From an uncultured Cohaesibacter sp. (GTDB taxonomy: Bacteria; Pseudomonadota; Alphaproteobacteria; Rhizobiales; Cohaesibacteraceae), in NCBI RefSeq assembly GCF_963677725.1, contig NZ_OY782507.1, forward strand, positions 1,860,001-1,924,000: DNA of 64,000 nt. The letters run 5' to 3'. Position 1 is the first letter of the stretch. Every line of letters begins with the position of its first letter. The notes beneath the pieces were generated by a model. The model was not told where the DNA came from. It made no database searches and saw nothing but the letters and a program-made list of their open reading frames with translations. The translations under genes and the position numbers were made by a program. Below, piece by piece: positions 1-64,000 of the stretch.

Positions 1-94
1 CATAGGCCATGCCTTGAGAGACCATGACCAAAAGCGAAGTGGCGAGGACCGCAGCCAAGCTCAGTGCGGTTCGCCGAGATATGAGACAGGGCAT
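1..94 (-). CDS. N-terminus of an exported protein (cut by window edge)
   Basis: An open frame starts at an ATG at 94 on the minus strand and runs off the window. GGGAGG stands 6 nt upstream (an in-frame ATG at 97 is the alternative). The 31 visible residues start MPCLISRRTALSLAAVLATS and look like a signal peptide: a short basic stretch with a twin arginine, then a hydrophobic core ending near an SQGMA-type cleavage site. It lies downstream of the GH5 gene on the same strand, so it is probably the next gene of the polysaccharide cluster. The gap 95–242 holds only its ribosome binding site. The function of the mature protein cannot be seen. Confidence 0.6.
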   Translation of the reverse strand, partial: MPCLISRRTALSLAAVLATSLLVMVSQGMAY

Positions 95-242
95 CATCAG
101 CCTCCCTATTTTCTGCTGTCATACAAGCCAAACGCCTTGATGCCATCGATCTTAGCATCCCCTTTGGCATGCAGGGTGGACAAGGCGCCGCTACAATTGA
201 GCGCAGGGAAAGTTGCAAAAGCTATCTTTTGTCTTGGCATCG

Positions 243-1424
243 TCAGCGTCTGGGAGCGGTGAGTGCATCCAGCACCAAGGCATCCGGCAAGGTGGTGTTC
301 GGATTGACCATGGCAAAGCCGTCGGAGAAATCCCAGTGCGCCCAGCCAAGGCAATGTCCTTCTGCTGCCGCACGCACCGCACGCAACCAGTCTGTGCGGG
401 CAAAGCGGTCGACATCGAAATCAAGGACGCCGAATTCATTGATGATGACCGGCTTTTGATGTTGGTCAGACCATGCAGCGACGGCGGCCAGCTCCGTTTT
501 GATCCGCGCCGCGTTCCATGGCTCCGCATAGGCATTGCGGATTTCCTTTACGGCATCCATGTCGTTCGCTTTGGAAAAGATTTTGATCTGCTTCTGGACC
601 GCCGGATTGTCGATACTACCCGGAAAGGGCAGTTGTTTGAGGCGGGACATGAAGGATCCCTCCGCCCAGGTCATGGCCTGATGGGTGAAGAGGAAAGGGT
701 CGTAAAAATGGATGGCATAAATGACATGCTCGCCTTTGAGCGGGGTGGCTGTCTCCAAGGGTTCGTGACGCTGAAAGACAGCGGGACCGACCACCAGACG
801 CCGCCCCTTGTCCGCTTCATTTAACCAGGAGACCAGCTTTTGCGCCTGCGGCCACCAGACATCTTGCGGAGGTGTCGGTTCGTTCAGAAGCTCGAAATAG
901 ACCTTGTTGCGGGGCCAGTTGCGCCCCTTGTCGACAACATGCTGCCAGATCTCCTGCAATTGATCATAAGCGCGATCCGGATGCCTGTTATGAAGTTTCT
1001 GAAAGTTGCCTCCGGGATGCATGTCAACGGTGACCGCAAAGCCAAGGCCAACCAGACGGGTGACGGTCTCGTCGAGCTGATCTAGATAGTTTCTGGCCGT
1101 TTCGGCATCATGATAGGGCGCGATCAGATACTCACCGTCGAACGGCAGCCGGATATGCTGAAGGCCCTGTTGTTTCAAGGCAATGAGCAAGGCGTCATCG
1201 GGCTTTAGGCCATTATAGAACGGATCCCAGTTGGGCAGATTGAAACCACGTGCCAGCAAGGCCAGATCATTGCCCCGTTTTAGCGGGTGATCTGCCGGGC
1301 AATGAGCATATGGGTCGGAAAGTGCGTCCCTCTCATCAGCCCAAAGCGACCTGGAGGATGTGGCAACAAGGACGCTTGCTATTAGCAACCCGGATGCCAA
1401 TCCATTTTTCAGACATGTGCGCAT
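243..1424 (-). CDS. secreted glycoside hydrolase family 5 (cellulase-like)
   Basis: A 393-aa protein with an N-terminal signal peptide (about residues 1–29) followed by one GH5 TIM-barrel domain. The hallmarks of clan A are present: the acid/base glutamate in YFELLNEP (around residue 180), HFYDP after strand 6, and the nucleophile glutamate in INEFGV (around residue 330). GH5 enzymes cleave beta-1,4-linked glucans, mannans and related polymers. The gene is 7 bp downstream of the WecG-type transferase inside a polysaccharide export cluster. A role in trimming or releasing the exported polymer is therefore likelier than nutrition. The substrate cannot be read from sequence. Confidence 0.85.
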   Translation of the reverse strand: MRTCLKNGLASGLLIASVLVATSSRSLWADERDALSDPYAHCPADHPLKRGNDLALLARGFNLPNWDPFYNGLKPDDALLIALKQQGLQHIRLPFDGEYLIAPYHDAETARNYLDQLDETVTRLVGLGFAVTVDMHPGGNFQKLHNRHPDRAYDQLQEIWQHVVDKGRNWPRNKVYFELLNEPTPPQDVWWPQAQKLVSWLNEADKGRRLVVGPAVFQRHEPLETATPLKGEHVIYAIHFYDPFLFTHQAMTWAEGSFMSRLKQLPFPGSIDNPAVQKQIKIFSKANDMDAVKEIRNAYAEPWNAARIKTELAAVAAWSDQHQKPVIINEFGVLDFDVDRFARTDWLRAVRAAAEGHCLGWAHWDFSDGFAMVNPNTTLPDALVLDALTAPRR

Positions 1425-1431
1425 GGGAACC

Positions 1432-2190
1432 TCAGCGGGTTTTCGTCAACAAAAGCCAAGCCGCATGGGGGTTGGTGGAGACATAGCGCCAAAAGAGCCG
1501 CTTTGGCTCCTGACCAATGCGATAGGCCCATTCCAGACCCCAATCCTGCATCCACTGCGGTGCGCGCTTATTTTTGCCGGACAGGAAGTTGAACAGACCG
1601 CCAGAGGTCTTGATGACGCCAACACCGGTGAGGCGGGCCTTGTTGCGGGAGACAAAATCCTGTTCGCGCGGCACGCCCATGCCGATCCAGAGGATATCCG
1701 GCTTGGCCGCATTGACTTGCTCAATCACCGCGTCCTCTTCGTCGGGCTTGACATAGCCATTGCGATAGCCAGCAAAAATCAGCTTGGGATAGCGTGCCTT
1801 CATATTGGCGACGGCGCGTTCGATCTCGTCTTGCGACGCGCCCAGAAAATAGAAGCTCACCGCTTCAGCCTCGGCCATGCGAGCGGTGTTATGGATCAGA
1901 TCGGTGGTCGCAACACGCTCGGGCAGCCTGGATTTGGCGAGCAATTTGGATGCGTGGACGAGCGGTTCACCATCCGCATGGATGATGTCGGCGTCCTCGA
2001 ACAGAGCCTTCACATCAGGCTGCAACGCACACATTGAAAGGACCTGGCCATTGGCCGAGGTAGAATAAAGCGGAGGCAGATCTTTGCCGCGCGCTGCCAC
2101 GGCATGATCGATCATCCGCCGGGCGGCCCCTTCCAGATCTTCAATCGTGATCGGCAGGCCACCAATGATGGACTTGGACTGGTCTGTCAT
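1432..2190 (-). CDS. WecG/TagA/CpsF-family glycosyltransferase (GT26)
   Basis: A 252-aa cytoplasmic or membrane-associated transferase of the WecG/TagA/CpsF family. These enzymes add N-acetylmannosamine(uronate)-type sugars to undecaprenyl-linked acceptors. Visible family motifs are the early ASANGQ-like stretch, IHADGEPLV (around residue 70), IGMGVPREQDF (around 170) and the C-terminal GGLFNFLSGKNKRAPQWMQ followed by EWAYRIGQEPKRLFWRY. Length is normal for the family. It sits between the chain-length protein and the GH5 enzyme. Caulobacter HfsJ, a holdfast enzyme, belongs to this family, so a surface adhesin product is one option; this is an inference from family and context only. Confidence 0.85.
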   Translation of the reverse strand: MTDQSKSIIGGLPITIEDLEGAARRMIDHAVAARGKDLPPLYSTSANGQVLSMCALQPDVKALFEDADIIHADGEPLVHASKLLAKSRLPERVATTDLIHNTARMAEAEAVSFYFLGASQDEIERAVANMKARYPKLIFAGYRNGYVKPDEEDAVIEQVNAAKPDILWIGMGVPREQDFVSRNKARLTGVGVIKTSGGLFNFLSGKNKRAPQWMQDWGLEWAYRIGQEPKRLFWRYVSTNPHAAWLLLTKTR

Positions 2191-2200
2191 GGCTTGTTGA

Positions 2201-2236
2201 AATCCCCCAAAATTCTTTCCAAAAGTCCGGGGGATT
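2201..2236. repeat. inverted repeat between wzz-like and wecG-like genes
   Basis: AATCCCCC (2201–2208) and GGGGGATT (2229–2236) form an 8-bp perfect inverted repeat around a 20-nt loop in the 60-bp gap between the stop of the Wzz-like gene and the start of the WecG-like gene. There is no U-run, so it is more likely an mRNA-stabilising or expression-tuning stem than a strong terminator. Confidence 0.4.
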
Positions 2237-2250
2237 ATAAGTAGGAAAGC

Positions 2251-4908
2251 TTAATTTTGGGTTTGGTCCATCACCAGCCCGACAGCATTTTCCCCGGCCC
2301 AATCCTGCCAGTCCTGAAACTCGTCCGGTTGCAGATTGTCTTCATCGAGCACCAGAACCGTTGAATCGGCGATTTTGATCAAATCTTCAAGAACAGCCGG
2401 ATGGGCAACCTGATGGGTTTCGAGAATGACAAAGCCATAGCGATCCTTGCACAAGGTCAGAAGACTGTTCAGCTCATGGTGAAGATCATCGGCAATCCCC
2501 TCTTCATCGATCAGGGCAGAGCCGACAAGGAATGGTATCTGGTCAAAGCCTTCATATTCTTGCAGACGGGCCACCCGCGCAGGCTGCGCGACTGCGTTGC
2601 CTGTCTGGCGAGCAGGCATGCGGTCTTCGATCTGATCCTGCAAGCTGATGACAACCGGGTGGAACCCCTCGTCAATGGCAAATTCACGGAACAGGTCGGA
2701 GGTGGCATCCTGACAGACATCATCCTGGACCGCAGCCACCAGAAGGCAGAGTTGATCCTGTGCCAATCCATTCGCCAGAAACTGTTCCAGACGCTCTTGA
2801 TGGGTATCGAGCATGGTATCGATCAGTCGATCCCTGTGTCTGGCGTCGTGATAGGGCATCGACACCAGAACAGCAGAGGATGAGAGGTGCGTGCGGCGGT
2901 GTGGCTGGCGCTTTTCTGCACGTGCAGCGTCGCGGATCTTGGTAGCCGCGGCAATCCGCTCGGCTCTGGCCGACATTCTGGATTTTGTCTGTGCCTGCTC
3001 GATAGGCACCACTCTGTCATTCGGCTCGTCTTCGTCCTGGTCCTCATCAAGGACAACATCTGCTTCCACTTTGTGCGCATCGTCCGGATCAGCCAACCCG
3101 AATGCTTCGTGGGGCTGTTCGTGCGAAGGATCCGACTGTGGCGCTTGGTCATCCAGATCATGGTCCTGATCCTGCACCGAAGCGGTGGCTATATCATTGT
3201 CGACATCAATGGTGACAGCTGTCTCGACAGTCTCAGGCTCGAATTCTGGCTCAAGCCGGGCATTGGCGGCAACTGGCTGTGTCTCTTGCCATTCGGGCTC
3301 GCCTTCCTGATCACGGGCAGCAATCGCATTGATCAAATCCTCCGGCGGACAATCCATCACACCCGGCTTGCGCTCATCATCAAGTGGCGGGTCCTGCCGC
3401 TCATCAACGGCGACAGAATAGCTGTCCTGTGGCGGTCTTTGGCTTTCAGGCAAAGGCAAGGTCATTGCCTGCCGGACCATAGCCATCAGCAGTCCAATAA
3501 ATGCTCCCAAGACGAGCAGGACCGGAACAATCAGTTTAATGGATGGTTTGGACGATTTGATTGGAACGGGCGCGCGAGACACGATGCGCGCTTCGCTGAA
3601 CTGAAAATTGCTCTGCTCGTCGGTGACTTTATAACGTTCGAGGAATTGCTCATAAAGATTACGGTTGGCAGTGGCCTGACGCTCGAGATTGGCCAATTCA
3701 ACGCGTGCCTTGTTCTGAATGATGGCGCGCTGGCGGGCGTCGGCCAACTGGCGCTCAAGGGACTGCTTCTTGGCCTGTGCGGTTTCATAGGCCTGTTTGG
3801 TGCGTTGAACAAGACGGCGGCGCTCGCGTGCGATCTGCCCCGCAATGATGCGCTGCTGTTCAGCATTGGCCAGGACGCGCGGATGACGACTGCCAAGAGA
3901 CTGGCTCAATTCGGCTGCCTGTCGGCGCAAGCGATCCTGCTCCTGAAGAAGTTGGTCGAAATTGACGAATTGGTTGCTCTGGCCATTGTTGGCGCTTGCC
4001 GGTTCCCCATTTTTGCGGGCCTGCATGTAACGAGCGCGGGCTTCGGCCAACTCGGTTGTAACATTGGCCAGTTGCTGGACCAGCGAGGTCAGTTGCTGAT
4101 CATCAATCGTGCCTTGTGCCCCGGCATTGACGATGCCAGAGCGCGCCTGATAGGCAGCGACCGCGTTTTCAGACTTTTTCAGATTGGCCTGCAAGGATGT
4201 CAGCCGTTCCGAGAGCCAGCGGGAAGCATCGGCGCTGGTGGAGGCGCGGAAGTCCCTTTGATCCCGCACGAAGGCTTCGGCCACACCATTGGCATATTTG
4301 GCGGCATTTTCCTTGTTTTTGGATTTGTAATAGACCTCGACGATATAAGTCGCGCCCTGTCGATAGGCCGACAGATTGCTGCGGAACATGCCGATCAATG
4401 CGGTCCTGCTGGTGGCCTTGGCAAATTCGGGATCAGATTTCACATCCAGTTCATCAACCACCTTGCCCAGAAAGCCATCGCTGTTCATCACTTCGACATA
4501 GCTGGTTAATGCGGCGGCATCGCCACCGATGCCGGAAAGCACCGCTTCATTGTTGGTGACGCGTGGCTGGCGCGGGTCAACAAGAATCAGCGCCTTGGTG
4601 CCATAGGTATTGGGCACGAAGAAATAGACCGCCAGACCACCAATCAGGACAATCAGTGACATGGTCATGATTCCGCGCAGATTGCTGCGCAGGAAACGGG
4701 CAATCGACAGAGGATGGATCAGGCCGGCCCATGTGTCGCCCCCCGCCCCTGCACGGGCTGCTTGATAACGCGGAGCAGGCCTGCTGGGCGGAGTGTCCGC
4801 TTGCATGGCGGACACTGGCTTTGCGTCCTGTTCCTCATTTGCTGGTGCCTCGTTGGAGGGCTGCCAATCCAGATCCTGCTTTTTGGTCTTTTTCTTACGT
4901 CCAAACAT
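2251..4908 (-). CDS. Wzz/ExoP-type polysaccharide co-polymerase with degenerate kinase-like tail
   Basis: An inner-membrane protein of 885 aa from the ATG at 4908 (MFGRKKKTKK); an upstream extension to 4983 is possible but unlike the family. Order: cytoplasmic basic N-terminus, TM1 (about 79–98), Wzz periplasmic domain, long coiled coils (about 190–420), TM2 (about 458–483) and a very acidic linker. It ends in a roughly 200-residue domain that resembles the fold region of BY-kinases (CpsD/ExoP tail). No Walker A glycine-lysine loop and no terminal tyrosine cluster are visible. Such proteins set chain length and export of polysaccharides with Wzx/Wzy. The tail is probably a pseudokinase, still perhaps binding partners. 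Best read as the cluster's co-polymerase. Confidence 0.8.
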   Translation of the reverse strand: MFGRKKKTKKQDLDWQPSNEAPANEEQDAKPVSAMQADTPPSRPAPRYQAARAGAGGDTWAGLIHPLSIARFLRSNLRGIMTMSLIVLIGGLAVYFFVPNTYGTKALILVDPRQPRVTNNEAVLSGIGGDAAALTSYVEVMNSDGFLGKVVDELDVKSDPEFAKATSRTALIGMFRSNLSAYRQGATYIVEVYYKSKNKENAAKYANGVAEAFVRDQRDFRASTSADASRWLSERLTSLQANLKKSENAVAAYQARSGIVNAGAQGTIDDQQLTSLVQQLANVTTELAEARARYMQARKNGEPASANNGQSNQFVNFDQLLQEQDRLRRQAAELSQSLGSRHPRVLANAEQQRIIAGQIARERRRLVQRTKQAYETAQAKKQSLERQLADARQRAIIQNKARVELANLERQATANRNLYEQFLERYKVTDEQSNFQFSEARIVSRAPVPIKSSKPSIKLIVPVLLVLGAFIGLLMAMVRQAMTLPLPESQRPPQDSYSVAVDERQDPPLDDERKPGVMDCPPEDLINAIAARDQEGEPEWQETQPVAANARLEPEFEPETVETAVTIDVDNDIATASVQDQDHDLDDQAPQSDPSHEQPHEAFGLADPDDAHKVEADVVLDEDQDEDEPNDRVVPIEQAQTKSRMSARAERIAAATKIRDAARAEKRQPHRRTHLSSSAVLVSMPYHDARHRDRLIDTMLDTHQERLEQFLANGLAQDQLCLLVAAVQDDVCQDATSDLFREFAIDEGFHPVVISLQDQIEDRMPARQTGNAVAQPARVARLQEYEGFDQIPFLVGSALIDEEGIADDLHHELNSLLTLCKDRYGFVILETHQVAHPAVLEDLIKIADSTVLVLDEDNLQPDEFQDWQDWAGENAVGLVMDQTQN

Positions 4909-4987
4909 TCCACTGATCCCGTTGCCTAAAGGCATAGCACAGGGTGGGCAACAGCCCACGCTTGCCATGCAGTATCGCGGCACGATA

Positions 4988-5002
4988 TTGAGGTTTGGTT
5001 AA
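4988..5002 (-). promoter_or_regulatory. near-perfect CtrA-type box upstream of wzz-like gene
   Basis: Read on the minus strand the site is TTAACCAAACCTCAA, one base away from the CtrA consensus TTAA-N7-TTAA. It lies about 80 bp upstream of the chosen start of the Wzz-like gene and in the same orientation. CtrA boxes of this form control cell-cycle genes in alphaproteobacteria. The match is by eye only. Confidence 0.4.
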
Positions 5003-5079
5003 CCATAAGTGGAAATATCAGGTCATTCCTGCATTAATGGTGCGATGCATCCCAAACAGTCAACTTTCACAGGAGCGGG

Positions 5080-6606
5080 TCAGACAGACCCCTTCGGGCA
5101 ATAGATCCATTCGGCGATCTTGCGCAACGGTGCCCATTTGGGTCGCAGGATTGCGCCATCAATCACTTCCAGATTGCCCGCGCGGTTGAGCGTGTGGAGC
5201 TTGCGCCCCGGCCAATGGCTGTTTGGCTCAAGGGTCTTGATTACCCGCTGCTCATAATGATCGGGGGTGAGATGGGTCACCTCGACAAGTTTCAGCGCAG
5301 CTCCATAAGAGGCTGTGCAATCCTGCACCGGGCGCAACAGGCTTTTGCCACGGATTACCATATTCCCCGCCGGGCGCGCAGTTGCCTTGTCGATCAGCAC
5401 CGGATTTTGCGCGTGCGGATGCCATGGTCCGAACAGATCATCGGCATAAAAGAGCGACAGGCAATCGGAATAGCCCCCAGCGCCATCGCGGGTGACGCAG
5501 AAGATCCACCAGCGCCCCTCCCATTGGGTAATGGTCACATCGGCGGCATCAAGGCCCGACATCAGCACATGGCTTCGCTCCCAGCCCAGAGGGAAATTCT
5601 TGGCCTTGTAGAGTGCCACATCCCCGTTGGCAGAGGTTTCCGGGATCATATAGGTCTCACCCTCATGACGAATGAGATAGGGGTAGGACAGATGATAAGG
5701 CTCCTCAAGGCAGAGCTCGACGGACCCCGGTGTGTCTGTCTCATCAAAGGTGACGACCGAGAGAACCCCTTTCTGGGTTCGTTGATCGAGATCTTCGAAA
5801 AACAGATAATGCTGTCCCTCTTCCTCCCATGGCACAGGGTCGGCATAGAAATGAGTTTCCTTGTCGCGCAGTACCTGCCATGTCTCACCGGCCAGCGATT
5901 GGCGGCTCCAGACATCTGCTTCGCCAACAAAGCGCCACCCGACCCGCCAGTGGCTGGGCCTAAAGAGACGATAATAAAGTTGCTTGAGGCTGTCTTTGAG
6001 CCGGGATTTCATCGTGCTTTTCTTCAAGGCCCGTGCTTTGGGCAGACGCACCGATCGGGATATGAGCGGCTGGACCCAGCGTTGGCGGTGACCAACCCAT
6101 GCGTCAAGCAAGGTGATGACCCGGGCATAGACCTGATCCATTGATCCTGTCACGCCTGCGGCCAATTCACCGGACGGCGCAGCGGTGGCCACGATCGCAC
6201 CTGTGCTGGTGCGCAGGGCAATTTGCGGCATGCCGGAGGCCATAATCGAGGCGACCAAGGCTTTTTCGCCCGCATATCCATTGAACAGCAACGTCACTTG
6301 TTCCTTGCCATGGGGCGCATAGCTGTCTCCGACCAGATCCAGCACCAGATCAAAACTCTCATCTGGCAGAGCGCGATGATGGGCCTCTTCGAGTTTGCGC
6401 ACCCTTAATGGTGTCGCGCCATGGTCTTGATGATTGTGATACAAGCCTGCTTCGCGATCAAAGAGGTTCTCGATATAGTCCGGCAACGGAACGGCATCTG
6501 AAAGCGCAATATGAATACTGGCTCCATGATTGTCAGACAGGCGACGGGCGAGACTATCCATCCATTGGCGACATTTGGTAGGATCGATATAGAGACCGAT
6601 TTTCAT
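5080..6606 (-). CDS. GINT1-like (glucosamine inositolphosphorylceramide transferase N-domain) protein
   Basis: A 508-aa protein. The C-terminal ~300 residues (from about 215) match the bacterial GINT1 N-terminal-domain type: WRVGWRFVGEADVW, then YADPVPWEEEGQHYLFFEDL, HLSYPYLIRHEGETYMIPET and a GRxLHTLNRAGNL-like ending. This is a five-bladed propeller related to GH43/68 folds. The first ~190 residues are less clear and look like a Rossmann-type domain. It overlaps the GT4 gene upstream by 4 bp (ATGA), so the two are translationally coupled. The bacterial version has no proven reaction. In this context it is probably a sugar-transfer or sugar-binding component of polysaccharide synthesis. Confidence 0.7.
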   Translation of the reverse strand: MKIGLYIDPTKCRQWMDSLARRLSDNHGASIHIALSDAVPLPDYIENLFDREAGLYHNHQDHGATPLRVRKLEEAHHRALPDESFDLVLDLVGDSYAPHGKEQVTLLFNGYAGEKALVASIMASGMPQIALRTSTGAIVATAAPSGELAAGVTGSMDQVYARVITLLDAWVGHRQRWVQPLISRSVRLPKARALKKSTMKSRLKDSLKQLYYRLFRPSHWRVGWRFVGEADVWSRQSLAGETWQVLRDKETHFYADPVPWEEEGQHYLFFEDLDQRTQKGVLSVVTFDETDTPGSVELCLEEPYHLSYPYLIRHEGETYMIPETSANGDVALYKAKNFPLGWERSHVLMSGLDAADVTITQWEGRWWIFCVTRDGAGGYSDCLSLFYADDLFGPWHPHAQNPVLIDKATARPAGNMVIRGKSLLRPVQDCTASYGAALKLVEVTHLTPDHYEQRVIKTLEPNSHWPGRKLHTLNRAGNLEVIDGAILRPKWAPLRKIAEWIYCPKGSV

Positions 6607-7745
6607 GCGACGACCTGTTTAATCCGGGATTTCTGTTTCTTGCCTTGCTGCATGATGAGCCGATCATAGGCGTTGATCATTGCATCAAGCGAATAGAGTT
6701 TCTTCAATTCCCGGGCGGCTTTCGCCATTGCGCCGGCGCGCACATGATCAGAGAGCAATTTGCGAATTGGTTCGACATAGCTGTCCGGTTCGTCTGAATC
6801 TGCAAAGAGGGCACAAGAGCCCAGTTCGGTTTGCAGCACTTCGCGCAGGACCGGCAGATCATTGGCAACGATGGGCAACCCGGCCTGGGCGGCTTCCACG
6901 GCAGCCAAACCAAAGGTCTCCGCTTCGCTTGGAAACACAAAAAGATCAAGAGAGGCGAGGAAGTCCCCCACCGCTTCGGGATTCATCTCGCCGGTGAAAT
7001 GCACCCGGTTCGCCACCCCCAGTCCTTCTGCAATGGATTGCAGGCGCAATTCGTCTGGCCCCTGCCCGCCCAAGGCCAAATGCCAGCATTCATTGTGGGT
7101 CAGCGCCCGGATGGCAACATCAAGCCGCTTTAAAGGATTAAGACGGGCAACCGAGCCAAGCAGGATCACATCCTGCGGCAGGCCAAATTTCTGCCGCGCT
7201 TCTGGCTTGGTGAGCTTGGAACTCTTGTCGCGGAAGCCGTGAGGCACATGCACCATCCGCTTGGCATAGGGCTCCGGATAGCCCGCATAGTCAGCGGCTG
7301 TATCGACCGAATTGACGGTGATGGTATCATACATGCCGATCCGGCCCCAAAGCTTGTCGATGGCCCGGATCTTGTCATTCATGGTTTTGGGAGCAGACAC
7401 CTGATTGGCGATGACATGGCGGACGCCTGCCAGTCTTGCGGCCGGGGCACCAAACAGGTTGCCATAATGCTGAAAGGTCAGCACCACGTCGGGTTTGATG
7501 GCAGCAATCTGCCGAACCAACCGGAACAGGAATTTGGCAAAGGCGAGCGCTGTTCGCGGACGATCCTGGACACAAAAGACCGTGTTGGGCGGTTCGTTGA
7601 AGCTTGTCGACTTGCGGTAGAAAAAGAGGTGATGAATGTCGTAGCCTTTGGGGTCAAGGCCCTCACCCAACAAGCGTGAGATTTCTTGCGCCCCTGCATT
7701 CTCGGCCTGGGTCTGTATGAACAGGATCCTCGGACGCGATGACAT
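6603..7745 (-). CDS. GT4-family glycosyltransferase
   Basis: A 380-aa GT-B fold transferase. The N-terminal domain carries a glycine-rich acceptor loop (residues about 14–20, ENAGAQE). The C-terminal domain shows GSVARLNPLKR (around 195) and the nucleotide-sugar motif FPSEAETFGLAAVEAAQAG (around 290) with the GT4 E-x7-E pair. It would transfer a sugar from a nucleotide donor to a growing lipid-linked glycan on the cytoplasmic face. The start at 7745 has a GGGGGA ribosome binding site. Downstream it overlaps the GINT1-like gene by 4 bp. The sugar is unknown. Confidence 0.88.
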   Translation of the reverse strand: MSSRPRILFIQTQAENAGAQEISRLLGEGLDPKGYDIHHLFFYRKSTSFNEPPNTVFCVQDRPRTALAFAKFLFRLVRQIAAIKPDVVLTFQHYGNLFGAPAARLAGVRHVIANQVSAPKTMNDKIRAIDKLWGRIGMYDTITVNSVDTAADYAGYPEPYAKRMVHVPHGFRDKSSKLTKPEARQKFGLPQDVILLGSVARLNPLKRLDVAIRALTHNECWHLALGGQGPDELRLQSIAEGLGVANRVHFTGEMNPEAVGDFLASLDLFVFPSEAETFGLAAVEAAQAGLPIVANDLPVLREVLQTELGSCALFADSDEPDSYVEPIRKLLSDHVRAGAMAKAARELKKLYSLDAMINAYDRLIMQQGKKQKSRIKQVVA

Positions 7746-7826
7746 GACAGTTCCCCCCTTGCTTCTTTATTCAACAATGCGTCTTCAGGCAAAGGATCAC
7801 GCGAGCAATCACATGATCCTTTGTCT

Positions 7827-9206
7827 CTATTGGTTGGTTTCGGGCTGGATGTCCGGGCTTTCGTGCAGGAAACGGAAGAAGGATGGGTCCATGCCCGTCT
7901 TGAAACGGCACTGCAAATTGAGCCAGATCGCCATGATGACCATCACAGCAGTCGTGACCACGGCAGCTCCCGTAATTCCATAATAAGGGATAACCACAAT
8001 GAAACCGATCACCCGCAGCACCACCGACAGGGTGACGGTTGTCATATAAGGGCTTTCATGGCCGGTCAGCATAAGGAAACTGGGTGCGGGGCCATTGGCG
8101 GCAGTGACTGCCGTTCCAACGGACAAGATCAGCAGCACATGGAAATAATCCATATAGATGTCGCCGAACAGCAGCAGCGCATAATGGCCAAGCAGTAGCA
8201 CGCAGCCCATGCCTCCCACCACGATGATCAACGTCATGCCCGCCATCAGATTAAGGGTATGTTTGAGCGCATCGACATCGCGGGCAAAATAGAGGCTTGG
8301 CACACGGCGGGTGCCAAAGGTGTTGATGCCACTGGCTGCCAAGGCAAAGGCATTTGCCAGACGGGCGGCAACGAAATAGGCCCCCGCGAGAATCGGATCA
8401 AGCAGCAGACCGATCAGGAACACTTCCATATGCTGGTTGGATGCTTCCATGATGGATGCAAGCCACAGACGCACCGAGCGGGGCGTCCATTGGGCAAAAT
8501 CATACTCCGGTTCCGGTGTCCCGATCTCCGCGCGAACCCTCTGCCAGGAAAAATAGGCCTGCGAGCCGATTACGATGGTCAGGCCAACCGCGAAAACGGC
8601 CAGTATCTCGGCCGTGTCGACCATGCGCCCCATCAGCAGGCAGATAGAAAGAAAAACAATTGCCAGTCCCCGCCATGTCAGTTCGTAATGGGCATCACCG
8701 AGTCTGATGCCAACCACCACGCGCGCCACATGGGAGCTGAAAAGCGACAGGGTGTTGGTGCCCATGAAAGCGATGACCGCAAAGATCAGAAACCATTTTT
8801 CAACGCCCGTGCGTTCGGTCCAGCCCGAATAGAACAAGAAAAACACAGCCATGAGAACGGAGACGATAATCACTCCGAGGCTCGACGTGATCCAGCCATA
8901 GCGCAAGGCCCCGAGCGCCAGACCATGCTGACCGCTGGTTCGATATTCACTCCAGTTGCGAACAATCTGCAACTCCTGGCCAGCAGCGGCCACAATCGAC
9001 AACATCGAGGCTACAGAAAAAAGCACCGAGAAATGCCCGAACTCTTCTGCGCCAGCAGCATTGGCCGCAAGCGAAAAAAGACCAAAGGCAATCGCTGCAC
9101 TGAACACCTTGATGGCCAGAGTCCCGGCGATTCCGTGAGCAACTTTGTTGCCGATAAGCTGTAGAAGGCGGACCCGCAATGGGGACGCCTGCGCGATATC
9201 TGTCAT
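7827..9206 (-). CDS. Wzx-type polysaccharide flippase (MOP superfamily)
   Basis: A 459-aa integral membrane protein with about 12–14 hydrophobic segments and the general look of the polysaccharide-transport (Wzx/RfbX) branch of the MOP superfamily. It would flip undecaprenyl-linked repeat units to the periplasm. I chose the ATG at 9206 because AGGAAA stands upstream; an extension to 9263 lacks family character. It is the first gene of the minus-strand polysaccharide cluster, with 81 bp before the GT4 gene. A perfect CtrA-type box lies 170 bp upstream. No Wzy polymerase is seen in this window, so it may be encoded elsewhere. Confidence 0.8.
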   Translation of the reverse strand: MTDIAQASPLRVRLLQLIGNKVAHGIAGTLAIKVFSAAIAFGLFSLAANAAGAEEFGHFSVLFSVASMLSIVAAAGQELQIVRNWSEYRTSGQHGLALGALRYGWITSSLGVIIVSVLMAVFFLFYSGWTERTGVEKWFLIFAVIAFMGTNTLSLFSSHVARVVVGIRLGDAHYELTWRGLAIVFLSICLLMGRMVDTAEILAVFAVGLTIVIGSQAYFSWQRVRAEIGTPEPEYDFAQWTPRSVRLWLASIMEASNQHMEVFLIGLLLDPILAGAYFVAARLANAFALAASGINTFGTRRVPSLYFARDVDALKHTLNLMAGMTLIIVVGGMGCVLLLGHYALLLFGDIYMDYFHVLLILSVGTAVTAANGPAPSFLMLTGHESPYMTTVTLSVVLRVIGFIVVIPYYGITGAAVVTTAVMVIMAIWLNLQCRFKTGMDPSFFRFLHESPDIQPETNQ

Positions 9207-9375
9207 ACCCGTTTCCTGCCGAACCAGTCTGGTCCCCGAATGGCCCCTTATGCATGGTGCCAACGCGGGCCAACATGCGAAAGGCCTGATTTAGAATGCA
9301 AACTTGCATTCTGGTGCGGCTCTTCAATGGAATGACTGTAAACAAGCTTCAAGAATATTCCGTTACCTTATATGT

Positions 9376-9390
9376 TTAACCAGATGTTAA
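9376..9390. promoter_or_regulatory. perfect CtrA-type box (TTAA-N7-TTAA)
   Basis: TTAACCAGATGTTAA lies in the intergenic region between the SDR stop (9426) and the flippase start (9206, minus strand). It fits the CtrA full-site consensus exactly. Its spacer CCAGATG differs by one base from the spacer CCAAATG of the second perfect site at 11795. It would suit control of the polysaccharide cluster. Confidence 0.55.
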
Positions 9391-9425
9391 TGGCGCCTGG
9401 CTGCGTCCGAGTCTCTTTACAGTCT

Positions 9426-10121
9426 TTACCAATCGTGGGGCTTTCCAGTCCAATTGAGGAAAGATCCCGTATCTTTGATCGTCGTGCCATCGATGACTTG
9501 CGCCATCTTTTGGGCGCTGTCTTGAGGCGTGATGTCAGCGTTCACGCCTCCCATATCGGTCTGAACCCAACCGGGATGGAACAGAATACAGGCAATCCCG
9601 TCCGCCTTCAGGTCATCGGCCATCAGCTTCATCACCATATTCACCGCTGCCTTTGACGAGCGATAGGCATAGCGGCCCCTGCTTTGATAGCTGAGTGCGC
9701 CCAGTTGGCTCGAAATGGTGACGATCTTGGCCGCCTCTGACGCCTTGAGATTTGGCAGCAAGGACTGGGTAACCCGCATCGGGGCCATGGAGTTGACCGC
9801 AAAGACCCCGGCCCATGCATCATAATCCATGTCATCCAAACCCTGCCGGCTGCCCCCCATGATGCCGGCATTGTTGATCAGCAGATCAGCGGGGCAGCCC
9901 TCAAGCCTTGATGCCATGGCGTCGATACTGGCCTGATCGGTAACATCAACCTTATGCAGGGTGATGCGCCCCAGATGGGCGGTGACCAGTTCGCGCAGGT
10001 CATCGGCCCGTTCCGGTTCGCGGCAGCAGGCATGGACATGCCAATCCGGGCGATCAAGATAGACTCGAACCAGTTCCAGCCCGATGCCACGATTGCTGCC
10101 GGTGATGATGCACTGTTTCAT
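9426..10121 (-). CDS. short-chain dehydrogenase/reductase (SDR)
   Basis: A 231-aa classical SDR, of the kind often annotated as C-factor-like. It has the NAD(P)-binding TGSNRGIG (residues about 6–13), the structural NNAG (about 80), a catalytic serine in TISSQLG (about 130) and the Y-x3-K pair in YAYRSSKAA (about 143–150). The start at 10121 follows AGGAG at a 9-nt spacing; the longer frame to 10163 has no support. The gene diverges from ahcY. Its substrate is unknown and nothing in the neighbourhood points to one. Confidence 0.85.
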   Translation of the reverse strand: MKQCIITGSNRGIGLELVRVYLDRPDWHVHACCREPERADDLRELVTAHLGRITLHKVDVTDQASIDAMASRLEGCPADLLINNAGIMGGSRQGLDDMDYDAWAGVFAVNSMAPMRVTQSLLPNLKASEAAKIVTISSQLGALSYQSRGRYAYRSSKAAVNMVMKLMADDLKADGIACILFHPGWVQTDMGGVNADITPQDSAQKMAQVIDGTTIKDTGSFLNWTGKPHDW

Positions 10122-10304
10122 GATGGGATGCTCCTGCTTGATCCGAAACCCAAGGTTTGACACTTATATTTTGTCCATATGTCACAAGTAAGATAAAATT
10201 AACTTGCAGCAGAACTTGAAACAACCAAAAGTAGATCTGACATAAAGAATTGTTTATATCCTTATTGCTTTACAGAAAGAGCCACGGTATAAGGGGGCCA
10301 ACAG

Positions 10305-10388
10305 ACGGGCAGATCGGCGTATCGTGCCCGTTTTCGTGCTTTTTGTGACACAAGAGACGGGCCTTGATGCGGGCCCTTAGGCAAAGGA
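10305..10388 (+). promoter_or_regulatory. ahcY leader with mutually exclusive stem-loops (attenuator-like)
   Basis: Four short complementary blocks precede ahcY: A ACGGGCA (10305–10311), B TGCCCGT (10325–10331), C ACGGGCC (10357–10363) and D GGCCC (10372–10376). A pairs with B to give a hairpin extended by GAT/ATC and followed by TTTTCGTGCTTTTT, which resembles a terminator. B can instead pair with C, and C can pair with D just upstream of the ribosome binding site (AAAGG, 10383). That layout is typical of attenuators and riboswitch platforms. No known SAM or SAH aptamer was recognised. Confidence 0.45.
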
Positions 10389-10394
10389 ATGAAC

Positions 10395-11786
10395 ATGGCT
10401 GACTATGTTGTCAAAGACCTCTCCCTGGCGGACTGGGGTCGTAAGGAAATCGCTATCGCAGAGACCGAAATGCCCGGTCTGATGCAGACCCGTGCAGAAT
10501 ATGGTCCGACCCAGCCGCTGAAAGGCGCCCGGATCACCGGCTCCCTGCATATGACCATCCAGACCGCAGTGCTGATCGAAACCCTGCAGGCACTGGGCGC
10601 AGAGGTCCGTTGGGCGACCTGCAACATCTTCTCGACCCAGGACCATGCCGCAGCGGCCATCGCTGACACCGGCACCCCGGTCTTTGCCGTCAAGGGCGAA
10701 ACGTTGGAAGAATATTGGGATTATGTTGACCGCATTTTCGATTGGGGCAACGGCGAAGGCCCGAACCTGATTCTTGATGATGGCGGTGATGCGACCATGT
10801 ATGTGCTGCTCGGTGCCAAGGTCGATGCAGGCGAAGAAATCATTCCAAATCCGGAAAATGAAGAAGAGCATGTGGTCAAGGCTCAGATCCTGAAGCGCGC
10901 CAAGGCGACGCCAGGCTGGTTCACCAAGATCCGTGACGGCATTCTGGGTGTATCTGAAGAAACCACCACGGGCGTGCATCGTCTGTATCATCTGGCAAAA
11001 GCAGGCGATCTGCCTTTCCCTGCCATCAATGTCAATGACTCGGTCACCAAGTCGAAATTCGACAATCTCTATGGGTGCCGTGAGTCCCTGGTTGACGGCA
11101 TCAAGCGTGCGACCGACGTGATGATCTCCGGTAAAGTTGCCGTGGTTGCCGGTTTTGGCGATGTGGGCAAAGGCTCCGCCGAATCCCTTCGCTCACAGGG
11201 TGCCCGGGTGATTGTCACCGAGATCGACCCGATCTGTGCCTTGCAGGCCTCCATGCAGGGCTATGAAGTCACCACCATGGAAGACGCCGTGCCACAGGGA
11301 GACATTTTCGTCACCACCACCGGCAACAAGGACGTCATCACCATCGAGCATATGCGTGGCATGAAAGATCGCGCCATCGTTTGCAACATCGGGCATTTTG
11401 ACAGTGAGATCCAGATTGGTGCCCTCAAGAACCTGACCTGGCACAATGTGAAGCCTCAGGTTGACGAAGTGGAATTCCCCGATGGCAAGCGCATCATCGT
11501 GCTGGCCGAAGGACGCCTTGTGAATCTCGGCTGCGCCACTGGTCACCCATCCTTCGTCATGTCGGCATCTTTCACCAACCAGACGCTGGCCCAGATCGAA
11601 CTGTTCACCAACCATGATAGCTATGGCAAAGACGTTTATGTCTTGCCAAAGCCGCTGGACGAGAAGGTAGCGATGCTGCATCTGGAGAAACTGGGTGTCA
11701 AATTGACCCAGCTGAGCAAGGATCAGGCAGACTATATTGGCGTTCCTGTGGAAGGACCGTTCAAGCCAGACCATTACCGCTATTAA
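10395..11786 (+). CDS. ahcY: adenosylhomocysteinase (SAH hydrolase)
   Basis: S-adenosyl-L-homocysteine hydrolase, 463 aa, cytoplasmic and NAD-dependent. It splits SAH into adenosine and homocysteine and so removes the product inhibitor of methyltransferases. Family blocks are all present: [15 protein letters not shown], the [15 protein letters not shown] active-site region, [13 protein letters not shown] and the NAD-binding [12 protein letters not shown] (around residue 255), ending with the invariant PFKPDHYRY. The second ATG (10395) is chosen because AAAGG sits 7 nt before it; the ATG at 10389 is too close. Length fits the bacterial long form. A strong terminator follows. Confidence 0.97.
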
Positions 11787-11794
11787 TTGGAAAA

Positions 11795-11809
11795 TTAACC
11801 AAATGTTAA
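11795..11809. promoter_or_regulatory. perfect CtrA-type box (TTAA-N7-TTAA)
   Basis: TTAACCAAATGTTAA begins 9 bp after the ahcY stop codon and lies about 480 bp before divL. It is an exact full-site match to the CtrA consensus and shares CCA-ATG spacer bases with the box at 9376. It stands before the ahcY terminator, so its target is uncertain; divL downstream is the functional candidate. Confidence 0.5.
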
Positions 11810-11861
11810 GGAATGGCAGAAAACCAACAGGTTTGACTGCCTGAACCTTTCATCTGTAATG

Positions 11862-11903
11862 AATGCGCCCTTTCCGCCAGTGAATAGGGCGCATTTTTTT
11901 TGC
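11862..11903 (+). terminator. rho-independent terminator after ahcY
   Basis: AATGCGCCCT (11862–11871) pairs fully with AGGGCGCATT (11886–11895), followed by a run of T. It lies 75 bp after the ahcY stop. Confidence 0.9.
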
Positions 11904-12288
11904 CCAAATGCATTGCGGACTCTTCTGCCCGAGTCCGCGAAGCGGTAATGTAAAGTGATTCGGCCAGAACCGGAGGAGGCCTCGGTTCCAGCCATCAAGA
12001 TGCGTGTTCAAGCAGTAACATTTTGCAAGTGCCCAAGGCAGTCTCCATGAATCGATTGATTCAGGGATCGCGGGTGGATTCGGTCAACGTCATGCGGACG
12101 ACCAAACCGGCATCATGCATTGATACGATGCGAGCAACGCAAACAAGATGAAGGATCGGCTCAGTCCGGTTCTGATCACCTGCCACGATGGGGCATCATG
12201 ACAGGGGATCAATGCGAGGAAGGAGATCACTCCGCCCGATCTGAGAGCAGGCGGGTGGATCTGATCAAGCGGCGAAAGGGCGAGCAAG
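11904..12288. other. intergenic region upstream of divL
   Basis: No gene is supported here. Open frames on either strand lack ribosome binding sites and family features. The only clear element is AAAGGG at 12275, the ribosome binding site of divL. The divL promoter should lie here but no standard -35/-10 pair stands out. Confidence 0.5.
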
Positions 12289-14928
12289 ATGCCGATCAAC
12301 GGCCTGTTCGGAAACAAGAGCAACAACAGACGTCTCAATTGTTCTATCACCTTCTCCAAGCGAGAAGGAGACGCTCGTTCCTGCATTCGCATTGCGTTGC
12401 TGGGACTGATTGGGATCATCAGCACCTCTATCATGGTACAGGCGCAGGAAGTCCTCACGGTCCAGAATGCGACGCCATCCGTGACGGAGACTGACACCGT
12501 CGCACAGCCACTTGAAAGCAGCGCCGCTTTGTTGGCACCCCTTACACATGCGGTCACCGCAACCGAATTGCTGGTGTTGGTGCTTTTCTCTGCGATCCTT
12601 CTGTTCGCAATCGGGGCAGGCGCGGCCTTTATCAGCGAACGCCGCCGCAACCGTAACAATTTGCGCGCCGCTCATGAAGCCATCACCACCATTCAGTCCC
12701 GCCTTGACCAATCCGAAAGCCTGCTCAACGCCCTTGATGAGTTGATGATCATCTGGAATGGCGCGCAGCTCGATCCCGATTTCAGAGGCAATCTTGGCAA
12801 CAATGCCCATCTGTTCCCGCAGGGCATGTCTATACTTGCCTTTGGCAATTGGCTGCATCCAGAATGCGCGCAGGATGTGGAGTTTGCGATCGAGCAACTG
12901 CGCATGACCGGCCAGCGCTTCATCCTGACCGTTGAAAGCCTTGACAATGCCTTGGTCGAAATCAGCGGCCGCACCTCAGGTGCTCGGGCCATCGTCCAGT
13001 TGCGGATGCTGGATGGGGCGGAATATGACCGGGCGCGGCTTGATCATGAAGCGGCGCGCCAAGCCAGCGAATTGGCCCGTCTGAAACATTTGCTCGACGC
13101 ATTGCCGATGCCGATCTGGTCGCGCGATGAAGACGGCCATCTGAGCTGGATGAACGATGCCTATCTCAAGGCGATTGAAGCGGACACGCTCGATCAGGCG
13201 CTGCGCAATCAGACAGAGCTATTGGATCAACGCGGTCGCGAGGCTATGCAGCATGCCCACGGCGATGGCTCCAATCTGGATTCTGTTACCCATCGCATGC
13301 CGGTCATCGTTGCGGGCAAACGACAGATCTTTGAGGTGACCGATGTCACCGCTCACACGGGCACCGTTGGCATTGCCATCGACGTATCCAAAATTGAGGC
13401 AACGGAGAAGGCACTTGAGCGGACACAGGCCTTCCATACCTCCACCATGGATCAACTGACCACGCCCGTCGCAATTTTTGATTCCAACCAGAATCTGCAC
13501 TATTACAACGCCGCCTACAGCCAGCAATTCAAGCTCGATCCGGTCTTTCTGGATGGCAACCCCAGCGAAAGCGCGGTGCTGGATCGGATGCGGGTCAATC
13601 GCAGCCTGCCAGAACAGGCCGACTTCCATGGCTGGAAGCTCGATTTCCTCTCCTCCTATCGCAATGTGGATCCGACCGAACACTGGTGGCATTTGCCCGA
13701 CGGCCAGTCCCTGCGCGTGGTGGCAACCCCCAATCCCGATGGCGGCGTGACCTATCTGTTCGACAATGTGACCGAGCAGCTGGAGCTGGAAAAACGCTAC
13801 AATTCCCTGATCCGCATCCAGCAGGAAACCCTCGACCACCTCAATGACGGCGTGGTGGTGTTTGGCTCAGGCGGACGACTTCGTGTCTCGAACCCTGCCT
13901 TTGCCAAGGCCTGGGATTTCCCGCAAGATCGTCTAGAAGAAACGCCTCATATCGCAGCTGTGCTCGAATGGTGTCGGCGCAAATGCAATGACGAAGCCGC
14001 CTGGAATGAACTCAAGCGCAGCATTGTCGGTCTGGAAGACAAGCGGATGAGCGTGCAGGGGCAGCTGGAATGCAATGACGGCACCTTCCTTGATTATGCC
14101 TCGATTCCGCTGCCAGATGGCGCGACCATGGTCACCTTTGTCGATGTTACGGACAGTGTCACCGCCGAGCGCAATCTGCAGGAACGCAACGAAGCCCTGC
14201 TGGCTGCCGATCAGCTCAAGAACACCTTCGTTCAACATGTATCCTACGAGCTGCGCTCGCCGCTCAACAGCATCAGCGGCTTTACTGAATTGTTGCAGGG
14301 CGAAGCCTTTGGAACGCTCAATGAAAAACAGCGTGAATATGTCGACCATATCATGACGTCAAGTTCGTCGCTGCGCGCCATCGTCAATGACATTCTCGAT
14401 CTGGCAACCATTGATGCGGGCATCATGCAGCTGGAGCTGGAACAGATCGATCCGGTGGAATCAATCCGCGCGGCTGCCGAAGGCTTGCAGGACCGGCTTG
14501 CCGAAAAAGACATTCACCTCGACATTTCGGTCGCAGAAAATATGGGACAGTTTGTCGGCGACGAAAAACGCGTGCGGCAGGTCCTGTTCAACCTGATTTC
14601 CAACGCCATTGCCGTCTCAGAAGACCACGGCGAAATCTCGGTTCATGCGGACCGGTTGAGCGACTCCATCTCCTTTGCCATTCGTGACCATGGGTGCGGC
14701 ATTCCCGAAGATTACAAGGATACGGTCTTTGATCGCTTTGAAAGCCGCAACACCGCGGGCAACAGGCGCGGGGTCGGATTGGGCCTGTCCATCGTCAAGA
14801 GTTTTGTCGAGCTACATGGCGGCAGCATACAGGTCGATAGCCGCGAGGGAGGTGGGACGATTGTGTCATGCAGCTTTCCCATCGACCCTCAATTGAGTCA
14901 GGCTGACGAAACCGAGGCTGCGGAATGA
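12289..14928 (+). CDS. divL: DivL-type tyrosine pseudo-histidine kinase
   Basis: A membrane-anchored PAS-containing sensor kinase of 879 aa. Order: two hydrophobic segments (about 37–52 and 88–112), coiled coil, three PAS-like domains (starting about 263, 375 and 505), DHp domain (from about 640) and HATPase domain with intact N, G1 (DHGCGIP) and G2 (GVGLGLSIV) boxes. The DHp motif reads VSYELRSPLNS: Tyr653 replaces the phosphorylated histidine, exactly the mark of Caulobacter DivL. DivL works with DivK and CckA to set CtrA activity and so cell-cycle polarity. Neighbours ahcY and tsaE agree with alphaproteobacterial synteny. AAAGGG 8 nt upstream supports the start. Confidence 0.88.
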   Translation: MPINGLFGNKSNNRRLNCSITFSKREGDARSCIRIALLGLIGIISTSIMVQAQEVLTVQNATPSVTETDTVAQPLESSAALLAPLTHAVTATELLVLVLFSAILLFAIGAGAAFISERRRNRNNLRAAHEAITTIQSRLDQSESLLNALDELMIIWNGAQLDPDFRGNLGNNAHLFPQGMSILAFGNWLHPECAQDVEFAIEQLRMTGQRFILTVESLDNALVEISGRTSGARAIVQLRMLDGAEYDRARLDHEAARQASELARLKHLLDALPMPIWSRDEDGHLSWMNDAYLKAIEADTLDQALRNQTELLDQRGREAMQHAHGDGSNLDSVTHRMPVIVAGKRQIFEVTDVTAHTGTVGIAIDVSKIEATEKALERTQAFHTSTMDQLTTPVAIFDSNQNLHYYNAAYSQQFKLDPVFLDGNPSESAVLDRMRVNRSLPEQADFHGWKLDFLSSYRNVDPTEHWWHLPDGQSLRVVATPNPDGGVTYLFDNVTEQLELEKRYNSLIRIQQETLDHLNDGVVVFGSGGRLRVSNPAFAKAWDFPQDRLEETPHIAAVLEWCRRKCNDEAAWNELKRSIVGLEDKRMSVQGQLECNDGTFLDYASIPLPDGATMVTFVDVTDSVTAERNLQERNEALLAADQLKNTFVQHVSYELRSPLNSISGFTELLQGEAFGTLNEKQREYVDHIMTSSSSLRAIVNDILDLATIDAGIMQLELEQIDPVESIRAAAEGLQDRLAEKDIHLDISVAENMGQFVGDEKRVRQVLFNLISNAIAVSEDHGEISVHADRLSDSISFAIRDHGCGIPEDYKDTVFDRFESRNTAGNRRGVGLGLSIVKSFVELHGGSIQVDSREGGGTIVSCSFPIDPQLSQADETEAAE

Positions 14929-15073
14929 TGTCGACACAGGCCCTTGCCATAGGATTAGACGGAGCCCGCTTTCTGCTTTCGGGTTCCCGTCGCTGACAGG
15001 CACCCTGCCCCAATTGTGAATGATCAGGCCGAAAGCCGTGCCCAAATCCGGTTGATAGCCCAGCAGGTTGCCG

Positions 15074-16681
15074 ATGCAAACTCCTACATCTTCTTCTTCC
15101 CCTAGCGATGACACCGTCTGGTCCTTTTGCTTTGCAGCTTTGGACGAAGCGGCATCCATCGCGCTGGCCGCAGATCTTGCCCGCGAAATCCGGGCCGGGG
15201 ATTGTCTGGCTCTTGACGGGTCCGTTGGCATGGGCAAGAGCACCTTTGCGCGCGCCTTGCTGCGATCACGCGCCGATGACCCGGTGCTCGAAGTGCCAAG
15301 CCCGACCTTCACGCTCGTCCAGACCTATGAAATGGAGAGCGAGGAGCCCGACAGTGATGACCTTGAGATCAGCCATTTTGATCTCTATCGCATTGGCGAT
15401 TTCGAAGAGCTTTATGAAATCGGCCTTGAGGAAAGCTGGCAGCAGGGGGTGGCCTTGATCGAATGGCCGGATCGGGCCGAGGAATTGTTGCAGGAAGATG
15501 CTCTGTGGTTACAGTTCGAACAGGCCGAGGACGATGAATGCCGCAAGCTGACCCTTACGGGCACAGGCATGTGGGGGGAAAGGCTGCACCATCTCTGCTT
15601 GAAGCGAAAATTGCTGATTGCATCAGGCTGGGGCGGCGGTTTGATTACGCCCATCAAGGGCGACTTGTCGCCGCGCAATTATGCCCGCATATCGCTCAGC
15701 GAGCCTGCATCCATCGACGGTTTTGATGACCCTGATAAAGATACAGGGGCACAAAAACACGCCATCCTGATGGATATGCCCGCCCGAGCACCCGGCCCTC
15801 TTTTGGCCGATGGACGCGCTTATGATCTGGTGGCCCATCGGGTGACCGCATTGGCACCCATGGTCAGCATCAGCCAAGGACTGGCCGATCTGGGCCTCAG
15901 GGTGCCTGACATTTATGGGGTGGATTTGCCCAACGGCCTGATGCTGTGGGAGGATTTTGGCGGCGTGACCCTGGCTGAAGGTGCCGACGCGCCTGTGGCG
16001 GAGCGATATATTGCCACAGCCCGGCAACTGGCCATGCTGCATTGCCAGCCATGCCCGGAGCAGTTTGATGGCGAAGGCGGCACGCATCTGCTCTCAACTT
16101 ATGATCGAGAGGCCTTTCTGGTCGAACTGGATGTGTTTCTTGACCATTATTGGCCGCATGTCAAAGGCACGACGTGCCCGGCAGATGAGCGGGCACGCTT
16201 CACGGCCCTCTGGTCGCCGCTTCTCGACAGGCTGGAACAGGCCGAGCGCGTGCTGGTCTTGCGGGATGTGCAAGATCCCAATTGCTTCTGGCTTGAGAAT
16301 GCGCCAGATGGCCGTTCCATTGGGTTTATCGATTTTCAAGACTGCCTGATCGGACCGGTTGCGTATGATCTGGCGGCCCTTGCAACGGACGCACGGGTCA
16401 CCATATGCGATACACTGGAAGACGATATCCTGTCAGCCTATTTTGCCACGCGAAAGATGTCCGGGGAAAGCCGGGAGGACTTTGCTGTCCTCTATTGCCT
16501 TTGCGTTGCCCAGCGCACTATGAAAAATCTCGGTGCATTCGCGCGCGCCGCCAATCAGTGGAACCGGCCGTCTTATCTGGCCCATATCCCCCGCTCTCTA
16601 GGCTATCTTGACAAGGCGCTGGTCCATCCGCTTCTTTCTGACCTGAAAGACTGGTATGGCGGCCATCGGCTTGGTGGCTGA
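15074..16681 (+). CDS. tsaE: TsaE – AmgK-like phosphotransferase fusion
   Basis: A 535-aa two-domain protein. Residues about 1–170 are TsaE, the ATPase of the t6A tRNA-modification complex: Walker A SVGMGKST, SPTFTLVQTYE, HFDLYRI and IEWPDRAEELL. Residues about 190–535 are an aminoglycoside-phosphotransferase-fold kinase with LRDVQDPNCFWL as the catalytic loop (usual HxD histidine replaced) and IDFQD as the metal-binding segment. The next gene is a MurU-like uridylyltransferase, so the kinase part is probably AmgK (MurNAc/GlcNAc 1-kinase), not a drug-resistance enzyme. The ATG at 15074 follows CAGCAGG at 6 nt. Fusions of this kind are usual in alphaproteobacteria. Confidence 0.88.
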   Translation: MQTPTSSSSPSDDTVWSFCFAALDEAASIALAADLAREIRAGDCLALDGSVGMGKSTFARALLRSRADDPVLEVPSPTFTLVQTYEMESEEPDSDDLEISHFDLYRIGDFEELYEIGLEESWQQGVALIEWPDRAEELLQEDALWLQFEQAEDDECRKLTLTGTGMWGERLHHLCLKRKLLIASGWGGGLITPIKGDLSPRNYARISLSEPASIDGFDDPDKDTGAQKHAILMDMPARAPGPLLADGRAYDLVAHRVTALAPMVSISQGLADLGLRVPDIYGVDLPNGLMLWEDFGGVTLAEGADAPVAERYIATARQLAMLHCQPCPEQFDGEGGTHLLSTYDREAFLVELDVFLDHYWPHVKGTTCPADERARFTALWSPLLDRLEQAERVLVLRDVQDPNCFWLENAPDGRSIGFIDFQDCLIGPVAYDLAALATDARVTICDTLEDDILSAYFATRKMSGESREDFAVLYCLCVAQRTMKNLGAFARAANQWNRPSYLAHIPRSLGYLDKALVHPLLSDLKDWYGGHRLGG

Positions 16682-16725
16682 CCTTGTCTTCACTGGAACA
16701 GACACAAGACAGACGGAACTCTGCA

Positions 16726-17469
16726 ATGACGACAAATTCGCGTCCCACAACTGGCATGATCCTCGCTGCTGGCATTGGCAAGCGCATGCGCCCTTTGACA
16801 GCCATTACACCCAAACCCCTGATCCCGGTGGGCGGACATGCGATGATCGATCGGGCATTGAATGCCCTGATCGGAGCGGGTGGCAAGAGAGCCGTGATCA
16901 ATGTGCATTATCTTGCCGATCTGGTGGAAGTGCATGTCCGTCATCGCAAAGATATCAACATCGTGATTTCCGACGAACGCGAGCAGTTGCTCGAAACCGG
17001 AGGCGGCATCACCAAGGCCCTGCCATTGCTGGGTAAAGATCCGTTCTATCTGCTCAATTCGGACAGTTTCTGGATGGAAGGCTCGATCCCCAATCTCGAT
17101 TTGCTGGCCCAGCATTGGCTGTCGGATGACATGGATGGTCTGCTTTTACTGTCCCCTACGGTGGATGCGGTTGGCTATAATGGCCGGGGGGATTTTCAGA
17201 TGGATCCGTTTGGCCGCCTGCGCCGCCGCAAGCCGCATGAAGTCTCGCCCTACATCTATGCCGGGGCCGGCATTCTGCATCCACGGCTGTTCGACGGCTC
17301 CGATGCAACGCCCCATTCTCTCAACGTACAGTTTGACAAGGCAATCGAATCGGGGCGACTGTTTGGCCTGATCATGGATGGCAAATGGCTGCATGTGGGC
17401 ACGCCGCAGGCCATTCCGCTGGCCGAACGGGCCATTGCCCAGAGCGCAACACGGGGACTGAATACCTGA
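16726..17469 (+). CDS. murU: MurNAc-1-phosphate uridylyltransferase-like nucleotidyltransferase
   Basis: A 247-aa sugar-phosphate nucleotidyltransferase. It begins with the signature MILAAGIGKRMRPLTAITPKPLIPVGG and shows LLNSDSFW, the metal-site DxD-like region, around residue 105. With an AmgK-type kinase it would make UDP-MurNAc from recycled MurNAc-1-phosphate, by-passing de novo synthesis. The gene follows the TsaE–AmgK fusion by 44 bp and is followed by addB after 34 bp, consistent with one operon. A TTG at 16684 would give 14 more residues; the ATG at 16726 is nearer to family length. Mannose-1-P guanylyltransferase relatives are the main alternative. Confidence 0.8.
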   Translation: MTTNSRPTTGMILAAGIGKRMRPLTAITPKPLIPVGGHAMIDRALNALIGAGGKRAVINVHYLADLVEVHVRHRKDINIVISDEREQLLETGGGITKALPLLGKDPFYLLNSDSFWMEGSIPNLDLLAQHWLSDDMDGLLLLSPTVDAVGYNGRGDFQMDPFGRLRRRKPHEVSPYIYAGAGILHPRLFDGSDATPHSLNVQFDKAIESGRLFGLIMDGKWLHVGTPQAIPLAERAIAQSATRGLNT

Positions 17470-17503
17470 GGCGCGCCTCCCAGACCAATTGTCAGGACCC
17501 CAA

Positions 17504-20500
17504 ATGCACGCCGCGCCCTCGATTTTTTCCATCTCGCCTGCCAGCCCCTTTCTGGCGACCCTGATTGATGCGTTAATCGAGGGGCGATTGCTGCCGCACT
17601 TTCGGGCTGACAATCCGGCTGATCTGGGACGTGCCATTGTCTATGTGCCGACCCAGCGCACCGCCGACGCCTTGAAGGCAGCCTTTCTGCCGCACCTTAA
17701 AAGCCGCGGCTGGCAAAGCGTCATCTTGCCGAGGATCCATGTCATCGGCGATATGGATGAAGATCTGATGCCCTTCAAGGTGGCCGCAGGTGCGGATGAT
17801 GGCTTCTGGCAATTGCCAACCGCGATGGACAGTCTGCAACGGCGGCTTTCTATGACGTCGCTTGTGCATCGCTGGGCGCAAAATTACGCCCGCGAAGCCC
17901 TGTCCCTGTCAGACAACGACGTGTTGCACGTCTCCAACACCCCATCGGATGCGGCTTATTTGGCGATTGATCTGTTGGCGCTGATTGATGCGGTCCATCG
18001 CGAGCGTTCCGACTGGGCCTTGCTTGAGGGGCTGGTGCCGGAAGATTACAGCGCCTTTTGGCAGATCAGTCTTAAATTCCTCGAAACCGCCACCAGCCTC
18101 TGGCCGGATTATCTCAAAGCTTTGGGGCTGGTTGATCCGGTGGAGCGGCGCAATGCTGTTCTGAAAGCCGAGATTGAAGCCATCAAGGCCCATGATGGCC
18201 CGGTGATTGCTGCCGGATCCACCGGCTCCATTCCAGCCACTGCCGATCTGTTGCAGGCGGTTGCCCTTCATGAGCAAGGGGCGCTGATCCTGCCGGGGCT
18301 TGATTTCCATCTTGACGAGGAAAGCTGGCAGGCCATCGGGGCGCTGCATCCTGCGATTGGCGAGCCTTCAGGCGTAGCGGGGCATCCGCAATTCAACCTC
18401 AAGCAATTGCTGGACCTGATCGGCGTTGGCCGCAAAGAAGTGATCAATCTCTCGACCCTATCCCAGACGCAAAGCGACCGGACCCTGTTGGTCAGTGAAG
18501 CCTTGCGGCCCGCCGAGACCACCGACAAATGGGGCGAGAGCCTTGGCCGTCTGTCTGATGATGCACGGCAGGCAGCCCTTACTGGCGTCGCTTTGGCAGA
18601 AGCGGAGAATGAGCAGGAAGAGGCGCGCATTGCGGCGCTTGCCTTGCGCGAAGTTCTGGAGCGGCCCGGCGCACGGGCGGCTCTGGTAACGCCGGATCGG
18701 GCCTTGGCGCGTCGGGTTTTGTTGGAACTGAAGCGCTGGTCGATCGATGTTGAGGATACCGCCGGGATGCCGCTGGCCGAGACCCCGCCTGCCCTGTTGC
18801 TGCGTCTGATGGTGGAATGCGTCATTGATCGCTTTGATCCGATCCGCCTCTTGGCCTTGTTCAAGCATCCGCTGACCAGCTTTGGCCTGCCGCGTGGCGA
18901 AGTGCGCCGGGCTGCCCGTTTTCTTGAATTGAAGGTATTGCGTGGGCCTCGGCTTGGTGCAGGCATCGCGCCGATCCGCAAGGAGCTTGCCCGCAAACGT
19001 GAAGAAGCAGAAGAACGCCATGAAAGCGGTCCCTTCAAGACAGAGATCTGGGATCTTTGCGCAAACCTGATCGATCAGCTTGAGGGCGCCCTCGCACCGC
19101 TGGTGGGACTGTCGGAGCAAGAGGATGGCGCCCAATTTGCCCAATGGGTGGAAGCGGTGATTGCCTCACTTGAGAAGCTGGCAGCAGATCAGGACGGCAC
19201 GCCGAACCGGCTTTATGATGAGGCCGCAGGCCGCGCCTTGCTTGGCTTCTTTGATCGGGTCGGGCAATGGAATGAAGGGGCCTTGCCCCTTGATGGTCGT
19301 GATGTTGCCCCTTTCCTTGTGGCGCTGATGTCCGGCGAAACCGTTCTGTCCCATGGGGAAGGCGACTCCAGACTGCAATTGCTTGGAACGCTCGAAGCCC
19401 GTTTGCTGGATGTGGATCGGGTGGTGATTGGCGGTCTGAATGAAGGCTCATGGCCTGCGGAAACCAAGAGCGATGCGTGGCTGTCCCGACCAATGCGGGC
19501 AGGCATGATGCTGGAGCCGCCCGAGCGGCGGATCGGTCTTGCCGCCCACGACTTTGCGCAAGCGATGGGACGAGGGGAAGTGGTGCTGATCCGCTCCCTT
19601 AAAATGGGTGGTCAGCCGACGGTGCCAAGCCGCTGGCTGCAACGGCTCGAAGCGGTATCGGGGCCAGTCGCCCGAAAGGCAATGCGCCAGCGCGGTGCCA
19701 ACTACGGCCGCTGGGCGAAGGCGCTCGATGCCCCGCAGCGCGCCGTCACGTTGCTCCGCCCTGAACCTGTGCCACCGCTTGATGCTCGACCACGCCACCT
19801 GTCGGTGACCGAGATCGAAACATGGGTGCGGGATCCTTACGCGCTTTATGCCAAGCATGTGCTGGGTCTCAGACCCCTTGATGACATTGGCACGGCGCCG
19901 GGTGGCGCGGAAAAAGGCTCGATCATTCACGATATTCTGGGCGATTTCACTCAGGAATGGAACGGTCCTTACGACGAGAGCGCCGTTGATCGGCTTTTGG
20001 AGCTGGGTCGGAACGCCTTCAACCGGCTTGAGCATTTCCCCGAATTGCTTGCCTTTTGGTGGCCGCGTTTCGAGCGGATTGCCCGTTGGTTCGTGCTGGA
20101 ATGGGAGGCACCACGGACGGGAGAGATTGCCGGACGTCATGCGGAAATTTCCGGAGCCATCACCTTGCCGGTGCGTGGCGGCGATTTCCATCTGCGGGGT
20201 CGGGCCGACCGCCTCGATATCAGCACCGACGACCGGCTGCATGTGATCGACTTCAAGACAGGCACCCCACCCAGTGCCAAACAGGTGCTGCCCGGCTTTG
20301 CACCGCAATTGGCGCTAGAGGGCTATATGGCCAAGCTTGGTGGCTTTGCCGATATTCCGCGTGGCATCGAAATGGCCGATATGGCGTGGATCCGCCTGTC
20401 GGGCGGGCGCAAGCCCGGCGAGGTGAAGAGCGGGGTCGAGAAGGATTATGCGGCAGAAGATATAGTCGAGCTGATTGGCAAGCGCCTCTTGGCGCTGATC

Positions 20501-20626
20501 ACCGCCTATGATGATCCATCCAAAGGCTATCCATCGCGGGCCAGGCCGATGTTCGAGCGGTTTGAAAGCCCCTATGACCATCTGGCCCGGGTCAAGGAAT
20601 GGTCGCTGCATGGGGAGGAGAGCTGA
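17504..20626 (+). CDS. addB: AddB subunit of the AddAB helicase–nuclease
   Basis: A 1040-aa inactivated-helicase/nuclease subunit of AddAB, which resects double-strand breaks for RecA. This is the alphaproteobacterial form. A helicase-like core with VIGGLNEGSWP (around residue 645) is followed by a C-terminal RecB-type nuclease, LRGRADRLD...VIDFKTG (around 905–925). The four cysteines that hold an Fe-S cluster in Bacillus AddB are absent; the region reads LSVTEIETWVRDPYALY. No Walker A lysine loop is seen near the N-terminus. AGGA precedes the ATG at 17504. The stop lies 2 bp before the addA start, so the two subunits are coupled. Confidence 0.93.
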   Translation: MHAAPSIFSISPASPFLATLIDALIEGRLLPHFRADNPADLGRAIVYVPTQRTADALKAAFLPHLKSRGWQSVILPRIHVIGDMDEDLMPFKVAAGADDGFWQLPTAMDSLQRRLSMTSLVHRWAQNYAREALSLSDNDVLHVSNTPSDAAYLAIDLLALIDAVHRERSDWALLEGLVPEDYSAFWQISLKFLETATSLWPDYLKALGLVDPVERRNAVLKAEIEAIKAHDGPVIAAGSTGSIPATADLLQAVALHEQGALILPGLDFHLDEESWQAIGALHPAIGEPSGVAGHPQFNLKQLLDLIGVGRKEVINLSTLSQTQSDRTLLVSEALRPAETTDKWGESLGRLSDDARQAALTGVALAEAENEQEEARIAALALREVLERPGARAALVTPDRALARRVLLELKRWSIDVEDTAGMPLAETPPALLLRLMVECVIDRFDPIRLLALFKHPLTSFGLPRGEVRRAARFLELKVLRGPRLGAGIAPIRKELARKREEAEERHESGPFKTEIWDLCANLIDQLEGALAPLVGLSEQEDGAQFAQWVEAVIASLEKLAADQDGTPNRLYDEAAGRALLGFFDRVGQWNEGALPLDGRDVAPFLVALMSGETVLSHGEGDSRLQLLGTLEARLLDVDRVVIGGLNEGSWPAETKSDAWLSRPMRAGMMLEPPERRIGLAAHDFAQAMGRGEVVLIRSLKMGGQPTVPSRWLQRLEAVSGPVARKAMRQRGANYGRWAKALDAPQRAVTLLRPEPVPPLDARPRHLSVTEIETWVRDPYALYAKHVLGLRPLDDIGTAPGGAEKGSIIHDILGDFTQEWNGPYDESAVDRLLELGRNAFNRLEHFPELLAFWWPRFERIARWFVLEWEAPRTGEIAGRHAEISGAITLPVRGGDFHLRGRADRLDISTDDRLHVIDFKTGTPPSAKQVLPGFAPQLALEGYMAKLGGFADIPRGIEMADMAWIRLSGGRKPGEVKSGVEKDYAAEDIVELIGKRLLALITAYDDPSKGYPSRARPMFERFESPYDHLARVKEWSLHGEES

Positions 20627-20628
20627 TC

Positions 20629-23600
20629 ATGGCCTTTGAAATTCCAGCCGATACACTGTTAGCGCAAGCCAATGCCTCCCACCCGGATCATTCTGCGTGG
20701 GTGAGTGCCAATGCCGGATCGGGCAAGACCTTTGTCCTTGCCCGCCGGGTGATCCGGCTGTTGCTCAATGGCACTGAACCGTCGCGCATTCTTTGCCTGA
20801 CCTTCACCAAGGCAGCGGCGGCGGAAATGTCCAACCGTGTCTTTGCCGAATTGTCCGGCTGGACCGAACTGTCGGACGCAGAGTTGCAAACAAAGCTCAC
20901 CGAGATTGAGGGCAAGGCACCGTCTGACGCGATGTTACAATTGGCGCGGCGTTTGTTTGCGCGGGCGCTGGAGACGCCGGGCGGGTTGAAAATCCAGACC
21001 ATTCACGCCTTTGCCGAACGCCTGCTGCATCAATTCCCGCTGGAGGCCAATGTTCCCGCCCATTTTGAAATTCTCGATGACCAATTGGGCGCAGAGCTGT
21101 TGCAGGCCGCACTTGGCCATGTGATGCGGTCCGCACGACTGGGCAGTCGGCCTGAATGGCAGGTGGCGCTGAACCAATTGATCGATCATATGGGGGATGG
21201 TGACATCCAGACCGCCTTGACCGATCTTGTGCGCAACCGCGATGGCTTTGGCCGCTTTCTTGAAATGAGCGAAGGCACAAAGGCCGCAGGCGGTGCAACC
21301 GGGCTTGAGGCGGCTTTGGCGGCCCTCGCCCATGGACTTGATCTTGATCCGTCAGACAGCCTCTCCGCACTGACCGCCAGCATTCCTTTCGGTCCCGGCT
21401 TTGATCGCGACGCGATTGTGACACTGGCCCCCTTGTTCGAGACAGGCGGCAAACGGGACAAGGAACAGGCAGCCTTGATGCGGGCCGTGCTGGCCGCAGA
21501 GACGATTGAAGAACAGGCTAGCCTGTGGCAGCAGATTTTCCGCAAGAAAGACGGAGCGGCGAAAGCCGACAGCACCTTCGCATCGAAAAAAATGCGCGAG
21601 GCGGAGCCATCTCTCTCGGGCCGTACCGACCGCGAGCAGGCACGGCTGGACGCCCTGTCTGACAAGACCAATGCGCTCCTCACACTTGAAGTTAGCCGGG
21701 CTTTGTTCACGCTGGCAGACGGTGTGATCGGCCATTATGAGCGGGCCAAGGCGGCGCGCGGGCTGATGGATTTTGACGATCTGATCCTCAAGGCTGCCGA
21801 CCTTCTGCGCCCGGCCAATGCGGCCGCCTGGGTCCATTACAAACTGGATCAGGGGATTGATCATATTCTGGTTGATGAAGCGCAGGATACCAACCCGCAC
21901 CAATGGGACATCATCCGGCAGCTGGGGGAAGAATTTTTCTCTGGCGACGGCGGGCGGGCCGAAAACCGGACGATTTTTGCAGTCGGCGACGAGAAGCAAT
22001 CGATCTATTCCTTCCAAGGGGCAGAGCCCAAATGGTTTGCCGACATGCGCCGCTTCTTCAAGAAACGCGCCGAGGAAGCACAAAAGCCATTCCATGACAT
22101 CAAATTGCGGCTGTCATTCCGCTCCACACCCCATGTGCTGCGCTCGGTGGATTCGGTCTTCTCAAATGAGAGTAGCTATGAGGCTTTATCTTCGGACAAG
22201 GAAGCACCGGTGCATGAGCCGATCCGCCAGCGCGACCCCGGTCTGGTGGAGATTTGGCCCCTTTATGAACCGGTCGAGCAAGACCTTGATGAAGACTGGG
22301 CCAAGCCGCTTGATGCACAAGGGGATCTGAGCCCGCCTGTGCAACTGGCTCGATCCATTGCCCGCACCGTGCGCCATTGGATCGAAAGTGATGAACGGCT
22401 GGAGGGCAGCGGCAGGACTATCAAGGCCGGGGACATTCTGGTTCTGGTGCGCAAGCGCGGGGATTTCGTCAACGCCATCAACCGGGCACTGAAAGAAGAG
22501 GGCCTGCCGGTGGCCGGTGCCGACCGTTTGGCTCTGCTCGATCATATTGCGGTGATGGATTTGCTGTCGCTGGGGGATGTGATGTTGCTGCCAGAGGATG
22601 ACTTGTCGCTGGCAGCCGTGCTGAAAAGCCCTCTTTTCGGCCTGTCGGAAGAGCGCCTATATGATCTGGCTCATCAGGGCGGTAAAAGAAGCCGCAGCCT
22701 GTGGGATAGTCTTAAAAGACGGGCCGAAAAAGGCGCGCCAGCGGACGCTGATTTTGCGGCGATTTTTGACCAATTGTTCCGCTGGCAGAGCCAAATTGAC
22801 TTCCAGCCACCGTTTGACTTTTTCGCGCAGGTGTTGGGTCCAGACGGCAAGCGGCGCGCCTTTGTTGAGCGGTTGGGACCGGAAGCAGACGAAGTGATCG
22901 ACGAATTGCTCTCGCGCGCGCTCGATTTTGAAAAGGCCCAAACGCCGAACCTGCAAGCCTTTCTTGCGGCCATGCGTCAGGGCGGCGCTGAGATCAAGCG
23001 CGATATGGGCGCAGCCGATGACCAGATCCGCGTCATGACCGTGCATGGCTCGAAGGGCCTTGAAGCACCAATTGTGTTTCTGGTCGATGGAACCGGGCAA
23101 CCGGCCAGCGCGCGGCATCATCCGCATTTGGTAACGCTTGCCCATGACGGTCCGGATCCGTTGGCCGACCATCCCGATCTGATGGTCTGGAAAGCGCCGA
23201 GCGCCAACCAACCGAGCCAAGTGAAACAAAGCCTTGGCAAGCTCGACCGGGAAGCGGAAGAAGAATATTTGCGCCTGCTCTATGTGGGCATGACACGGGC
23301 AGAAGACCGGCTTTATCTCTGCGGCTATCGCGGCAAGCGCGAAGCGTCGGAAAATTGCTGGTATGAAGTGGCCCGCCGCGCGCTGTCGGATAAATTGCAG
23401 GAAGTCATTCATCCGGTGAGCGGCGATATGGTCTATCGCTGGCAACTGGAGGGCGCCTTTGTTGCCAAGGATAGCCAGAAACCGGAGCAAAGCAGCGAAG
23501 TCGCTGCAGTTCATCCGTTGCCGGATTGGCTAAACCTGCCAGCAAGCCCTGCCCCAACAACTCAGCCGATGTTGCAGCCCTCACGCGCGGCGGATGCGGA

Positions 23601-24213
23601 AGAAGCTGAACGAGCCCCTGCCCCCACTCTTGGCGCCGGTCTGTCCGGGGCAAGACCACCACAAATCCATGACTGGGAACCAAGGCGGCGCGGTTTGCTG
23701 ATGCATGCTTTGTTTGAGCATTTGCCGCAATTGATCAAGGCAGACCGAGACGCTGCGGCAAAAGCCTATCTCGCCCGGATGGCCAGTGATATGCCAGAGG
23801 CCGCGCGCGACGTCCTCCTCGGTGAGGTTGAGGCTTTGCTTGATGATCCGGATCATGCGGCCCTGTTTGGCAAGGATAGTCTGGCGGAGATTTCCATTTC
23901 CGGTCAGGTGATGATGAATGGGGAAGCGCGTCCTGTCTCAGGCCAGATCGACCGCTTGCTGGTTGAAGAGGATCGGGTGACACTGGTTGATTACAAGACG
24001 AATCGCCATGTTCCGAGCGATCCGCGAGATATCCCCATGGCCTATCAGGTGCAGTTGGCGCTTTACGGCCATTTGCTGGCCCCACTCTATCCTGATAAGA
24101 CAATCATATGTACCTTATTATGGACGGCATCTCCCACCATCATGACGCTGTCAGCAGATCAGCGGCAATCAGCATTGCGTGAGATTGGCGTGGAAGCTGC
24201 TATTGGTTCTTGA
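20629..24213 (+). CDS. addA: AddA subunit of the AddAB helicase–nuclease
   Basis: The 1194-aa UvrD-family helicase subunit. Motif I is VSANAGSGKTFVLARRV (around residue 25), motif II LVDEAQDTNPHQW (around 415), motif III GDEKQSIYSFQGA (around 455), motif V MTVHGSKGLEAPIVFLV (around 800) and motif VI LLYVGMTRAEDRLYLCGY (around 885). The C-terminal RecB nuclease shows SGQIDRLL and VTLVDYKTNR (around 1110–1130). GGGGAGGAGAG provides a strong ribosome binding site inside the end of addB. It works with AddB in DNA break repair. The domain set is complete and the length typical. Confidence 0.96.
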   Translation: MAFEIPADTLLAQANASHPDHSAWVSANAGSGKTFVLARRVIRLLLNGTEPSRILCLTFTKAAAAEMSNRVFAELSGWTELSDAELQTKLTEIEGKAPSDAMLQLARRLFARALETPGGLKIQTIHAFAERLLHQFPLEANVPAHFEILDDQLGAELLQAALGHVMRSARLGSRPEWQVALNQLIDHMGDGDIQTALTDLVRNRDGFGRFLEMSEGTKAAGGATGLEAALAALAHGLDLDPSDSLSALTASIPFGPGFDRDAIVTLAPLFETGGKRDKEQAALMRAVLAAETIEEQASLWQQIFRKKDGAAKADSTFASKKMREAEPSLSGRTDREQARLDALSDKTNALLTLEVSRALFTLADGVIGHYERAKAARGLMDFDDLILKAADLLRPANAAAWVHYKLDQGIDHILVDEAQDTNPHQWDIIRQLGEEFFSGDGGRAENRTIFAVGDEKQSIYSFQGAEPKWFADMRRFFKKRAEEAQKPFHDIKLRLSFRSTPHVLRSVDSVFSNESSYEALSSDKEAPVHEPIRQRDPGLVEIWPLYEPVEQDLDEDWAKPLDAQGDLSPPVQLARSIARTVRHWIESDERLEGSGRTIKAGDILVLVRKRGDFVNAINRALKEEGLPVAGADRLALLDHIAVMDLLSLGDVMLLPEDDLSLAAVLKSPLFGLSEERLYDLAHQGGKRSRSLWDSLKRRAEKGAPADADFAAIFDQLFRWQSQIDFQPPFDFFAQVLGPDGKRRAFVERLGPEADEVIDELLSRALDFEKAQTPNLQAFLAAMRQGGAEIKRDMGAADDQIRVMTVHGSKGLEAPIVFLVDGTGQPASARHHPHLVTLAHDGPDPLADHPDLMVWKAPSANQPSQVKQSLGKLDREAEEEYLRLLYVGMTRAEDRLYLCGYRGKREASENCWYEVARRALSDKLQEVIHPVSGDMVYRWQLEGAFVAKDSQKPEQSSEVAAVHPLPDWLNLPASPAPTTQPMLQPSRAADAEEAERAPAPTLGAGLSGARPPQIHDWEPRRRGLLMHALFEHLPQLIKADRDAAAKAYLARMASDMPEAARDVLLGEVEALLDDPDHAALFGKDSLAEISISGQVMMNGEARPVSGQIDRLLVEEDRVTLVDYKTNRHVPSDPRDIPMAYQVQLALYGHLLAPLYPDKTIICTLLWTASPTIMTLSADQRQSALREIGVEAAIGS

Positions 24214-24342
24214 CGCGCGCCAGGGGAATACCTACCTTCAAGACAAAGAACCAATATTCACATATCAATGAATATTGATGAATAACCAGCCCTGCCCTTG
24301 GTCAACCAGATCGGCGAGGGCACATATGGAAAGAGGCATGAT

Positions 24343-24660
<318 letters not shown>

Positions 24661-24687
24661 GCTGTTCGAGCCGTTTTTAGCAAGACA

Positions 24688-24722
24688 AAACCCGGTCAGC
24701 CCTGCTGATCGGGTTTCTTTTT
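24688..24722 (+). terminator. rho-independent terminator after trxA
   Basis: A 13-bp stem (24688–24700 with 24704–24716, one G·T pair) around a 3-nt loop, followed by TTTCTTTTT. It lies 28 bp after the trxA stop. Confidence 0.93.
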
Positions 24723-24861
24723 GGCCTGCAGGTGGGATCATACGCAGATTGCAGGGGGAAGTGTGAAGGCTAGCCGACACGCCAATGCATTCGCGGCCCA
24801 CCAAATCGGGTGAGCGCGTTAAGCAATCGGATTTGTTCTTGCGGAAAAGGGGCTTTAAAAT

Positions 24862-24902
24862 AACGAAAGCCCACCGGGGGAGGAGGTCCGGTGGGCTTCG
24901 TT
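24862..24902 (-). ncRNA. CcsR-like ('cuckoo') hairpin 3, also probable terminator
   Basis: On the minus strand a stem of about 15 bp (24888–24902 with 24862–24877, one bulged base) carries the loop ACCTCCTCCC. It is the last of three hairpins after the DUF1127 gene and is followed by ATTTTAAAG, so it may also end the transcript. A CCUCCUCCC loop next to a DUF1127 gene is the signature of the CcsR/cuckoo RNA family of Rhodobacterales and Rhizobiales. Confidence 0.75.
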
Positions 24903-24908
24903 GCAAGA

Positions 24909-24936
24909 TCCAAAACCGGGAGGAGGATGTTTTGGA
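24909..24936 (-). ncRNA. CcsR-like ('cuckoo') hairpin 2
   Basis: On the minus strand TCCAAAAC pairs with GTTTTGGA (8 bp) around a 12-nt loop that contains CCTCCTCCC (24918–24926). Its stem sequence is unrelated to those of hairpins 1 and 3, while the loop motif is identical, so the loop is what is conserved. Confidence 0.75.
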
Positions 24937-24940
24937 CCTA

Positions 24941-24970
24941 TCAGGCTTCTGGGAGGAGGAAAAAGCCTGA
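24941..24970 (-). ncRNA. CcsR-like ('cuckoo') hairpin 1
   Basis: On the minus strand TCAGGCTT pairs with AAGCCTGA (8 bp) around a 14-nt loop that contains CCTCCTCCC (24951–24959). It is the first motif-bearing hairpin after the DUF1127 stop codon. In Rhodobacter the equivalent RNAs are cut from the same transcript as the DUF1127 mRNA and respond to stress. Confidence 0.75.
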
Positions 24971-24988
24971 ATTTGCAGAAACTGTGGG

Positions 24989-25018
24989 CTTTCGCTTGAG
25001 ACTAGTCAGAAGCGAAAG
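24989..25018 (-). repeat. motif-free hairpin directly after DUF1127 gene
   Basis: CTTTCGCTT (24989–24997) and AAGCGAAAG (25010–25018) form a 9-bp stem with a 12-nt loop containing ACTAGT. It starts 7 bp after the DUF1127 stop and lacks the CCTCCTCCC motif and a T-run. It probably separates the mRNA from the hairpin RNAs, for example as a processing or partial termination site. Confidence 0.5.
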
Positions 25019-25024
25019 TCTTTA

Positions 25025-25177
25025 TTACACGCGGGCAGCTTCCCGAGCGATAGAGGTGATGTCTGCGCGGGAGATACCAAGATCGTTCAGATCGCGGTTG
25101 CTCAGGCGGCTCAGCTCATCAACAGTGTCACGGTAGTTGCGCCACTGACGGTAATTTTTCACAACATTATCAAGCAT
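25025..25177 (-). CDS. DUF1127 (YjiS-like) mini-protein
   Basis: A 50-aa, basic, tryptophan- and arginine-containing protein (MLDNVVKNYRQWRNYR...) with the DUF1127 core TVDELSRLSNRDLNDLGISRADI. The start at 25177 is preceded by AAAGGA at a sensible distance; an ATG at 25186 would touch the ribosome binding site. Short DUF1127 proteins of Rhodobacter (CcaF1) and Agrobacterium bind RNA and affect sRNA levels or phosphate metabolism. Here the gene leads the three CcsR-like hairpins on the same strand, matching the ccaF1–ccsR arrangement. Stress control is likely by analogy; no promoter was recognised. Confidence 0.88.
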   Translation of the reverse strand: MLDNVVKNYRQWRNYRDTVDELSRLSNRDLNDLGISRADITSIAREAARV

Positions 25178-25826
25178 GATAATCATCCTTTCACTGTGGC
25201 TTCGATATCGAGTTCTTTTTGTTTTTCTTTGCAACGAAGCGGGCCGTAACTCGATTTAAAGCGTCGCTCCGTTGTGTTGACTTGTATATAGCTCATAGCT
25301 CGGGGGATTACACCGTTCATTTTTGCATAGCTGTCTTGCGAAACATGCAAAACCGTTGATGCTCATTTCTTATCTATGCGTTAAACGCATACCTTGATCA
25401 GCAATAAAATTTTATGTAATTATTTCAATGACTTATCTAATTTTTATACGCAATTAACCTTACAACCATGGTTTAAGACAAGCGTTTGTATGTCGTGATT
25501 TTGGAGCGTTTTAAACGGGCATTCCAAGGCTTAATCGGAAATTTTGAAGTGTTTGTAATCAGTTACAGCCGTGCGACGTTCTGACCCATGCTAGAAAGGT
25601 TCAAAATTGCAACGTTTTCCGATCTCGGCGAGGTAATTGACGCTTACGTCAGAAAAAGCAAACGTTTGCGCGAAATGCTGTATTTCACGGCAATTGCCTA
25701 GTCAAATGGGTCAGATTTTGATCAAGTTGCCTTCGATCTTTCCTAAAAACGCATATCTCGGACTGAAGCCATCCGTTGGGGATAAGGCCTTCAACCTGTG
25801 AAAAACTCGATTTTTGCCATTGTTTT
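25178..25826. other. AT-rich intergenic region
   Basis: About 650 bp between DUF1127 (minus) and the folC stop. It is visibly richer in A and T than the flanks. It should contain the DUF1127/CcsR promoter in its left part, but no heat-shock or housekeeping promoter could be fixed by eye. A 37-codon frame at 25588–25701 has no ribosome binding site and is not called. Confidence 0.5.
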
Positions 25827-27140
25827 TTACACAGGCGGGGTTCCATTGACCGCCAAAGCGGCCCCTGCAAGGTAAAGCGAGCCACAAATCAGGATGCGTG
25901 GCGCCTCCGGAAGCTTCTGAAGGGCGAGTCTTTTGAGCGCTTCTTCCAAAGATCCGGCCGCAGAAGCGGGGATTCCGGCTTCTTGGGCAATGCGAGCCAA
26001 CTCCACCGGTTCAATTCCTGCCGCCGATCCGGAAACGGGCACGGTAATGATATCCTTTGCCAACCCCTTGAAGGGGGCGAAATAGCCTGAAGGCTCTTTG
26101 GTGCTGAGCATGCCTACAATCATATGCAGGGGACGGGGGGCTTTTTCTTCCAGATCCGCCAAAGCCGAGGCCAATGCCCGACCGGCTTGCGGGTTATGGC
26201 CTCCGTCGAGCCATAGCTCGGCATCGCGCGGCACTAGATCCAGCAACGCACCCTTTGTCAGCCGTTGCAGACGGGCAGGCCAGCGGACATTGACCAGACC
26301 GGTGTCGATGGCCTTGTCGTCAAGATCGGGCAAGACCTGCTTCAGGGTCGCGATGGCCAGACCAGCATTCATCAATTGATGGCGACCACCCAAGCGGGGC
26401 AAAGGCAGATCAAGCAGACCGCTTTCCCCCTGAAAGATCATCCGGCCATGTTCCTCATAGCTCATCCAGTCCTGACTACCGATCAACACTGGCCCGGCGC
26501 GCACCGCTTTGGCTTCGGATTCGAGCACGTCCCGCACTTCATCTTCTTGCGAAGCGAAGATTGCCGGAACATCCTTCTTCAGGATACCGGCCTTTTCCCG
26601 CGCGATGCCCTTGATGTCAGAGCCGAGGAAATTCTCGTGATCATGGGCGATGGGAGTAATGACGCTGGCAAGCGGCTTGTCGATAACATTGGTGGCATCA
26701 AGGCGCCCGCCCAACCCCACTTCCAGCAGCAACAGATCAGCGGGATGCTGGGAGAAAAGCAGAAAGGCTGCGATGGTGGTGATTTCAAAGAAGGTGATGG
26801 GCGCCCCGTCATTGGCTTTTTCACAGATCTGCAAAGCCTCGACCAGAGCCTCGTCGCTGACAAAGCTGCCCGCAAGACGGATGCGCTCATGAAAATGGAC
26901 CAGATGAGGGGAGCTATAGACATGAACCGTCAGGCCCGCCGCTTCCGCCATAGCGCGGATGAAGGCCGAGGTCGACCCTTTGCCATTGGTGCCTGCCACA
27001 TGGATGGTCGGGGGCAGAGACTGGTGCGGATTGCCCAGCTTGTCCAACAGACCATGCATCCGATCCAACCCCAGATCAATGCTTTTGGGATGCAGCGCAA
27101 TCATGCGCTCCAATATCGCTTCTGCCTGTTCCATCATCAT
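25827..27140 (-). CDS. folC: bifunctional folylpolyglutamate / dihydrofolate synthase
   Basis: A 437-aa Mur-ligase-fold enzyme that adds glutamate to dihydropteroate and to folates. The ATP-binding P-loop is HVAGTNGKGSTSAFI (around residues 45–59). The family's YSSPHL, the LLEVGLGGRLDATN block (around 140) and ITPIAHDHENFLG are all present. Three ATG codons in a row open the frame at 27140; no strong ribosome binding site is seen, and a longer frame to 27242 is unlike the family. It follows accD on the same strand but is separated by a terminator, so it may have its own promoter. Confidence 0.94.
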   Translation of the reverse strand: MMMEQAEAILERMIALHPKSIDLGLDRMHGLLDKLGNPHQSLPPTIHVAGTNGKGSTSAFIRAMAEAAGLTVHVYSSPHLVHFHERIRLAGSFVSDEALVEALQICEKANDGAPITFFEITTIAAFLLFSQHPADLLLLEVGLGGRLDATNVIDKPLASVITPIAHDHENFLGSDIKGIAREKAGILKKDVPAIFASQEDEVRDVLESEAKAVRAGPVLIGSQDWMSYEEHGRMIFQGESGLLDLPLPRLGGRHQLMNAGLAIATLKQVLPDLDDKAIDTGLVNVRWPARLQRLTKGALLDLVPRDAELWLDGGHNPQAGRALASALADLEEKAPRPLHMIVGMLSTKEPSGYFAPFKGLAKDIITVPVSGSAAGIEPVELARIAQEAGIPASAAGSLEEALKRLALQKLPEAPRILICGSLYLAGAALAVNGTPPV

Positions 27141-27242
27141 TGACCAGTTCGTTGGATTTTGATCGGTCCTGTATATCTGTCGGCCCTGCCTGTGGCAATC
27201 GACAAGTGCCCCATGGCGCCGGGCCATTGGCAGCATCACCAC

Positions 27243-27272
27243 AAAAAAGCCCGACCTCTTTCGAGGTCGGGC
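27243..27272 (-). terminator. rho-independent terminator after accD
   Basis: On the minus strand GCCCGACCTC pairs with GAGGTCGGGC (27249–27258 with 27263–27272) around a 4-nt loop, followed by TTTTTT. It lies 46 bp after the accD stop. Confidence 0.9.
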
Positions 27273-27317
27273 CGGATGGTATCGATTTTGCGGACCAAAC
27301 CGCCTGCAAGAAAGGGC

Positions 27318-28346
27318 TTAGCCCTCCTTGTTGGGTGTTTCTTGCTCGGCCTCATCAGCCGCCTTAGGCTCGTCCTGCGCAACTGTCTCATCAGCTGGCG
27401 CGGCCTCTTCCTTGGCAGGCACGTCCTCTGCTTCGATGGCTGGCTTCTCTTCAACGAGATCTGCCACTGGTACAGGGGCCTCTTTAGGCTCGGGCGTGTC
27501 GGTGTTTGTAAAGAAGCGGCACAGGCGGGCAATGGTGCTTGGCAGGTCATGGCGATGGACAACCATATCGACCATGCCATGTTCCTTGAGATATTCGGCG
27601 CGCTGGAACCCTTCGGGCAATTTTTCGCGGATCGTCTGTTCGATCACGCGCTGGCCAGCAAAGCCGATCAGCGCCCCCGGCTCGGCCAGTTGAATGTCAC
27701 CAAGCATCGCATAGGATGCGGTCACGCCTCCGGTGGTGGGATCGGTGAGCACCAGAATATAGGGCAATCCGGCCTCACGCAGGGCCTGAAGAGCGACGGT
27801 TGTGCGTGGCATCTGCATCAGGGAAAGAATGCCTTCCTGCATGCGCGCGCCACCTGAGGCGGTGAAGAGGACAAATGGGGTCTTGTCTTCCACGGCACGT
27901 AGAATGCCGGTGATGAGTGCTTCGCCTGCGGCCATTCCGAGCGAGCCACCAAGGAAGGTGAAATCCTGCACGGCTGCAGTGAGAAATAGACCCTCGACCG
28001 TGCCCTGGGCGACGGTGACGGAATCCTGCTTGCCGGTCTTTGCGCGCGCATCGCGCATACGGTCGACATAGCGCTTGGTGTCGCGGAATTTCAGCGGATC
28101 CATTGCAGCGTCCGGCAGATCAATCAAGCTATAGTCTGCATCATCGAAAAGGAAACCGAAGCGCTGGGTCGCATTCAGCCGCATGTGGAACTCGGAGTTC
28201 GGCACGACGAACTGATTATTCTCCAGATCCCGGTGGAACACCATTTCCCCGCTGACCGGGCATTTGATCCAGAGATTTTCCGGCGCTTCCCGCCGGTTCA
28301 AAATCGAGCGAATTTTCGGTCTGACGACAGTGTTAATCCAGTTCAC
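27318..28346 (-). CDS. accD: acetyl-CoA carboxylase carboxyltransferase subunit beta
   Basis: A 342-aa beta subunit that, with AccA, moves the carboxyl group from biotin to acetyl-CoA in fatty acid synthesis. The frame opens with GTG ([12 protein letters not shown]). The crotonase-like core is intact, including [24 protein letters not shown] and [18 protein letters not shown]. The usual four-cysteine zinc ribbon is not: the region reads [11 protein letters not shown] and VVPNSEFHM, leaving a single Cys. This loss is, as far as I recall, shared by Rhizobiales AccD. After about residue 285 comes an acidic, Pro/Ala-rich tail of unknown role. It sits between trpA and folC. Confidence 0.95.
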
Positions 28347-28775
28347 GAACCACTTCCTGATCTATTTGTTCTGCTGCATCCCCCTGCGCGCTTCAAGTAG
28401 CCCAGAATAGACGCATTTTCCCGTTCTTATCCCCCCTTCCCGCATCTTTTCCAGATGGAAAAGACAGATGCCGGGAAAGGCGCAGACCCCGATCCCACAG
28501 ACCGCCAGCCCAAGCAGCCGGGCAAGCTCCTCTGATCAGGAGACCGAGTAAGGTAGATCCTCGCTGTCGCGCGAGGTGTTCACAATGTTGGTGGCCAGCA
28601 AAAAGGCCTCACGAAGGAGGCCATTGTCAGGCCATGCCATAGAATACACGCAAATGTGACCATGGCACGACCTTATTTCAATGCCTGAAGGAGGATTCAG
28701 GGTCAGTTATTGACCAAAATCACCCTAAAGGGCAGGCCAATCTTCCTTAACGTAAACAGATTGGCGCCCTGATTG
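28347..28775. other. trpA–accD intergenic region
   Basis: About 430 bp without a supported gene. It holds the trpA terminator (28600–28624). The promoter and ribosome binding site of accD should lie in its left part. Nothing else is recognised. Confidence 0.5.
28600..28624 (-). terminator. rho-independent terminator after trpA
   Basis: On the minus strand GGCCTC pairs with GAGGCC around CTTCGT (28605–28622), followed by TTTTTGC. It lies about 150 bp beyond the trpA stop. Confidence 0.7.
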
Positions 28776-29606
28776 TCAGGCTCTGGCGTCGGCACATCCC
28801 TTGGCGAGGGCTTCGACAATGTCTGTTACCGCACTCACGGTGTAAGCCGTTGCCTTGCCGTCCGCATCGAGGCTTTCGCGGATGGCATTAACCAGAACGG
28901 AGCCGACCACGACCCCGTCTGCGGTCTTGCCGACAGCGGAAGCCTGCTCAGGGCTTTTGACACCAAAGCCGACAGCGACAGGCAGATCGGTGTGACCCTT
29001 GATCTGCTTGACAGCGACCGCCACCTTGTCCGCGTCGAGCGCCCCGGTTCCGGTGATGCCTGTGACCGAGACATAATAGACAAAGCCTGAGGTATTTTGC
29101 AGCACCTTGGGCAGACGGGCATCATCGGTGGTTGGTGTCGCCAGACGGATGAAATTGAGGCCGCCCTGGCGCGCCGGAATGCAGAGCTCGTCATCATGCT
29201 CGGGCGGCACATCGACGACGATCATGCCATCAACGCCTGCGGCCTTGGCATCGGCGACGAATTTTTCCGGCCCCCAGATATAGATCGGATTGTAATAGCC
29301 CATCAGGATGATTGGCGTGTCATTATCCTCGGCGCGGAAGTCCCTGACCATTTGCAGAGTTTTTTCCATCGTCTGGCCACCGGCCAAAGCCCGCTGGGTG
29401 GCGAGCTGGATCGGCACACCTTCTGCCATCGGATCGGAGAAAGGCATGCCCAGTTCGATCACGTCAATGCCAGCCTTTGGCAGAGCCTTCAAGAGCGAGA
29501 GCGAGGTATCGAGATCCGGATCCCCGGCGGTGATGAAGCCGACGAGTGCGGGGCGGTTTTCAGCCTTGCAGGCAGCAAAGCGGGTATCGATGCGTGTGGT
29601 TTCCAT
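28776..29606 (-). CDS. trpA: tryptophan synthase alpha chain
   Basis: A 276-aa TIM-barrel subunit that cleaves indole-3-glycerol phosphate to indole and glyceraldehyde-3-phosphate. The catalytic residues are in place: Glu in [15 protein letters not shown] (around residue 50) and the Asp ten residues on. The phosphate-binding GITG and [10 protein letters not shown] loops follow. It lies 18 bp after trpB and is the last gene of trpF–trpB–trpA, followed by a terminator. The TrpA and TrpB subunits would form the usual alpha2beta2 channel complex. Confidence 0.97.
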
Positions 29607-29624
29607 TGCTTTTCTTCCTGCTGC

Positions 29625-30857
29625 TTATTCCGAAATCGAACCCATACCGAGATGCTTGCTCACGGTGTTGACGTCCTTATCGCCGCGACCGGACAGGTTG
29701 ATCACGATGATCTGATCCTTGTCCATGGCTGGCGCCCGCTTGATAACCTCGGCAATTGCGTGGGAGCTTTCAAGCGCAGGAATGATGCCTTCGGTGCGGC
29801 AGAGCAACTGGAAGGCGTCGAGCGCTTCTTTGTCGCTGGCCGAGACATAGTCGACACGACCGGAATCGCGCAGGAACGAGTGTTCCGGCCCGATGCCCGG
29901 ATAGTCCAGCCCGGCAGAAATGGAATGGCCTTCCTGAATCTGGCCATCGTCATCCTGCAGCAGATAGGTGCGGTTGCCATGCAGAACACCCGGTTTGCCG
30001 GCATTCAGTGATGCGCAATGGGCATCGGTATCAAGCCCGTGTCCTGCGGCTTCGACGCCGACAATCTGCACATCCGTATCATCAAGGAACGGATGGAACA
30101 GGCCGATAGCATTGGACCCACCCCCAAGACAGGCAACCAGCATATCCGGCAGACGCCCTTCGGCGGCCTTAATTTGCTCTTTGACTTCCTGACCGATGAT
30201 CGACTGGAAGTCACGCACAAGGCGCGGATAAGGATGGGGACCGGCGGCAGTGCCGATGATGTAATAGGTATTCTCGACATTGGTGACCCAGTCGCGCAGG
30301 GCTTCATTCATGGCATCCTTCAGGGTGCCCGCCCCGGCTGTTACCGGATTGACCTTGCCGCCGAGCAACTCCATGCGAAAGACGTTCGGCGCCTGGCGTT
30401 CCACGTCGGTTGCACCCATATAGACCTCACACGGGAATCCAAATCGGGCGCAGACGGTGGCGGTGGCCACCCCATGTTGCCCTGCTCCGGTTTCAGCGAT
30501 GATGCGGGTCTTGCCCATGCGTTTGGCAAGCAGGATCTGACCAAGGCAATTGTTGATCTTGTGGCTGCCGGTATGATTCAACTCTTCGCGCTTGAGATAG
30601 ATTTTCGCACCACCCAACTCTTCAGTCAGGCGTTCGGCATAGTAAAGCGGGCTTTGACGGCCGACATAATTCTTATGCAAATCGGCCAATTCGGCATGAA
30701 AGGCCGGATCGGCCATGGCCTCGTTATAAGCCTGCTCCAGTTCGAGGATCAGCGGCATCAGGGTTTCGGAGACAAACTGGCCACCATAAATCCCGAAAAA
30801 GCCGCGCTCATCCGGCCCTTGAAAGCGGGAGTTCGGCAGGGTTGTTGTATCTGTCAT
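29625..30857 (-). CDS. trpB: tryptophan synthase beta chain
   Basis: A 410-aa PLP enzyme that joins indole and serine to tryptophan. The PLP lysine lies in [10 protein letters not shown] (around residue 95), followed by [16 protein letters not shown]. The phosphate-binding glycine loop is [10 protein letters not shown] (around 240). The monovalent-cation and C-terminal GRGDKD motifs are also present. The start at 30857 is preceded by AAGGAA at 7 nt; longer frames to 30875 or 30902 are less likely. It stands 62 bp after trpF and 18 bp before trpA. Confidence 0.97.
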
Positions 30858-30919
30858 GGCAATTTCCTTGCTCATATCTGGCTGTCTTTGGCCGGAGCGC
30901 AAGCTTGTCGGCGGTTCCT

Positions 30920-31564
30920 TCAGGCGGCCCCTTTGGCTGCAAAGACAAAATCAATGATCTTTTGCCGGTCCTTGACGCCCGGCTCACTTTCCACCCCCGA
31001 TGACACATCCACCCCTTGAGGATGGATCAGGCGGATCGCCTCGGCCACATTGTCCGAGGTGAGACCTCCTGCGAGGATGAGCGGTTTCGATAGCTTGAGA
31101 TTCTTGATCAATTGCCAGTCAAAGCTGATGCCATTGCCGCCCGGAAGGTCGGTTTTCATCCCCTTGGGGGGCTTGGCATCGAGCAACAGCATGTCGCACA
31201 CGGCTTCATAGGAAGCGATGGGTGCCAGATCTGCTTCGTCCCGAATGGAAAGCGCCTTCATGACCGGTCGGCCAAAGCGCGCCTTGATATCGGCTGCTCT
31301 TTGAGGGGGTTCAGACCCGTGCAATTGCCAGATATCGGGATTGACCGACTGGTCGATGGCCTCAAGCTCATCGTCACTCGCATTGACAGTGAGGGCGACT
31401 ATGGACGCTTTGCCGCGTACCGGACCCACCAGTTCCTTCGCTTTCCCATATTCCACATGCCTCGGGCTTTTTGGAAAAAATACAAACCCAATCCAGTTTG
31501 CACCGGCTTGCAGGCAGGTCTCGATCATCTCTGGTGTCGATAGCCCGCATATCTTTACATACAT
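30920..31564 (-). CDS. trpF: phosphoribosylanthranilate isomerase
   Basis: A 214-aa TIM barrel that performs the Amadori rearrangement of N-(5'-phosphoribosyl)anthranilate. The frame begins [12 protein letters not shown], with the catalytic Cys in KICGL. The catalytic Asp follows in LLLDAKPP (around residue 128), and the phosphate-binding LAGGL and [15 protein letters not shown] segments close the barrel. It is first of the local trpF–trpB–trpA set. The other trp genes are not in this window. The ornithine-cyclodeaminase-like gene ends 48 bp upstream on the same strand. Confidence 0.96.
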
Positions 31565-31612
31565 GGCCAGCCCTCTCGTTGCAATGGTTCAGGAGTGATG
31601 GCCTTCATGGAT

Positions 31613-32578
31613 CTAGGTCATCTGCTCGTATATATATTGTGCAGCAGCCAGATCCTCAATGGCGGTGCCAACCGACTTGAACAGAGTGATGTCTTCGTCG
31701 TTGACCCGTCCCTTGCATTTACTCCGGCAGAGACCGAACAGATCACCACGAATGTCATCTGGCTCTAGAATGCCTGCCTTCAAAGGCTGCACAATGTCTC
31801 CGCCTTCCTTGGTGGCACCGGCCAGCGTGTCCACATAGACCCGCGAACGCTTGATGCATTTGTCATCAGATTCGCGCATATCCGGACGAAAGGCTCCGAC
31901 CAGATCGAGATGGGCACCCGGTTTGAGCCAGGATCCGTCGATCAGTGGTTCGGTCGCCATGGTGGCGCAGGAAATGATATCGGCTTCAGAGACCGCCGCG
32001 GCACGATCATCGGTCACCTCAACCGTGACATCGCAATCGTCAAAACCAGCGGCAACCTCTTGCGCCTTATCGCGACTGCGACCCCAGATAATGACACGTT
32101 CAATATCGCGGACACTCATATGGGCGCGGATCAAGTGCTTGGACAGTGCACCGGTGCCAATCATGGTCAGTGTCTTGGCATCCTTGCGAGCGAGATAATC
32201 GGCGGCAAGAGCAGAGGCACAAGCCGTGCGCCAGACGGTCAGTGATGGGCCATCCAAAATGGACCGAACCATACCAGTCTGCTGATCAAGCAGAAAATAG
32301 GCCCCGAGAATTGAAGGCAGATTGAAGCGTTCACCGTTGCTCGGGAAGACGGTTAGCATCTTGATGCCGATATAGCCGTGATAGGAGGTGCCATTGGCGT
32401 GGGCATCACTCCAGGAGGGCATCAGCAGCAGGGTTGCGTCTGCCTGATCGGGCAAGGCAATGTTATGGTGATGACGAACAGGGGTCACATAACGGGCTTG
32501 AAAGGCTTGCCGCAACGCTTCGACCAGCGCACGATAATCCATGGCCTTGTTGATTGTGGCGGCGTCCAGAAACTGCAT
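31613..32578 (-). CDS. ornithine cyclodeaminase / mu-crystallin family protein
   Basis: A 321-aa NAD(P)-dependent enzyme of the OCD/mu-crystallin family. It shows the substrate-arginine region LTVWRTACASALAADYLARKD, the dinucleotide fold MIGTGALSKHLIRAH (around residue 140) and the conserved GAHLDLVGAFRPDMRE segment. Members include ornithine cyclodeaminase, pyrroline-2-carboxylate reductase and alanine dehydrogenase, and these cannot be told apart here. It lies upstream of trpF on the same strand with a 48-bp gap. Co-transcription is possible but a metabolic link to tryptophan is not obvious. Confidence 0.85.
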   Translation of the reverse strand: MQFLDAATINKAMDYRALVEALRQAFQARYVTPVRHHHNIALPDQADATLLLMPSWSDAHANGTSYHGYIGIKMLTVFPSNGERFNLPSILGAYFLLDQQTGMVRSILDGPSLTVWRTACASALAADYLARKDAKTLTMIGTGALSKHLIRAHMSVRDIERVIIWGRSRDKAQEVAAGFDDCDVTVEVTDDRAAAVSEADIISCATMATEPLIDGSWLKPGAHLDLVGAFRPDMRESDDKCIKRSRVYVDTLAGATKEGGDIVQPLKAGILEPDDIRGDLFGLCRSKCKGRVNDEDITLFKSVGTAIEDLAAAQYIYEQMT

Positions 32579-32731
32579 GAAGTGACCCTTTTCGGATTGG
32601 ATGCAAAATGCTCAGCTGTTTTTATATAGCGGGCCAGCCCGAACGACGCAATCGTTAGGATGATCCGTCCAGCCGCGGAAAGACAAGAGGCAAACGGGGC
32701 AGAGGCAACAGCATCGGAAGCCAGCAGAAAC

Positions 32732-32762
32732 AAAAATGCCAACCGCGAGGGTTGGCATTTTC
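32732..32762. terminator. bidirectional terminator
   Basis: AAAATGCCAACC (32733–32744) pairs with GGTTGGCATTTT (32750–32761) around a 5-nt loop, with A and T runs on both sides. It ends lapA (minus strand, stop at 32847). Confidence 0.85.
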
Positions 32763-32846
32763 TAAAAGGCTTTCGCCTATCACTGTCCGTTTGACCAGAC
32801 CGCCCATGCCATAAGGAAACCCCATCAGGCCCACTGGTGTGGCTGA

Positions 32847-33236
32847 TCAGGCGGCAGGGCGAGCGATACCATCGTCCGCAGGCGCTGGCAGAGCCGGTGA
32901 ATCGCTTTTCGGAAGCGTGGTCAAATTCTCGACCCGCTTTTGCTGGCGATCGGCTTCATTGCGCCATTTGCGTGCTTCATAGCGTTTTTCGCGAGCCGTT
33001 CGGCGATGACGCCCCTGTTTCATCCAGGCCATGAAACCGCCGATCAGGATACCTGCCAGCAGGGATCCGAACATAACGACATAAAGCGGGACCGAGAAGT
33101 CCAGCGCCGGCTGTTCTGGCGAAAAGGGATCGAGCGCCAAATTGACGCTGTGACGGTTGGCTACCGCGAGCGATACAAGCACAATGCCGACCGGCACCAG
33201 TATGAGCAACTGGAAGAGACGCTTGATTGCTTTCAT
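32847..33236 (-). CDS. LapA-domain (DUF1049) membrane protein
   Basis: A 129-aa inner-membrane protein with two hydrophobic segments (about 8–27 and 50–72), the second being LYVVMFGSLLAGILIGGFMAW. A basic coiled-coil-like cytoplasmic tail rich in Arg and Lys follows, and the end is Pro/Ala-rich. This is the LapA_dom/DUF1049 layout. In Escherichia coli LapA works near LapB in lipopolysaccharide regulation; whether that holds here is unknown. The gene follows ihfB by 33 bp, a usual alphaproteobacterial pairing. Confidence 0.85.
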   Translation of the reverse strand: MKAIKRLFQLLILVPVGIVLVSLAVANRHSVNLALDPFSPEQPALDFSVPLYVVMFGSLLAGILIGGFMAWMKQGRHRRTAREKRYEARKWRNEADRQQKRVENLTTLPKSDSPALPAPADDGIARPAA

Positions 33237-33269
33237 AATCGTGTGAAATCCAAGTTAGCGGCCAAGGAG

Positions 33270-33566
33270 TTATTCTCCCGCATCTTCGCCATCATTGAGG
33301 CGTTCGCGCATTTCCTTGCCGGTTTTGAAGAAGGGGACAAATTTCTCGGCCACAGGTACTTTCTCACCGGTCCTCGGATTTCGCCCAACTCGCGCCGGGC
33401 GGTTCTTGACAGAAAAGGCCCCGAAGCCACGCAACTCGACCCTGTCTCCACGCGCCAACGCATCGGAGATTTCATCAAGAATGGCATTCACGATATGCTC
33501 GACATCCCGCTGATAGAGATGTGGGTTCTGTTCTGCGATAATCTGTACCAGTTCGGACTTTATCAT
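33270..33566 (-). CDS. ihfB: integration host factor subunit beta
   Basis: A 98-aa DNA-bending protein of the HU/IHF family. The frame [20 protein letters not shown] starts at 33566 behind GGGGAG. The DNA-binding beta arm reads [20 protein letters not shown], with the intercalating proline in RNPRTG. It would pair with an alpha subunit encoded elsewhere and act in replication, recombination and promoter architecture. The longer frame to 33725 overlaps the end of sppA and is rejected. Confidence 0.95.
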
Positions 33567-33651
33567 CGTCCGCTCCCCTTCGTTCCTGTGCCCTATATGG
33601 CGAGATACGTACCCGCCATGTCCCCGGCTGATGCAAAAGCGTAATATGCTA

Positions 33652-34617
33652 TTATTGTTCGCTTTTTTGAGCCTGCCAAACTGAAACCAGTCCGTCAAGT
33701 TTCCCGACCTGTTTTCGTGTGTCAATCAGGTCAAAAAGTGGTGCTGGGACCCATTTTGAGAGGAATTTGCTTGCCAAGCCGAAGGGAAGGTCGTCGCGCA
33801 GCGGTGCTGGCTTCCATTCCACCATTTCCAGACTGTCAGGCAATTTATGCTGTTTGATCAACCAATTCATGGCTTTTTCCGGTCCGCCAAGCTCATCAAT
33901 CAGCTGCAGTTCCACTGCCTGACCACCGGTAACGACCCGACCATCGGCAAGTTTGAGGGTGGTTTCGCGATCAAATGGACGGCGATCAGCAACCAGATCG
34001 ACAAACCATTGAAAAGAATCATCAATCATTCGTTGAATCATCGCCTCGGCTTCGGGATTGCGCGGCGAGAATGGGTTCGGCTCGGCTTTCAGGGGCGCGC
34101 TTTTGATGGCTCGCATTTCAACCCCGACCGTATCCATCAGTTTGGTCACATCGGTATATTGGAAAATCACACCGATCGAGCCGGTGATGGTCGAACGACG
34201 GGCAAAAATACGCTCTGCGGGCAGTGAAATCATATAGCCTGCGGAGGTGGCAATACCATCCATGCTGGTGACCAGTGGTTTCTTTTTGGCCAATTTTGTC
34301 AGCGCTTCATACATGGCCTCGCCGCCGGAGGTGGAACCGCCGGGACTGTTGATCGTCAGGACAACGCCTTTTACAGCGTCGCTTTCCTCCAGTTTCTTGA
34401 TCAGGTCGAGCTTGCGCTGTTCGCCAATAATAACGCCATCAATGTTGAGCTTGGCGATATGGGCGCTTTTTCGCTTCATATCCGGGCTTTCAGCGACAAC
34501 GGAAAAGCCCGCAAAAGCAACCAACAGAATGAGAGACAGGATGGCGACAATACGCCAAATCGAGAGTTTCCGGCGCATTTGGCGCCGTTCGAGCGCGTGA
34601 TCGGTATCGAATATCAT
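33652..34617 (-). CDS. sppA: signal peptide peptidase SppA (S49)
   Basis: A 321-aa membrane-bound serine protease of the short SppA type, which clears cleaved signal peptides. One TM segment (about residues 22–42) anchors it. The active region contains [17 protein letters not shown] (about 98–114) and the nucleophile Ser in [14 protein letters not shown], followed by [10 protein letters not shown] with the downstream fold residues. The start at 34617 is preceded by AGGAAG; the longer frame to 34662 is not supported. It lies between rpsA and ihfB on the same strand, 85 bp before ihfB. Confidence 0.93.
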
Positions 34618-34875
34618 TTTTGCTTCCTGAGTCACCCAGCTTTTGACTGTGCGATGCTCCAAATCTTCGTTGGTGTGTCTTCTTTGGCTTGAAGGGCGGA
34701 TCCTAACCGAAGGTTTCGTATCTTATTAATTACCCGCCTTGCCCTGATTTGCAACGATCTTGACCTGTCGAGTTTAAAAAAGGGTTTGGGCGATCAGCAA
34801 TTGGACAGATTTTCGTATCAGGCAAATGCCTGCGTCTTTCGCTGCGGCCCTCTGGCCACCTTGATCGCAGGCAAC

Positions 34876-34910
34876 AAAAAACCGCAGATGCCAGGCATCT
34901 GCGGTTTCTT
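34876..34910. terminator. bidirectional terminator between rpsA and sppA
   Basis: AAACCGCAGATG (34879–34890) pairs with CATCTGCGGTTT (34896–34907) around 5 nt. On the minus strand it is followed by TTGTTGC-type T-rich sequence. It lies 39 bp after the rpsA stop. Confidence 0.88.
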
Positions 34911-34948
34911 AATCTTGGGTGTCATCCCTTGCGGGAAGACAGCAAATT

Positions 34949-36643
34949 CTAGTCGTCGTCGCGGGCTTTCAGAGCGGCACCGAGAATATCGCCAAGGGAT
35001 GCGCCAGCGTCGGAAGACCCGAACTGAGCAATGGCTTCTTTCTCTTCTGCAACTTCCAGCGCCTTGATGGAGACGGACAGTTTGCGGTTTTTCTTGTCGA
35101 ACTGGGTGATGCGTGCGTCGACTTTTTCACCAACCTGGAAGCGGTCGGTGCGCTGGTCGCCACGGTCACGAGCGAGGTCACTACGGCGAATGAAGGCGTT
35201 CATGTCAGAGTCAACAACTTTGACTTCCAGACCGTTTTCTTTCACTTCGGTGATTTCACAGGTTACGATTGCACCACGCTTCATGTCGCCGGAAGCGTCT
35301 TCGAACGGATCGCTTTCAAGCTGCTTGATGCCAAGGGAAATACGCTCTTTGTCGACATCCACATCGAGGATGACGGCTTTGACCATATCGCCTTTGTTGT
35401 ATTCTTCGAGAACCTGCTCGCCAGGGCGGTTCCAGTCCAGATCGGACAGGTGAACCATGCCGTCGACGTCGCTTTCAAGGCCAATAAAGAGACCGAATTC
35501 GGTCTTGTTCTTGACTTCGCCTTCGACAACGGTGCCAGCTGGGTTGTTTTCAGCAAAGACAGCCCATGGATTGTCGAGGGTCTGTTTCAGGCCGAGAGAT
35601 ACGCGGCGCTTCACAGGATCAACTTCCAGAATCATCACTTCTACTTCCTGAGAGGTAGAAACGATTTTGCCCGGATGAACGTTCTTTTTGGTCCAGGACA
35701 TTTCAGAAACGTGGATCAGGCCTTCGATGCCCGGCTCCAGTTCAAGGAATGCGCCGTAATCGGTGATGTTGGTCACGCGACCGGTGAATTTGGCACCAAC
35801 AGGATAACGCTCTTCGATCTCGGTCCATGGATCAACTTCAAGCTGCTTCATGCCCAGGGAAATGCGGTGTGTTTCCTGATTGACGCGAACAATCTGAACC
35901 TTCACGGTCTGACCGATGGTCAGCACTTCGCTTGGATGGTTGATGCGGCGCCATGCAATATCGGTAACGTGCAACAGGCCGTCGATGCCACCCAGATCCA
36001 CGAATGCACCATAGTCGGTGATGTTTTTGACAACACCCTCGACGGTCTGGCCTTCTTTGAGGTTCTGAACCAGCTCGGTGCGCAGTTCTGCGCGGGTTTC
36101 TTCCAGAATGACACGGCGAGACACAACGATGTTGCCACGGCGCTTGTCCATTTTGAGGATCTGGAAAGGCTGTGGGTTGTGCATCAGCGGAGTCACGTCG
36201 CGAACCGGGCGGATATCCACCTGAGAGCGCGGCAGGAAGGCAACAGCGCCGTCCAGATCGACGGTGAAGCCGCCTTTGACCTGGTTGAAGATGACACCCT
36301 GAACTTTTTCTTCAGCTTCAAAGGCTTTTTCCAGCTTGCCCCAGCTCTCTTCACGACGTGCTTTGTCGCGGGAAAGGACAGCTTCGCCCATCGCATTTTC
36401 GATACGCTCGAGGTAAACTTCAACCTCGGAGCCAATCTCAAGACCACCGTCTTTTGCCTGTGCACCAAACTCCTTCAGCGCAACACGGCCTTCGACTTTC
36501 AAGCCAACATCGATGATTGCCATGTCCTTTTCGATGCCGACAACCGTACCTTTGATCACGGAACCTTCATGCGGCTCCGTTTCACTGAAGGACTGGTCGA
36601 GCAACGCGGCAAAATCGTCCATGGTCGGATTAAGATCGCTCAT
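34949..36643 (-). CDS. rpsA: 30S ribosomal protein S1
   Basis: A 564-aa protein with six S1 (OB-fold) repeats. Repeats 3–6 are the most regular, each opening with a GTVEGVVKNITDYGAFVDLGG-type core and closing with a HRISLGMKQL-type end. S1 brings mRNA to the 30S subunit. The start at 36643 has a textbook TAGGAGA ribosome binding site at 7 nt; the longer frame to 36700 is rejected. It follows cmk on the same strand, the conserved cmk–rpsA order, though a terminator between the two suggests its own promoter in 36644–36933. Confidence 0.97.
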   Translation of the reverse strand: MSDLNPTMDDFAALLDQSFSETEPHEGSVIKGTVVGIEKDMAIIDVGLKVEGRVALKEFGAQAKDGGLEIGSEVEVYLERIENAMGEAVLSRDKARREESWGKLEKAFEAEEKVQGVIFNQVKGGFTVDLDGAVAFLPRSQVDIRPVRDVTPLMHNPQPFQILKMDKRRGNIVVSRRVILEETRAELRTELVQNLKEGQTVEGVVKNITDYGAFVDLGGIDGLLHVTDIAWRRINHPSEVLTIGQTVKVQIVRVNQETHRISLGMKQLEVDPWTEIEERYPVGAKFTGRVTNITDYGAFLELEPGIEGLIHVSEMSWTKKNVHPGKIVSTSQEVEVMILEVDPVKRRVSLGLKQTLDNPWAVFAENNPAGTVVEGEVKNKTEFGLFIGLESDVDGMVHLSDLDWNRPGEQVLEEYNKGDMVKAVILDVDVDKERISLGIKQLESDPFEDASGDMKRGAIVTCEITEVKENGLEVKVVDSDMNAFIRRSDLARDRGDQRTDRFQVGEKVDARITQFDKKNRKLSVSIKALEVAEEKEAIAQFGSSDAGASLGDILGAALKARDDD

Positions 36644-36962
36644 AAAATCTCCTAAATAGCCCCCGATGGGGCCCGGCGCGCCAATTGGTTCGTGTTTCAC
36701 AAAGCTTCCTTCCGACCCTGTCTTTTACAAAGACAAGCCCACCCTTTGGAAAAAAGGTATGGTCCGGCGCGTAAACGGCCGGTCAGAAGCCGAATTTTTT
36801 GATATTCCGTCCCGAATCCAGGGAGGGTGTGGACAGGCCCGTCAAGGTCCCCTTGCTCACCTTGCCCTCATCCCCCGTTGCATCCTGCCGCACATATCCG
36901 AAAAAGTCTGATCAATCAGTCTGTTAGCGACGACAAAAAGGGCACGTATGCGCCCTCGCCCG
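36644..36962. other. cmk–rpsA intergenic region
   Basis: About 320 bp without a supported gene. It contains the cmk terminator (36934–36956), the rpsA ribosome binding site and presumably the rpsA promoter and leader. No S1 autoregulatory structure could be recognised by eye. Confidence 0.5.
36934..36956 (-). terminator. rho-independent terminator after cmk
   Basis: On the minus strand AGGGCGC pairs with GTGCCCT (7 bp, one G·T) around ATAC and is followed by TTTTTGTCG. It starts 7 bp after the cmk stop codon. Confidence 0.8.
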
Positions 36963-37595
36963 TCAAAGACTGCGATTTTTCTTTTCCTCAACGATGCGCA
37001 CGGCATGCTGGAATGCGCTTTCTATATCCAATTTTGATGTATCAAGCAAGTGGGCATCTTGTGCGGGCACCAACGGCGCAACCGCGCGGTTTTGGTCTCG
37101 TTCGTCGCGCTGTTTGACATCGGCAAGCACCTGCTCATAGTCGGCAGCCTCGCCGCGAGAGAGAATCTCGTCGGTACGGCGTCGGGCGCGGACTTCGGCG
37201 CTTGCTGTGACAAACAGCTTCACATCCGCGTCCGGGCAGACAACTGTGCCGATATCGCGGCCATCGAGCACCGCTCCGCCGGGGCGGTTGGCAAAGGCTC
37301 GCTGGGCTTCGAGCAAGGCGGTGCGGACCTTTGGCATCACCGCAACTCTGGAGGCCGCATCGCCGATTTCGTGGGCGGACAGAACAGAGCGGTCAAGGCT
37401 TGTGAGATCCAACGCACGCGCGGCGGCGACTGCCAGATCCTCATCAACCAGCGACTGATCGGCTGTCAGCAAGGCATGAGCCACGGCGCGGAAGGTCAGG
37501 CCCGTGTCCAGATGGGGGATATCGAGCATGGCGGCCAGTTTGCGCGCCATGGTTCCCTTGCCCGATGCTGCCGGGCCGTCAATTGCGATGATCAT
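36963..37595 (-). CDS. cmk: cytidylate kinase
   Basis: A 210-aa (d)CMP kinase. The P-loop is [19 protein letters not shown] (residues 3–21). The substrate site [11 protein letters not shown], the [21 protein letters not shown] block (around 118–138) and the lid arginines RARRRTDE are all present. It supplies CDP and dCDP. The ATG at 37595 gives the family start [15 protein letters not shown]; six extra residues to 37613 are unlikely. It lies upstream of rpsA as in most proteobacteria and ends in a terminator. Confidence 0.96.
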
Positions 37596-37732
37596 GCACC
37601 AAAGTCTTTCCAAAGGTTAGCATGCGGGCCATGGATTGGGCCTCGGCATAGTTTGGCATTCCTTTATCCGAGTCGCCATGCAAGGGACAGGCCCTGATGA
37701 CATGTTTCACACCCCAGGAGCAGCAAAGCACG

Positions 37733-38494
37733 CTAGGGAAATTTACCTTGAATCTGCAAAAGACATTCGCTTTCGAGAAACTCCAAAGCCCGAAGGCCGT
37801 ACCAACAGAAGGCCTCGCCATCAACAAATGCATGTGCGAACGGCAAATCTGCCAAGGTGGCTTCTTCTCGCAAGAAGGGATATGGTTCGGAGGCAAACAG
37901 CAAAAGGGTCGTGGCCGGGTCGTAACGGTCCAGCTCAATGGTTGGATAGGCTTCAACCGAGGTTGCGATGTCGAGGCCGACCGCCGCCAGCACGCTGCCG
38001 ATGAAAGTTTGTCGGCTGACACTCTTCCATGGGTTTTTCCAGATCACATAAAGGATGGTCTCGATCGAGCCTGTTGGCTTTTGACCCCATTCGATCAAGC
38101 CGGGCAACGGCTGGCTAGGCGTCCATGCCTTGGCGGGCGCTGAGGCGATCTGCGCCCATCTGTCTGCAAACGCATCAAGGCGTGGAGACTGAAACAGGTC
38201 CGCCAATCGTCTTGTTTCTTGGGTGACATCGGCAATGCTTGTCACATGGGTCGCGTGCCAGGGTATCTCGGTTTGCTCCGTCATGACGCGGGCATTCTCT
38301 TCCCTGTCTAGCAAGATCCAATCCGGCTGCAAGGCCTTGATTGCGGGCCAATCCCAGTCCTTGGTTCCGCCCACAATCGGGACGCTCGCCAGCTCTTCTG
38401 CCGGATGGACGCAATATCGTGTGCGGCCGATGACCGAGACACCGGCCCGCACCAAGGTTTCCGTCCAGCTGGGGACAAGGGAGATTACCCGCAC
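37733..38494 (-). CDS. BtuF-like helical-backbone metal receptor, no signal peptide
   Basis: A 253-aa protein of the cobalamin/iron-siderophore binding-protein fold. It shows the opening RVISLVPSWTETLVRAG, then GRTRYCVHPAEE and the long-helix region, and ends with a C-terminal ALRALEFL-type helix. The best start is a GTG at 38494, giving MRVISLVPSWTE; a TTG at 38518 would overlap aroA. No signal peptide or lipobox is visible, unlike transport receptors such as BtuF, and no ABC partner genes adjoin. Its gene starts 4 bp after aroA on the same strand. It may be a cytoplasmic ligand-binding protein of unknown role. Confidence 0.75.
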   Translation of the reverse strand: MRVISLVPSWTETLVRAGVSVIGRTRYCVHPAEELASVPIVGGTKDWDWPAIKALQPDWILLDREENARVMTEQTEIPWHATHVTSIADVTQETRRLADLFQSPRLDAFADRWAQIASAPAKAWTPSQPLPGLIEWGQKPTGSIETILYVIWKNPWKSVSRQTFIGSVLAAVGLDIATSVEAYPTIELDRYDPATTLLLFASEPYPFLREEATLADLPFAHAFVDGEAFCWYGLRALEFLESECLLQIQGKFP

Positions 38495-38498
38495 AGCC

Positions 38499-39881
<1,383 letters not shown>

Positions 39882-40087
39882 CTAATGTGTCTTGTCAGCG
39901 GCCGAAATCATGATCAAACAGGCATCGACTTACACCAATTGACGCACTACGTCACGCCACTACACATATAAAAACGCAAATTGGTCCCGGTTTCGGCTTT
40001 TAGTTTTTGACAGGCAGCGCAAGGTTAGATAAGTGAGATGGTCAAACTCACACAAGATTCAACAATTCAAGTCGAAGAGGCAAAGCT

Positions 40088-40471
40088 GTGGCACGACCAG
40101 AATTGGGTACAAAACGCGTCTGTCTTGAATGCGGCGCCAAATATTATGACCTGAACCGCGATCCGATTACCTGCCCCAAATGTGGCACCATTTTCGAGAT
40201 GGACACTCCTAAACCCGCTGAAGTGGAGGAGGTTGTCGATCAGGAAGATGATGTTGTCGTTGAAGGTGAAGAGGCTGCTGATGAAGCAGGCGCAGAAGTC
40301 ATCTCTCTGGAAGATGCAGATGCCGAACAGGCAAATGACATCGATGTTCCGGATCTCGATGACGATGACAATAGCGATGACGATGCTGTCTTCCTTGACG
40401 AAGAGGAAGATGAAGAAGCGCTTGGCGCCATCGGTCTAGACGTTGCTGTTTCGTCCGACGACGAAGACTAA
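40088..40471 (+). CDS. TIGR02300-family zinc-ribbon protein with acidic tail
   Basis: A 127-aa alphaproteobacterial protein of unknown function. The N-terminal 40 residues form a zinc ribbon, KRVCLECGAKYYDLNRDPITCPKCG (two CxxC pairs), with the family's FYDLN-like core. The remainder is almost entirely Asp/Glu with short hydrophobic breaks, and is probably disordered. The frame opens with GTG after GAGG. It diverges from aroA and stands just before tRNA-Ala, as commonly seen in Rhizobiales. A strong terminator follows. Confidence 0.9.
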   Translation: MARPELGTKRVCLECGAKYYDLNRDPITCPKCGTIFEMDTPKPAEVEEVVDQEDDVVVEGEEAADEAGAEVISLEDADAEQANDIDVPDLDDDDNSDDDAVFLDEEEDEEALGAIGLDVAVSSDDED

Positions 40472-40528
40472 GCTGCGTTGAAGCGCTTTTGGCGCGGTCA
40501 GGCAAGCCGGACACCCAACCGGATTACC

Positions 40529-40558
40529 AAAAGCGTGACGTTTGTCGTCACGCTTTTT
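40529..40558 (+). terminator. rho-independent terminator after TIGR02300 gene
   Basis: AAAAGCGTGACG (40529–40540) pairs with CGTCACGCTTTT (40546–40557) around TTTGT, with a T-run following. Confidence 0.93.
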
Positions 40559-40705
40559 TCATATGCACTCCGTTTTACCCTTCATCGGAAAGGCTCTGTT
40601 GCATGTGCCTTGACGCAAATCGCGGCACTCTCCACAGGACATGGACGTCTTGCGCGCCAATTTTTCACAAGCTTTGGAAAAAGCGCATGCTGATGAAATT
40701 GGCTA

Positions 40706-40734
40706 TTGATTTCACGCAATCCCTTCAATATGTT
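40706..40734 (+). promoter_or_regulatory. probable sigma-70 promoter of tRNA-Ala
   Basis: TTGATT (40706–40711) and TATGTT (40729–40734) are separated by exactly 17 bp, and the tRNA starts 36 bp further on. The match is moderate but spacing and position fit. Confidence 0.4.
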
Positions 40735-40769
40735 CCGCTCACCACAGACGGGCAGCCGTTGCAAAATGT

Positions 40770-40845
40770 GGGGCTATAGCTCAGTTGGGAGAGCGCGTGA
40801 ATGGCATTCACGAGGTCAGCGGTTCGATCCCGCTTAGCTCCACCA
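40770..40845 (+). tRNA. tRNA-Ala (anticodon GGC)
   Basis: A 76-nt cloverleaf with a 7-bp acceptor stem GGGGCTA/TAGCTCC. It has a D-arm with AGCTCAGTTGGGAGAGC, a 5-bp anticodon stem CGTGA/TCACG around ATGGCAT (anticodon GGC) and a T-arm with GGTTCGATCCC. The 3' CCA is encoded in the DNA. The 3' end is the attachment site of the genomic island that follows; the tRNA sequence itself remains complete. Confidence 0.97.
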
Positions 40846-40848
40846 TTT
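40829..40848 (+). repeat. attL: left copy of the island att repeat
   Basis: CCCGCTTAGCTCCACCATTT covers the 3' T-stem and acceptor strand of tRNA-Ala, the CCA and ATTT. An identical copy lies at 54239–54258. A tyrosine integrase gene begins 98 bp downstream, which is the usual order for tRNA-targeted islands. Confidence 0.85.
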
Positions 40849-41123
40849 TCCCATTCCATTGATATATCTGCATAACGTATGATTTCAGGCGTTTGGCGTT
40901 TTGTGTCGGCACTCAAGGCTGGGACACAAGTCAGAGAACACCCCTTTGCCATGCGCCTCCAAAGACATCATTTGTCGGTGTAACAGATACTCATTTCGAA
41001 TTCGCGTTCCACAAGATCTTGTCGAACATCTCGGTCGTAGAGAGATCAAAAAGTCTCTTGGAACATCAGACGCGACCGAAGCCGCTCGCTTGGCTCGCTC
41101 CGAGCGCAATCGATGCGAAGAAG
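40849..41123 (+). repeat. long direct repeat, left copy (integrase start)
   Basis: This stretch, directly after attL, is closely similar to 54259–54535: leader, integrase start and first ~60 codons. Differences are scattered substitutions and a few indels. It marks two related integrases placed after two copies of the same att site. Confidence 0.85.
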
Positions 41124-41896
41124 AGTGGGACCAAATTCGCGCTCAACTCAAAAAAGAAAAGCGTATGGTAGACGATCTGACCGAAAGTCAGATTTGGTAT
41201 CTTGCAACCCGCTACCTCGTGAGCGAACTAAAGCGACAAGCTTGAAGCACGCCTTCTGAGACCTATTCGATTCAGGACGCTGAACAAGATCTCTGGCACC
41301 TTTCTCAATGGGACGATGTGTCGTCCTCTCTCCTGAAGGCAGCAAAACATGAACTTGATCAAGCGGAGATCGAAGTAAGAGCCCTTACGGCCAATGGCTT
41401 GGCACCGGCAGGCTTGATGACACTGCAACGCTTAATCCAATCCGCCATGATTGAGGCGCATAAACGGATGATGTTGGCGACTTTCCCAACATTCAAGACA
41501 GACCTTGATCCGAGATTTAGGGACGTTAGTGCAGACATGAAACTGCAACAACGATCCAACAAAACCTTGAATGAAGTGATAACTGCCTTTGAAAAGGCCC
41601 CTTCGCGCAACAAACCCGGCTCAAAAACCAAACTAAAACACAAAGCTCAGTTTCGTATCATGCGGGAGTTTTTCGGGGCCTATACGCCCGTAGCCGACAT
41701 CACACGTGAAGACACTCGCGCTTTCCGTTCCCTGATGCAAACACTTCCCAAAAACGCTCAAAAGCACGACCCAAAGCTCGACGTCAAAAAAGCAGTTCAA
41801 GCTGGAAAACGAGATGGAAGAAAACCCATGTCACCCGGAACTGCAAATGACTATCCTTCCATATCAAACCCAGCTTTACAGCTTCCAATTTGTTAA
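40946..41896 (+). pseudogene. tyrosine-type integrase, interrupted and truncated
   Basis: The frame opens at a TTG (40946) with an arm-type N-terminal domain, SFRIRVPQDLVEHLGRREI, typical of tRNA-targeting island integrases (DUF6538-like). An in-frame TGA at 41243 stops it, yet the same frame continues into a SAM-like core-binding domain (FREFFGAY-type region, ITREDTRAFRSLMQTLP) to about 41850. There it breaks off at SPGTANDY. The C-terminal catalytic domain with R-H-R-Y residues is missing altogether. The protein can therefore not be active. It belongs to the island that uses the adjacent tRNA-Ala end. Confidence 0.85.
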
Positions 41897-42400
41897 CTTT
41901 TCTCTTTATATCCCACCAAAGTGCTAAATATGTTCCTATCGTAAAATGTGAACCCGGGATCCAAACTCTGAAAAGGGCGGAAAGCGGACATTTCTGCGGC
42001 GCGAGATTTCCGGTGCCACTGGCAAAAGTGGCCATTTGAGGGACCACTAGGCGCATCTAGGGTGTGACCGCCGAGTGGTCATTGCTGTTGGAACAAGATC
42101 AATAACAGCTTTTGGCAGAAGCACATACTCGAAGAATCTTATGATATATCTCAGATCCATTTGTGTGGGGTGCTTTCTAGAGAATGGATGTAGGAGAATT
42201 CTTGGCGTCTCATAGCTCCATTATTCAAAGTGAAGATGAGATATATCAGAACCATAGGTTTCATAAGTATTATACTGGTAAAACATATGCCTATTTTGCT
42301 AATATAATTTGCTCATTTCTGATAAAAACTAATTGACTTCGGCTAACATCGAAGTCAATCTATAGATGTAATTAATTAACTTATGGCTATAGATTGTATT
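41897..42400. other. AT-rich gap in the island
   Basis: About 500 bp after the truncated integrase. No coding region or recognisable insertion-sequence end was found. The right part holds the inverted repeat at 42332–42359 and presumably the promoter of the next gene. Confidence 0.5.
42332..42359. promoter_or_regulatory. 10-bp inverted repeat upstream of secreted-protein gene
   Basis: ATTGACTTCG (42332–42341) and CGAAGTCAAT (42350–42359) form a perfect inverted repeat with an 8-bp centre, about 40 bp upstream of the chosen start of the next gene. It could be an operator or a leader hairpin; no T-run follows. Confidence 0.35.
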
Positions 42401-43387
42401 ATGACATCAAGACTTTTGAGCGCGATGCCAATTGTAGCATTCGCCATGATGCCTATGTGCCAAAGTGCCATGGCTCAGGCGATCAAGGCATCCGAACAGC
42501 CGAATTTTTACGCAAGTGTACGTGGATGGGACGTTTTTTCCATCACAGATTCTGAGTGGGGTTTTCAGGGATGTCGTGCGATCAAGAACGGTCGCAGTGG
42601 CATGATTATGATCGGCTACACTCCGATTGATCGTACGGCCAACAACGGTGACTGGCAGCTGATCGTTCCCACCCTGCATCAAGGAAGATATGATGGCGGC
42701 ATAGTTAGTGTCGATGGATATGAATATACCGGCCAGTTCGGATTTTCACAGGGTTGGGCAACAAAGCAGCTATCGGAGTATGAGCTTGCATCGATCAAGG
42801 ATGGCGACGTCCTGAGGGTCAAAATCAATGGGGATCCGGTTCCTTCCAGAAGCTGGGAGCTCAAGGGTTCAACGGCGGCATCCCTGAAAGCTTACGAATG
42901 CACCCATAAAGGTGGCATTGCGCCGAACAAAGTAACCCAACGATCGGCACCATCGACATTGCCGCCCGTGCCAAAGTCCGATCCGAAAAGTCCATTCCTG
43001 TTCTCCCCCGACGCAGGCAATCTTCCAGCTGGAAGCAAAATTGATTACTCATCGATAGGGAACTGCAAGTTCGTTTTCAGCCAGCCTTTCCGATGCTCCT
43101 TTTCTTTTTATGTCCCAGATCAACAGTATAAGCACACGTTCCTCATTGAAGATACATTCAATGAGAATCCATCTCTACTCGTTCGCATCAAGTCATCGAG
43201 TGAAATCCATGTATGGGAAACGGGTATGGTGCCCGGCAACGGCTTAGATCCCAAAGACTGGAAATTCCTTGGCGATTGGGAGATTGGCGGTTCAAACGGA
43301 GAATGTTTGCGCCCCAAGGACAACCAAAGTTCAGAGGCGAAGCGCAATCTCGGACAAGACAGCTGGGAGCTTTGCCTTCTTATGTAG
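42401..43387 (+). CDS. secreted protein of unknown function
   Basis: A 328-aa protein not recognised as any family. A signal peptide (about residues 1–26, ending SAMAQA) points to export. The N-terminal part (about 30–165) is rich in Trp, Tyr and Gly, with a Cys pair; a Pro/Ser linker follows (about 170–205). The C-terminal part (about 205–328) has four cysteines and mixed beta-type sequence, FVFSQPFRCSFSFYVPDQ. The start at 42401 gives the best signal peptide; a start at 42383 adds six residues, and neither has a clear ribosome binding site. It is the first intact cargo gene of the island. Confidence 0.65.
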   Translation: MTSRLLSAMPIVAFAMMPMCQSAMAQAIKASEQPNFYASVRGWDVFSITDSEWGFQGCRAIKNGRSGMIMIGYTPIDRTANNGDWQLIVPTLHQGRYDGGIVSVDGYEYTGQFGFSQGWATKQLSEYELASIKDGDVLRVKINGDPVPSRSWELKGSTAASLKAYECTHKGGIAPNKVTQRSAPSTLPPVPKSDPKSPFLFSPDAGNLPAGSKIDYSSIGNCKFVFSQPFRCSFSFYVPDQQYKHTFLIEDTFNENPSLLVRIKSSSEIHVWETGMVPGNGLDPKDWKFLGDWEIGGSNGECLRPKDNQSSEAKRNLGQDSWELCLLM

Positions 43388-43582
43388 GCGCGGGAAGAAA
43401 TGGTGCACATAGAATCTATTGATGTGCCCACTCAGATTTTTTCGAAGCCGCTTGTGGGGAGACCCAGAAAGCGTTTTTGATGAAGGCCATCTACTTTAGG
43501 GAAAAGCGGCTGGTTGCTTCGGATGGTGTCAATCCGTCTCGAGCCAGTTCCAGCCTATTGGCTCATTTGGGAGACATTCATC

Positions 43583-43978
43583 GTGAAAACCTCAAGAATT
43601 GTTGCGTCCCTGTTTCTGATCGTCGCTGCCGGGTCAGCCCATGCCGCGGGATCTAGCTTTCAGCGCTCCTGCTCGAGCATTCAGCTTCAACTCGAGCAAT
43701 ATAATGCGTGGATCGTCGCAGATTGTAAAAATGGCTATGGGGGCATTCAAAACAGCCGCGTCGCGATCGAAGGAATTGAAAATCGTTTTGGTCAGCTTCG
43801 GTATGAGAGTAGTGGCACAAGCTCTTTTCAGCGCAGTTGCCGCGAAGCCTGGCTGGAATGGAGTCACGATGCTGTCTGGTTGCATGCCTATTGTGGTGAT
43901 GGCAATGGTGGAGAGCGCAAATCATCGATTGAAATCCGAAACATCGAAAATCAACACGGTTGGCTCATTCGTAAGTGA
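43583..43978 (+). CDS. secreted CVNH (cyanovirin-N homologue)-like protein
   Basis: A 131-aa exported protein. The start is a GTG at 43583 behind GGGAGA (8 nt) and opens a clear signal peptide cleaved near SAHAA. The mature part is two tandem repeats of about 50 residues. Each starts SSFQRSC and continues with a second Cys (ADC or AYC) and GxGG. They end in VAIEGIENRFGQL and IEIRNIENQHGWL. This is the double-repeat pattern of the cyanovirin-N fold, which binds mannose-rich or other glycans. Paired cysteines fit the fold's disulfides. A carbohydrate-binding role is inferred; no partner is adjacent. Confidence 0.72.
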   Translation: MKTSRIVASLFLIVAAGSAHAAGSSFQRSCSSIQLQLEQYNAWIVADCKNGYGGIQNSRVAIEGIENRFGQLRYESSGTSSFQRSCREAWLEWSHDAVWLHAYCGDGNGGERKSSIEIRNIENQHGWLIRK

Positions 43979-44049
43979 ACGCGAAGTTGGAAACCGCGTG
44001 GGCAAGGTCGAGTTCAGACCGAACGCGCAACCGCAAAAGGAGAATAGCC

Positions 44050-44568
44050 ATGCTGAGAGAGCACTTTGCCCTCCTTTTCTGCCTTGCCTTTGTGGCGAGC
44101 TCGGTGTCGGCGAGCGCGCAGCCCGGGCATGTCCTCTACAAACGCGTCGGCACCATTAACGTCAATGCAGATTATTTGGGTCAGACTTTTGCTGGTTGCA
44201 GCGCATCCCTTCGTTCTGCCAACGGCGAACTTCGCTTTGGTTTGCGCGCAAACAATAACAAGTATTTCTGGTTCAAGAGCCCACCGGGTACTGAACATCC
44301 GGCGCTGTCGAAATCGCCTGCCGTCCCCATTTTCATGATGCTCGACAATTCAAAAACCCTTGTCTTCCGAAATCACAGTGTGCCCTTCATGTTCAATGAT
44401 GGCGGCTTGACGATGGTGGCCTTCGATGCCGAAACATCGGCCTTCCTTGAAACGCAGCGCAGCATCCAAATCAAGCAAGGCGGCCATATCCTGACTTGGA
44501 ACTTTGCGAATGGCCTTCTGAAAGAGGCGTTGCTCAATGTGTGGGACTGCGTTCAGGCCAAGAAATAA
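44050..44568 (+). CDS. small secreted protein of unknown function
   Basis: A 172-aa protein with a strong ribosome binding site (AAGGAGAA) before the ATG at 44050. Its signal peptide (about residues 1–23) ends SASAQ. The mature part has two cysteines (about positions 48 and 168) and a beta-rich look, for instance SIQIKQGGHILTWNFANG near the end. No family was recognised. It lies 71 bp after the CVNH-like gene on the same strand and 84 bp before another small exported protein, so the three may form one transcript. Confidence 0.65.
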   Translation: MLREHFALLFCLAFVASSVSASAQPGHVLYKRVGTINVNADYLGQTFAGCSASLRSANGELRFGLRANNNKYFWFKSPPGTEHPALSKSPAVPIFMMLDNSKTLVFRNHSVPFMFNDGGLTMVAFDAETSAFLETQRSIQIKQGGHILTWNFANGLLKEALLNVWDCVQAKK

Positions 44569-44652
44569 CCTCTTACTGAGCTGGATCAACAGAACAGCAA
44601 GTCATCAAACAGCGTTTTTACTCGCTGTAACCAAGACAAAATTGGAGAACTC

Positions 44653-45171
44653 ATGAGATTCGCTCGGACTTTTATTTTGCCTGCCGTTTTGGCGTGCTCC
44701 TTTGGCCTAACCAGCAATGCCATGGCGCAACAGGCGTCTCAATTCGAGAAGATTGGCGATTGGGAAATTATGCAACTCCGCAGCAATGGCAAAGTCGTCG
44801 CCTGCGAAACTTTTCGAATTGTCGGAACGGAAAAAGGCATCTTTTTCCGGCATGACAGAGAAAAATCGGTCATCGGCTTTAGCGATTTGGCGTCGGCAGC
44901 GTCTCCCTATCCAATCGACGTCAAAATGTGGTTTGACGACGATCCCAGTTCCAGCCAGACCTATGCCATGGAGAACTTCAAAGACCAGAATAGCTTTGAA
45001 TGGAGAGCTTTGCTTTTGTCAAACGATGAGCCATGGGGGGAGATGGACCTCTTTGCAAATGCATCAACCGTCCATTTTAGCTATGACACTGGTCACGGAC
45101 CGCACCAGGCCTCATTTGCTCTGAAAAATACCAATAAGGTGACCAAAAGAACCATTGCGTGCGTTCAATAA
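44653..45171 (+). CDS. small secreted protein, IalB/invasion-associated-like in size
   Basis: A 172-aa exported protein with a signal peptide ending NAMAQQ (about residue 25) and GGAGAA before the ATG. The mature part begins FEKIGDWEIMQLRSNGKVVACET and has just two cysteines, the second in the terminal RTIACVQ. The opening 'GDW' with an early Cys recalls alphaproteobacterial invasion-associated protein B (IalB) relatives, but the similarity is too short to claim. Third of three adjacent secreted proteins in the island. Confidence 0.6.
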   Translation: MRFARTFILPAVLACSFGLTSNAMAQQASQFEKIGDWEIMQLRSNGKVVACETFRIVGTEKGIFFRHDREKSVIGFSDLASAASPYPIDVKMWFDDDPSSSQTYAMENFKDQNSFEWRALLLSNDEPWGEMDLFANASTVHFSYDTGHGPHQASFALKNTNKVTKRTIACVQ

Positions 45172-45650
45172 GCCAACAATGGATCGGAGTTCTTGAACGT
45201 TCGCAAAGGCAATGTCGCCAAGTCAGAGACCGTTCGCTCTTTTCTGCAAACAGATCAAGCGACAAAGCCCTCCGCGCGACACCTTCGATAGGCAATCGTG
45301 GGACAAGCCACACATCTGTAGTACTAACCGTTCCGTCCCGCGGCGTTGCGCTACAGCTCGTTTGCAATCGCTTTGCGCTTACTGGCTGGGTTTAGGACTT
45401 TTATCGCTGAGAGGTCTTGAAATCGCCGTGCATATGGCCACCGACGATAGGCCTGAGCGTTTGGGTCGTTCCTTGATAAAGAGTGTTTTGCTCACGAATT
45501 TGTCCTCAACCAGAAAGCGGCACTACTAGGCCATAAAGCTGCACTGCACTCCGATACAAGGTCCGCAAACCGCAACTGCTTTGTACCGGTCCATGATAAT
45601 TCGGATGACAGGGAAGGGCCGGCTGTGATGCCGGCCCACTTGTTTTGTTT
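45172..45650. other. gap with a GC-rich hairpin
   Basis: About 480 bp between two convergent genes. GGGCCGGC (45616–45623) and GCCGGCCC (45630–45637) make a perfect 8-bp stem around TGTGAT. It is followed on the plus strand by a T-rich stretch, so it could end the secreted-protein transcript. No coding region was recognised. Confidence 0.5.
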
Positions 45651-46130
45651 TCAAATCTCAACACTTTCCGAAATGGCAAGGGCATCTGCAAGATCGACGC
45701 CCAGATATCGAACTGTGCTGTCCATCTTTGTATGGCCCAACAAAAGCTGCACAGCTCTTAGATTTCCAGTCTTTTTGTAGATCTGAGCGACTTTCGTTCG
45801 TCTCATGGAATGCGTTCCACATGCGCTTGACTCCAGTCCGATTGATTTAATCCAGCCTTTGAGAAGCCTTGCATACTGACGCGTTGAAATGTGGATCGAT
45901 CCAGATGCGAAGACGTCCGACACCTTCAGCCTGACCAAATCGCAACCACGCAACTTGCTATCGATAGCGAGATTGAAAAGAGCAAGATCTCGAACGCCAC
46001 CGGCCAACTCAAGTCTGACACGGATTGCCCAAACATGTTTCGGCAAAAGCGGGCGCTTCTGGCCGATAACCCTTCCGCGGTTCCAAGCCCGTTTCGATGG
46101 AATGATTACAGGCAAGTTGGAAGCAGACAT
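45651..46130 (-). CDS. tyrosine recombinase with internal deletion (probably inactive)
   Basis: A 159-aa tyrosine recombinase from the ATG at 46130 (GGAGGGA upstream). It shows the first catalytic Arg in IDSKLRGCDLV, the H-x-x-R in GTHSMRRTKVAQ, LLGHTKMDSTVRY with the nucleophile Tyr, and the usual C-terminus. As I recall this family, members are about 50 residues longer between VSDVFASG and STRQYARL. That part carries the beta-hairpin lysine (QSKTGKP-like) and is absent here, with the frame kept. Activity is therefore doubtful. It lies inside the island, opposite in direction to the secreted genes. Confidence 0.75.
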   Translation of the reverse strand: MSASNLPVIIPSKRAWNRGRVIGQKRPLLPKHVWAIRVRLELAGGVRDLALFNLAIDSKLRGCDLVRLKVSDVFASGSIHISTRQYARLLKGWIKSIGLESSACGTHSMRRTKVAQIYKKTGNLRAVQLLLGHTKMDSTVRYLGVDLADALAISESVEI

Positions 46131-46455
46131 TTTTCCCTCCATCTGTCCAACCCCACCGCACCCAAACACCCAGACATTGGGTATGGCGATTTTGATCCAA
46201 TTGCTGTTCCTCCGCAATTGATCGGTTGGAGCCCATAGTCGAGATTTGTTCTTTGCCAGCACAACCGGATGGTACAATCTCTTTGAATTGCCCCTAGACT
46301 TGTGGGCTTACCATAATGATCAGAAACCCATGGGTCTATCGGCAACAAGGTGCCGATAGAACTGATGAAATCGGGATGCGCATCCAGCCCGCATTCCTGA
46401 TTTAATCCAGAAATATTCACCTACCGACTAAGGTTAAGTTGGGGAGCGCATCCCT

Positions 46456-47523
46456 TCAGATACCGCTATAAAATGCCACCAACTCGACCTGACTGCTCAC
46501 ATCGGTTTTATTGTAGATTACTTTAAGGCGCTGACGAATGGAGGCGGGCTTAAGGTTCATGAGATCGGCAATGATGGCAGTGGTTTTTCCATCAGCCAGT
46601 AGTTCGAGGGTAATGACTTCAGCCTCAGTCAGATCAAATTCCTTCTTGAGACGGCTGCGTTTCAGCGCACTCGTATCGCCCAACTCTGTGCGAATTGCAC
46701 AGGTCTTAAATTTCATGAAAAAGTGGCGCAAACTGGGTGGAATTTGGATGACGAAAACATTGATATTTTTGCCTGCCTGCATGAACTGATAAGATTTACT
46801 CAGTGACATATCGGGATTCGAAAGCAGAACCTCCTTCAATTCTTCCTGGATTGTTTTGTTGACTTCATAAGGCAACAGTTTTTTTAGGCAGTCTTTTGTT
46901 TGGATCTCACCATCCCTGTCTATGGTGAAACTTTGCTCGCCATCAGCATCAAATACGAAGATTTCTGTTTCTGACCCATTCAAGAACTGGAAGAAATCAT
47001 AAATTCGCTGATGTGCAATTTCTGATGCGGATTTGGTCGCCTTTTCAAACAATGTCTGAATAGCCCTGACCAGGATAAAATCATCTTCACCAAGCGGAGG
47101 GTGATCGTTGGCGAAGTGAACTGTAAGGGGCCAATAGCCTTCGGGCGTCAGCAAACGGATCATGCATACATTGCCAAAGTTCCATGGATGGAGGAAATCA
47201 CGATAGATCGGCATGTCCTTACGGGCGGCTCGGTCGGGAAACACTTCATCGTCCGTGCAATATCCTCTCTCAAACATGATCTTCAAAACAGGCTCGCGGG
47301 CATCACCATGTATCCATTTCTTTTCTAGATACACAGTCATCGCTTCCTTGATGCGCTTGGTGCCTGCAGTCCAAAGACCGCGAAAGTTCGGGTTCGACGC
47401 TGGCAGTAGCGTCCCGGTCGCACCAAAAAGGAAATTGATCTCTTCGCAGACATTATCCCATATCCGCGCATCAGATGCGGCGTCTTCGAGTAGGTTTTCA
47501 AGGCGTTCGAGATCGTGTGTCAT
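46456..47523 (-). CDS. LuxR-type transcriptional regulator
   Basis: A 355-aa regulator. The C-terminal ~65 residues form a LuxR/GerE helix-turn-helix: FDLTEAEVITLELLADGKTTAIIADLMNLKPASIRQRLKVIYNKT. Before it is a long N-terminal region (about 1–285) with no recognised autoinducer or receiver domain. It resembles the sensing half of the many alphaproteobacterial 'helix-turn-helix transcriptional regulator' proteins. The start at 47523 is the first ATG of the frame. Nearby targets may be the symporter-like gene upstream on the same strand or the island's exported proteins; this is a guess. Confidence 0.75.
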   Translation of the reverse strand: MTHDLERLENLLEDAASDARIWDNVCEEINFLFGATGTLLPASNPNFRGLWTAGTKRIKEAMTVYLEKKWIHGDAREPVLKIMFERGYCTDDEVFPDRAARKDMPIYRDFLHPWNFGNVCMIRLLTPEGYWPLTVHFANDHPPLGEDDFILVRAIQTLFEKATKSASEIAHQRIYDFFQFLNGSETEIFVFDADGEQSFTIDRDGEIQTKDCLKKLLPYEVNKTIQEELKEVLLSNPDMSLSKSYQFMQAGKNINVFVIQIPPSLRHFFMKFKTCAIRTELGDTSALKRSRLKKEFDLTEAEVITLELLADGKTTAIIADLMNLKPASIRQRLKVIYNKTDVSSQVELVAFYSGI

Positions 47524-47695
47524 CTAGTTTCCCAATTGTTCCGACAGCCAAAGACAAGAAAAATACAAGCCTGAATAAAAAACAAGAAAGGCAGCCTCTT
47601 CCGTAGGTCCCGGAGCGTATTATTGTATAGTTTTATCCGAAAAATACTTGAACTTTTCGGGGCTGCCCATTGGTCGCGCGACAAGGTGTTCAGGT

Positions 47696-48562
47696 TCAAA
47701 TTTCTTTTATCGACCGAAACCACACAAGCACCGGACAGATAGCGAAGTAAACCAACACCCCATAAATGGCACTTGCCAGCGCATAATCATTAAAACCAGC
47801 TGCGTTATGGGTCAGCAATGTTGCCACCGTGATCCCGAGTGCGCCATTTTGAACACCGGTCTCGATCGAGATGGTTTTGGCATGTTGCCTGTCACATCCC
47901 AGAGCGAGCGGAACGAGAAAGCTAAGGGCAATCAACAGGAAAAACAGGACGGTCAGCGACCCTCCCAGAAGCTGCAGATTCTCAATAAACGAAGTCCAGT
48001 TCCCGACCACAGCCCCGGTGACTATCATAAGGAGCAATATGATAGACACCTTTGTCAGAACGGCCCCTGCTCTGTCAGCAAATGGTGTTGCAACATGGCG
48101 AAGGAAAATACCAATTGAAATCGGCAGGACTGACAGAAGAAAGGCTCTTAAAGCGATGCCTCTGAGATCGAGGAAAACAGCAGTATTTTCCACGAAGTAA
48201 TACTCAGACCACTTTAATACGACAGGTACCGTGATAACGCTCAACAAGCTGCTCACAGATGTCATAGAGATCGAAAGCGCGACATCACCTCTCGCAAATT
48301 TGGTGAACAGATTGCTTGTGTTTCCTCCGGGACAGGCCGCAAGGAGCATTACGCCAACTGCGATACTTCCTGTTATTCCGAACGCTTTAACAACGCCAAA
48401 TGAAATGACCGGGATCATTATTGTCTGACAGGCGAGCCCGACAAAGAATGATTTGGGCCATCTGGCTATTCTGGTGAAGTCTTTGATCGACAAACCAAGT
48501 CCAAGGGAAAGCATTATTATTCCAACCGACGCTGGCAGGAATACCCGAATGACTAAATCCAT
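47696..48562 (-). CDS. bile acid:sodium symporter (BASS) family transporter
   Basis: A 288-aa membrane protein with 8–10 hydrophobic segments. The family segment VGVMLLAACPGGNTSNLFTKFARGDVALSISMTSVSSLLS (around residues 68–107) carries the conserved GG(N/T) sodium-site region. The second signature, ETGVQNGALGITVA, is near residue 235. BASS proteins move bile acids, pantoate, pyruvate or other organic anions with sodium; the substrate here is unknown. The gene is on the minus strand of the island, 172 bp upstream of the LuxR-type gene. Confidence 0.85.
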   Translation of the reverse strand: MDLVIRVFLPASVGIIMLSLGLGLSIKDFTRIARWPKSFFVGLACQTIMIPVISFGVVKAFGITGSIAVGVMLLAACPGGNTSNLFTKFARGDVALSISMTSVSSLLSVITVPVVLKWSEYYFVENTAVFLDLRGIALRAFLLSVLPISIGIFLRHVATPFADRAGAVLTKVSIILLLMIVTGAVVGNWTSFIENLQLLGGSLTVLFFLLIALSFLVPLALGCDRQHAKTISIETGVQNGALGITVATLLTHNAAGFNDYALASAIYGVLVYFAICPVLVWFRSIKEI

Positions 48563-48644
48563 GTCTTCTCTTTGCTTTCCAACTCATTGAGCTAATTAAA
48601 TTTTTTATATCGCCACCATGAATCAAAAACGGTGCATTCATAAA

Positions 48645-48665
48645 CACACTACCATATGGCACTTG
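48645..48665. repeat. 21-bp direct repeat, copy 1
   Basis: A 21-bp repeat with ACACTACCATATGGCACTT at its core occurs here and, identically, at 48886–48906. The inner CCATATGG is a palindrome. The repeats bracket about 220 bp that fits no gene. Confidence 0.8.
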
Positions 48666-48885
48666 TTGTTCTTCGTTTCCTTCACTCTAGTATGTTCAAA
48701 CAATTTAGCGAGGTCGCGTGAACCACAACAGGCTTCACGCAAGGTGGCGACGATCTGATCTTCGGCGTCGATATCATCATGACCGAAGACGCTGCCCGTC
48801 GACCCATCAAGCTTTTGTCATAACGATCAAAAGAAAGAACACGTTTTAAGGGTGATGTGTCCGTCTTTAGTGTCTTTGTTGTAAG
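48666..48885. other. unexplained unit between 21-bp repeats
   Basis: The sequence from the symporter start (48562) to the SH3 gene (48995) has no supported gene. Between the two 21-bp repeats a plus-strand fragment reads GGDDLIFG, like one turn of an RTX calcium-binding repeat, but without an open frame around it. A small non-autonomous insertion or a decayed gene is possible. Confidence 0.4.
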
Positions 48886-48906
48886 CACACTACCATATGG
48901 CACTTG
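48886..48906. repeat. 21-bp direct repeat, copy 2
   Basis: Second, identical copy of the repeat at 48645–48665, about 90 bp upstream of the SH3-domain gene. Confidence 0.8.
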
Positions 48907-48994
48907 GAGTTACAAAAACGGCCTACTAGTAAATTTTGATTATAGGATTTTGCACGGGGTGTGTCTGATTTCTATTTTGGAGAGAAGACGTCTA

Positions 48995-50164
48995 ATGATC
49001 AAGCTTCCCAGATATCTAGGTCTCATTGCTTTGCTGACAGCAGTCGCAGGCACAGCGGCTGCTGTTATCACGCCAGGCCCTGCTCAAGCACAGGCCGTTG
49101 AATTCAAGCAAGTTATAGGCATTGGCCAGAATGACAGCCTCAATATGCGTACAGGTCCAGGGACTGGTTTTGCCGATATTGGAGATGTACGCAATGGGGC
49201 CATCGTAAAAGTGTGGGGCTATGACAGCACGGGCCGCTGGGCCAAGCTGCGCCGAACTGGACGTGACGTATGGGTTTCTGCCAAATATCTGGCTGATGTA
49301 GAAGCCAATCCTGATGTCAGCATACAGCCAAACGCCAATAGGCTTGGAGCGCATTTGGTCACCGGAATACCGTCGGACGATCCCGATGGTGGCTTGAATA
49401 TGCGCTTCAAACCAAATCGCCAGGGACGCGTTAAAGCGACACTTCCCCTTAGCACGCCTGTTGACGTCATGCGGCTCAGCGCGGATGGCAAATGGTCTTT
49501 CATCCGTGGTCCCTTTGGCAAAGGTTGGGTACGCAACAGCCACTTGGTCAAGGCTTTGCCGCAAAACAACCCTGCCCCGCAGCCAGCCGCCACTGAATTG
49601 AGCCAGGATCCGAACGGCAATTCCCTGCCTGGTGTCTTCACTGTGATTGGTGTTGCTCAGGGGGATCGATTGTGGGTTCGAAACAAATCCAATGCCACAT
49701 CTGCTCCCGTCTCCAATCTTGCCCCCGCTGGTCCTGTCTTGGTTCTGGCATGGCGCACCAACGGCTGGGCCAAGGTCTCTATCGGCCAAAATATTGGCTA
49801 TGTGAATGGCGCTTTCCTCCAATATGGCGGCGGACAAAAGATGCGAAACGGCTTTCCCCTTGGGCTCACATGCGCAGGGACAGAGCCATTCTGGACGCTC
49901 GACTTGAATGGCGATCAAACAGTTTCTTTTCGGCCAGCAGATCGGCCCAATCCGCGGGTGATTGATTTGCAAATGACGGCTCCTGCGAACAGTCTGGATG
50001 GCTATCCTTTTGGTTTTCGCGCGGGCCGTCTTTCTGGCCGCCTTGACCAAGCTTCATGCTCCGATGGCATGTCAGATATCGAGTATGGCTGGAGCCTGAC
50101 ATTGATACGAAATGAACCCAACGGCCCCACCACAACAGCCTATGGCTGCTGCCGATTGCGCTAG
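48995..50164 (+). CDS. secreted SH3-repeat protein with COG3650-like C-domain
   Basis: A 389-aa exported protein from the ATG at 48995 (GGAGAGAAG upstream). The signal peptide ends about residue 33 (AQAQA). Three bacterial SH3-like units follow, each with its core motif: LNMRTGPGTGFADIG (about 50), LNMRFKPNRQGRV (about 130) and LWVRNKSNATSAPV (about 230). The C-terminal ~105 residues begin CAGTEPFWTLDLNGD, like the COG3650 domain of predicted exported proteins, and hold four more cysteines. Bacterial SH3 domains usually bind cell-wall peptides, so a periplasmic or envelope role is likely. Confidence 0.75.
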   Translation: MIKLPRYLGLIALLTAVAGTAAAVITPGPAQAQAVEFKQVIGIGQNDSLNMRTGPGTGFADIGDVRNGAIVKVWGYDSTGRWAKLRRTGRDVWVSAKYLADVEANPDVSIQPNANRLGAHLVTGIPSDDPDGGLNMRFKPNRQGRVKATLPLSTPVDVMRLSADGKWSFIRGPFGKGWVRNSHLVKALPQNNPAPQPAATELSQDPNGNSLPGVFTVIGVAQGDRLWVRNKSNATSAPVSNLAPAGPVLVLAWRTNGWAKVSIGQNIGYVNGAFLQYGGGQKMRNGFPLGLTCAGTEPFWTLDLNGDQTVSFRPADRPNPRVIDLQMTAPANSLDGYPFGFRAGRLSGRLDQASCSDGMSDIEYGWSLTLIRNEPNGPTTTAYGCCRLR

Positions 50165-50371
50165 ACAAAATCGCATAGAGCAACGGCTTTGCAGATGGAT
50201 GCGACCAATGAATCGAGGCGAAGGACACTGGAATTTTCTGTTTTGCTAAGGCTGACCATTCTCGGCTGAAAATCGGCTGTGCCAGTCATGCAAGACATCG
50301 CCTTCCAATTTAAATTTAACCGGGCTTGCGAATTCCAATTCTCAGGCAATTTGCAATGACCAATTCATAAT

Positions 50372-53300
50372 ATGAGCCTTATCATGCGAATATTACTCCT
50401 CATACTAATGATGCTTCTGCCGTGGCAGATGGCATGGGCGCAAACCCCAGCTTCCGGCACTTTTGATGCGTCTCTCATCACTCTGGCCAAAAGCTGCACG
50501 CCGCCAGTGGATGGCCAATATCAAGGTGCCTCCGGTAAGCTCTGGAATTGCCAAATTGTGGTGGACGTCACTGCCGCCACGAGTGCCAACACGAGCAACC
50601 CGAATTTCAACGGCTATTTAACTATAAACGACGTTGTAACACCGACTGTAGGCACCGGAGCACAGATCGTTTCCATGACGTCTCAATCCGGCAACTTCAA
50701 TTGTGCCAGCGGTCAGGCCTGCATTATTGTTGGTCAGCTTTTCGCGACCACTGGCATCGAAACAATTGATGTGCAGGTGTTCCTGTCGGAAAATGGCCAG
50801 ACCGAAACATTCGGCGCGACCAATTGTTCGTCCGGCACCTATTTTGCCGGTTTGGGACAACTCACAGCCATATCTGGCTCCTGTGTCTCCACCAGTTGGA
50901 CGGGTAGCTCGGATGGTGTTGACCCAATTTCGGGTAACGATAGTATCCAGTCTCCATCCTCAGGATTCACATCAAACCCTGATATCAGCAACGGCACAAC
51001 AGAGCCGCACGCTGATAATTTGGGCCTTGCGACAGCGAGTGACGGCACAAACGATCAAACTGGACCCAACACAGGTAACAACTCGGGCAACAACACCAAT
51101 GACGGCGGCTCCGATACCGGCACTGGCACTGGCACCGACACTGGCACCGACACTGGCACCGATACTGGCACCGATACAAACCTCGACACTGCCAAAAGCT
51201 GCGATCCGATCGTCAGCTTGGGCAACGGCAGTTATTCTCTGACATGCCAACTCACTGTGACGGGCAGCAATCTGCCTGCAGGCCAGACCATCGTATTGGT
51301 AGATCTTTTTGCCGGCCAAACTGGCAATTCCATGGGGTTGTTGCCTTTCCTAACCAACTTCAGTTCCAACGAGCCTTGGTCTTGCGGAGAGCTCAATACG
51401 AACATTCAAGGCTGCACGCTTGATCCTGCGGATTTGGCCGCGGCGGGTGGCACATCAACCTTGTCCACCACAACTGTGTTCCAAAACCCGGACAATCAGG
51501 CACAGGCATTCAACTGCTTGCAGGTTGATACAAAGAAAGGCTTTCCTGCGCCGGGTGGCAAAAGCGTCCGTCAACCTTTGCCAAGTGGCATCAAGGGCTT
51601 TTCAAAGGGTCTGAACAAATCTGCGCATTCACAGTTTGGCGATGTGTGTGTCGTCGTGGATATTCCCAAACCCGACGACAAACCAACGGTGACCGGCAAG
51701 GTACAAAAACGCTGTCAGCAGATGCCGCGATTTGGATCCTACATCAATCTGATTTGTGAGATTAATGTTTCTCTATCGGGGCCAGTTTCCGGCACCGTTA
51801 CTGTGTCGGATCTATTCACTCAGCTTTCAGGCTCCCCTGTGTCCTATGTTGCGCAGTTGGGCGGCAACGAACCAGCATGGACCTGCAACAGCCCAGCGTT
51901 CTCAGCTCAAAATCCGATGGCATGCTCCATTTCTGGGGCCGATTTGGCAAACCTTGGCAATTCGGCAGGCATTTGGGTGCAGTTTTCGTTCCTTGCGAGT
52001 GACTATAAAGAAGCAACATTTGAAAACTGTGGCACCATCTCCATGGGCGACACACAACTTGCCGATCCCGATTGCGTTCCTCTTGGAAATGGCAATGGAG
52101 GTACAGGTGACGATGGCAACAACAATGATGGCGGGCTGGTTTCTCAAAATCCCGGCAGCGTCGCCACCCCAAACCCGTCAGTCATGGCCGACGATGGGGG
52201 TGGTACACCTTTGTGGCCGGATGTCGTCGACGGTCTGGTGATAGGTTCACCGGTACCCGATTTTCCAAAGCCAACACAAGCCAATCTGCAAGTCAGTAAA
52301 AAGAGTATTGGAGCCTGCCGCATCAACCGGAGCGCACAAACCTATGAGTGCCGGTTCCAACTGACGGTCACGAATGTGGGCTCAGGATCTTACAATGGTC
52401 CAGTATCCTTGCTCGATCAGTTTGGGCAGCCACACCCAACTGAATTTAGTTTGACCACAGCCAACGGCTGGTCTTGTTCAAGCAATAGCAATGCCATCGC
52501 CAGCTGTCTCAACCCAAGCCTCAATCTGGCACCAGGTCAGGTCAGCCAGTTTGAAATGGTTGTGACTTTCCCGGGGCTTAGCAAGGGTGGCATATCCGAC
52601 AATTGTGCCAAACTTGCCGTGCCCACATCAAACACCCAGCGCATTGCCATGATCCAACAGATCATGAACGATCGCGGGCTCAATGCTGGGGTGGTTGATG
52701 GCAAGGACGGCCCGAACACACGTCGTGCGCTCTCTCAGCTGAAGGCTGAGCTGGGTCTACCTGATACGCAGTCCATTGATGAGGGTCTTTTTAATGCTCT
52801 CGGTTTGGGCGGGGAATCCAAACCCGCATGCGTTAAATTCAAACTGCCGCCAATGCCTCGGCCAATTCCAAACTGCGACAGCACAACGGCAGTCCAGAAG
52901 GGGGATGCCTGTTTTTGTCGCTACAGCAATATGGCCCAGATCAGCCCGTCGAAATGCGCGTGCAGATCTGGCCTTGATCTGGTGAAGGGAAAAGGCTGCT
53001 TCGTACCGCACATCACACCAAAACCAGTGCCGAATGTGCCAAGATGTGACCCACGTAGCACTCGCAGTCGTGGCGACAGATGCCGTTGCCTCTACAAAGG
53101 CATGGTTCAGGTCAGCCCCACAAGCTGTGCTTGTAAAAGAGGGACCAAGCTGGTTCCTGGCAAAGGCTGCGTGAGACCCGTCATCAAGCCAAGACCTCTG
53201 CCAGACGCACCCAAGTGCGACCCTCGCACCACCCGCGGTCGTGGCGACAGATGCGGATGCCTCTATAAAGGCATGGTTCAGATCAGCCCCACAAACTGTG

Positions 53301-53668
53301 TTTGCAAAAGAGGGACCAAGCTGGTTCCTGGCAAAGGCTGCGTAAGACCTGTCATCAAGCCAAGACCTCTGCCAGACGGACCCAAGTGCGACCCTCGCAC
53401 CACACGGGCTCGCGGAAATAGGTGTGTTTGCATCATAAAGGGTGCTGTCAAAATCTCAGCGACGAAATGTGGATGTCGTTCAAATGCTCAGATGATTGAT
53501 GGCCGCTGCGTTCCATTCCGTACCCGTCCAACCCCGGACAAACCAAAACCGGGTAAGCCAAGGCGCGGTCAACCAAGGCAAGACAAAGCGGTTCCAGGCA
53601 TATCGCTAGATTTAGCTCCAGCGCTTAAATTTGAACCGGGCAGAGCAATTCTCCAGTTCAAGAACTGA
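50372..53668 (+). CDS. large secreted protein: DUF11-like repeats, peptidoglycan-binding domain, Cys-rich repeats
   Basis: A 1098-aa exported protein. The signal peptide ends MAWAQ (about residue 24). Four DUF11-like beta repeats start at about 38, 270, 448 and 640, each opening with a Lys-Ser/Arg-Cys element and holding a TWSC-type cysteine. Between repeats 1 and 2 lies an Asn/Gly/Asp/Thr low-complexity linker (about 230–269). Residues about 757–812 form a peptidoglycan-binding domain (IQQIMNDRGLNAGVVDGKDGPNTRRAL). The end carries four Cys-rich units of about 57 residues (833–1050) with six cysteines each, then a Pro/Lys tail. The architecture suggests a cell-wall-attached surface or adhesion protein. 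No known function. Confidence 0.75.
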   Translation: MSLIMRILLLILMMLLPWQMAWAQTPASGTFDASLITLAKSCTPPVDGQYQGASGKLWNCQIVVDVTAATSANTSNPNFNGYLTINDVVTPTVGTGAQIVSMTSQSGNFNCASGQACIIVGQLFATTGIETIDVQVFLSENGQTETFGATNCSSGTYFAGLGQLTAISGSCVSTSWTGSSDGVDPISGNDSIQSPSSGFTSNPDISNGTTEPHADNLGLATASDGTNDQTGPNTGNNSGNNTNDGGSDTGTGTGTDTGTDTGTDTGTDTNLDTAKSCDPIVSLGNGSYSLTCQLTVTGSNLPAGQTIVLVDLFAGQTGNSMGLLPFLTNFSSNEPWSCGELNTNIQGCTLDPADLAAAGGTSTLSTTTVFQNPDNQAQAFNCLQVDTKKGFPAPGGKSVRQPLPSGIKGFSKGLNKSAHSQFGDVCVVVDIPKPDDKPTVTGKVQKRCQQMPRFGSYINLICEINVSLSGPVSGTVTVSDLFTQLSGSPVSYVAQLGGNEPAWTCNSPAFSAQNPMACSISGADLANLGNSAGIWVQFSFLASDYKEATFENCGTISMGDTQLADPDCVPLGNGNGGTGDDGNNNDGGLVSQNPGSVATPNPSVMADDGGGTPLWPDVVDGLVIGSPVPDFPKPTQANLQVSKKSIGACRINRSAQTYECRFQLTVTNVGSGSYNGPVSLLDQFGQPHPTEFSLTTANGWSCSSNSNAIASCLNPSLNLAPGQVSQFEMVVTFPGLSKGGISDNCAKLAVPTSNTQRIAMIQQIMNDRGLNAGVVDGKDGPNTRRALSQLKAELGLPDTQSIDEGLFNALGLGGESKPACVKFKLPPMPRPIPNCDSTTAVQKGDACFCRYSNMAQISPSKCACRSGLDLVKGKGCFVPHITPKPVPNVPRCDPRSTRSRGDRCRCLYKGMVQVSPTSCACKRGTKLVPGKGCVRPVIKPRPLPDAPKCDPRTTRGRGDRCGCLYKGMVQISPTNCVCKRGTKLVPGKGCVRPVIKPRPLPDGPKCDPRTTRARGNRCVCIIKGAVKISATKCGCRSNAQMIDGRCVPFRTRPTPDKPKPGKPRRGQPRQDKAVPGISLDLAPALKFEPGRAILQFKN
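51112..51176 (+). repeat. 12-bp tandem repeat in the low-complexity linker
   Basis: Units of the form GACACTGGCACC, with slight changes, are repeated head to tail and encode Asp/Gly-Thr pairs. Length change here would keep the reading frame and alter the spacer between two DUF11-like repeats. Confidence 0.75.
53040..53500 (+). repeat. 171-bp tandem repeats encoding Cys-rich units
   Basis: Segments starting near 53071, 53242 and 53413 are spaced by 171 bp (57 codons). The first two are nearly identical over their whole length, and the third is more diverged. The near-identity suggests recent duplication or gene conversion within the gene. Confidence 0.8.
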
Positions 53669-53677
53669 TCAAAAAGC

Positions 53678-53702
53678 GGGAGGGCTAGTCTTTAGCCCTC
53701 CC
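53678..53702 (+). terminator. stem-loop terminator after the 1098-aa gene
   Basis: GGGAGGGCTA (53678–53687) pairs with TAGCCCTCCC (53693–53702) around 5 nt, 10 bp after the stop codon. Only a short TT follows on the plus strand, so termination may be partial. Confidence 0.65.
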
Positions 53703-54238
53703 TTATCCTGACAATTGGCGGGATTTTTGCATTCAATAGATTTTGTAACCAAGGTGGCTTAAAGCTTTGAGAGGCCTTGCGTTGAGACAGGCTCAGTTTC
53801 AACAGATATAGTCCCTAGCTCGCACGATGATCCGCATCGTTTTGCAAGCTCTGCCGATTTTGATATGAGGCATTATGCTGAATTTCCAGCCAGGATCTTA
53901 GTGTGTGACTCATAATTCAATTGGCATTTCGACTGCCGGAATGTGGCGTCGGAATTGGCGGGGCAATTCATTCAGTGCGTTCCTCTATCGCTATCACAAT
54001 CTTGTCGAGTACCCTTTCAATCGCCTCAAACATGCAGGACGTATAGCAACCCGCTTTACTTACGATAGCACCACAGAATCGAACTTCAATCGCTGGTGAA
54101 ACCCTGAACCCGGGTTCCATTTCTGGCAAAACCAACAGATTTCCCGCGCCTTAAGCTGGTACACAATCTTGGACCACAAGCTATGTACCACCCGACTAGT
54201 TCATTGTTTCTATTTCGTTTTTAGACTTTGAAATCGCC
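53703..54238. other. right end of the island, non-coding
   Basis: Apart from the transposase remnant at 53975–54099, no gene or ordered structure is seen before the right att repeat. Confidence 0.5.
53975..54099 (+). pseudogene. IS5-type transposase C-terminal remnant
   Basis: About 40 codons read FLYRYHNLVEYPFNRLKHAG and then RIATRFTYDST. This is the C-terminal signature of IS5-family transposases (RYRNLVERxFNRLKxFRRIATRYD-like), including the catalytic-region glutamate. Nothing upstream belongs to the gene, and no inverted repeats were found. It is a decayed insertion sequence near the right end of the island. Confidence 0.65.
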
Positions 54239-54258
54239 CCCGCTTAGCTCCACCATTT
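54239..54258 (+). repeat. attR: right copy of the island att repeat
   Basis: An exact copy of the 20 bp at 40829–40848 (tRNA-Ala 3' end plus ATTT). No tRNA structure precedes it. The sequence after it is again an integrase start. Confidence 0.85.
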
Positions 54259-54535
54259 CTTCCCATCTCATTGATATATCTGCATAACGTGTGATTTCAG
54301 GCGTTTGGCGTTCTGTGTCGGCACTCAGGGCTGAGACGCAAGGACAGTGAACTCCCCTTGCCACGCGCCTCCAAAGACATCATTCGTCGGGTCAACAGCT
54401 ACTCATTTCAAATTCGCGTTCGACAAGATCTTGTCGAACATCTCGGTCGCAGAGAGATCAAGACCTCTCTTGGAACAGCAGACGCGACCGAAGCCGCTCG
54501 GTTGGCTCGCTCCGAGCACAATCGATGCGAAGAAG
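54259..54535 (+). repeat. long direct repeat, right copy (integrase start)
   Basis: Closely similar to 40849–41123. Similarity stops right after GATGCGAAGAAG, where the right copy changes to unrelated sequence. Confidence 0.85.
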
Positions 54536-54540
54536 CATTT
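54358..54540 (+). pseudogene. fragment of a second tyrosine integrase
   Basis: The first ~60 codons of an integrase (SFQIRVRQDLVEHLGRREI, TSLGTADATEAARLARSE) from a TTG at 54358. It is a close paralogue of the pseudogene at 40946. After CEEA the reading frame enters unrelated sequence. The fragment sits just outside the right att repeat, so it is the leftover of another element once inserted at the same tRNA end, or of a tandem duplication. Confidence 0.8.
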
Positions 54541-54680
54541 AGCCCCTTGCAAACGCATTGCCGCTTCTCGGCTCCGAGCCCGCGAAGGAGTGGCAATGGG
54601 TTGCGAAACAGCCCTTAGATGTGCGATGCGTTCATGTAAATCGGAAAGAAAACACAGAGCGAGCCTGTGCCAGGGAGGTC

Positions 54681-55571
54681 ATGACGGTGAATCCTTTGAT
54701 TTGCAATCCGCCAAGTCGCCACATGTCAGGCATCGTTTTGATGATTGCCGGCGTCGCTTGTCTGAGTGCAAATGATGCGATCGCCAAGACGTTGACCTCA
54801 GGCTATTCGCCTCTGCAAATCCTCTTTCTGCGCAATATAATCGCCCTTCCATTCACGATCCTCATCGCGGTCCTGATGGGGGGACCATCGACCCTTCGTT
54901 CACATCGACCGCTTCTGCATCTGCTGCGCGGTGCGCTATGGGTCGGTGCAACAATGATGTTTTTTACAAGCTTCATTTACCTCCCTCTGGCAGAGGCAAC
55001 AGCTCTGATTTTTGTTGCCCCATTCTTTATCATTTTGATCTCGGCTGTTTTTCTAGGGGAAGACGTACATTGGAAACGCTGGCTGGCTGTATTGACGGGC
55101 TTTGTCGGAATAGTCGTGATCATCCGGCCAGGTGGCGCAACCTTTCAACTGATCTCCCTTCTTCCCATCACCACAGCGCTTGTCTATGCCCTGTTGATGC
55201 TCAGCTCGCGCTGGGTGGACAAGCGCGAAAGCGTTTGGACACTGCTTGTCTACCTGACGGGAGCAGGAACTCTATTGAGTGCCCTGATCGTCCCCTTTGT
55301 CTGGGTTCCAATCCGATTGGAGGATCTGTGGTTCTTTGCCGGGATCGCAATATTCGGCACTGCTGGCATGACCATGATGACCCAGGCTTTCCGTCTCGCT
55401 CCAGCAGCGATCGTGGCACCGCTGGATTATACCGGCTTGCCTTGGGCAATTCTTTACGGCTGGCTGATCTGGAAAGAGAGTCTCGACGCCATGACCCTTT
55501 TCGGCGCGGCCTTGATTATCGCAAGCGGCACGTTCACCCTCTTGCAGGACAGGAAACCAGGCCGCAACTGA
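54681..55571 (+). CDS. EamA/DMT-family transporter
   Basis: A 296-aa inner-membrane protein with ten predicted hydrophobic segments in two EamA halves (about 15–145 and 155–290). Family cues are LSANDAIAKTL and LFLRNIIALPF in the first half and TAGMTMMTQAFRLAPAAIVAPLDYT in the second. DMT proteins export amino acids, metabolites or drugs; the substrate here is unknown. The start at 54681 follows AGGGAGG; a longer frame from 54558 runs into the integrase fragment and is rejected. It is the first normal gene after the island. Confidence 0.85.
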   Translation: MTVNPLICNPPSRHMSGIVLMIAGVACLSANDAIAKTLTSGYSPLQILFLRNIIALPFTILIAVLMGGPSTLRSHRPLLHLLRGALWVGATMMFFTSFIYLPLAEATALIFVAPFFIILISAVFLGEDVHWKRWLAVLTGFVGIVVIIRPGGATFQLISLLPITTALVYALLMLSSRWVDKRESVWTLLVYLTGAGTLLSALIVPFVWVPIRLEDLWFFAGIAIFGTAGMTMMTQAFRLAPAAIVAPLDYTGLPWAILYGWLIWKESLDAMTLFGAALIIASGTFTLLQDRKPGRN

Positions 55572-55725
55572 CCAAGGCGCTATGCGGCGAAGCAAGCTGG
55601 CAAGAGTATTTCGTGCGTAACGCCTATTTCAGATTGTGAACGACAGCTCAAGCTAATCAAAATTTACAAACAATTAGTCCAAATCCCCTAATGTGTCTCC
55701 CAGTCGTTTCGCTTGGAGAGATCTA

Positions 55726-58101
55726 ATGTCTGCACCTGCCAATTCCACAAAACAGCAATCGAATAGCCGCGTTCATTCTATCGGAACGAAAATTGGCGCC
55801 TGCATGGCGCTGTTGGCGGTTTTCGTGATCGGGATAACCATTGTTGGAGTCAAAGGTATTGGGTCTATCAGAAGCGCACTCACCGAGACGACCAACGCCA
55901 CAGACATCCTCATTCATGTCAATGGAGCGACCGGTTCCATCTCCGAGTTCATTCTCAACAAACAGCCAGATCGCATTGAGGAAGCCGTCAAGAATCTAGA
56001 CATTGCGCTCAGCCAGACCAGCGCCGACAAGTCGCAAAATGTGGCCCAGATCGCCGAGGAAATCGCTGCGATGAAGGAGGTTGTGCGTCAATTGGGCAGC
56101 TCTCAGGCAAAAGTGGAGCAGGCATCCAGAGGATTTGTCGAAATCGTCGACCAACTCACCACCAGTTCCACAAAAGCCGAACAGGCCAGCACTGACGCCA
56201 TCAATGCGGCTGAACGTGAAACGGGCCACGTTTTCGTCAATCTCGACCGCGCTCGCAAGATCCTTTACAGCGCCAGCAATGTGCGCTCAGCCGGTCTTGA
56301 GATTCGTCAGGTGTTGACCGAGCAATTTTTCCTGACCCAGGACGCGGTAGACAAAATTAAACTGTCCTTCGACGCCGTTCGCCCCTCCATCAAGTCGATG
56401 ACCGATTTTGGCAGCGCCCCGAGCACTCAGAAACAGGTCAGCGCCATCATCACTGCCTTCTATAAATTTGACAAGGCCTTGTCAGAGGATGGCCCATCAG
56501 CGGACTATTCCCTGCTCGTTGATAATGCCAAAATCATCATCGAAAACTCTTCTGAGCTGAATGATGTACTGGCCGAAGAAGTGGCCAGAGAGATGGCAAT
56601 CAAGACGGAAAAAGACAATATCCGTTCCAAGGCACGCGTCATTGGCGGCTTGGTGCACAATTTCTCAAATCTCATTCATTCGGCAACTTTGGCGGCGGAT
56701 CGCTATCGGTTGACGCCGACCGATGAGATGGCAGCCAAGGTCGAGGAACCGCTCAAAAGGGCGACCGGATTTGCAAAGATTCTGGGCAAGAAAGGTCATG
56801 AAGACCTGCCCAACGGACTGGAAAGCCTGAAAACGGCGTTCCAAGCCGTGCGTGAGGCGACCGTCCAGTTTGACCAGACCACCAAGCAGGTTATCGAAAC
56901 CTCCAAACGTGCAGCAGAACATGTTGAAAGTTACACAATCGAGGCACAGAAAAGTGCTGAAAGCCAGAGCAACAGAAACATCACCCTGATGACGACGACA
57001 GGCGGCGTGGCGATTTTGCTGACGATTGCTGTTGGCCTTCTGCTGATCAAATTGATCGCGCAACCAATCATTAAAGTCACATCCTCGATGCTGCGCCTGG
57101 CTGATGGCGATACGGATATCGACGTCAAACCGTCCAAACGACGCGACGAGATCGGGACCATGCTTCATTCGGTGCGCATATTCCGGGAAAATGCCATCGA
57201 GCGCTTGAAACTTGAGCAGGCCAAGTCGCAGGAACAGGCTGATCAGGCAGAACGGCAGAAGCAGATCGAGGCGATGATCGATGACTTCCGTCGCTCAAGC
57301 AAAGAATTGCTGGCAGCCGTTGGCTCGACCGCAGACGATCTCAACCACACTGCAACGTCCCTGACCGACATTGCACGCCAATCATCCAATCGTGCAGAAG
57401 AAACCCAAGGCTCGTCGAGCGAAGTCAGCAATAATGTGCAAACCGTTGCCTCGGCGGCGGAAGAATTGTCGGCTTCAATTACCGAGATCTCCGAGCAGGT
57501 CAACCGCACAGCCGAAGTGGTGCAGCGCGCCGGGGAGCGTACGCAGACGACAAACGAAAAGGTCGAGGGATTGTCCTCGTCAGCAGTCCGCATTGGTGAG
57601 GTCGTCAGCCTCATTCAGGCCATTGCCGAACAGACCAACCTGCTTGCGCTCAACGCCACCATTGAGGCCGCACGCGCCGGGGAGGCAGGCAAAGGCTTTG
57701 CCGTGGTTGCAGCCGAAGTGAAAGAACTGGCAAACCAGACGTCAAAAGCAACCGAGGAAATTTCAACCCAGATCCATGAAATCCAGTCGCTGACAGAAGA
57801 GACGGTCTCCGCCATCGCGGGCATCACGGAAACCATGTCCGAGGTGAATCAATATACGTCAACCATTGCCGCATCTGTCACCCAGCAGGGCTCTGCGACC
57901 AACGAGATTTCACTCAGCGCCGGGCAGGCGGCAAAAAGCACCTCCAACGTATCGTCCAACATTAGCGGCCTTGCCGGGGCCGTGAATGATACGTCCCGGT
58001 CGGCGGATCAGGTGCTTCAGGCATCGGCGGCACTGGGTGAGAGAACAGAGACGCTGGCGCAACAGGTAGAGGCCTTCCTGAACAAGGTTGCCGCTGCATA
58101 A
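55726..58101 (+). CDS. methyl-accepting chemotaxis protein
   Basis: A 791-aa chemoreceptor. TM1 (about residues 30–52), a large, mostly helical periplasmic sensor (about 53–415), TM2 (about 418–442), HAMP (about 443–495) and the MCP signalling domain follow in order. The hairpin tip is intact: [32 protein letters not shown] (around 645). No CheR-binding pentapeptide is seen at the C-terminus (ends LNKVAAA). The sensor is long and all-helical and may be of the HBM type; its ligand is unknown. GGAGAGATCTA precedes the ATG at 55726. A strong terminator follows. Confidence 0.92.
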
Positions 58102-58175
58102 GCAGAAACAGAATATGCAGTCTGCTCTGGCCGATATGATCCTTGCGTATCGGACGAAAGCGAACTGAAAACAAC

Positions 58176-58205
58176 AAAACCGCGCAATTGCAGTTGCGCG
58201 GTTTT
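58176..58205. terminator. bidirectional terminator after the MCP gene
   Basis: AAAACCGCGCAA (58176–58187) pairs fully with TTGCGCGGTTTT (58194–58205) around TTGCAG, with T-rich sequence after it. It also stands 50 bp beyond the stop of the minus-strand small gene. Confidence 0.92.
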
Positions 58206-58254
58206 GTTTTGTCCGGTGGTCGGATCTCTTGTCTTTTGATCAAGGCATCATGGG

Positions 58255-58473
58255 TTACACACCAGCCCGGATCATGTCCCTGATTTTTACCGCTTTCTCA
58301 AAGTGATCCAGTTGGTGGGTCTTGATCCACCATTGCGCGGCTTCCATGAGCAGGTCGGGATCATCATTCTTGTTGGCGAAAAACGCATAAAAGGAAAGGC
58401 CAACCCCCTCCCCTTTTTTGGCGATCTTCTCTTCGCAGATTGCGACTGCCTTCTCTCTCAAGCTCTGTCTCAT
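58255..58473 (-). CDS. small conserved protein, DUF6500-like
   Basis: A 72-aa cytoplasmic protein (MRQSLREKAVAICEEKIAKK) rich in charged helices, with KGEGVGLSFYAFFANKNDDP and AAQWWIKTHQLDHFEKAVKI. I recognise this as the small 'DUF6500' type found in alphaproteobacteria; this is from memory. No function is known. It lies between the chemoreceptor and the LacI-type regulator and has its own convergent terminator with the former. Confidence 0.65.
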   Translation of the reverse strand: MRQSLREKAVAICEEKIAKKGEGVGLSFYAFFANKNDDPDLLMEAAQWWIKTHQLDHFEKAVKIRDMIRAGV

Positions 58474-58663
58474 GATGCTCCAGGTCTGTCCCTTAAAAAC
58501 CTGGAGACCTTAAACACCATGACATGGTCAAGCAACCGGCGCTCAATCACGGCGCATACTCGCGCGCGATTGTCAGCGATTTTCAACGGATGAACAACCT
58601 TTTTTGTCCCAGCTGGCAAATGCGCGTGGGACCAAGTGCCTTGAAGCGTCACGCCCTTTAGGG

Positions 58664-59692
58664 TCACGTACTGGCGCGCACGATCAGTTCATAGCCAATG
58701 TCTATCCTTGAATCTTCCGCCGACAGGCTGACACCATTCATGCAATCGACCAACAAGGTCGCTGCCTTCTGGCCCATTTCATAGCGGGGGGTGCGAATGG
58801 TGGTCAGGGCCGGGTTGATGCAGCGAGAGGGTTCGAGATCGTTAAAGCCAGCAATGGCAACTTGATCTGGCACGGCAATCTGGCGACGCTGGCATTCAAA
58901 GATCGCTCCCATCGCCAAGTCATCATTGATGCAGAAAACCGCGTCGAGATCAGGCTGCTTTGAGAGCAGGTCGTCAAACAATTCTCCCCCGATCTTGACC
59001 GACGATGGCGCATGGCTGATTGAGCGACCCCGGACATTTTCCAGTCCGGCATCCTTGAGAGCCTGAAAGTGGCCCTGCATCCTTTTCTGGGTGCGCGGAT
59101 CCATCTGGGCGCCGATGAAACCGATGGTCTTGTAACCACGATCGATCAGATGGCGGGTGATGTCATAGCCTGCCTGAAAATGCGACAGGCCGACATTCAT
59201 GTCGATGGCCTGCCCGTCATAATCCATGATCTGGACAATCGGTACGCCAGCAGCCTGCAATGTCTTGCGGCACGTATCGGTCTGGTCAACGCCGGACAGG
59301 ATCAGTCCGTCAGGATTGTGCTCGAGAAATTTCGAGACCAGCTTTTCTTCTTCCAGCGGGGAATAGCGTGTGTTGCCGATCAGGACCTGATAGTTGGTGG
59401 TCGAAAAGACATCGTCAATCGCCCGCATAACATCGGCAAAGACGATGTTGGTGATAGAGGGAATGATTGCGCAAACAGTATAGCTGCGCGCCGAGGCAAG
59501 GCGGCTCGCCGAGAGGTTCGGGATATAGCCTAGCTTCTCAACCGCTTCCCTCACCTTTTCACGGGCTTTATCGGAGACTTTGTCCGGTTGGCGAATGGCA
59601 CGGGAAACAGTGATTGGACTGACGCCAGCCTGTTTGGCGACATCTTGCAATGTGGCTCTTTTCGTTGAACGTCTTGAATTTTCGTCAGCCAT
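58664..59692 (-). CDS. LacI-family repressor of the gluconate genes (GntR-like)
   Basis: A 342-aa LacI/GalR regulator. The N-terminal helix-turn-helix and hinge helix read ATLQDVAKQAGVSPITVSRAI and VREAVEKLGYIPNLSASRLAS. The periplasmic-binding-type effector domain follows (about 65–340), with FCINDDLAMGAIFE and VAIAGFND. The gene diverges from gntK, and two perfect palindromic operators of LacI type lie between. By analogy with GntR it would release DNA on binding gluconate or its phosphate. The ATG at 59692 is used; a GTG one codon upstream is the alternative. Confidence 0.88.
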   Translation of the reverse strand: MADENSRRSTKRATLQDVAKQAGVSPITVSRAIRQPDKVSDKAREKVREAVEKLGYIPNLSASRLASARSYTVCAIIPSITNIVFADVMRAIDDVFSTTNYQVLIGNTRYSPLEEEKLVSKFLEHNPDGLILSGVDQTDTCRKTLQAAGVPIVQIMDYDGQAIDMNVGLSHFQAGYDITRHLIDRGYKTIGFIGAQMDPRTQKRMQGHFQALKDAGLENVRGRSISHAPSSVKIGGELFDDLLSKQPDLDAVFCINDDLAMGAIFECQRRQIAVPDQVAIAGFNDLEPSRCINPALTTIRTPRYEMGQKAATLLVDCMNGVSLSAEDSRIDIGYELIVRAST

Positions 59693-59850
59693 CACGGTCT
59701 CTTGGTCGAATTCCGGCCCAGCGATGCGCGCGCTCGACTCATCTATAGGGAATTGAATTTACTGGGCTTCTTATTCAATCTAGCAGCAGCGTGAGGTGGA
59801 GGCAATATTCCTTCCATCCACAGGCCCGATCCTTCGCCCCGTGGTGAGTT

Positions 59851-59876
59851 GCAAAATGATAGCGCTATCATTTTGC
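59851..59876. promoter_or_regulatory. LacI-type operator 1
   Basis: A 26-bp perfect palindrome with the core TGATAGCGCTATCA, whose central CG is typical of LacI-family sites. It lies 159 bp upstream of the repressor start and 95 bp before gntK. A TATATA stretch at 59881 follows directly and may be part of a promoter. Confidence 0.85.
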
Positions 59877-59923
59877 ATGGTATATAGTCCCAGACAGTCG
59901 AGATTCCTCGGCTAACATGATCT

Positions 59924-59947
59924 CAAAATGATAGCGCTATCATTTTG
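59924..59947. promoter_or_regulatory. LacI-type operator 2
   Basis: A 24-bp perfect palindrome with the same TGATAGCGCTATCA core, 24 bp upstream of the gntK start. The operator centres are 72 bp apart (near seven helical turns), a spacing that would allow a repressor tetramer to loop the DNA. Confidence 0.85.
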
Positions 59948-59970
59948 GTGCCGGGAGAGGGGCAAATGCA

Positions 59971-60501
59971 GTGCGCAATGAAGGCATGATCATCGTTGTT
60001 ATGGGTGTGAGCGGGTCAGGCAAATCCACGGTCGGGAGTGCTTTGGCCGCCGAGCTGGGCTGCATTTTCCAAGATGCGGATGCCTTGCATCCGAGTGAAA
60101 ATGTGCTTGCCATGGCTGAAGGCAAACCTTTGACCGACGCCATGCGAGAGCCATGGCTTCAGGTGCTAGAGGATTTGCTGTTTGACCATATGAGCCGCGG
60201 CGAAACACTCGTTCTGGCTTGCTCCGCCTTAAAACGGGCCTATCGGGCTCGGTTGTTCGAGCGCGTTGACAACGGTCTCTTTGTCTATATCGCAGGAACG
60301 CGCGAACAGATCCTGCCGCGCCTGACACAACGGCAGGGGCATTTCTTTCCATCCACCCTGCTCGACAGCCAGTTCAAGGATTTGCAGGAACCTGAAGAGG
60401 ATGAACCGGTCTTTCGTGTACCGGTCACTTTACCGGTGGATCAGGCTGTCGCGGAAATCCTGTCCCACCTGTCGCATGACGCTCACACCCGGGAGGAATG
60501 A
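59971..60501 (+). CDS. gntK: gluconokinase
   Basis: A 176-aa kinase that makes 6-phosphogluconate from gluconate and ATP. The P-loop is VVMGVSGSGKSTVGSALA (around residues 9–26), followed by FQDADALHPSENV, GKPLTDAMREPWL and LACSALKRAYRARL, all standard for GntK. A GTG at 59971 with GAGAGGGG upstream is chosen; the internal ATG at 59986 would also give a family-like start. It is the first gene after the operators and is followed by the TRAP transporter genes, so it belongs to the same operon. Confidence 0.93.
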   Translation: MRNEGMIIVVMGVSGSGKSTVGSALAAELGCIFQDADALHPSENVLAMAEGKPLTDAMREPWLQVLEDLLFDHMSRGETLVLACSALKRAYRARLFERVDNGLFVYIAGTREQILPRLTQRQGHFFPSTLLDSQFKDLQEPEEDEPVFRVPVTLPVDQAVAEILSHLSHDAHTREE

Positions 60502-60606
60502 GCTCAAACGGTCAGACCAAGATATGGGCCGGCTCAATCGCACGAACCGGCTCAGATCCAACTGAAATCTATCAATCTCAATCGAGAAAACTGGGAGGTT
60601 ACTGAT

Positions 60607-61623
60607 ATGAAATTCTCAACCCTTGCAATGGCAGCCGCCTTTGCCGCAACTCTGGCTGCGCCTGTGGCTGCCGCAGAGAACTACAAGCTGAAATTCCAGT
60701 CGAGCGATAATTCGGGCAACCCGAATTATGTGATCCAGCAGGAATGGGCTTCTCGCGTTGGTGTCATGACCAATGGCCGTGTCGAAATCGAAATGCTGCC
60801 TGTTGGCTCGATCGTCAAGCATACCGAGACCCTGACCGCCATCAAGGCAGGCGTGCTGGATGGTCATGTGACCGCAACCGGTTATTTCTCAGGCAAAGAT
60901 CCTGCCTTTGGGCTGCTTGGCAACACGGTTGGTGCCTGGAGCGATCCGAACGAAATGCTGCTCTTCATTGAGCATGGTGGTGGGCGCGAGCTGTATGAAG
61001 AGCTGCTGGCTCCTTATGGCGTTCAGTTCATCGGCGCCTCTGCGACCGGTCTTGAAGCTTTCGTCTCCAAAGTGCCGCTTGACGGCGTGGAAGATCTTAA
61101 AGGCCTGAAACTGCGTGCACCGGAAGGTTTGGTCCAGTCGGTCTTTGCTGCAGCTGGGGCAGCGCCGGTTAACCTGCCGGGCTCTGAAGTCTACACCTCG
61201 CTCGACAAAGGCGTGATTGATGCTGCGGACTACACCGTCTTCTCCACCAACCACCAGCAAGGCATGCATAAAGTGGCCAAGCATCCGGTCTATCCGGGCT
61301 TCCATTCGCTACCAACCATCGAAGTGTCGATGAACAAGAAGACCTGGGATTCCATGCCAGCGGACTTGCAGGAAATCCTGCGTGTGTCTGTGCGAGACTT
61401 TGCCCGTCAGATCACCTCAAAGCTGAAAATGCAAGATCTGGCAGCAGTGGCAGAAGCCCGCGCGTCTGGCGATATCACCATTCATGACTGGTCTGCCGAA
61501 GAGCGGGCAAAATTCCGCAAGATCGCGCAGGAGCAATGGAAGATCTTCGCTCAGAAGTCCCCCAACGCCCAGAAAGTCTATGAAGTGATTTCCAAATATC
61601 TCAAGGAAACCGGCCTGATCTAA
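60607..61623 (+). CDS. dctP: TRAP transporter substrate-binding protein (DctP)
   Basis: A 338-aa periplasmic receptor. The signal peptide ends PVAAAE (about residue 23). The DctP fold shows GNPNYVIQQEWASRV, the substrate arginine in DLKGLKLRAPEG (around 170) and YTSLDKGVIDAADYT. A GGGAGG ribosome binding site stands before the ATG. DctP proteins hand organic acids to the DctQM permease. Placed between gluconokinase and 6-phosphogluconate dehydrogenase, gluconate or a similar sugar acid is the likely ligand; this is inferred from context. Confidence 0.92.
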   Translation: MKFSTLAMAAAFAATLAAPVAAAENYKLKFQSSDNSGNPNYVIQQEWASRVGVMTNGRVEIEMLPVGSIVKHTETLTAIKAGVLDGHVTATGYFSGKDPAFGLLGNTVGAWSDPNEMLLFIEHGGGRELYEELLAPYGVQFIGASATGLEAFVSKVPLDGVEDLKGLKLRAPEGLVQSVFAAAGAAPVNLPGSEVYTSLDKGVIDAADYTVFSTNHQQGMHKVAKHPVYPGFHSLPTIEVSMNKKTWDSMPADLQEILRVSVRDFARQITSKLKMQDLAAVAEARASGDITIHDWSAEERAKFRKIAQEQWKIFAQKSPNAQKVYEVISKYLKETGLI

Positions 61624-61641
61624 CAGGCGAAGAAGAGTGTA

Positions 61642-61668
61642 CTGGCCGGACCTTGCTGGTTCGGCCAG
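61642..61668 (+). repeat. stem-loop between dctP and dctQ
   Basis: An 11-bp stem (61642–61652 with 61658–61668, one G·T pair) around TTGCT and without a T-run. Such stems after dctP genes protect the 3' end of the receptor mRNA and let it outnumber the permease. Confidence 0.7.
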
Positions 61669-61691
61669 CGAATTTGCGGTGGAGGAAGGCA

Positions 61692-62276
61692 ATGGAACCA
61701 GATAAATCATCATCAGACAGCCTCAAAGACAAAACGTCCCCTGCCGTTATTGAGGCTCAGCCGAGGCTTGAGGCTATCACAGCCTTGGACCGGGCCATCA
61801 TTCAAGTCGGCCGTGCCCTCAGCCTTTTGTTTTTCGCCTCCTGCCTGATCATCATGATCGAGATTGTCGCGCGGTATGTGTTCAATTCGCCGACCTTCTG
61901 GGTGCATGAAACCACCACCCTGCTCTGTGCTCTGCTGTTTGCCTATGGCGGCATCCATTGCATGGCCAACAACAAGCATATCCGCATCGGGCTGATCTAT
62001 GACACCGTGTCCGCCAAGATGCGACGTTATCTCGACATTCTGATTTCGTTTTTACTGATGATCTATGCGCTCATTCTGGCTTATGCGGCGGGGCTGGTCG
62101 CCTATGAATCGCTCTACACGCCATGGGGTGCCTTCCGCATGGAGACCAGCGGCAGCGCGTGGGATCCCCCTTTCCCTGCAATCATCAAGAGTTTTCTGTT
62201 TCTCGTGCTGGCCGTAATGGTCATTCAAACCGCGCTGCACCTCGTCTATCATATCCGGAGGAAAGTCGATGCCTGA
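61692..62276 (+). CDS. dctQ: TRAP transporter small permease (DctQ)
   Basis: A 194-aa membrane protein with four hydrophobic segments and the DctQ family core: EIVARYVFNSPTFWVHETTTLLCALLFAYGG, then KHIRIGLIYD. A ~30-residue cytoplasmic N-terminus precedes the first segment. It pairs with DctM. GGAGGAAGGCA stands before the ATG at 61692; a longer frame from 61653 is less likely. The last 8 bp overlap dctM. Confidence 0.92.
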   Translation: MEPDKSSSDSLKDKTSPAVIEAQPRLEAITALDRAIIQVGRALSLLFFASCLIIMIEIVARYVFNSPTFWVHETTTLLCALLFAYGGIHCMANNKHIRIGLIYDTVSAKMRRYLDILISFLLMIYALILAYAAGLVAYESLYTPWGAFRMETSGSAWDPPFPAIIKSFLFLVLAVMVIQTALHLVYHIRRKVDA

Positions 62277-63600
62277 ACTTTTCGAACTCAGTTCCATCGG
62301 CATCGCTTGGGGTAGCATTCTGCTGTTGGTGATGATGATGGTGTTGCTGGCCACCGGCATGCCACTGGCCTTTGTCACCGGTCTGGTTGCCGCCTTCTTC
62401 ACCATTTTCTGGGTCGGGCCGGAAACGGCGACCATCACGGCCAGCCGGGTCTTCAGCTTCACCACCTCTTACGTCTTTGTCGCCGTGCCAATGTTCGTGC
62501 TTATGGCATCGATCCTTGACCGATCAGGCATTGCGCGCGACCTGTTCAATGCCATGCGGATGGTGGGGGGCAGTCTACGCGGCGGTGTGGCGGTCCAGAC
62601 ACTGATTGTCGCGGTGTTTCTTGCTGCCATGTCGGGCATCATTGGCGGGGAAACTGTACTGCTGGGGCTGCTCGCTTTGCCGCAGATGCTTCGGCTCGGT
62701 TATGATCGCAATCTGGCCATTGGCACAGTGGCGGCCGGTGGCACCCTTGGCACCATGGTGCCGCCGTCAATCGTGCTGATCATTTATGGCCTGATTGCCA
62801 ATGTGTCGATTTCCGATCTGTTCACGGCGGCCTTCCTGCCCGCTTTGATGCTGGCTTCCTTTTATGTCATCTATGTTCTGACCCGCTGCTATCTCAACCC
62901 GGCCATGGCACCGATTGCCACCGGGGACGAGCTAAAAATGACCACTTCTGAAAAGCTCGCAGCCATGAAGGGCGTTGCCCTGCCAGTGGTGATTGCCATG
63001 TCGGTGCTCGGCAGCATTTATGCCGGGATCGCGTCGGTGACGGAAGCCTCGGGCATCGGCGCTTTCGGGATTGCCGTCTCGACCTGGATACGAGGGGAGC
63101 TGACCTGGAAATTGCTCAAGGACAGCGCCATGCAGACGCTGAATACCTGCGGCATGATCATCTGGATCGGCATTGGTGCCAGCGTATTGGTAGGTGTCTA
63201 TAATCTGATGGGTGGCATCCACTTTGTTGAAACCCTGATCCTTAATTTTGGCGATGGGTCGCCACTGGCCATCATTCTTTTGATGATGGGCATCCTGTTC
63301 ATGCTTGGCATGTTTCTGGACTGGGTTGGTGTGGCTTTGTTGACAATGCCGATTTTCGTGCCGATCGTGATAAAGCTCGGCTATGATCCGGTCTGGTTCG
63401 GCGTCGTTTTTGCCATGAATATGCAGGTCTCGTTCCTGTCGCCGCCCTTTGGCCCTGCGGCCTTCTATCTGAAGTCGGTTGCGCCCGACGGCATTACGCT
63501 GAACGATATCTTCCGCTCGGTGTTGCCCTTCATTGCCATGCAAATCCTTGCGGTCGCGCTGTTGATCGCCTTCCCGACACTCGCTCTTTGGTGGATGTAA
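62269..63600 (+). CDS. dctM: TRAP transporter large permease (DctM)
   Basis: A 443-aa integral membrane protein with about 12 segments and the DctM signatures: PLAFVTGLVA, SYVFVAVPMFVLMASILDRSGI, AAGGTLGTMVPPSIVLIIYG (around residue 160) and a C-terminal NMQVSFLSPPFGPAAFYLK. It forms the transport channel with DctQ and is sodium-driven. The ATG overlaps the end of dctQ (8 bp) behind a GGAGGAAA ribosome binding site, so the two are coupled. gnd follows by 1 bp. Confidence 0.95.
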   Translation: MPELFELSSIGIAWGSILLLVMMMVLLATGMPLAFVTGLVAAFFTIFWVGPETATITASRVFSFTTSYVFVAVPMFVLMASILDRSGIARDLFNAMRMVGGSLRGGVAVQTLIVAVFLAAMSGIIGGETVLLGLLALPQMLRLGYDRNLAIGTVAAGGTLGTMVPPSIVLIIYGLIANVSISDLFTAAFLPALMLASFYVIYVLTRCYLNPAMAPIATGDELKMTTSEKLAAMKGVALPVVIAMSVLGSIYAGIASVTEASGIGAFGIAVSTWIRGELTWKLLKDSAMQTLNTCGMIIWIGIGASVLVGVYNLMGGIHFVETLILNFGDGSPLAIILLMMGILFMLGMFLDWVGVALLTMPIFVPIVIKLGYDPVWFGVVFAMNMQVSFLSPPFGPAAFYLKSVAPDGITLNDIFRSVLPFIAMQILAVALLIAFPTLALWWM

Positions 63601-63601
63601 T

Positions 63602-64000
63602 ATGAAAAAAGCTGATTTTGCGGTTATTGGTCTCGGCGTCATGGGGCTGGGCCTTGCAGAAAATCTCGCCCGCAACGGGGTGCATGTCGCTGGGTTCGAC
63701 CTTGATGAGGAGCGCCGGGCCAATCTCACGCGGCTGGGGGAGGGATCGGACCGGATCTCCACCGCCCAGAGCCTGTCCGATCTGGTGGACAGCCTGTCCA
63801 TGCCGCGGCAGATTTTGCTGATGGTGCCTGCCGGTGCGCCGGTTGACCGGGCCATTGCCGATCTTAGGCCACTCCTGTCTGCCGGGGATTGCATCATTGA
63901 CGGGGGCAATTCTCATTTCCTTGAAACCGAGCGGCGGCATCAGGAGCTGGTTGCGGACAAGATCCACTTTTTCGGTATGGGGGTTTCCGGTGGCGAGGCT
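63602..64000 (+). CDS. gnd: 6-phosphogluconate dehydrogenase, N-terminal part (cut by window edge)
   Basis: The first 133 codons of a decarboxylating 6-phosphogluconate dehydrogenase. The NADP-binding fold is ADFAVIGLGVMGLGLAENLARNGV. It continues with the domain-linking MVPAGAPVDRAI and the substrate-site segments CIIDGGNSHF and GMGVSGGEA near the edge. It converts 6-phosphogluconate to ribulose-5-phosphate. The ATG follows the dctM stop by 1 bp, closing a gntK–dctPQM–gnd operon for gluconate use. The remainder lies outside the window. Confidence 0.93.
   Translation, partial: MKKADFAVIGLGVMGLGLAENLARNGVHVAGFDLDEERRANLTRLGEGSDRISTAQSLSDLVDSLSMPRQILLMVPAGAPVDRAIADLRPLLSAGDCIIDGGNSHFLETERRHQELVADKIHFFGMGVSGGEA

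What the first reader, a model, noticed from the sequence alone, without database searches (positions are those of the whole stretch)
24862..25177. Three CCUCCUCCC-loop hairpins behind a DUF1127 gene: a CcsR-like ('cuckoo') RNA locus
On the minus strand a DUF1127 mini-protein is followed by three hairpins with unrelated stems but the identical loop motif CCTCCTCCC, and a fourth hairpin without it. The last motif hairpin doubles as a terminator. In Rhodobacter the ccaF1–ccsR1-4 locus has this order and its RNAs are stress-induced. The loop is anti-Shine-Dalgarno-like, so it could pair with many ribosome binding sites.
Basis: partly seen in the sequence, partly recalled or inferred. Interest (0 to 1): 0.8.

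Follow-up and report, generated by a model that had tools for sequence, protein, structure and literature searches.

The report
DUF1127–cuckoo small-RNA locus, probably LysR-controlled
A small protein gene is followed by a known type of regulatory small RNA whose three hairpin loops can probably block ribosome binding sites; what seems new is a conserved switch site in front of it, shared with many related bacteria, suggesting that one redox-linked regulator turns on much of this RNA family.

Summary
On the minus strand a 50-aa DUF1127 gene (25177-25025) is followed by a motif-less hairpin (25018-24989) and three hairpins whose loops each carry an unpaired CCUCCUCCC; the last is a terminator. 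The RNA is a member of Rfam ar14 (87.1 bits, cut-off 58.8), the family of Sinorhizobium NfeR1; CcsR1 scores 23.6 (cut-off 65.3). DUF1127 plus cuckoo hairpins is already known as a 'CIN1 locus', so this is a new member of a known kind.

Three things go further. (1) A VtlR/LsrB-like LysR box lies at 25350-25324, upstream of a CTATAT -10. A published 15-bp VtlR motif (3 mismatches or fewer) matches upstream of 21 of 22 Rhodobacterales and 47 of 86 Rhizobiales-type cuckoo loci, against at most 2 and 6 for 300 shuffled motifs. (2) One strong LsrB-like match exists in each of 20 Rhodobacterales genomes searched, although LsrB was called unique to Rhizobiales. (3) The window genome has a second ar14 copy that lacks the DUF1127 gene kept by 16 of 18 loci at that site in the genus, linking CIN1 and stand-alone NfeR1-like forms. 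Binding, expression and processing are untested.

The parts
25324..25350 (-). LysR-type (LsrB/VtlR-like) box TTGCAT-N6-CAAGACAGCTATGCA; core 15-mer at 25338-25324
   Evidence: Core is 12 of 15 identical to the VtlR motif quoted in PMC12595884; core form CARGNCAGNNATGCA in 14 of 14 genus orthologues, the TTGCAT half in 13 of 14 (read from the alignment); contains TGCA-N6-GCAA, one letter from the NfeR1 LsrB site TGCA-N6-GCAT; composite pattern once in the own genome
25286..25291 (-). -10 element CTATAT; no clear -35
   Evidence: CTATATACA identical in 14 of 14 genus orthologues; same -10 as reported for NfeR1 (CTTAGAC-N17-CTATAT). Transcription start inferred near 25280
25025..25177 (-). DUF1127 mini-protein, 50 aa (53 aa from an upstream in-frame ATG)
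   Evidence: PF06568, 7.4e-16, 58 bits
24989..25018 (-). motif-less hairpin (8-bp core stem CTTTCGCT/AGCGAAAG), directly after the DUF1127 stop
   Evidence: Stem in 14 of 14 folC-trxA loci and 5 of 5 third-site loci, variable loop; a stricter loop length gave 12 of 14 and 5 of 5
24941..24971 (-). cuckoo hairpin 1, loop CCUCCUCCC
   Evidence: fold, ar14 match, changes on both sides in 5 of 8 pairs
24907..24938 (-). cuckoo hairpin 2, loop CCUCCUCCC
   Evidence: fold, ar14 match, changes on both sides in 3 of 10 pairs
24864..24900 (-). cuckoo hairpin 3 and intrinsic terminator, loop CCUCCUCCC, followed by a T-rich tail
   Evidence: fold, ar14 match to the model end, changes on both sides in 5 of 13 pairs; terminator role inferred from structure and tail
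24862..24975 (-). ar14 sRNA (RF02344), whole model 1-123
   Evidence: 87.1 bits, E 2.3e-14, gathering 58.8

Best explanation
This is a CIN1 operon: one transcript carrying a DUF1127 protein and, in its 3' UTR, an ar14/cuckoo small RNA. SHOWN from sequence: the gene order, the ar14 membership, three covarying hairpins with exposed anti-Shine-Dalgarno loops, a terminator-like end, and a conserved LysR-type box about 44-70 nt upstream of the inferred start. INFERRED: the box is bound by the LsrB/VtlR-like regulator that this genome encodes beside trxB (C1 about 3.961-3.962 Mb), which would switch the operon on in response to redox or nutrient state. RNase E would cut in the gap between the motif-less hairpin and hairpin 1; the motif-less hairpin would then cap the 3' end of the DUF1127 mRNA and the downstream piece would be the sRNA. 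The sRNA would occlude G-rich ribosome binding sites of metabolic and transport mRNAs through any of its three loops, as shown for NfeR1. A second, stand-alone ar14 gene after uvrA would act in parallel.
For: RNA class. DUF1127. NfeR1 precedent for loop action and LsrB activation: PMC10746234 passages. CIN1 and RNase E/CcaF1 precedent: PMC10253847 passages. Box: a literature motif, not derived from these data, matches at 3 mismatches or fewer upstream of 21 of 22 Rhodobacterales and 47 of 86 other (Rhizobiales-type) loci; 300 letter-shuffled motifs reach at most 2 and 6. Density at 2 mismatches or fewer is 1.315/kb upstream against 0.0129/kb elsewhere in the same 113 loci. Composite genus pattern: 22 matches in 15 of 20 genus/family genomes, 0 for the reversed control; by coordinates against all 22 lie upstream of an ar14 hit. 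Composite Rhodobacterales pattern: 17 matches in 17 of 24 genomes, 0 control, 17 of 17 with cuckoo motifs within 1200 nt downstream. Regulator: the own LsrB-like protein matches PDB 9HH1 at 416.6 bits, which is A. tumefaciens LsrB, and lies next to trxB, as lsrB does in Rhizobiales.
Against: No expression, binding or processing data. 39 of 86 Rhizobiales-type loci lack the 15-mer at 3 mismatches or fewer. A further set of 20 loci gave only 3 of 20: 3 of the 4 over the ar14 cut-off and 0 of the 16 under it. The window genome's own second ar14 copy matches the literature motif only at 5 mismatches. In the own genome the 15-mer alone is not specific (128 places at 3 mismatches or fewer, control 55). 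The composite patterns were read off the same loci, so their specificity is partly circular. The motif-less hairpin may have another role. DUF1127 may act on proteins rather than RNA (PMC12501420, passages).
Confidence: 0.72

Rival explanations
1. A CcsR-type locus in the strict sense: RpoH-driven, heat and oxidative stress induced, with separate RNAs released as in Rhodobacter.
For: Same gene order as ccaF1-CcsR1-4; weak CcsR1 match of 23.6 bits.
Against: CcsR1 score far below its cut-off of 65.3; three hairpins forming one full-length ar14 match; no TTG at the expected -35. CcsR1 reached its cut-off in 0 of 385 class genomes, so that model is narrow and its failure says little.
Confidence: 0.12
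2. The TGCA-rich box serves a regulator other than LsrB/VtlR, such as NtrC or another LysR protein.
For: NtrC also uses TGC/GCA half-sites (TGC-N11-GCA) and represses NfeR1.
Against: No TGC-N11-GCA in 25420-25271; the core matches the VtlR motif at 12 of 15; the first 60 residues (helix-turn-helix) of the LsrB-like proteins are 78-87% identical to the own one across 25 genomes while the rest is 35-58%.
Confidence: 0.15
3. The hairpins are only a terminator array or mRNA 3'-end stabiliser for DUF1127, with no trans activity.
For: They lie in a 3' UTR and the last one looks like a terminator.
Against: Stems covary while the loop motif is kept. At the uvrA site the DUF1127 gene is absent in the window species and in its closest relative of the set while the RNA is kept, so the RNA does not need the protein gene. 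NfeR1, of the same family, acts in trans.
Confidence: 0.08

Closest known systems
ar14 / NfeR1 (Smr14C2) of Sinorhizobium, RF02344
   Same: Three hairpins with CCUCCUCCC loops, same covariance model, CTATAT -10, LysR box upstream
   Different: NfeR1 is described with its own promoter directly in front; here the RNA lies behind DUF1127 with an extra motif-less hairpin between
ccaF1-CcsR1-4 of Rhodobacter sphaeroides (CcsR1 RF02791)
   Same: DUF1127 gene cotranscribed with cuckoo-type RNAs in its 3' region, terminator at the end
   Different: Four RNAs and an RpoHI/RpoHII promoter there; 71-aa protein against 50 aa; CcsR1 model not met here
CIN1 locus (cuckoo family, Reinkensmeier and Giegerich 2015; known here only through PMC10253847)
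   Same: Short DUF1127 plus CcsR-like RNAs, often found in alphaproteobacteria
   Different: Original paper not held, so whether its authors noted the LysR box or the extra hairpin is unknown
VtlR/LsrB regulon of Brucella and Agrobacterium
   Same: VtlR activates small DUF1127-type genes and AbcR sRNAs through a 15-bp box
   Different: In the passages read those genes are treated as proteins or a putative sRNA, with no mention of a cuckoo RNA behind them; in Brucella rhizosphaerae one boxed DUF1127 gene does have four cuckoo motifs behind it (L120)

Membership tests
ar14 (RF02344) | Covariance model score at or above gathering | tested here: met
   87.1 against 58.8 bits, full length
ar14 (RF02344) | Three hairpins, each with CCUCCUCCC in an unpaired loop | tested here: met
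ar14 (RF02344) | Conserved LTTR-type promoter motif upstream (as in NfeR1) | tested here: met
   TGCA-N6-GCAA, one letter from TGCA-N6-GCAT; 12 of 15 identity to the VtlR motif; spans about -70 to -44 of the inferred start, NfeR1 site -72 to -57
CIN1 (cuckoo with DUF1127) | Short DUF1127 gene directly upstream on the same strand | tested here: met
   52 nt from the end of its frame to the ar14 start
CcsR1 (RF02791) | Covariance model score at or above gathering | tested here: not met
   23.6 against 65.3 bits
CcsR1-4 / ccaF1 | RpoHI/RpoHII promoter | tested here: inconclusive
   No TTG 17 nt upstream of CTATAT in the sequence; sigma-factor use cannot be decided from this
CcsR1-4 / ccaF1 | RNase E processing with a part for the DUF1127 protein | not testable with these tools
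   needs RNA mapping
LsrB/VtlR regulon | Direct binding and activation by LsrB/VtlR | not testable with these tools
   box present and LsrB-like regulator encoded; binding not measured

The most novel reading that the evidence does not exclude
One LysR regulator, LsrB/VtlR, is the ancestral switch of the cuckoo RNA family in both Rhizobiales and Rhodobacterales, including the CcsR-type operons so far assigned to RpoH sigma factors. The DUF1127 'small protein' genes known as VtlR targets would be, at least in part, precursors of cuckoo sRNAs. Stand-alone NfeR1-like genes can arise by loss of the DUF1127 gene from such an operon, as the species of the window's own genus suggest.
Probability: 0.55. 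Interest if true: 0.68.

Novelty: new member of a known kind. Interest (0 to 1): 0.5.

Why it matters
If the box is functional, three literatures describe one circuit: NfeR1/LsrB in Sinorhizobium, VtlR/DUF1127 in Brucella and Agrobacterium, and CcaF1/CcsR in Rhodobacter. That would give the Rhodobacter system a transcription factor, and a reason to look for sRNAs behind DUF1127 genes that have been studied as proteins. The absence of DUF1127 at one site in the window species offers a natural test of whether the protein is needed for the RNA.

Tried and rejected
Rejected or dead ends. RF01837 (togavirus element, 26.8 bits, cut-off 40) at 24688-24716 and RF01066 6C (32.9, cut-off 47) are below cut-off; the first overlaps an inverted repeat 3' of trxA (sequence) and is taken as chance. 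NCBIfam gave no family for the DUF1127 protein and, for the two LysR proteins, none of the 25 families shown (of 46 and 43) reached its cut-off. CcsR1 over the class: 19 of 385 genomes at E 0.001 or better, 0 over cut-off; one of 14 control genomes (Thermus composti) also rang below cut-off. Target search: GGGAGGAGG-N1-9-ATG once in the own genome, a solute-binding-protein gene, but 2 for the reversed control. GGAGGAGG-N2-9-ATG 17 times against 3 for the control; 9 of the 17 had frames long enough to scan, and 8 of these 9 have Pfam hits, among them three transport proteins, a glutathione-dependent formaldehyde-activating enzyme and a gamma-glutamyltranspeptidase. I count this as a list of strong Shine-Dalgarno genes, not as evidence of targeting. 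The own-genome scan for the 15-mer at 3 mismatches or fewer gave 128 places against 55 for the control, and its listing was truncated. The two 1-mismatch places lie inside an ORF (L212) and inside a long open stretch (L213), so single 15-mer hits are not enough. The AbcR-like sRNA beside the lsrB-like gene scores 33.4 (cut-off 40) and has a box-like 15-mer at 4 mismatches in front of it: suggestive only. The organism could not be named; Rhizobiales-type affiliation is inferred from the trxB-lsrB pair and from 60-63% LsrB identity to five Rhizobiales against 45-51% to 20 Rhodobacterales.

Dropped rows and judgement calls. Of these, 7 from other phyla were set aside as chance, leaving 113; 5 of the 113 (L047, L061, L112, L116, L151) have under 150 nt upstream and were dropped, leaving 108. 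In one search a script slip scanned the whole of L047; without it the Rhizobiales stand-alone count is 32 of 64, not the printed 33 of 65. Orders were assigned by hand from record titles. L049 and L099 have titles that do not give the order and are counted with Rhodobacterales (without them 19 of 20 match); L049 was kept apart and L099 counted with Rhodobacterales. L056 and L147 (order not given either) are counted with the Rhizobiales-type group and kept apart. For the LsrB search I gave 20 of the 23 Rhodobacterales loci (L099 among them) and 5 of the other 90. Of the 14 folC-trxA loci one (L177) shows folC only; of the 18 uvrA-site loci L175 shows only the trmFO side and L183, at a contig end, was placed by likeness to L175. 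Weak ar14 hits (L180, L191, L195, L198, L203) and the family-level loci L205-L208 were left out of the counts; L206 is in the alignment.

Full report
WHAT IS THERE. The minus strand carries, in order, a 50-aa DUF1127 gene (25177-25025; PF06568, 58 bits), a motif-less hairpin (25018-24989), and three hairpins whose loops each show CCUCCUCCC (24971-24941, 24938-24907, 24900-24864; coordinates). The motif occurs three times in the window, all here. The RNA folds far better than shuffles (z -6.85) and the motifs are almost fully unpaired in the predicted ensemble. Neighbours are folC upstream on the same strand and trxA convergent downstream.

WHAT IT IS. Rfam places the RNA in ar14, full length, 87.1 bits against a cut-off of 58.8. 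CcsR1 reaches 23.6 against 65.3. ar14 is the family of Sinorhizobium NfeR1, whose three redundant loops silence mRNAs by pairing at the translation start region (PMC10746234, passages). Loci that combine a short DUF1127 gene with CcsR-like RNAs are often found in alphaproteobacteria and are called CIN1 (PMC10253847, passages).

DISTRIBUTION. All 18 genomes of the window's genus in the relatives search, own included, have ar14 matches, 1 to 4 each; over all 61 relatives it was 34, 23 of them over the cut-off. Across the class the model is rare: 9 of 190 genomes, only the own one over the cut-off, with filters that lose weak matches. A DUF1127 gene lies within 500 nt upstream on the same strand in 21 of 23 Rhodobacterales loci and 26 of 90 others. 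Motif number in one array runs from 3, which the scan demanded, to 12.

THREE SITES IN ONE GENUS. Loci fetched from genus genomes fall into three sites: folC-trxA (14 loci, the window's type; DUF1127 in 14 of 14), a third site (5 loci; DUF1127 in 5 of 5), and uvrA-trmFO (18 loci, one placed by similarity only; DUF1127 in 16 of 18). The two without DUF1127 are those of the window species (L210) and of G197 (L182), the closest of the set by the scores of neighbouring genes. There the RNA stands alone. In 9 of the other 16 the protein reads ..SISR in place of DLGISR (counted). So the RNA is kept where the protein changes or is gone, and an NfeR1-like stand-alone gene can plausibly arise from a CIN1 operon; the direction of change is inferred, no tree was made. 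The motif-less hairpin is confined to the first two sites: its 8-bp stem is identical in 19 of 19, with variable loops, and absent in 18 of 18 uvrA-site loci. I infer a 3'-end cap for the processed DUF1127 mRNA; that is a guess from position.

THE PROMOTER. Alignment of the 14 folC-trxA loci shows one strongly conserved block upstream, TTGCAT-N6-CAAGACAGCTATGCA in the window, then about 30 nt, then CTATATACA. The core form is in 14 of 14, the TTGCAT half in 13 of 14 (L199 differs). The core matches the reported VtlR motif CAATGCAGCCATGCA (quoted in PMC12595884) at 12 of 15. LsrB, the Sinorhizobium orthologue, activates NfeR1 through TGCA-N6-GCAT at -72 to -57; the window has TGCA-N6-GCAA. VtlR directly activates DUF1127-type small genes and AbcR sRNAs in Brucella and Agrobacterium.

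IS THE BOX GENERAL? The literature 15-mer was scanned in up to 320 nt upstream of each unit. With 3 mismatches or fewer it matched 21 of 22 Rhodobacterales loci and 47 of 86 others; 300 letter-shuffled motifs gave means of 0.11 and 0.67 and maxima of 2 and 6. Split by type and counting clusters, it was 19 of 19 (Rhodobacterales with DUF1127), 1 of 2 (Rhodobacterales alone), 15 of 24 (Rhizobiales with DUF1127), 32 of 64 (Rhizobiales alone, after removing L047, which was scanned wrongly), 3 of 3 (order not given) and 0 of 7 (other phyla); shuffled sequences gave 0 to 3.3%. Inside the same 113 loci the density at 2 mismatches or fewer is 102 times higher upstream than elsewhere. Against this: of 20 further loci only 3 match, 3 of the 4 over the ar14 cut-off and 0 of the 16 under it; 39 of 86 Rhizobiales-type loci do not match; the own stand-alone copy does so only at 5 mismatches. 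Reversed controls gave 0 in both. These patterns are partly circular.

THE REGULATOR. The window genome encodes an LsrB-like LysR protein directly downstream of trxB; its best-matching solved chain by sequence is 9HH1 (416.6 bits), which is A. tumefaciens LsrB. With this protein as query, 25 of 25 genomes holding cuckoo loci, 20 of them Rhodobacterales, have exactly one match at 1e-40 or better. Identity is 60-63% in the five Rhizobiales and 45-51% in Rhodobacterales. The first 60 residues (helix-turn-helix) are 78-87% identical while the rest is 35-58%. trxB is adjacent in 5 of 5 Rhizobiales and in 0 of 20 Rhodobacterales within the flanks held, up to 1.5 kb. PMC11975290 describes LsrB as unique to Rhizobiales (passages); the title of Sheehan et al. 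2015, seen in a reference list, calls the B. abortus regulator highly conserved among alphaproteobacteria. My result sides with the latter, with the caveat that orthology in Rhodobacterales rests on best match and single copy, not on a tree, and that only genomes with cuckoo loci were searched.

HOW IT PROBABLY WORKS. LsrB binds the box and recruits polymerase to a weak sigma-70-like promoter; the transcript of about 415 nt is translated for DUF1127; RNase E releases the ar14 RNA; its loops block G-rich ribosome binding sites. Only the sequence anatomy is shown here. DUF1127 may take part in processing, as CcaF1 does, or act on proteins, as in Agrobacterium (PMC12501420, passages).

NOVELTY. 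The locus itself is a new member of a known kind. The box at Rhodobacterales CIN1 operons, the LsrB-like regulator there, and the CIN1-to-stand-alone transition inside one genus I did not find in the held library: no paper holds CcsR or CcaF1 together with LsrB or VtlR except PMC12501420, where LsrB appears once, in the reference list, and none holds CcsR, LysR, Rhodobacter and promoter together. Other searches: (listings). The founding cuckoo and VtlR papers were not read: the cuckoo paper is not held, the VtlR paper was not looked up.

Noticed in passing
G000:C1:176822-176934 (L014, L210): Second ar14 copy of the same genome, stand-alone between uvrA and a lipoprotein-like ORF/trmFO pair, without the DUF1127 gene found at this site in most genus members
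   Followed up: yes
L232 1650-1784: Weak AbcR-like (ar15) sRNA just downstream of the lsrB-like gene, 33.4 bits below the cut-off of 40, with a box-like 15-mer at 4 mismatches in front
   Followed up: partly
L120 (Brucella rhizosphaerae): A DUF1127 gene with a VtlR-like box (2 mismatches) is followed by four cuckoo motifs, so VtlR-type DUF1127 genes may be sRNA precursors
   Followed up: partly
L138: Loktanella MAG with 12 CCTCCTCCC motifs in one array behind a DUF1127 gene
   Followed up: no
L140, L156, L066, L094, L108: Mesorhizobium loci with two DUF1127 genes in front of two triple-motif sets in tandem
   Followed up: no
window 24298-24660 and 24862-25177; L232: The cuckoo locus is convergent with trxA, while its presumed regulator lies beside trxB: a possible thioredoxin link
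   Followed up: no
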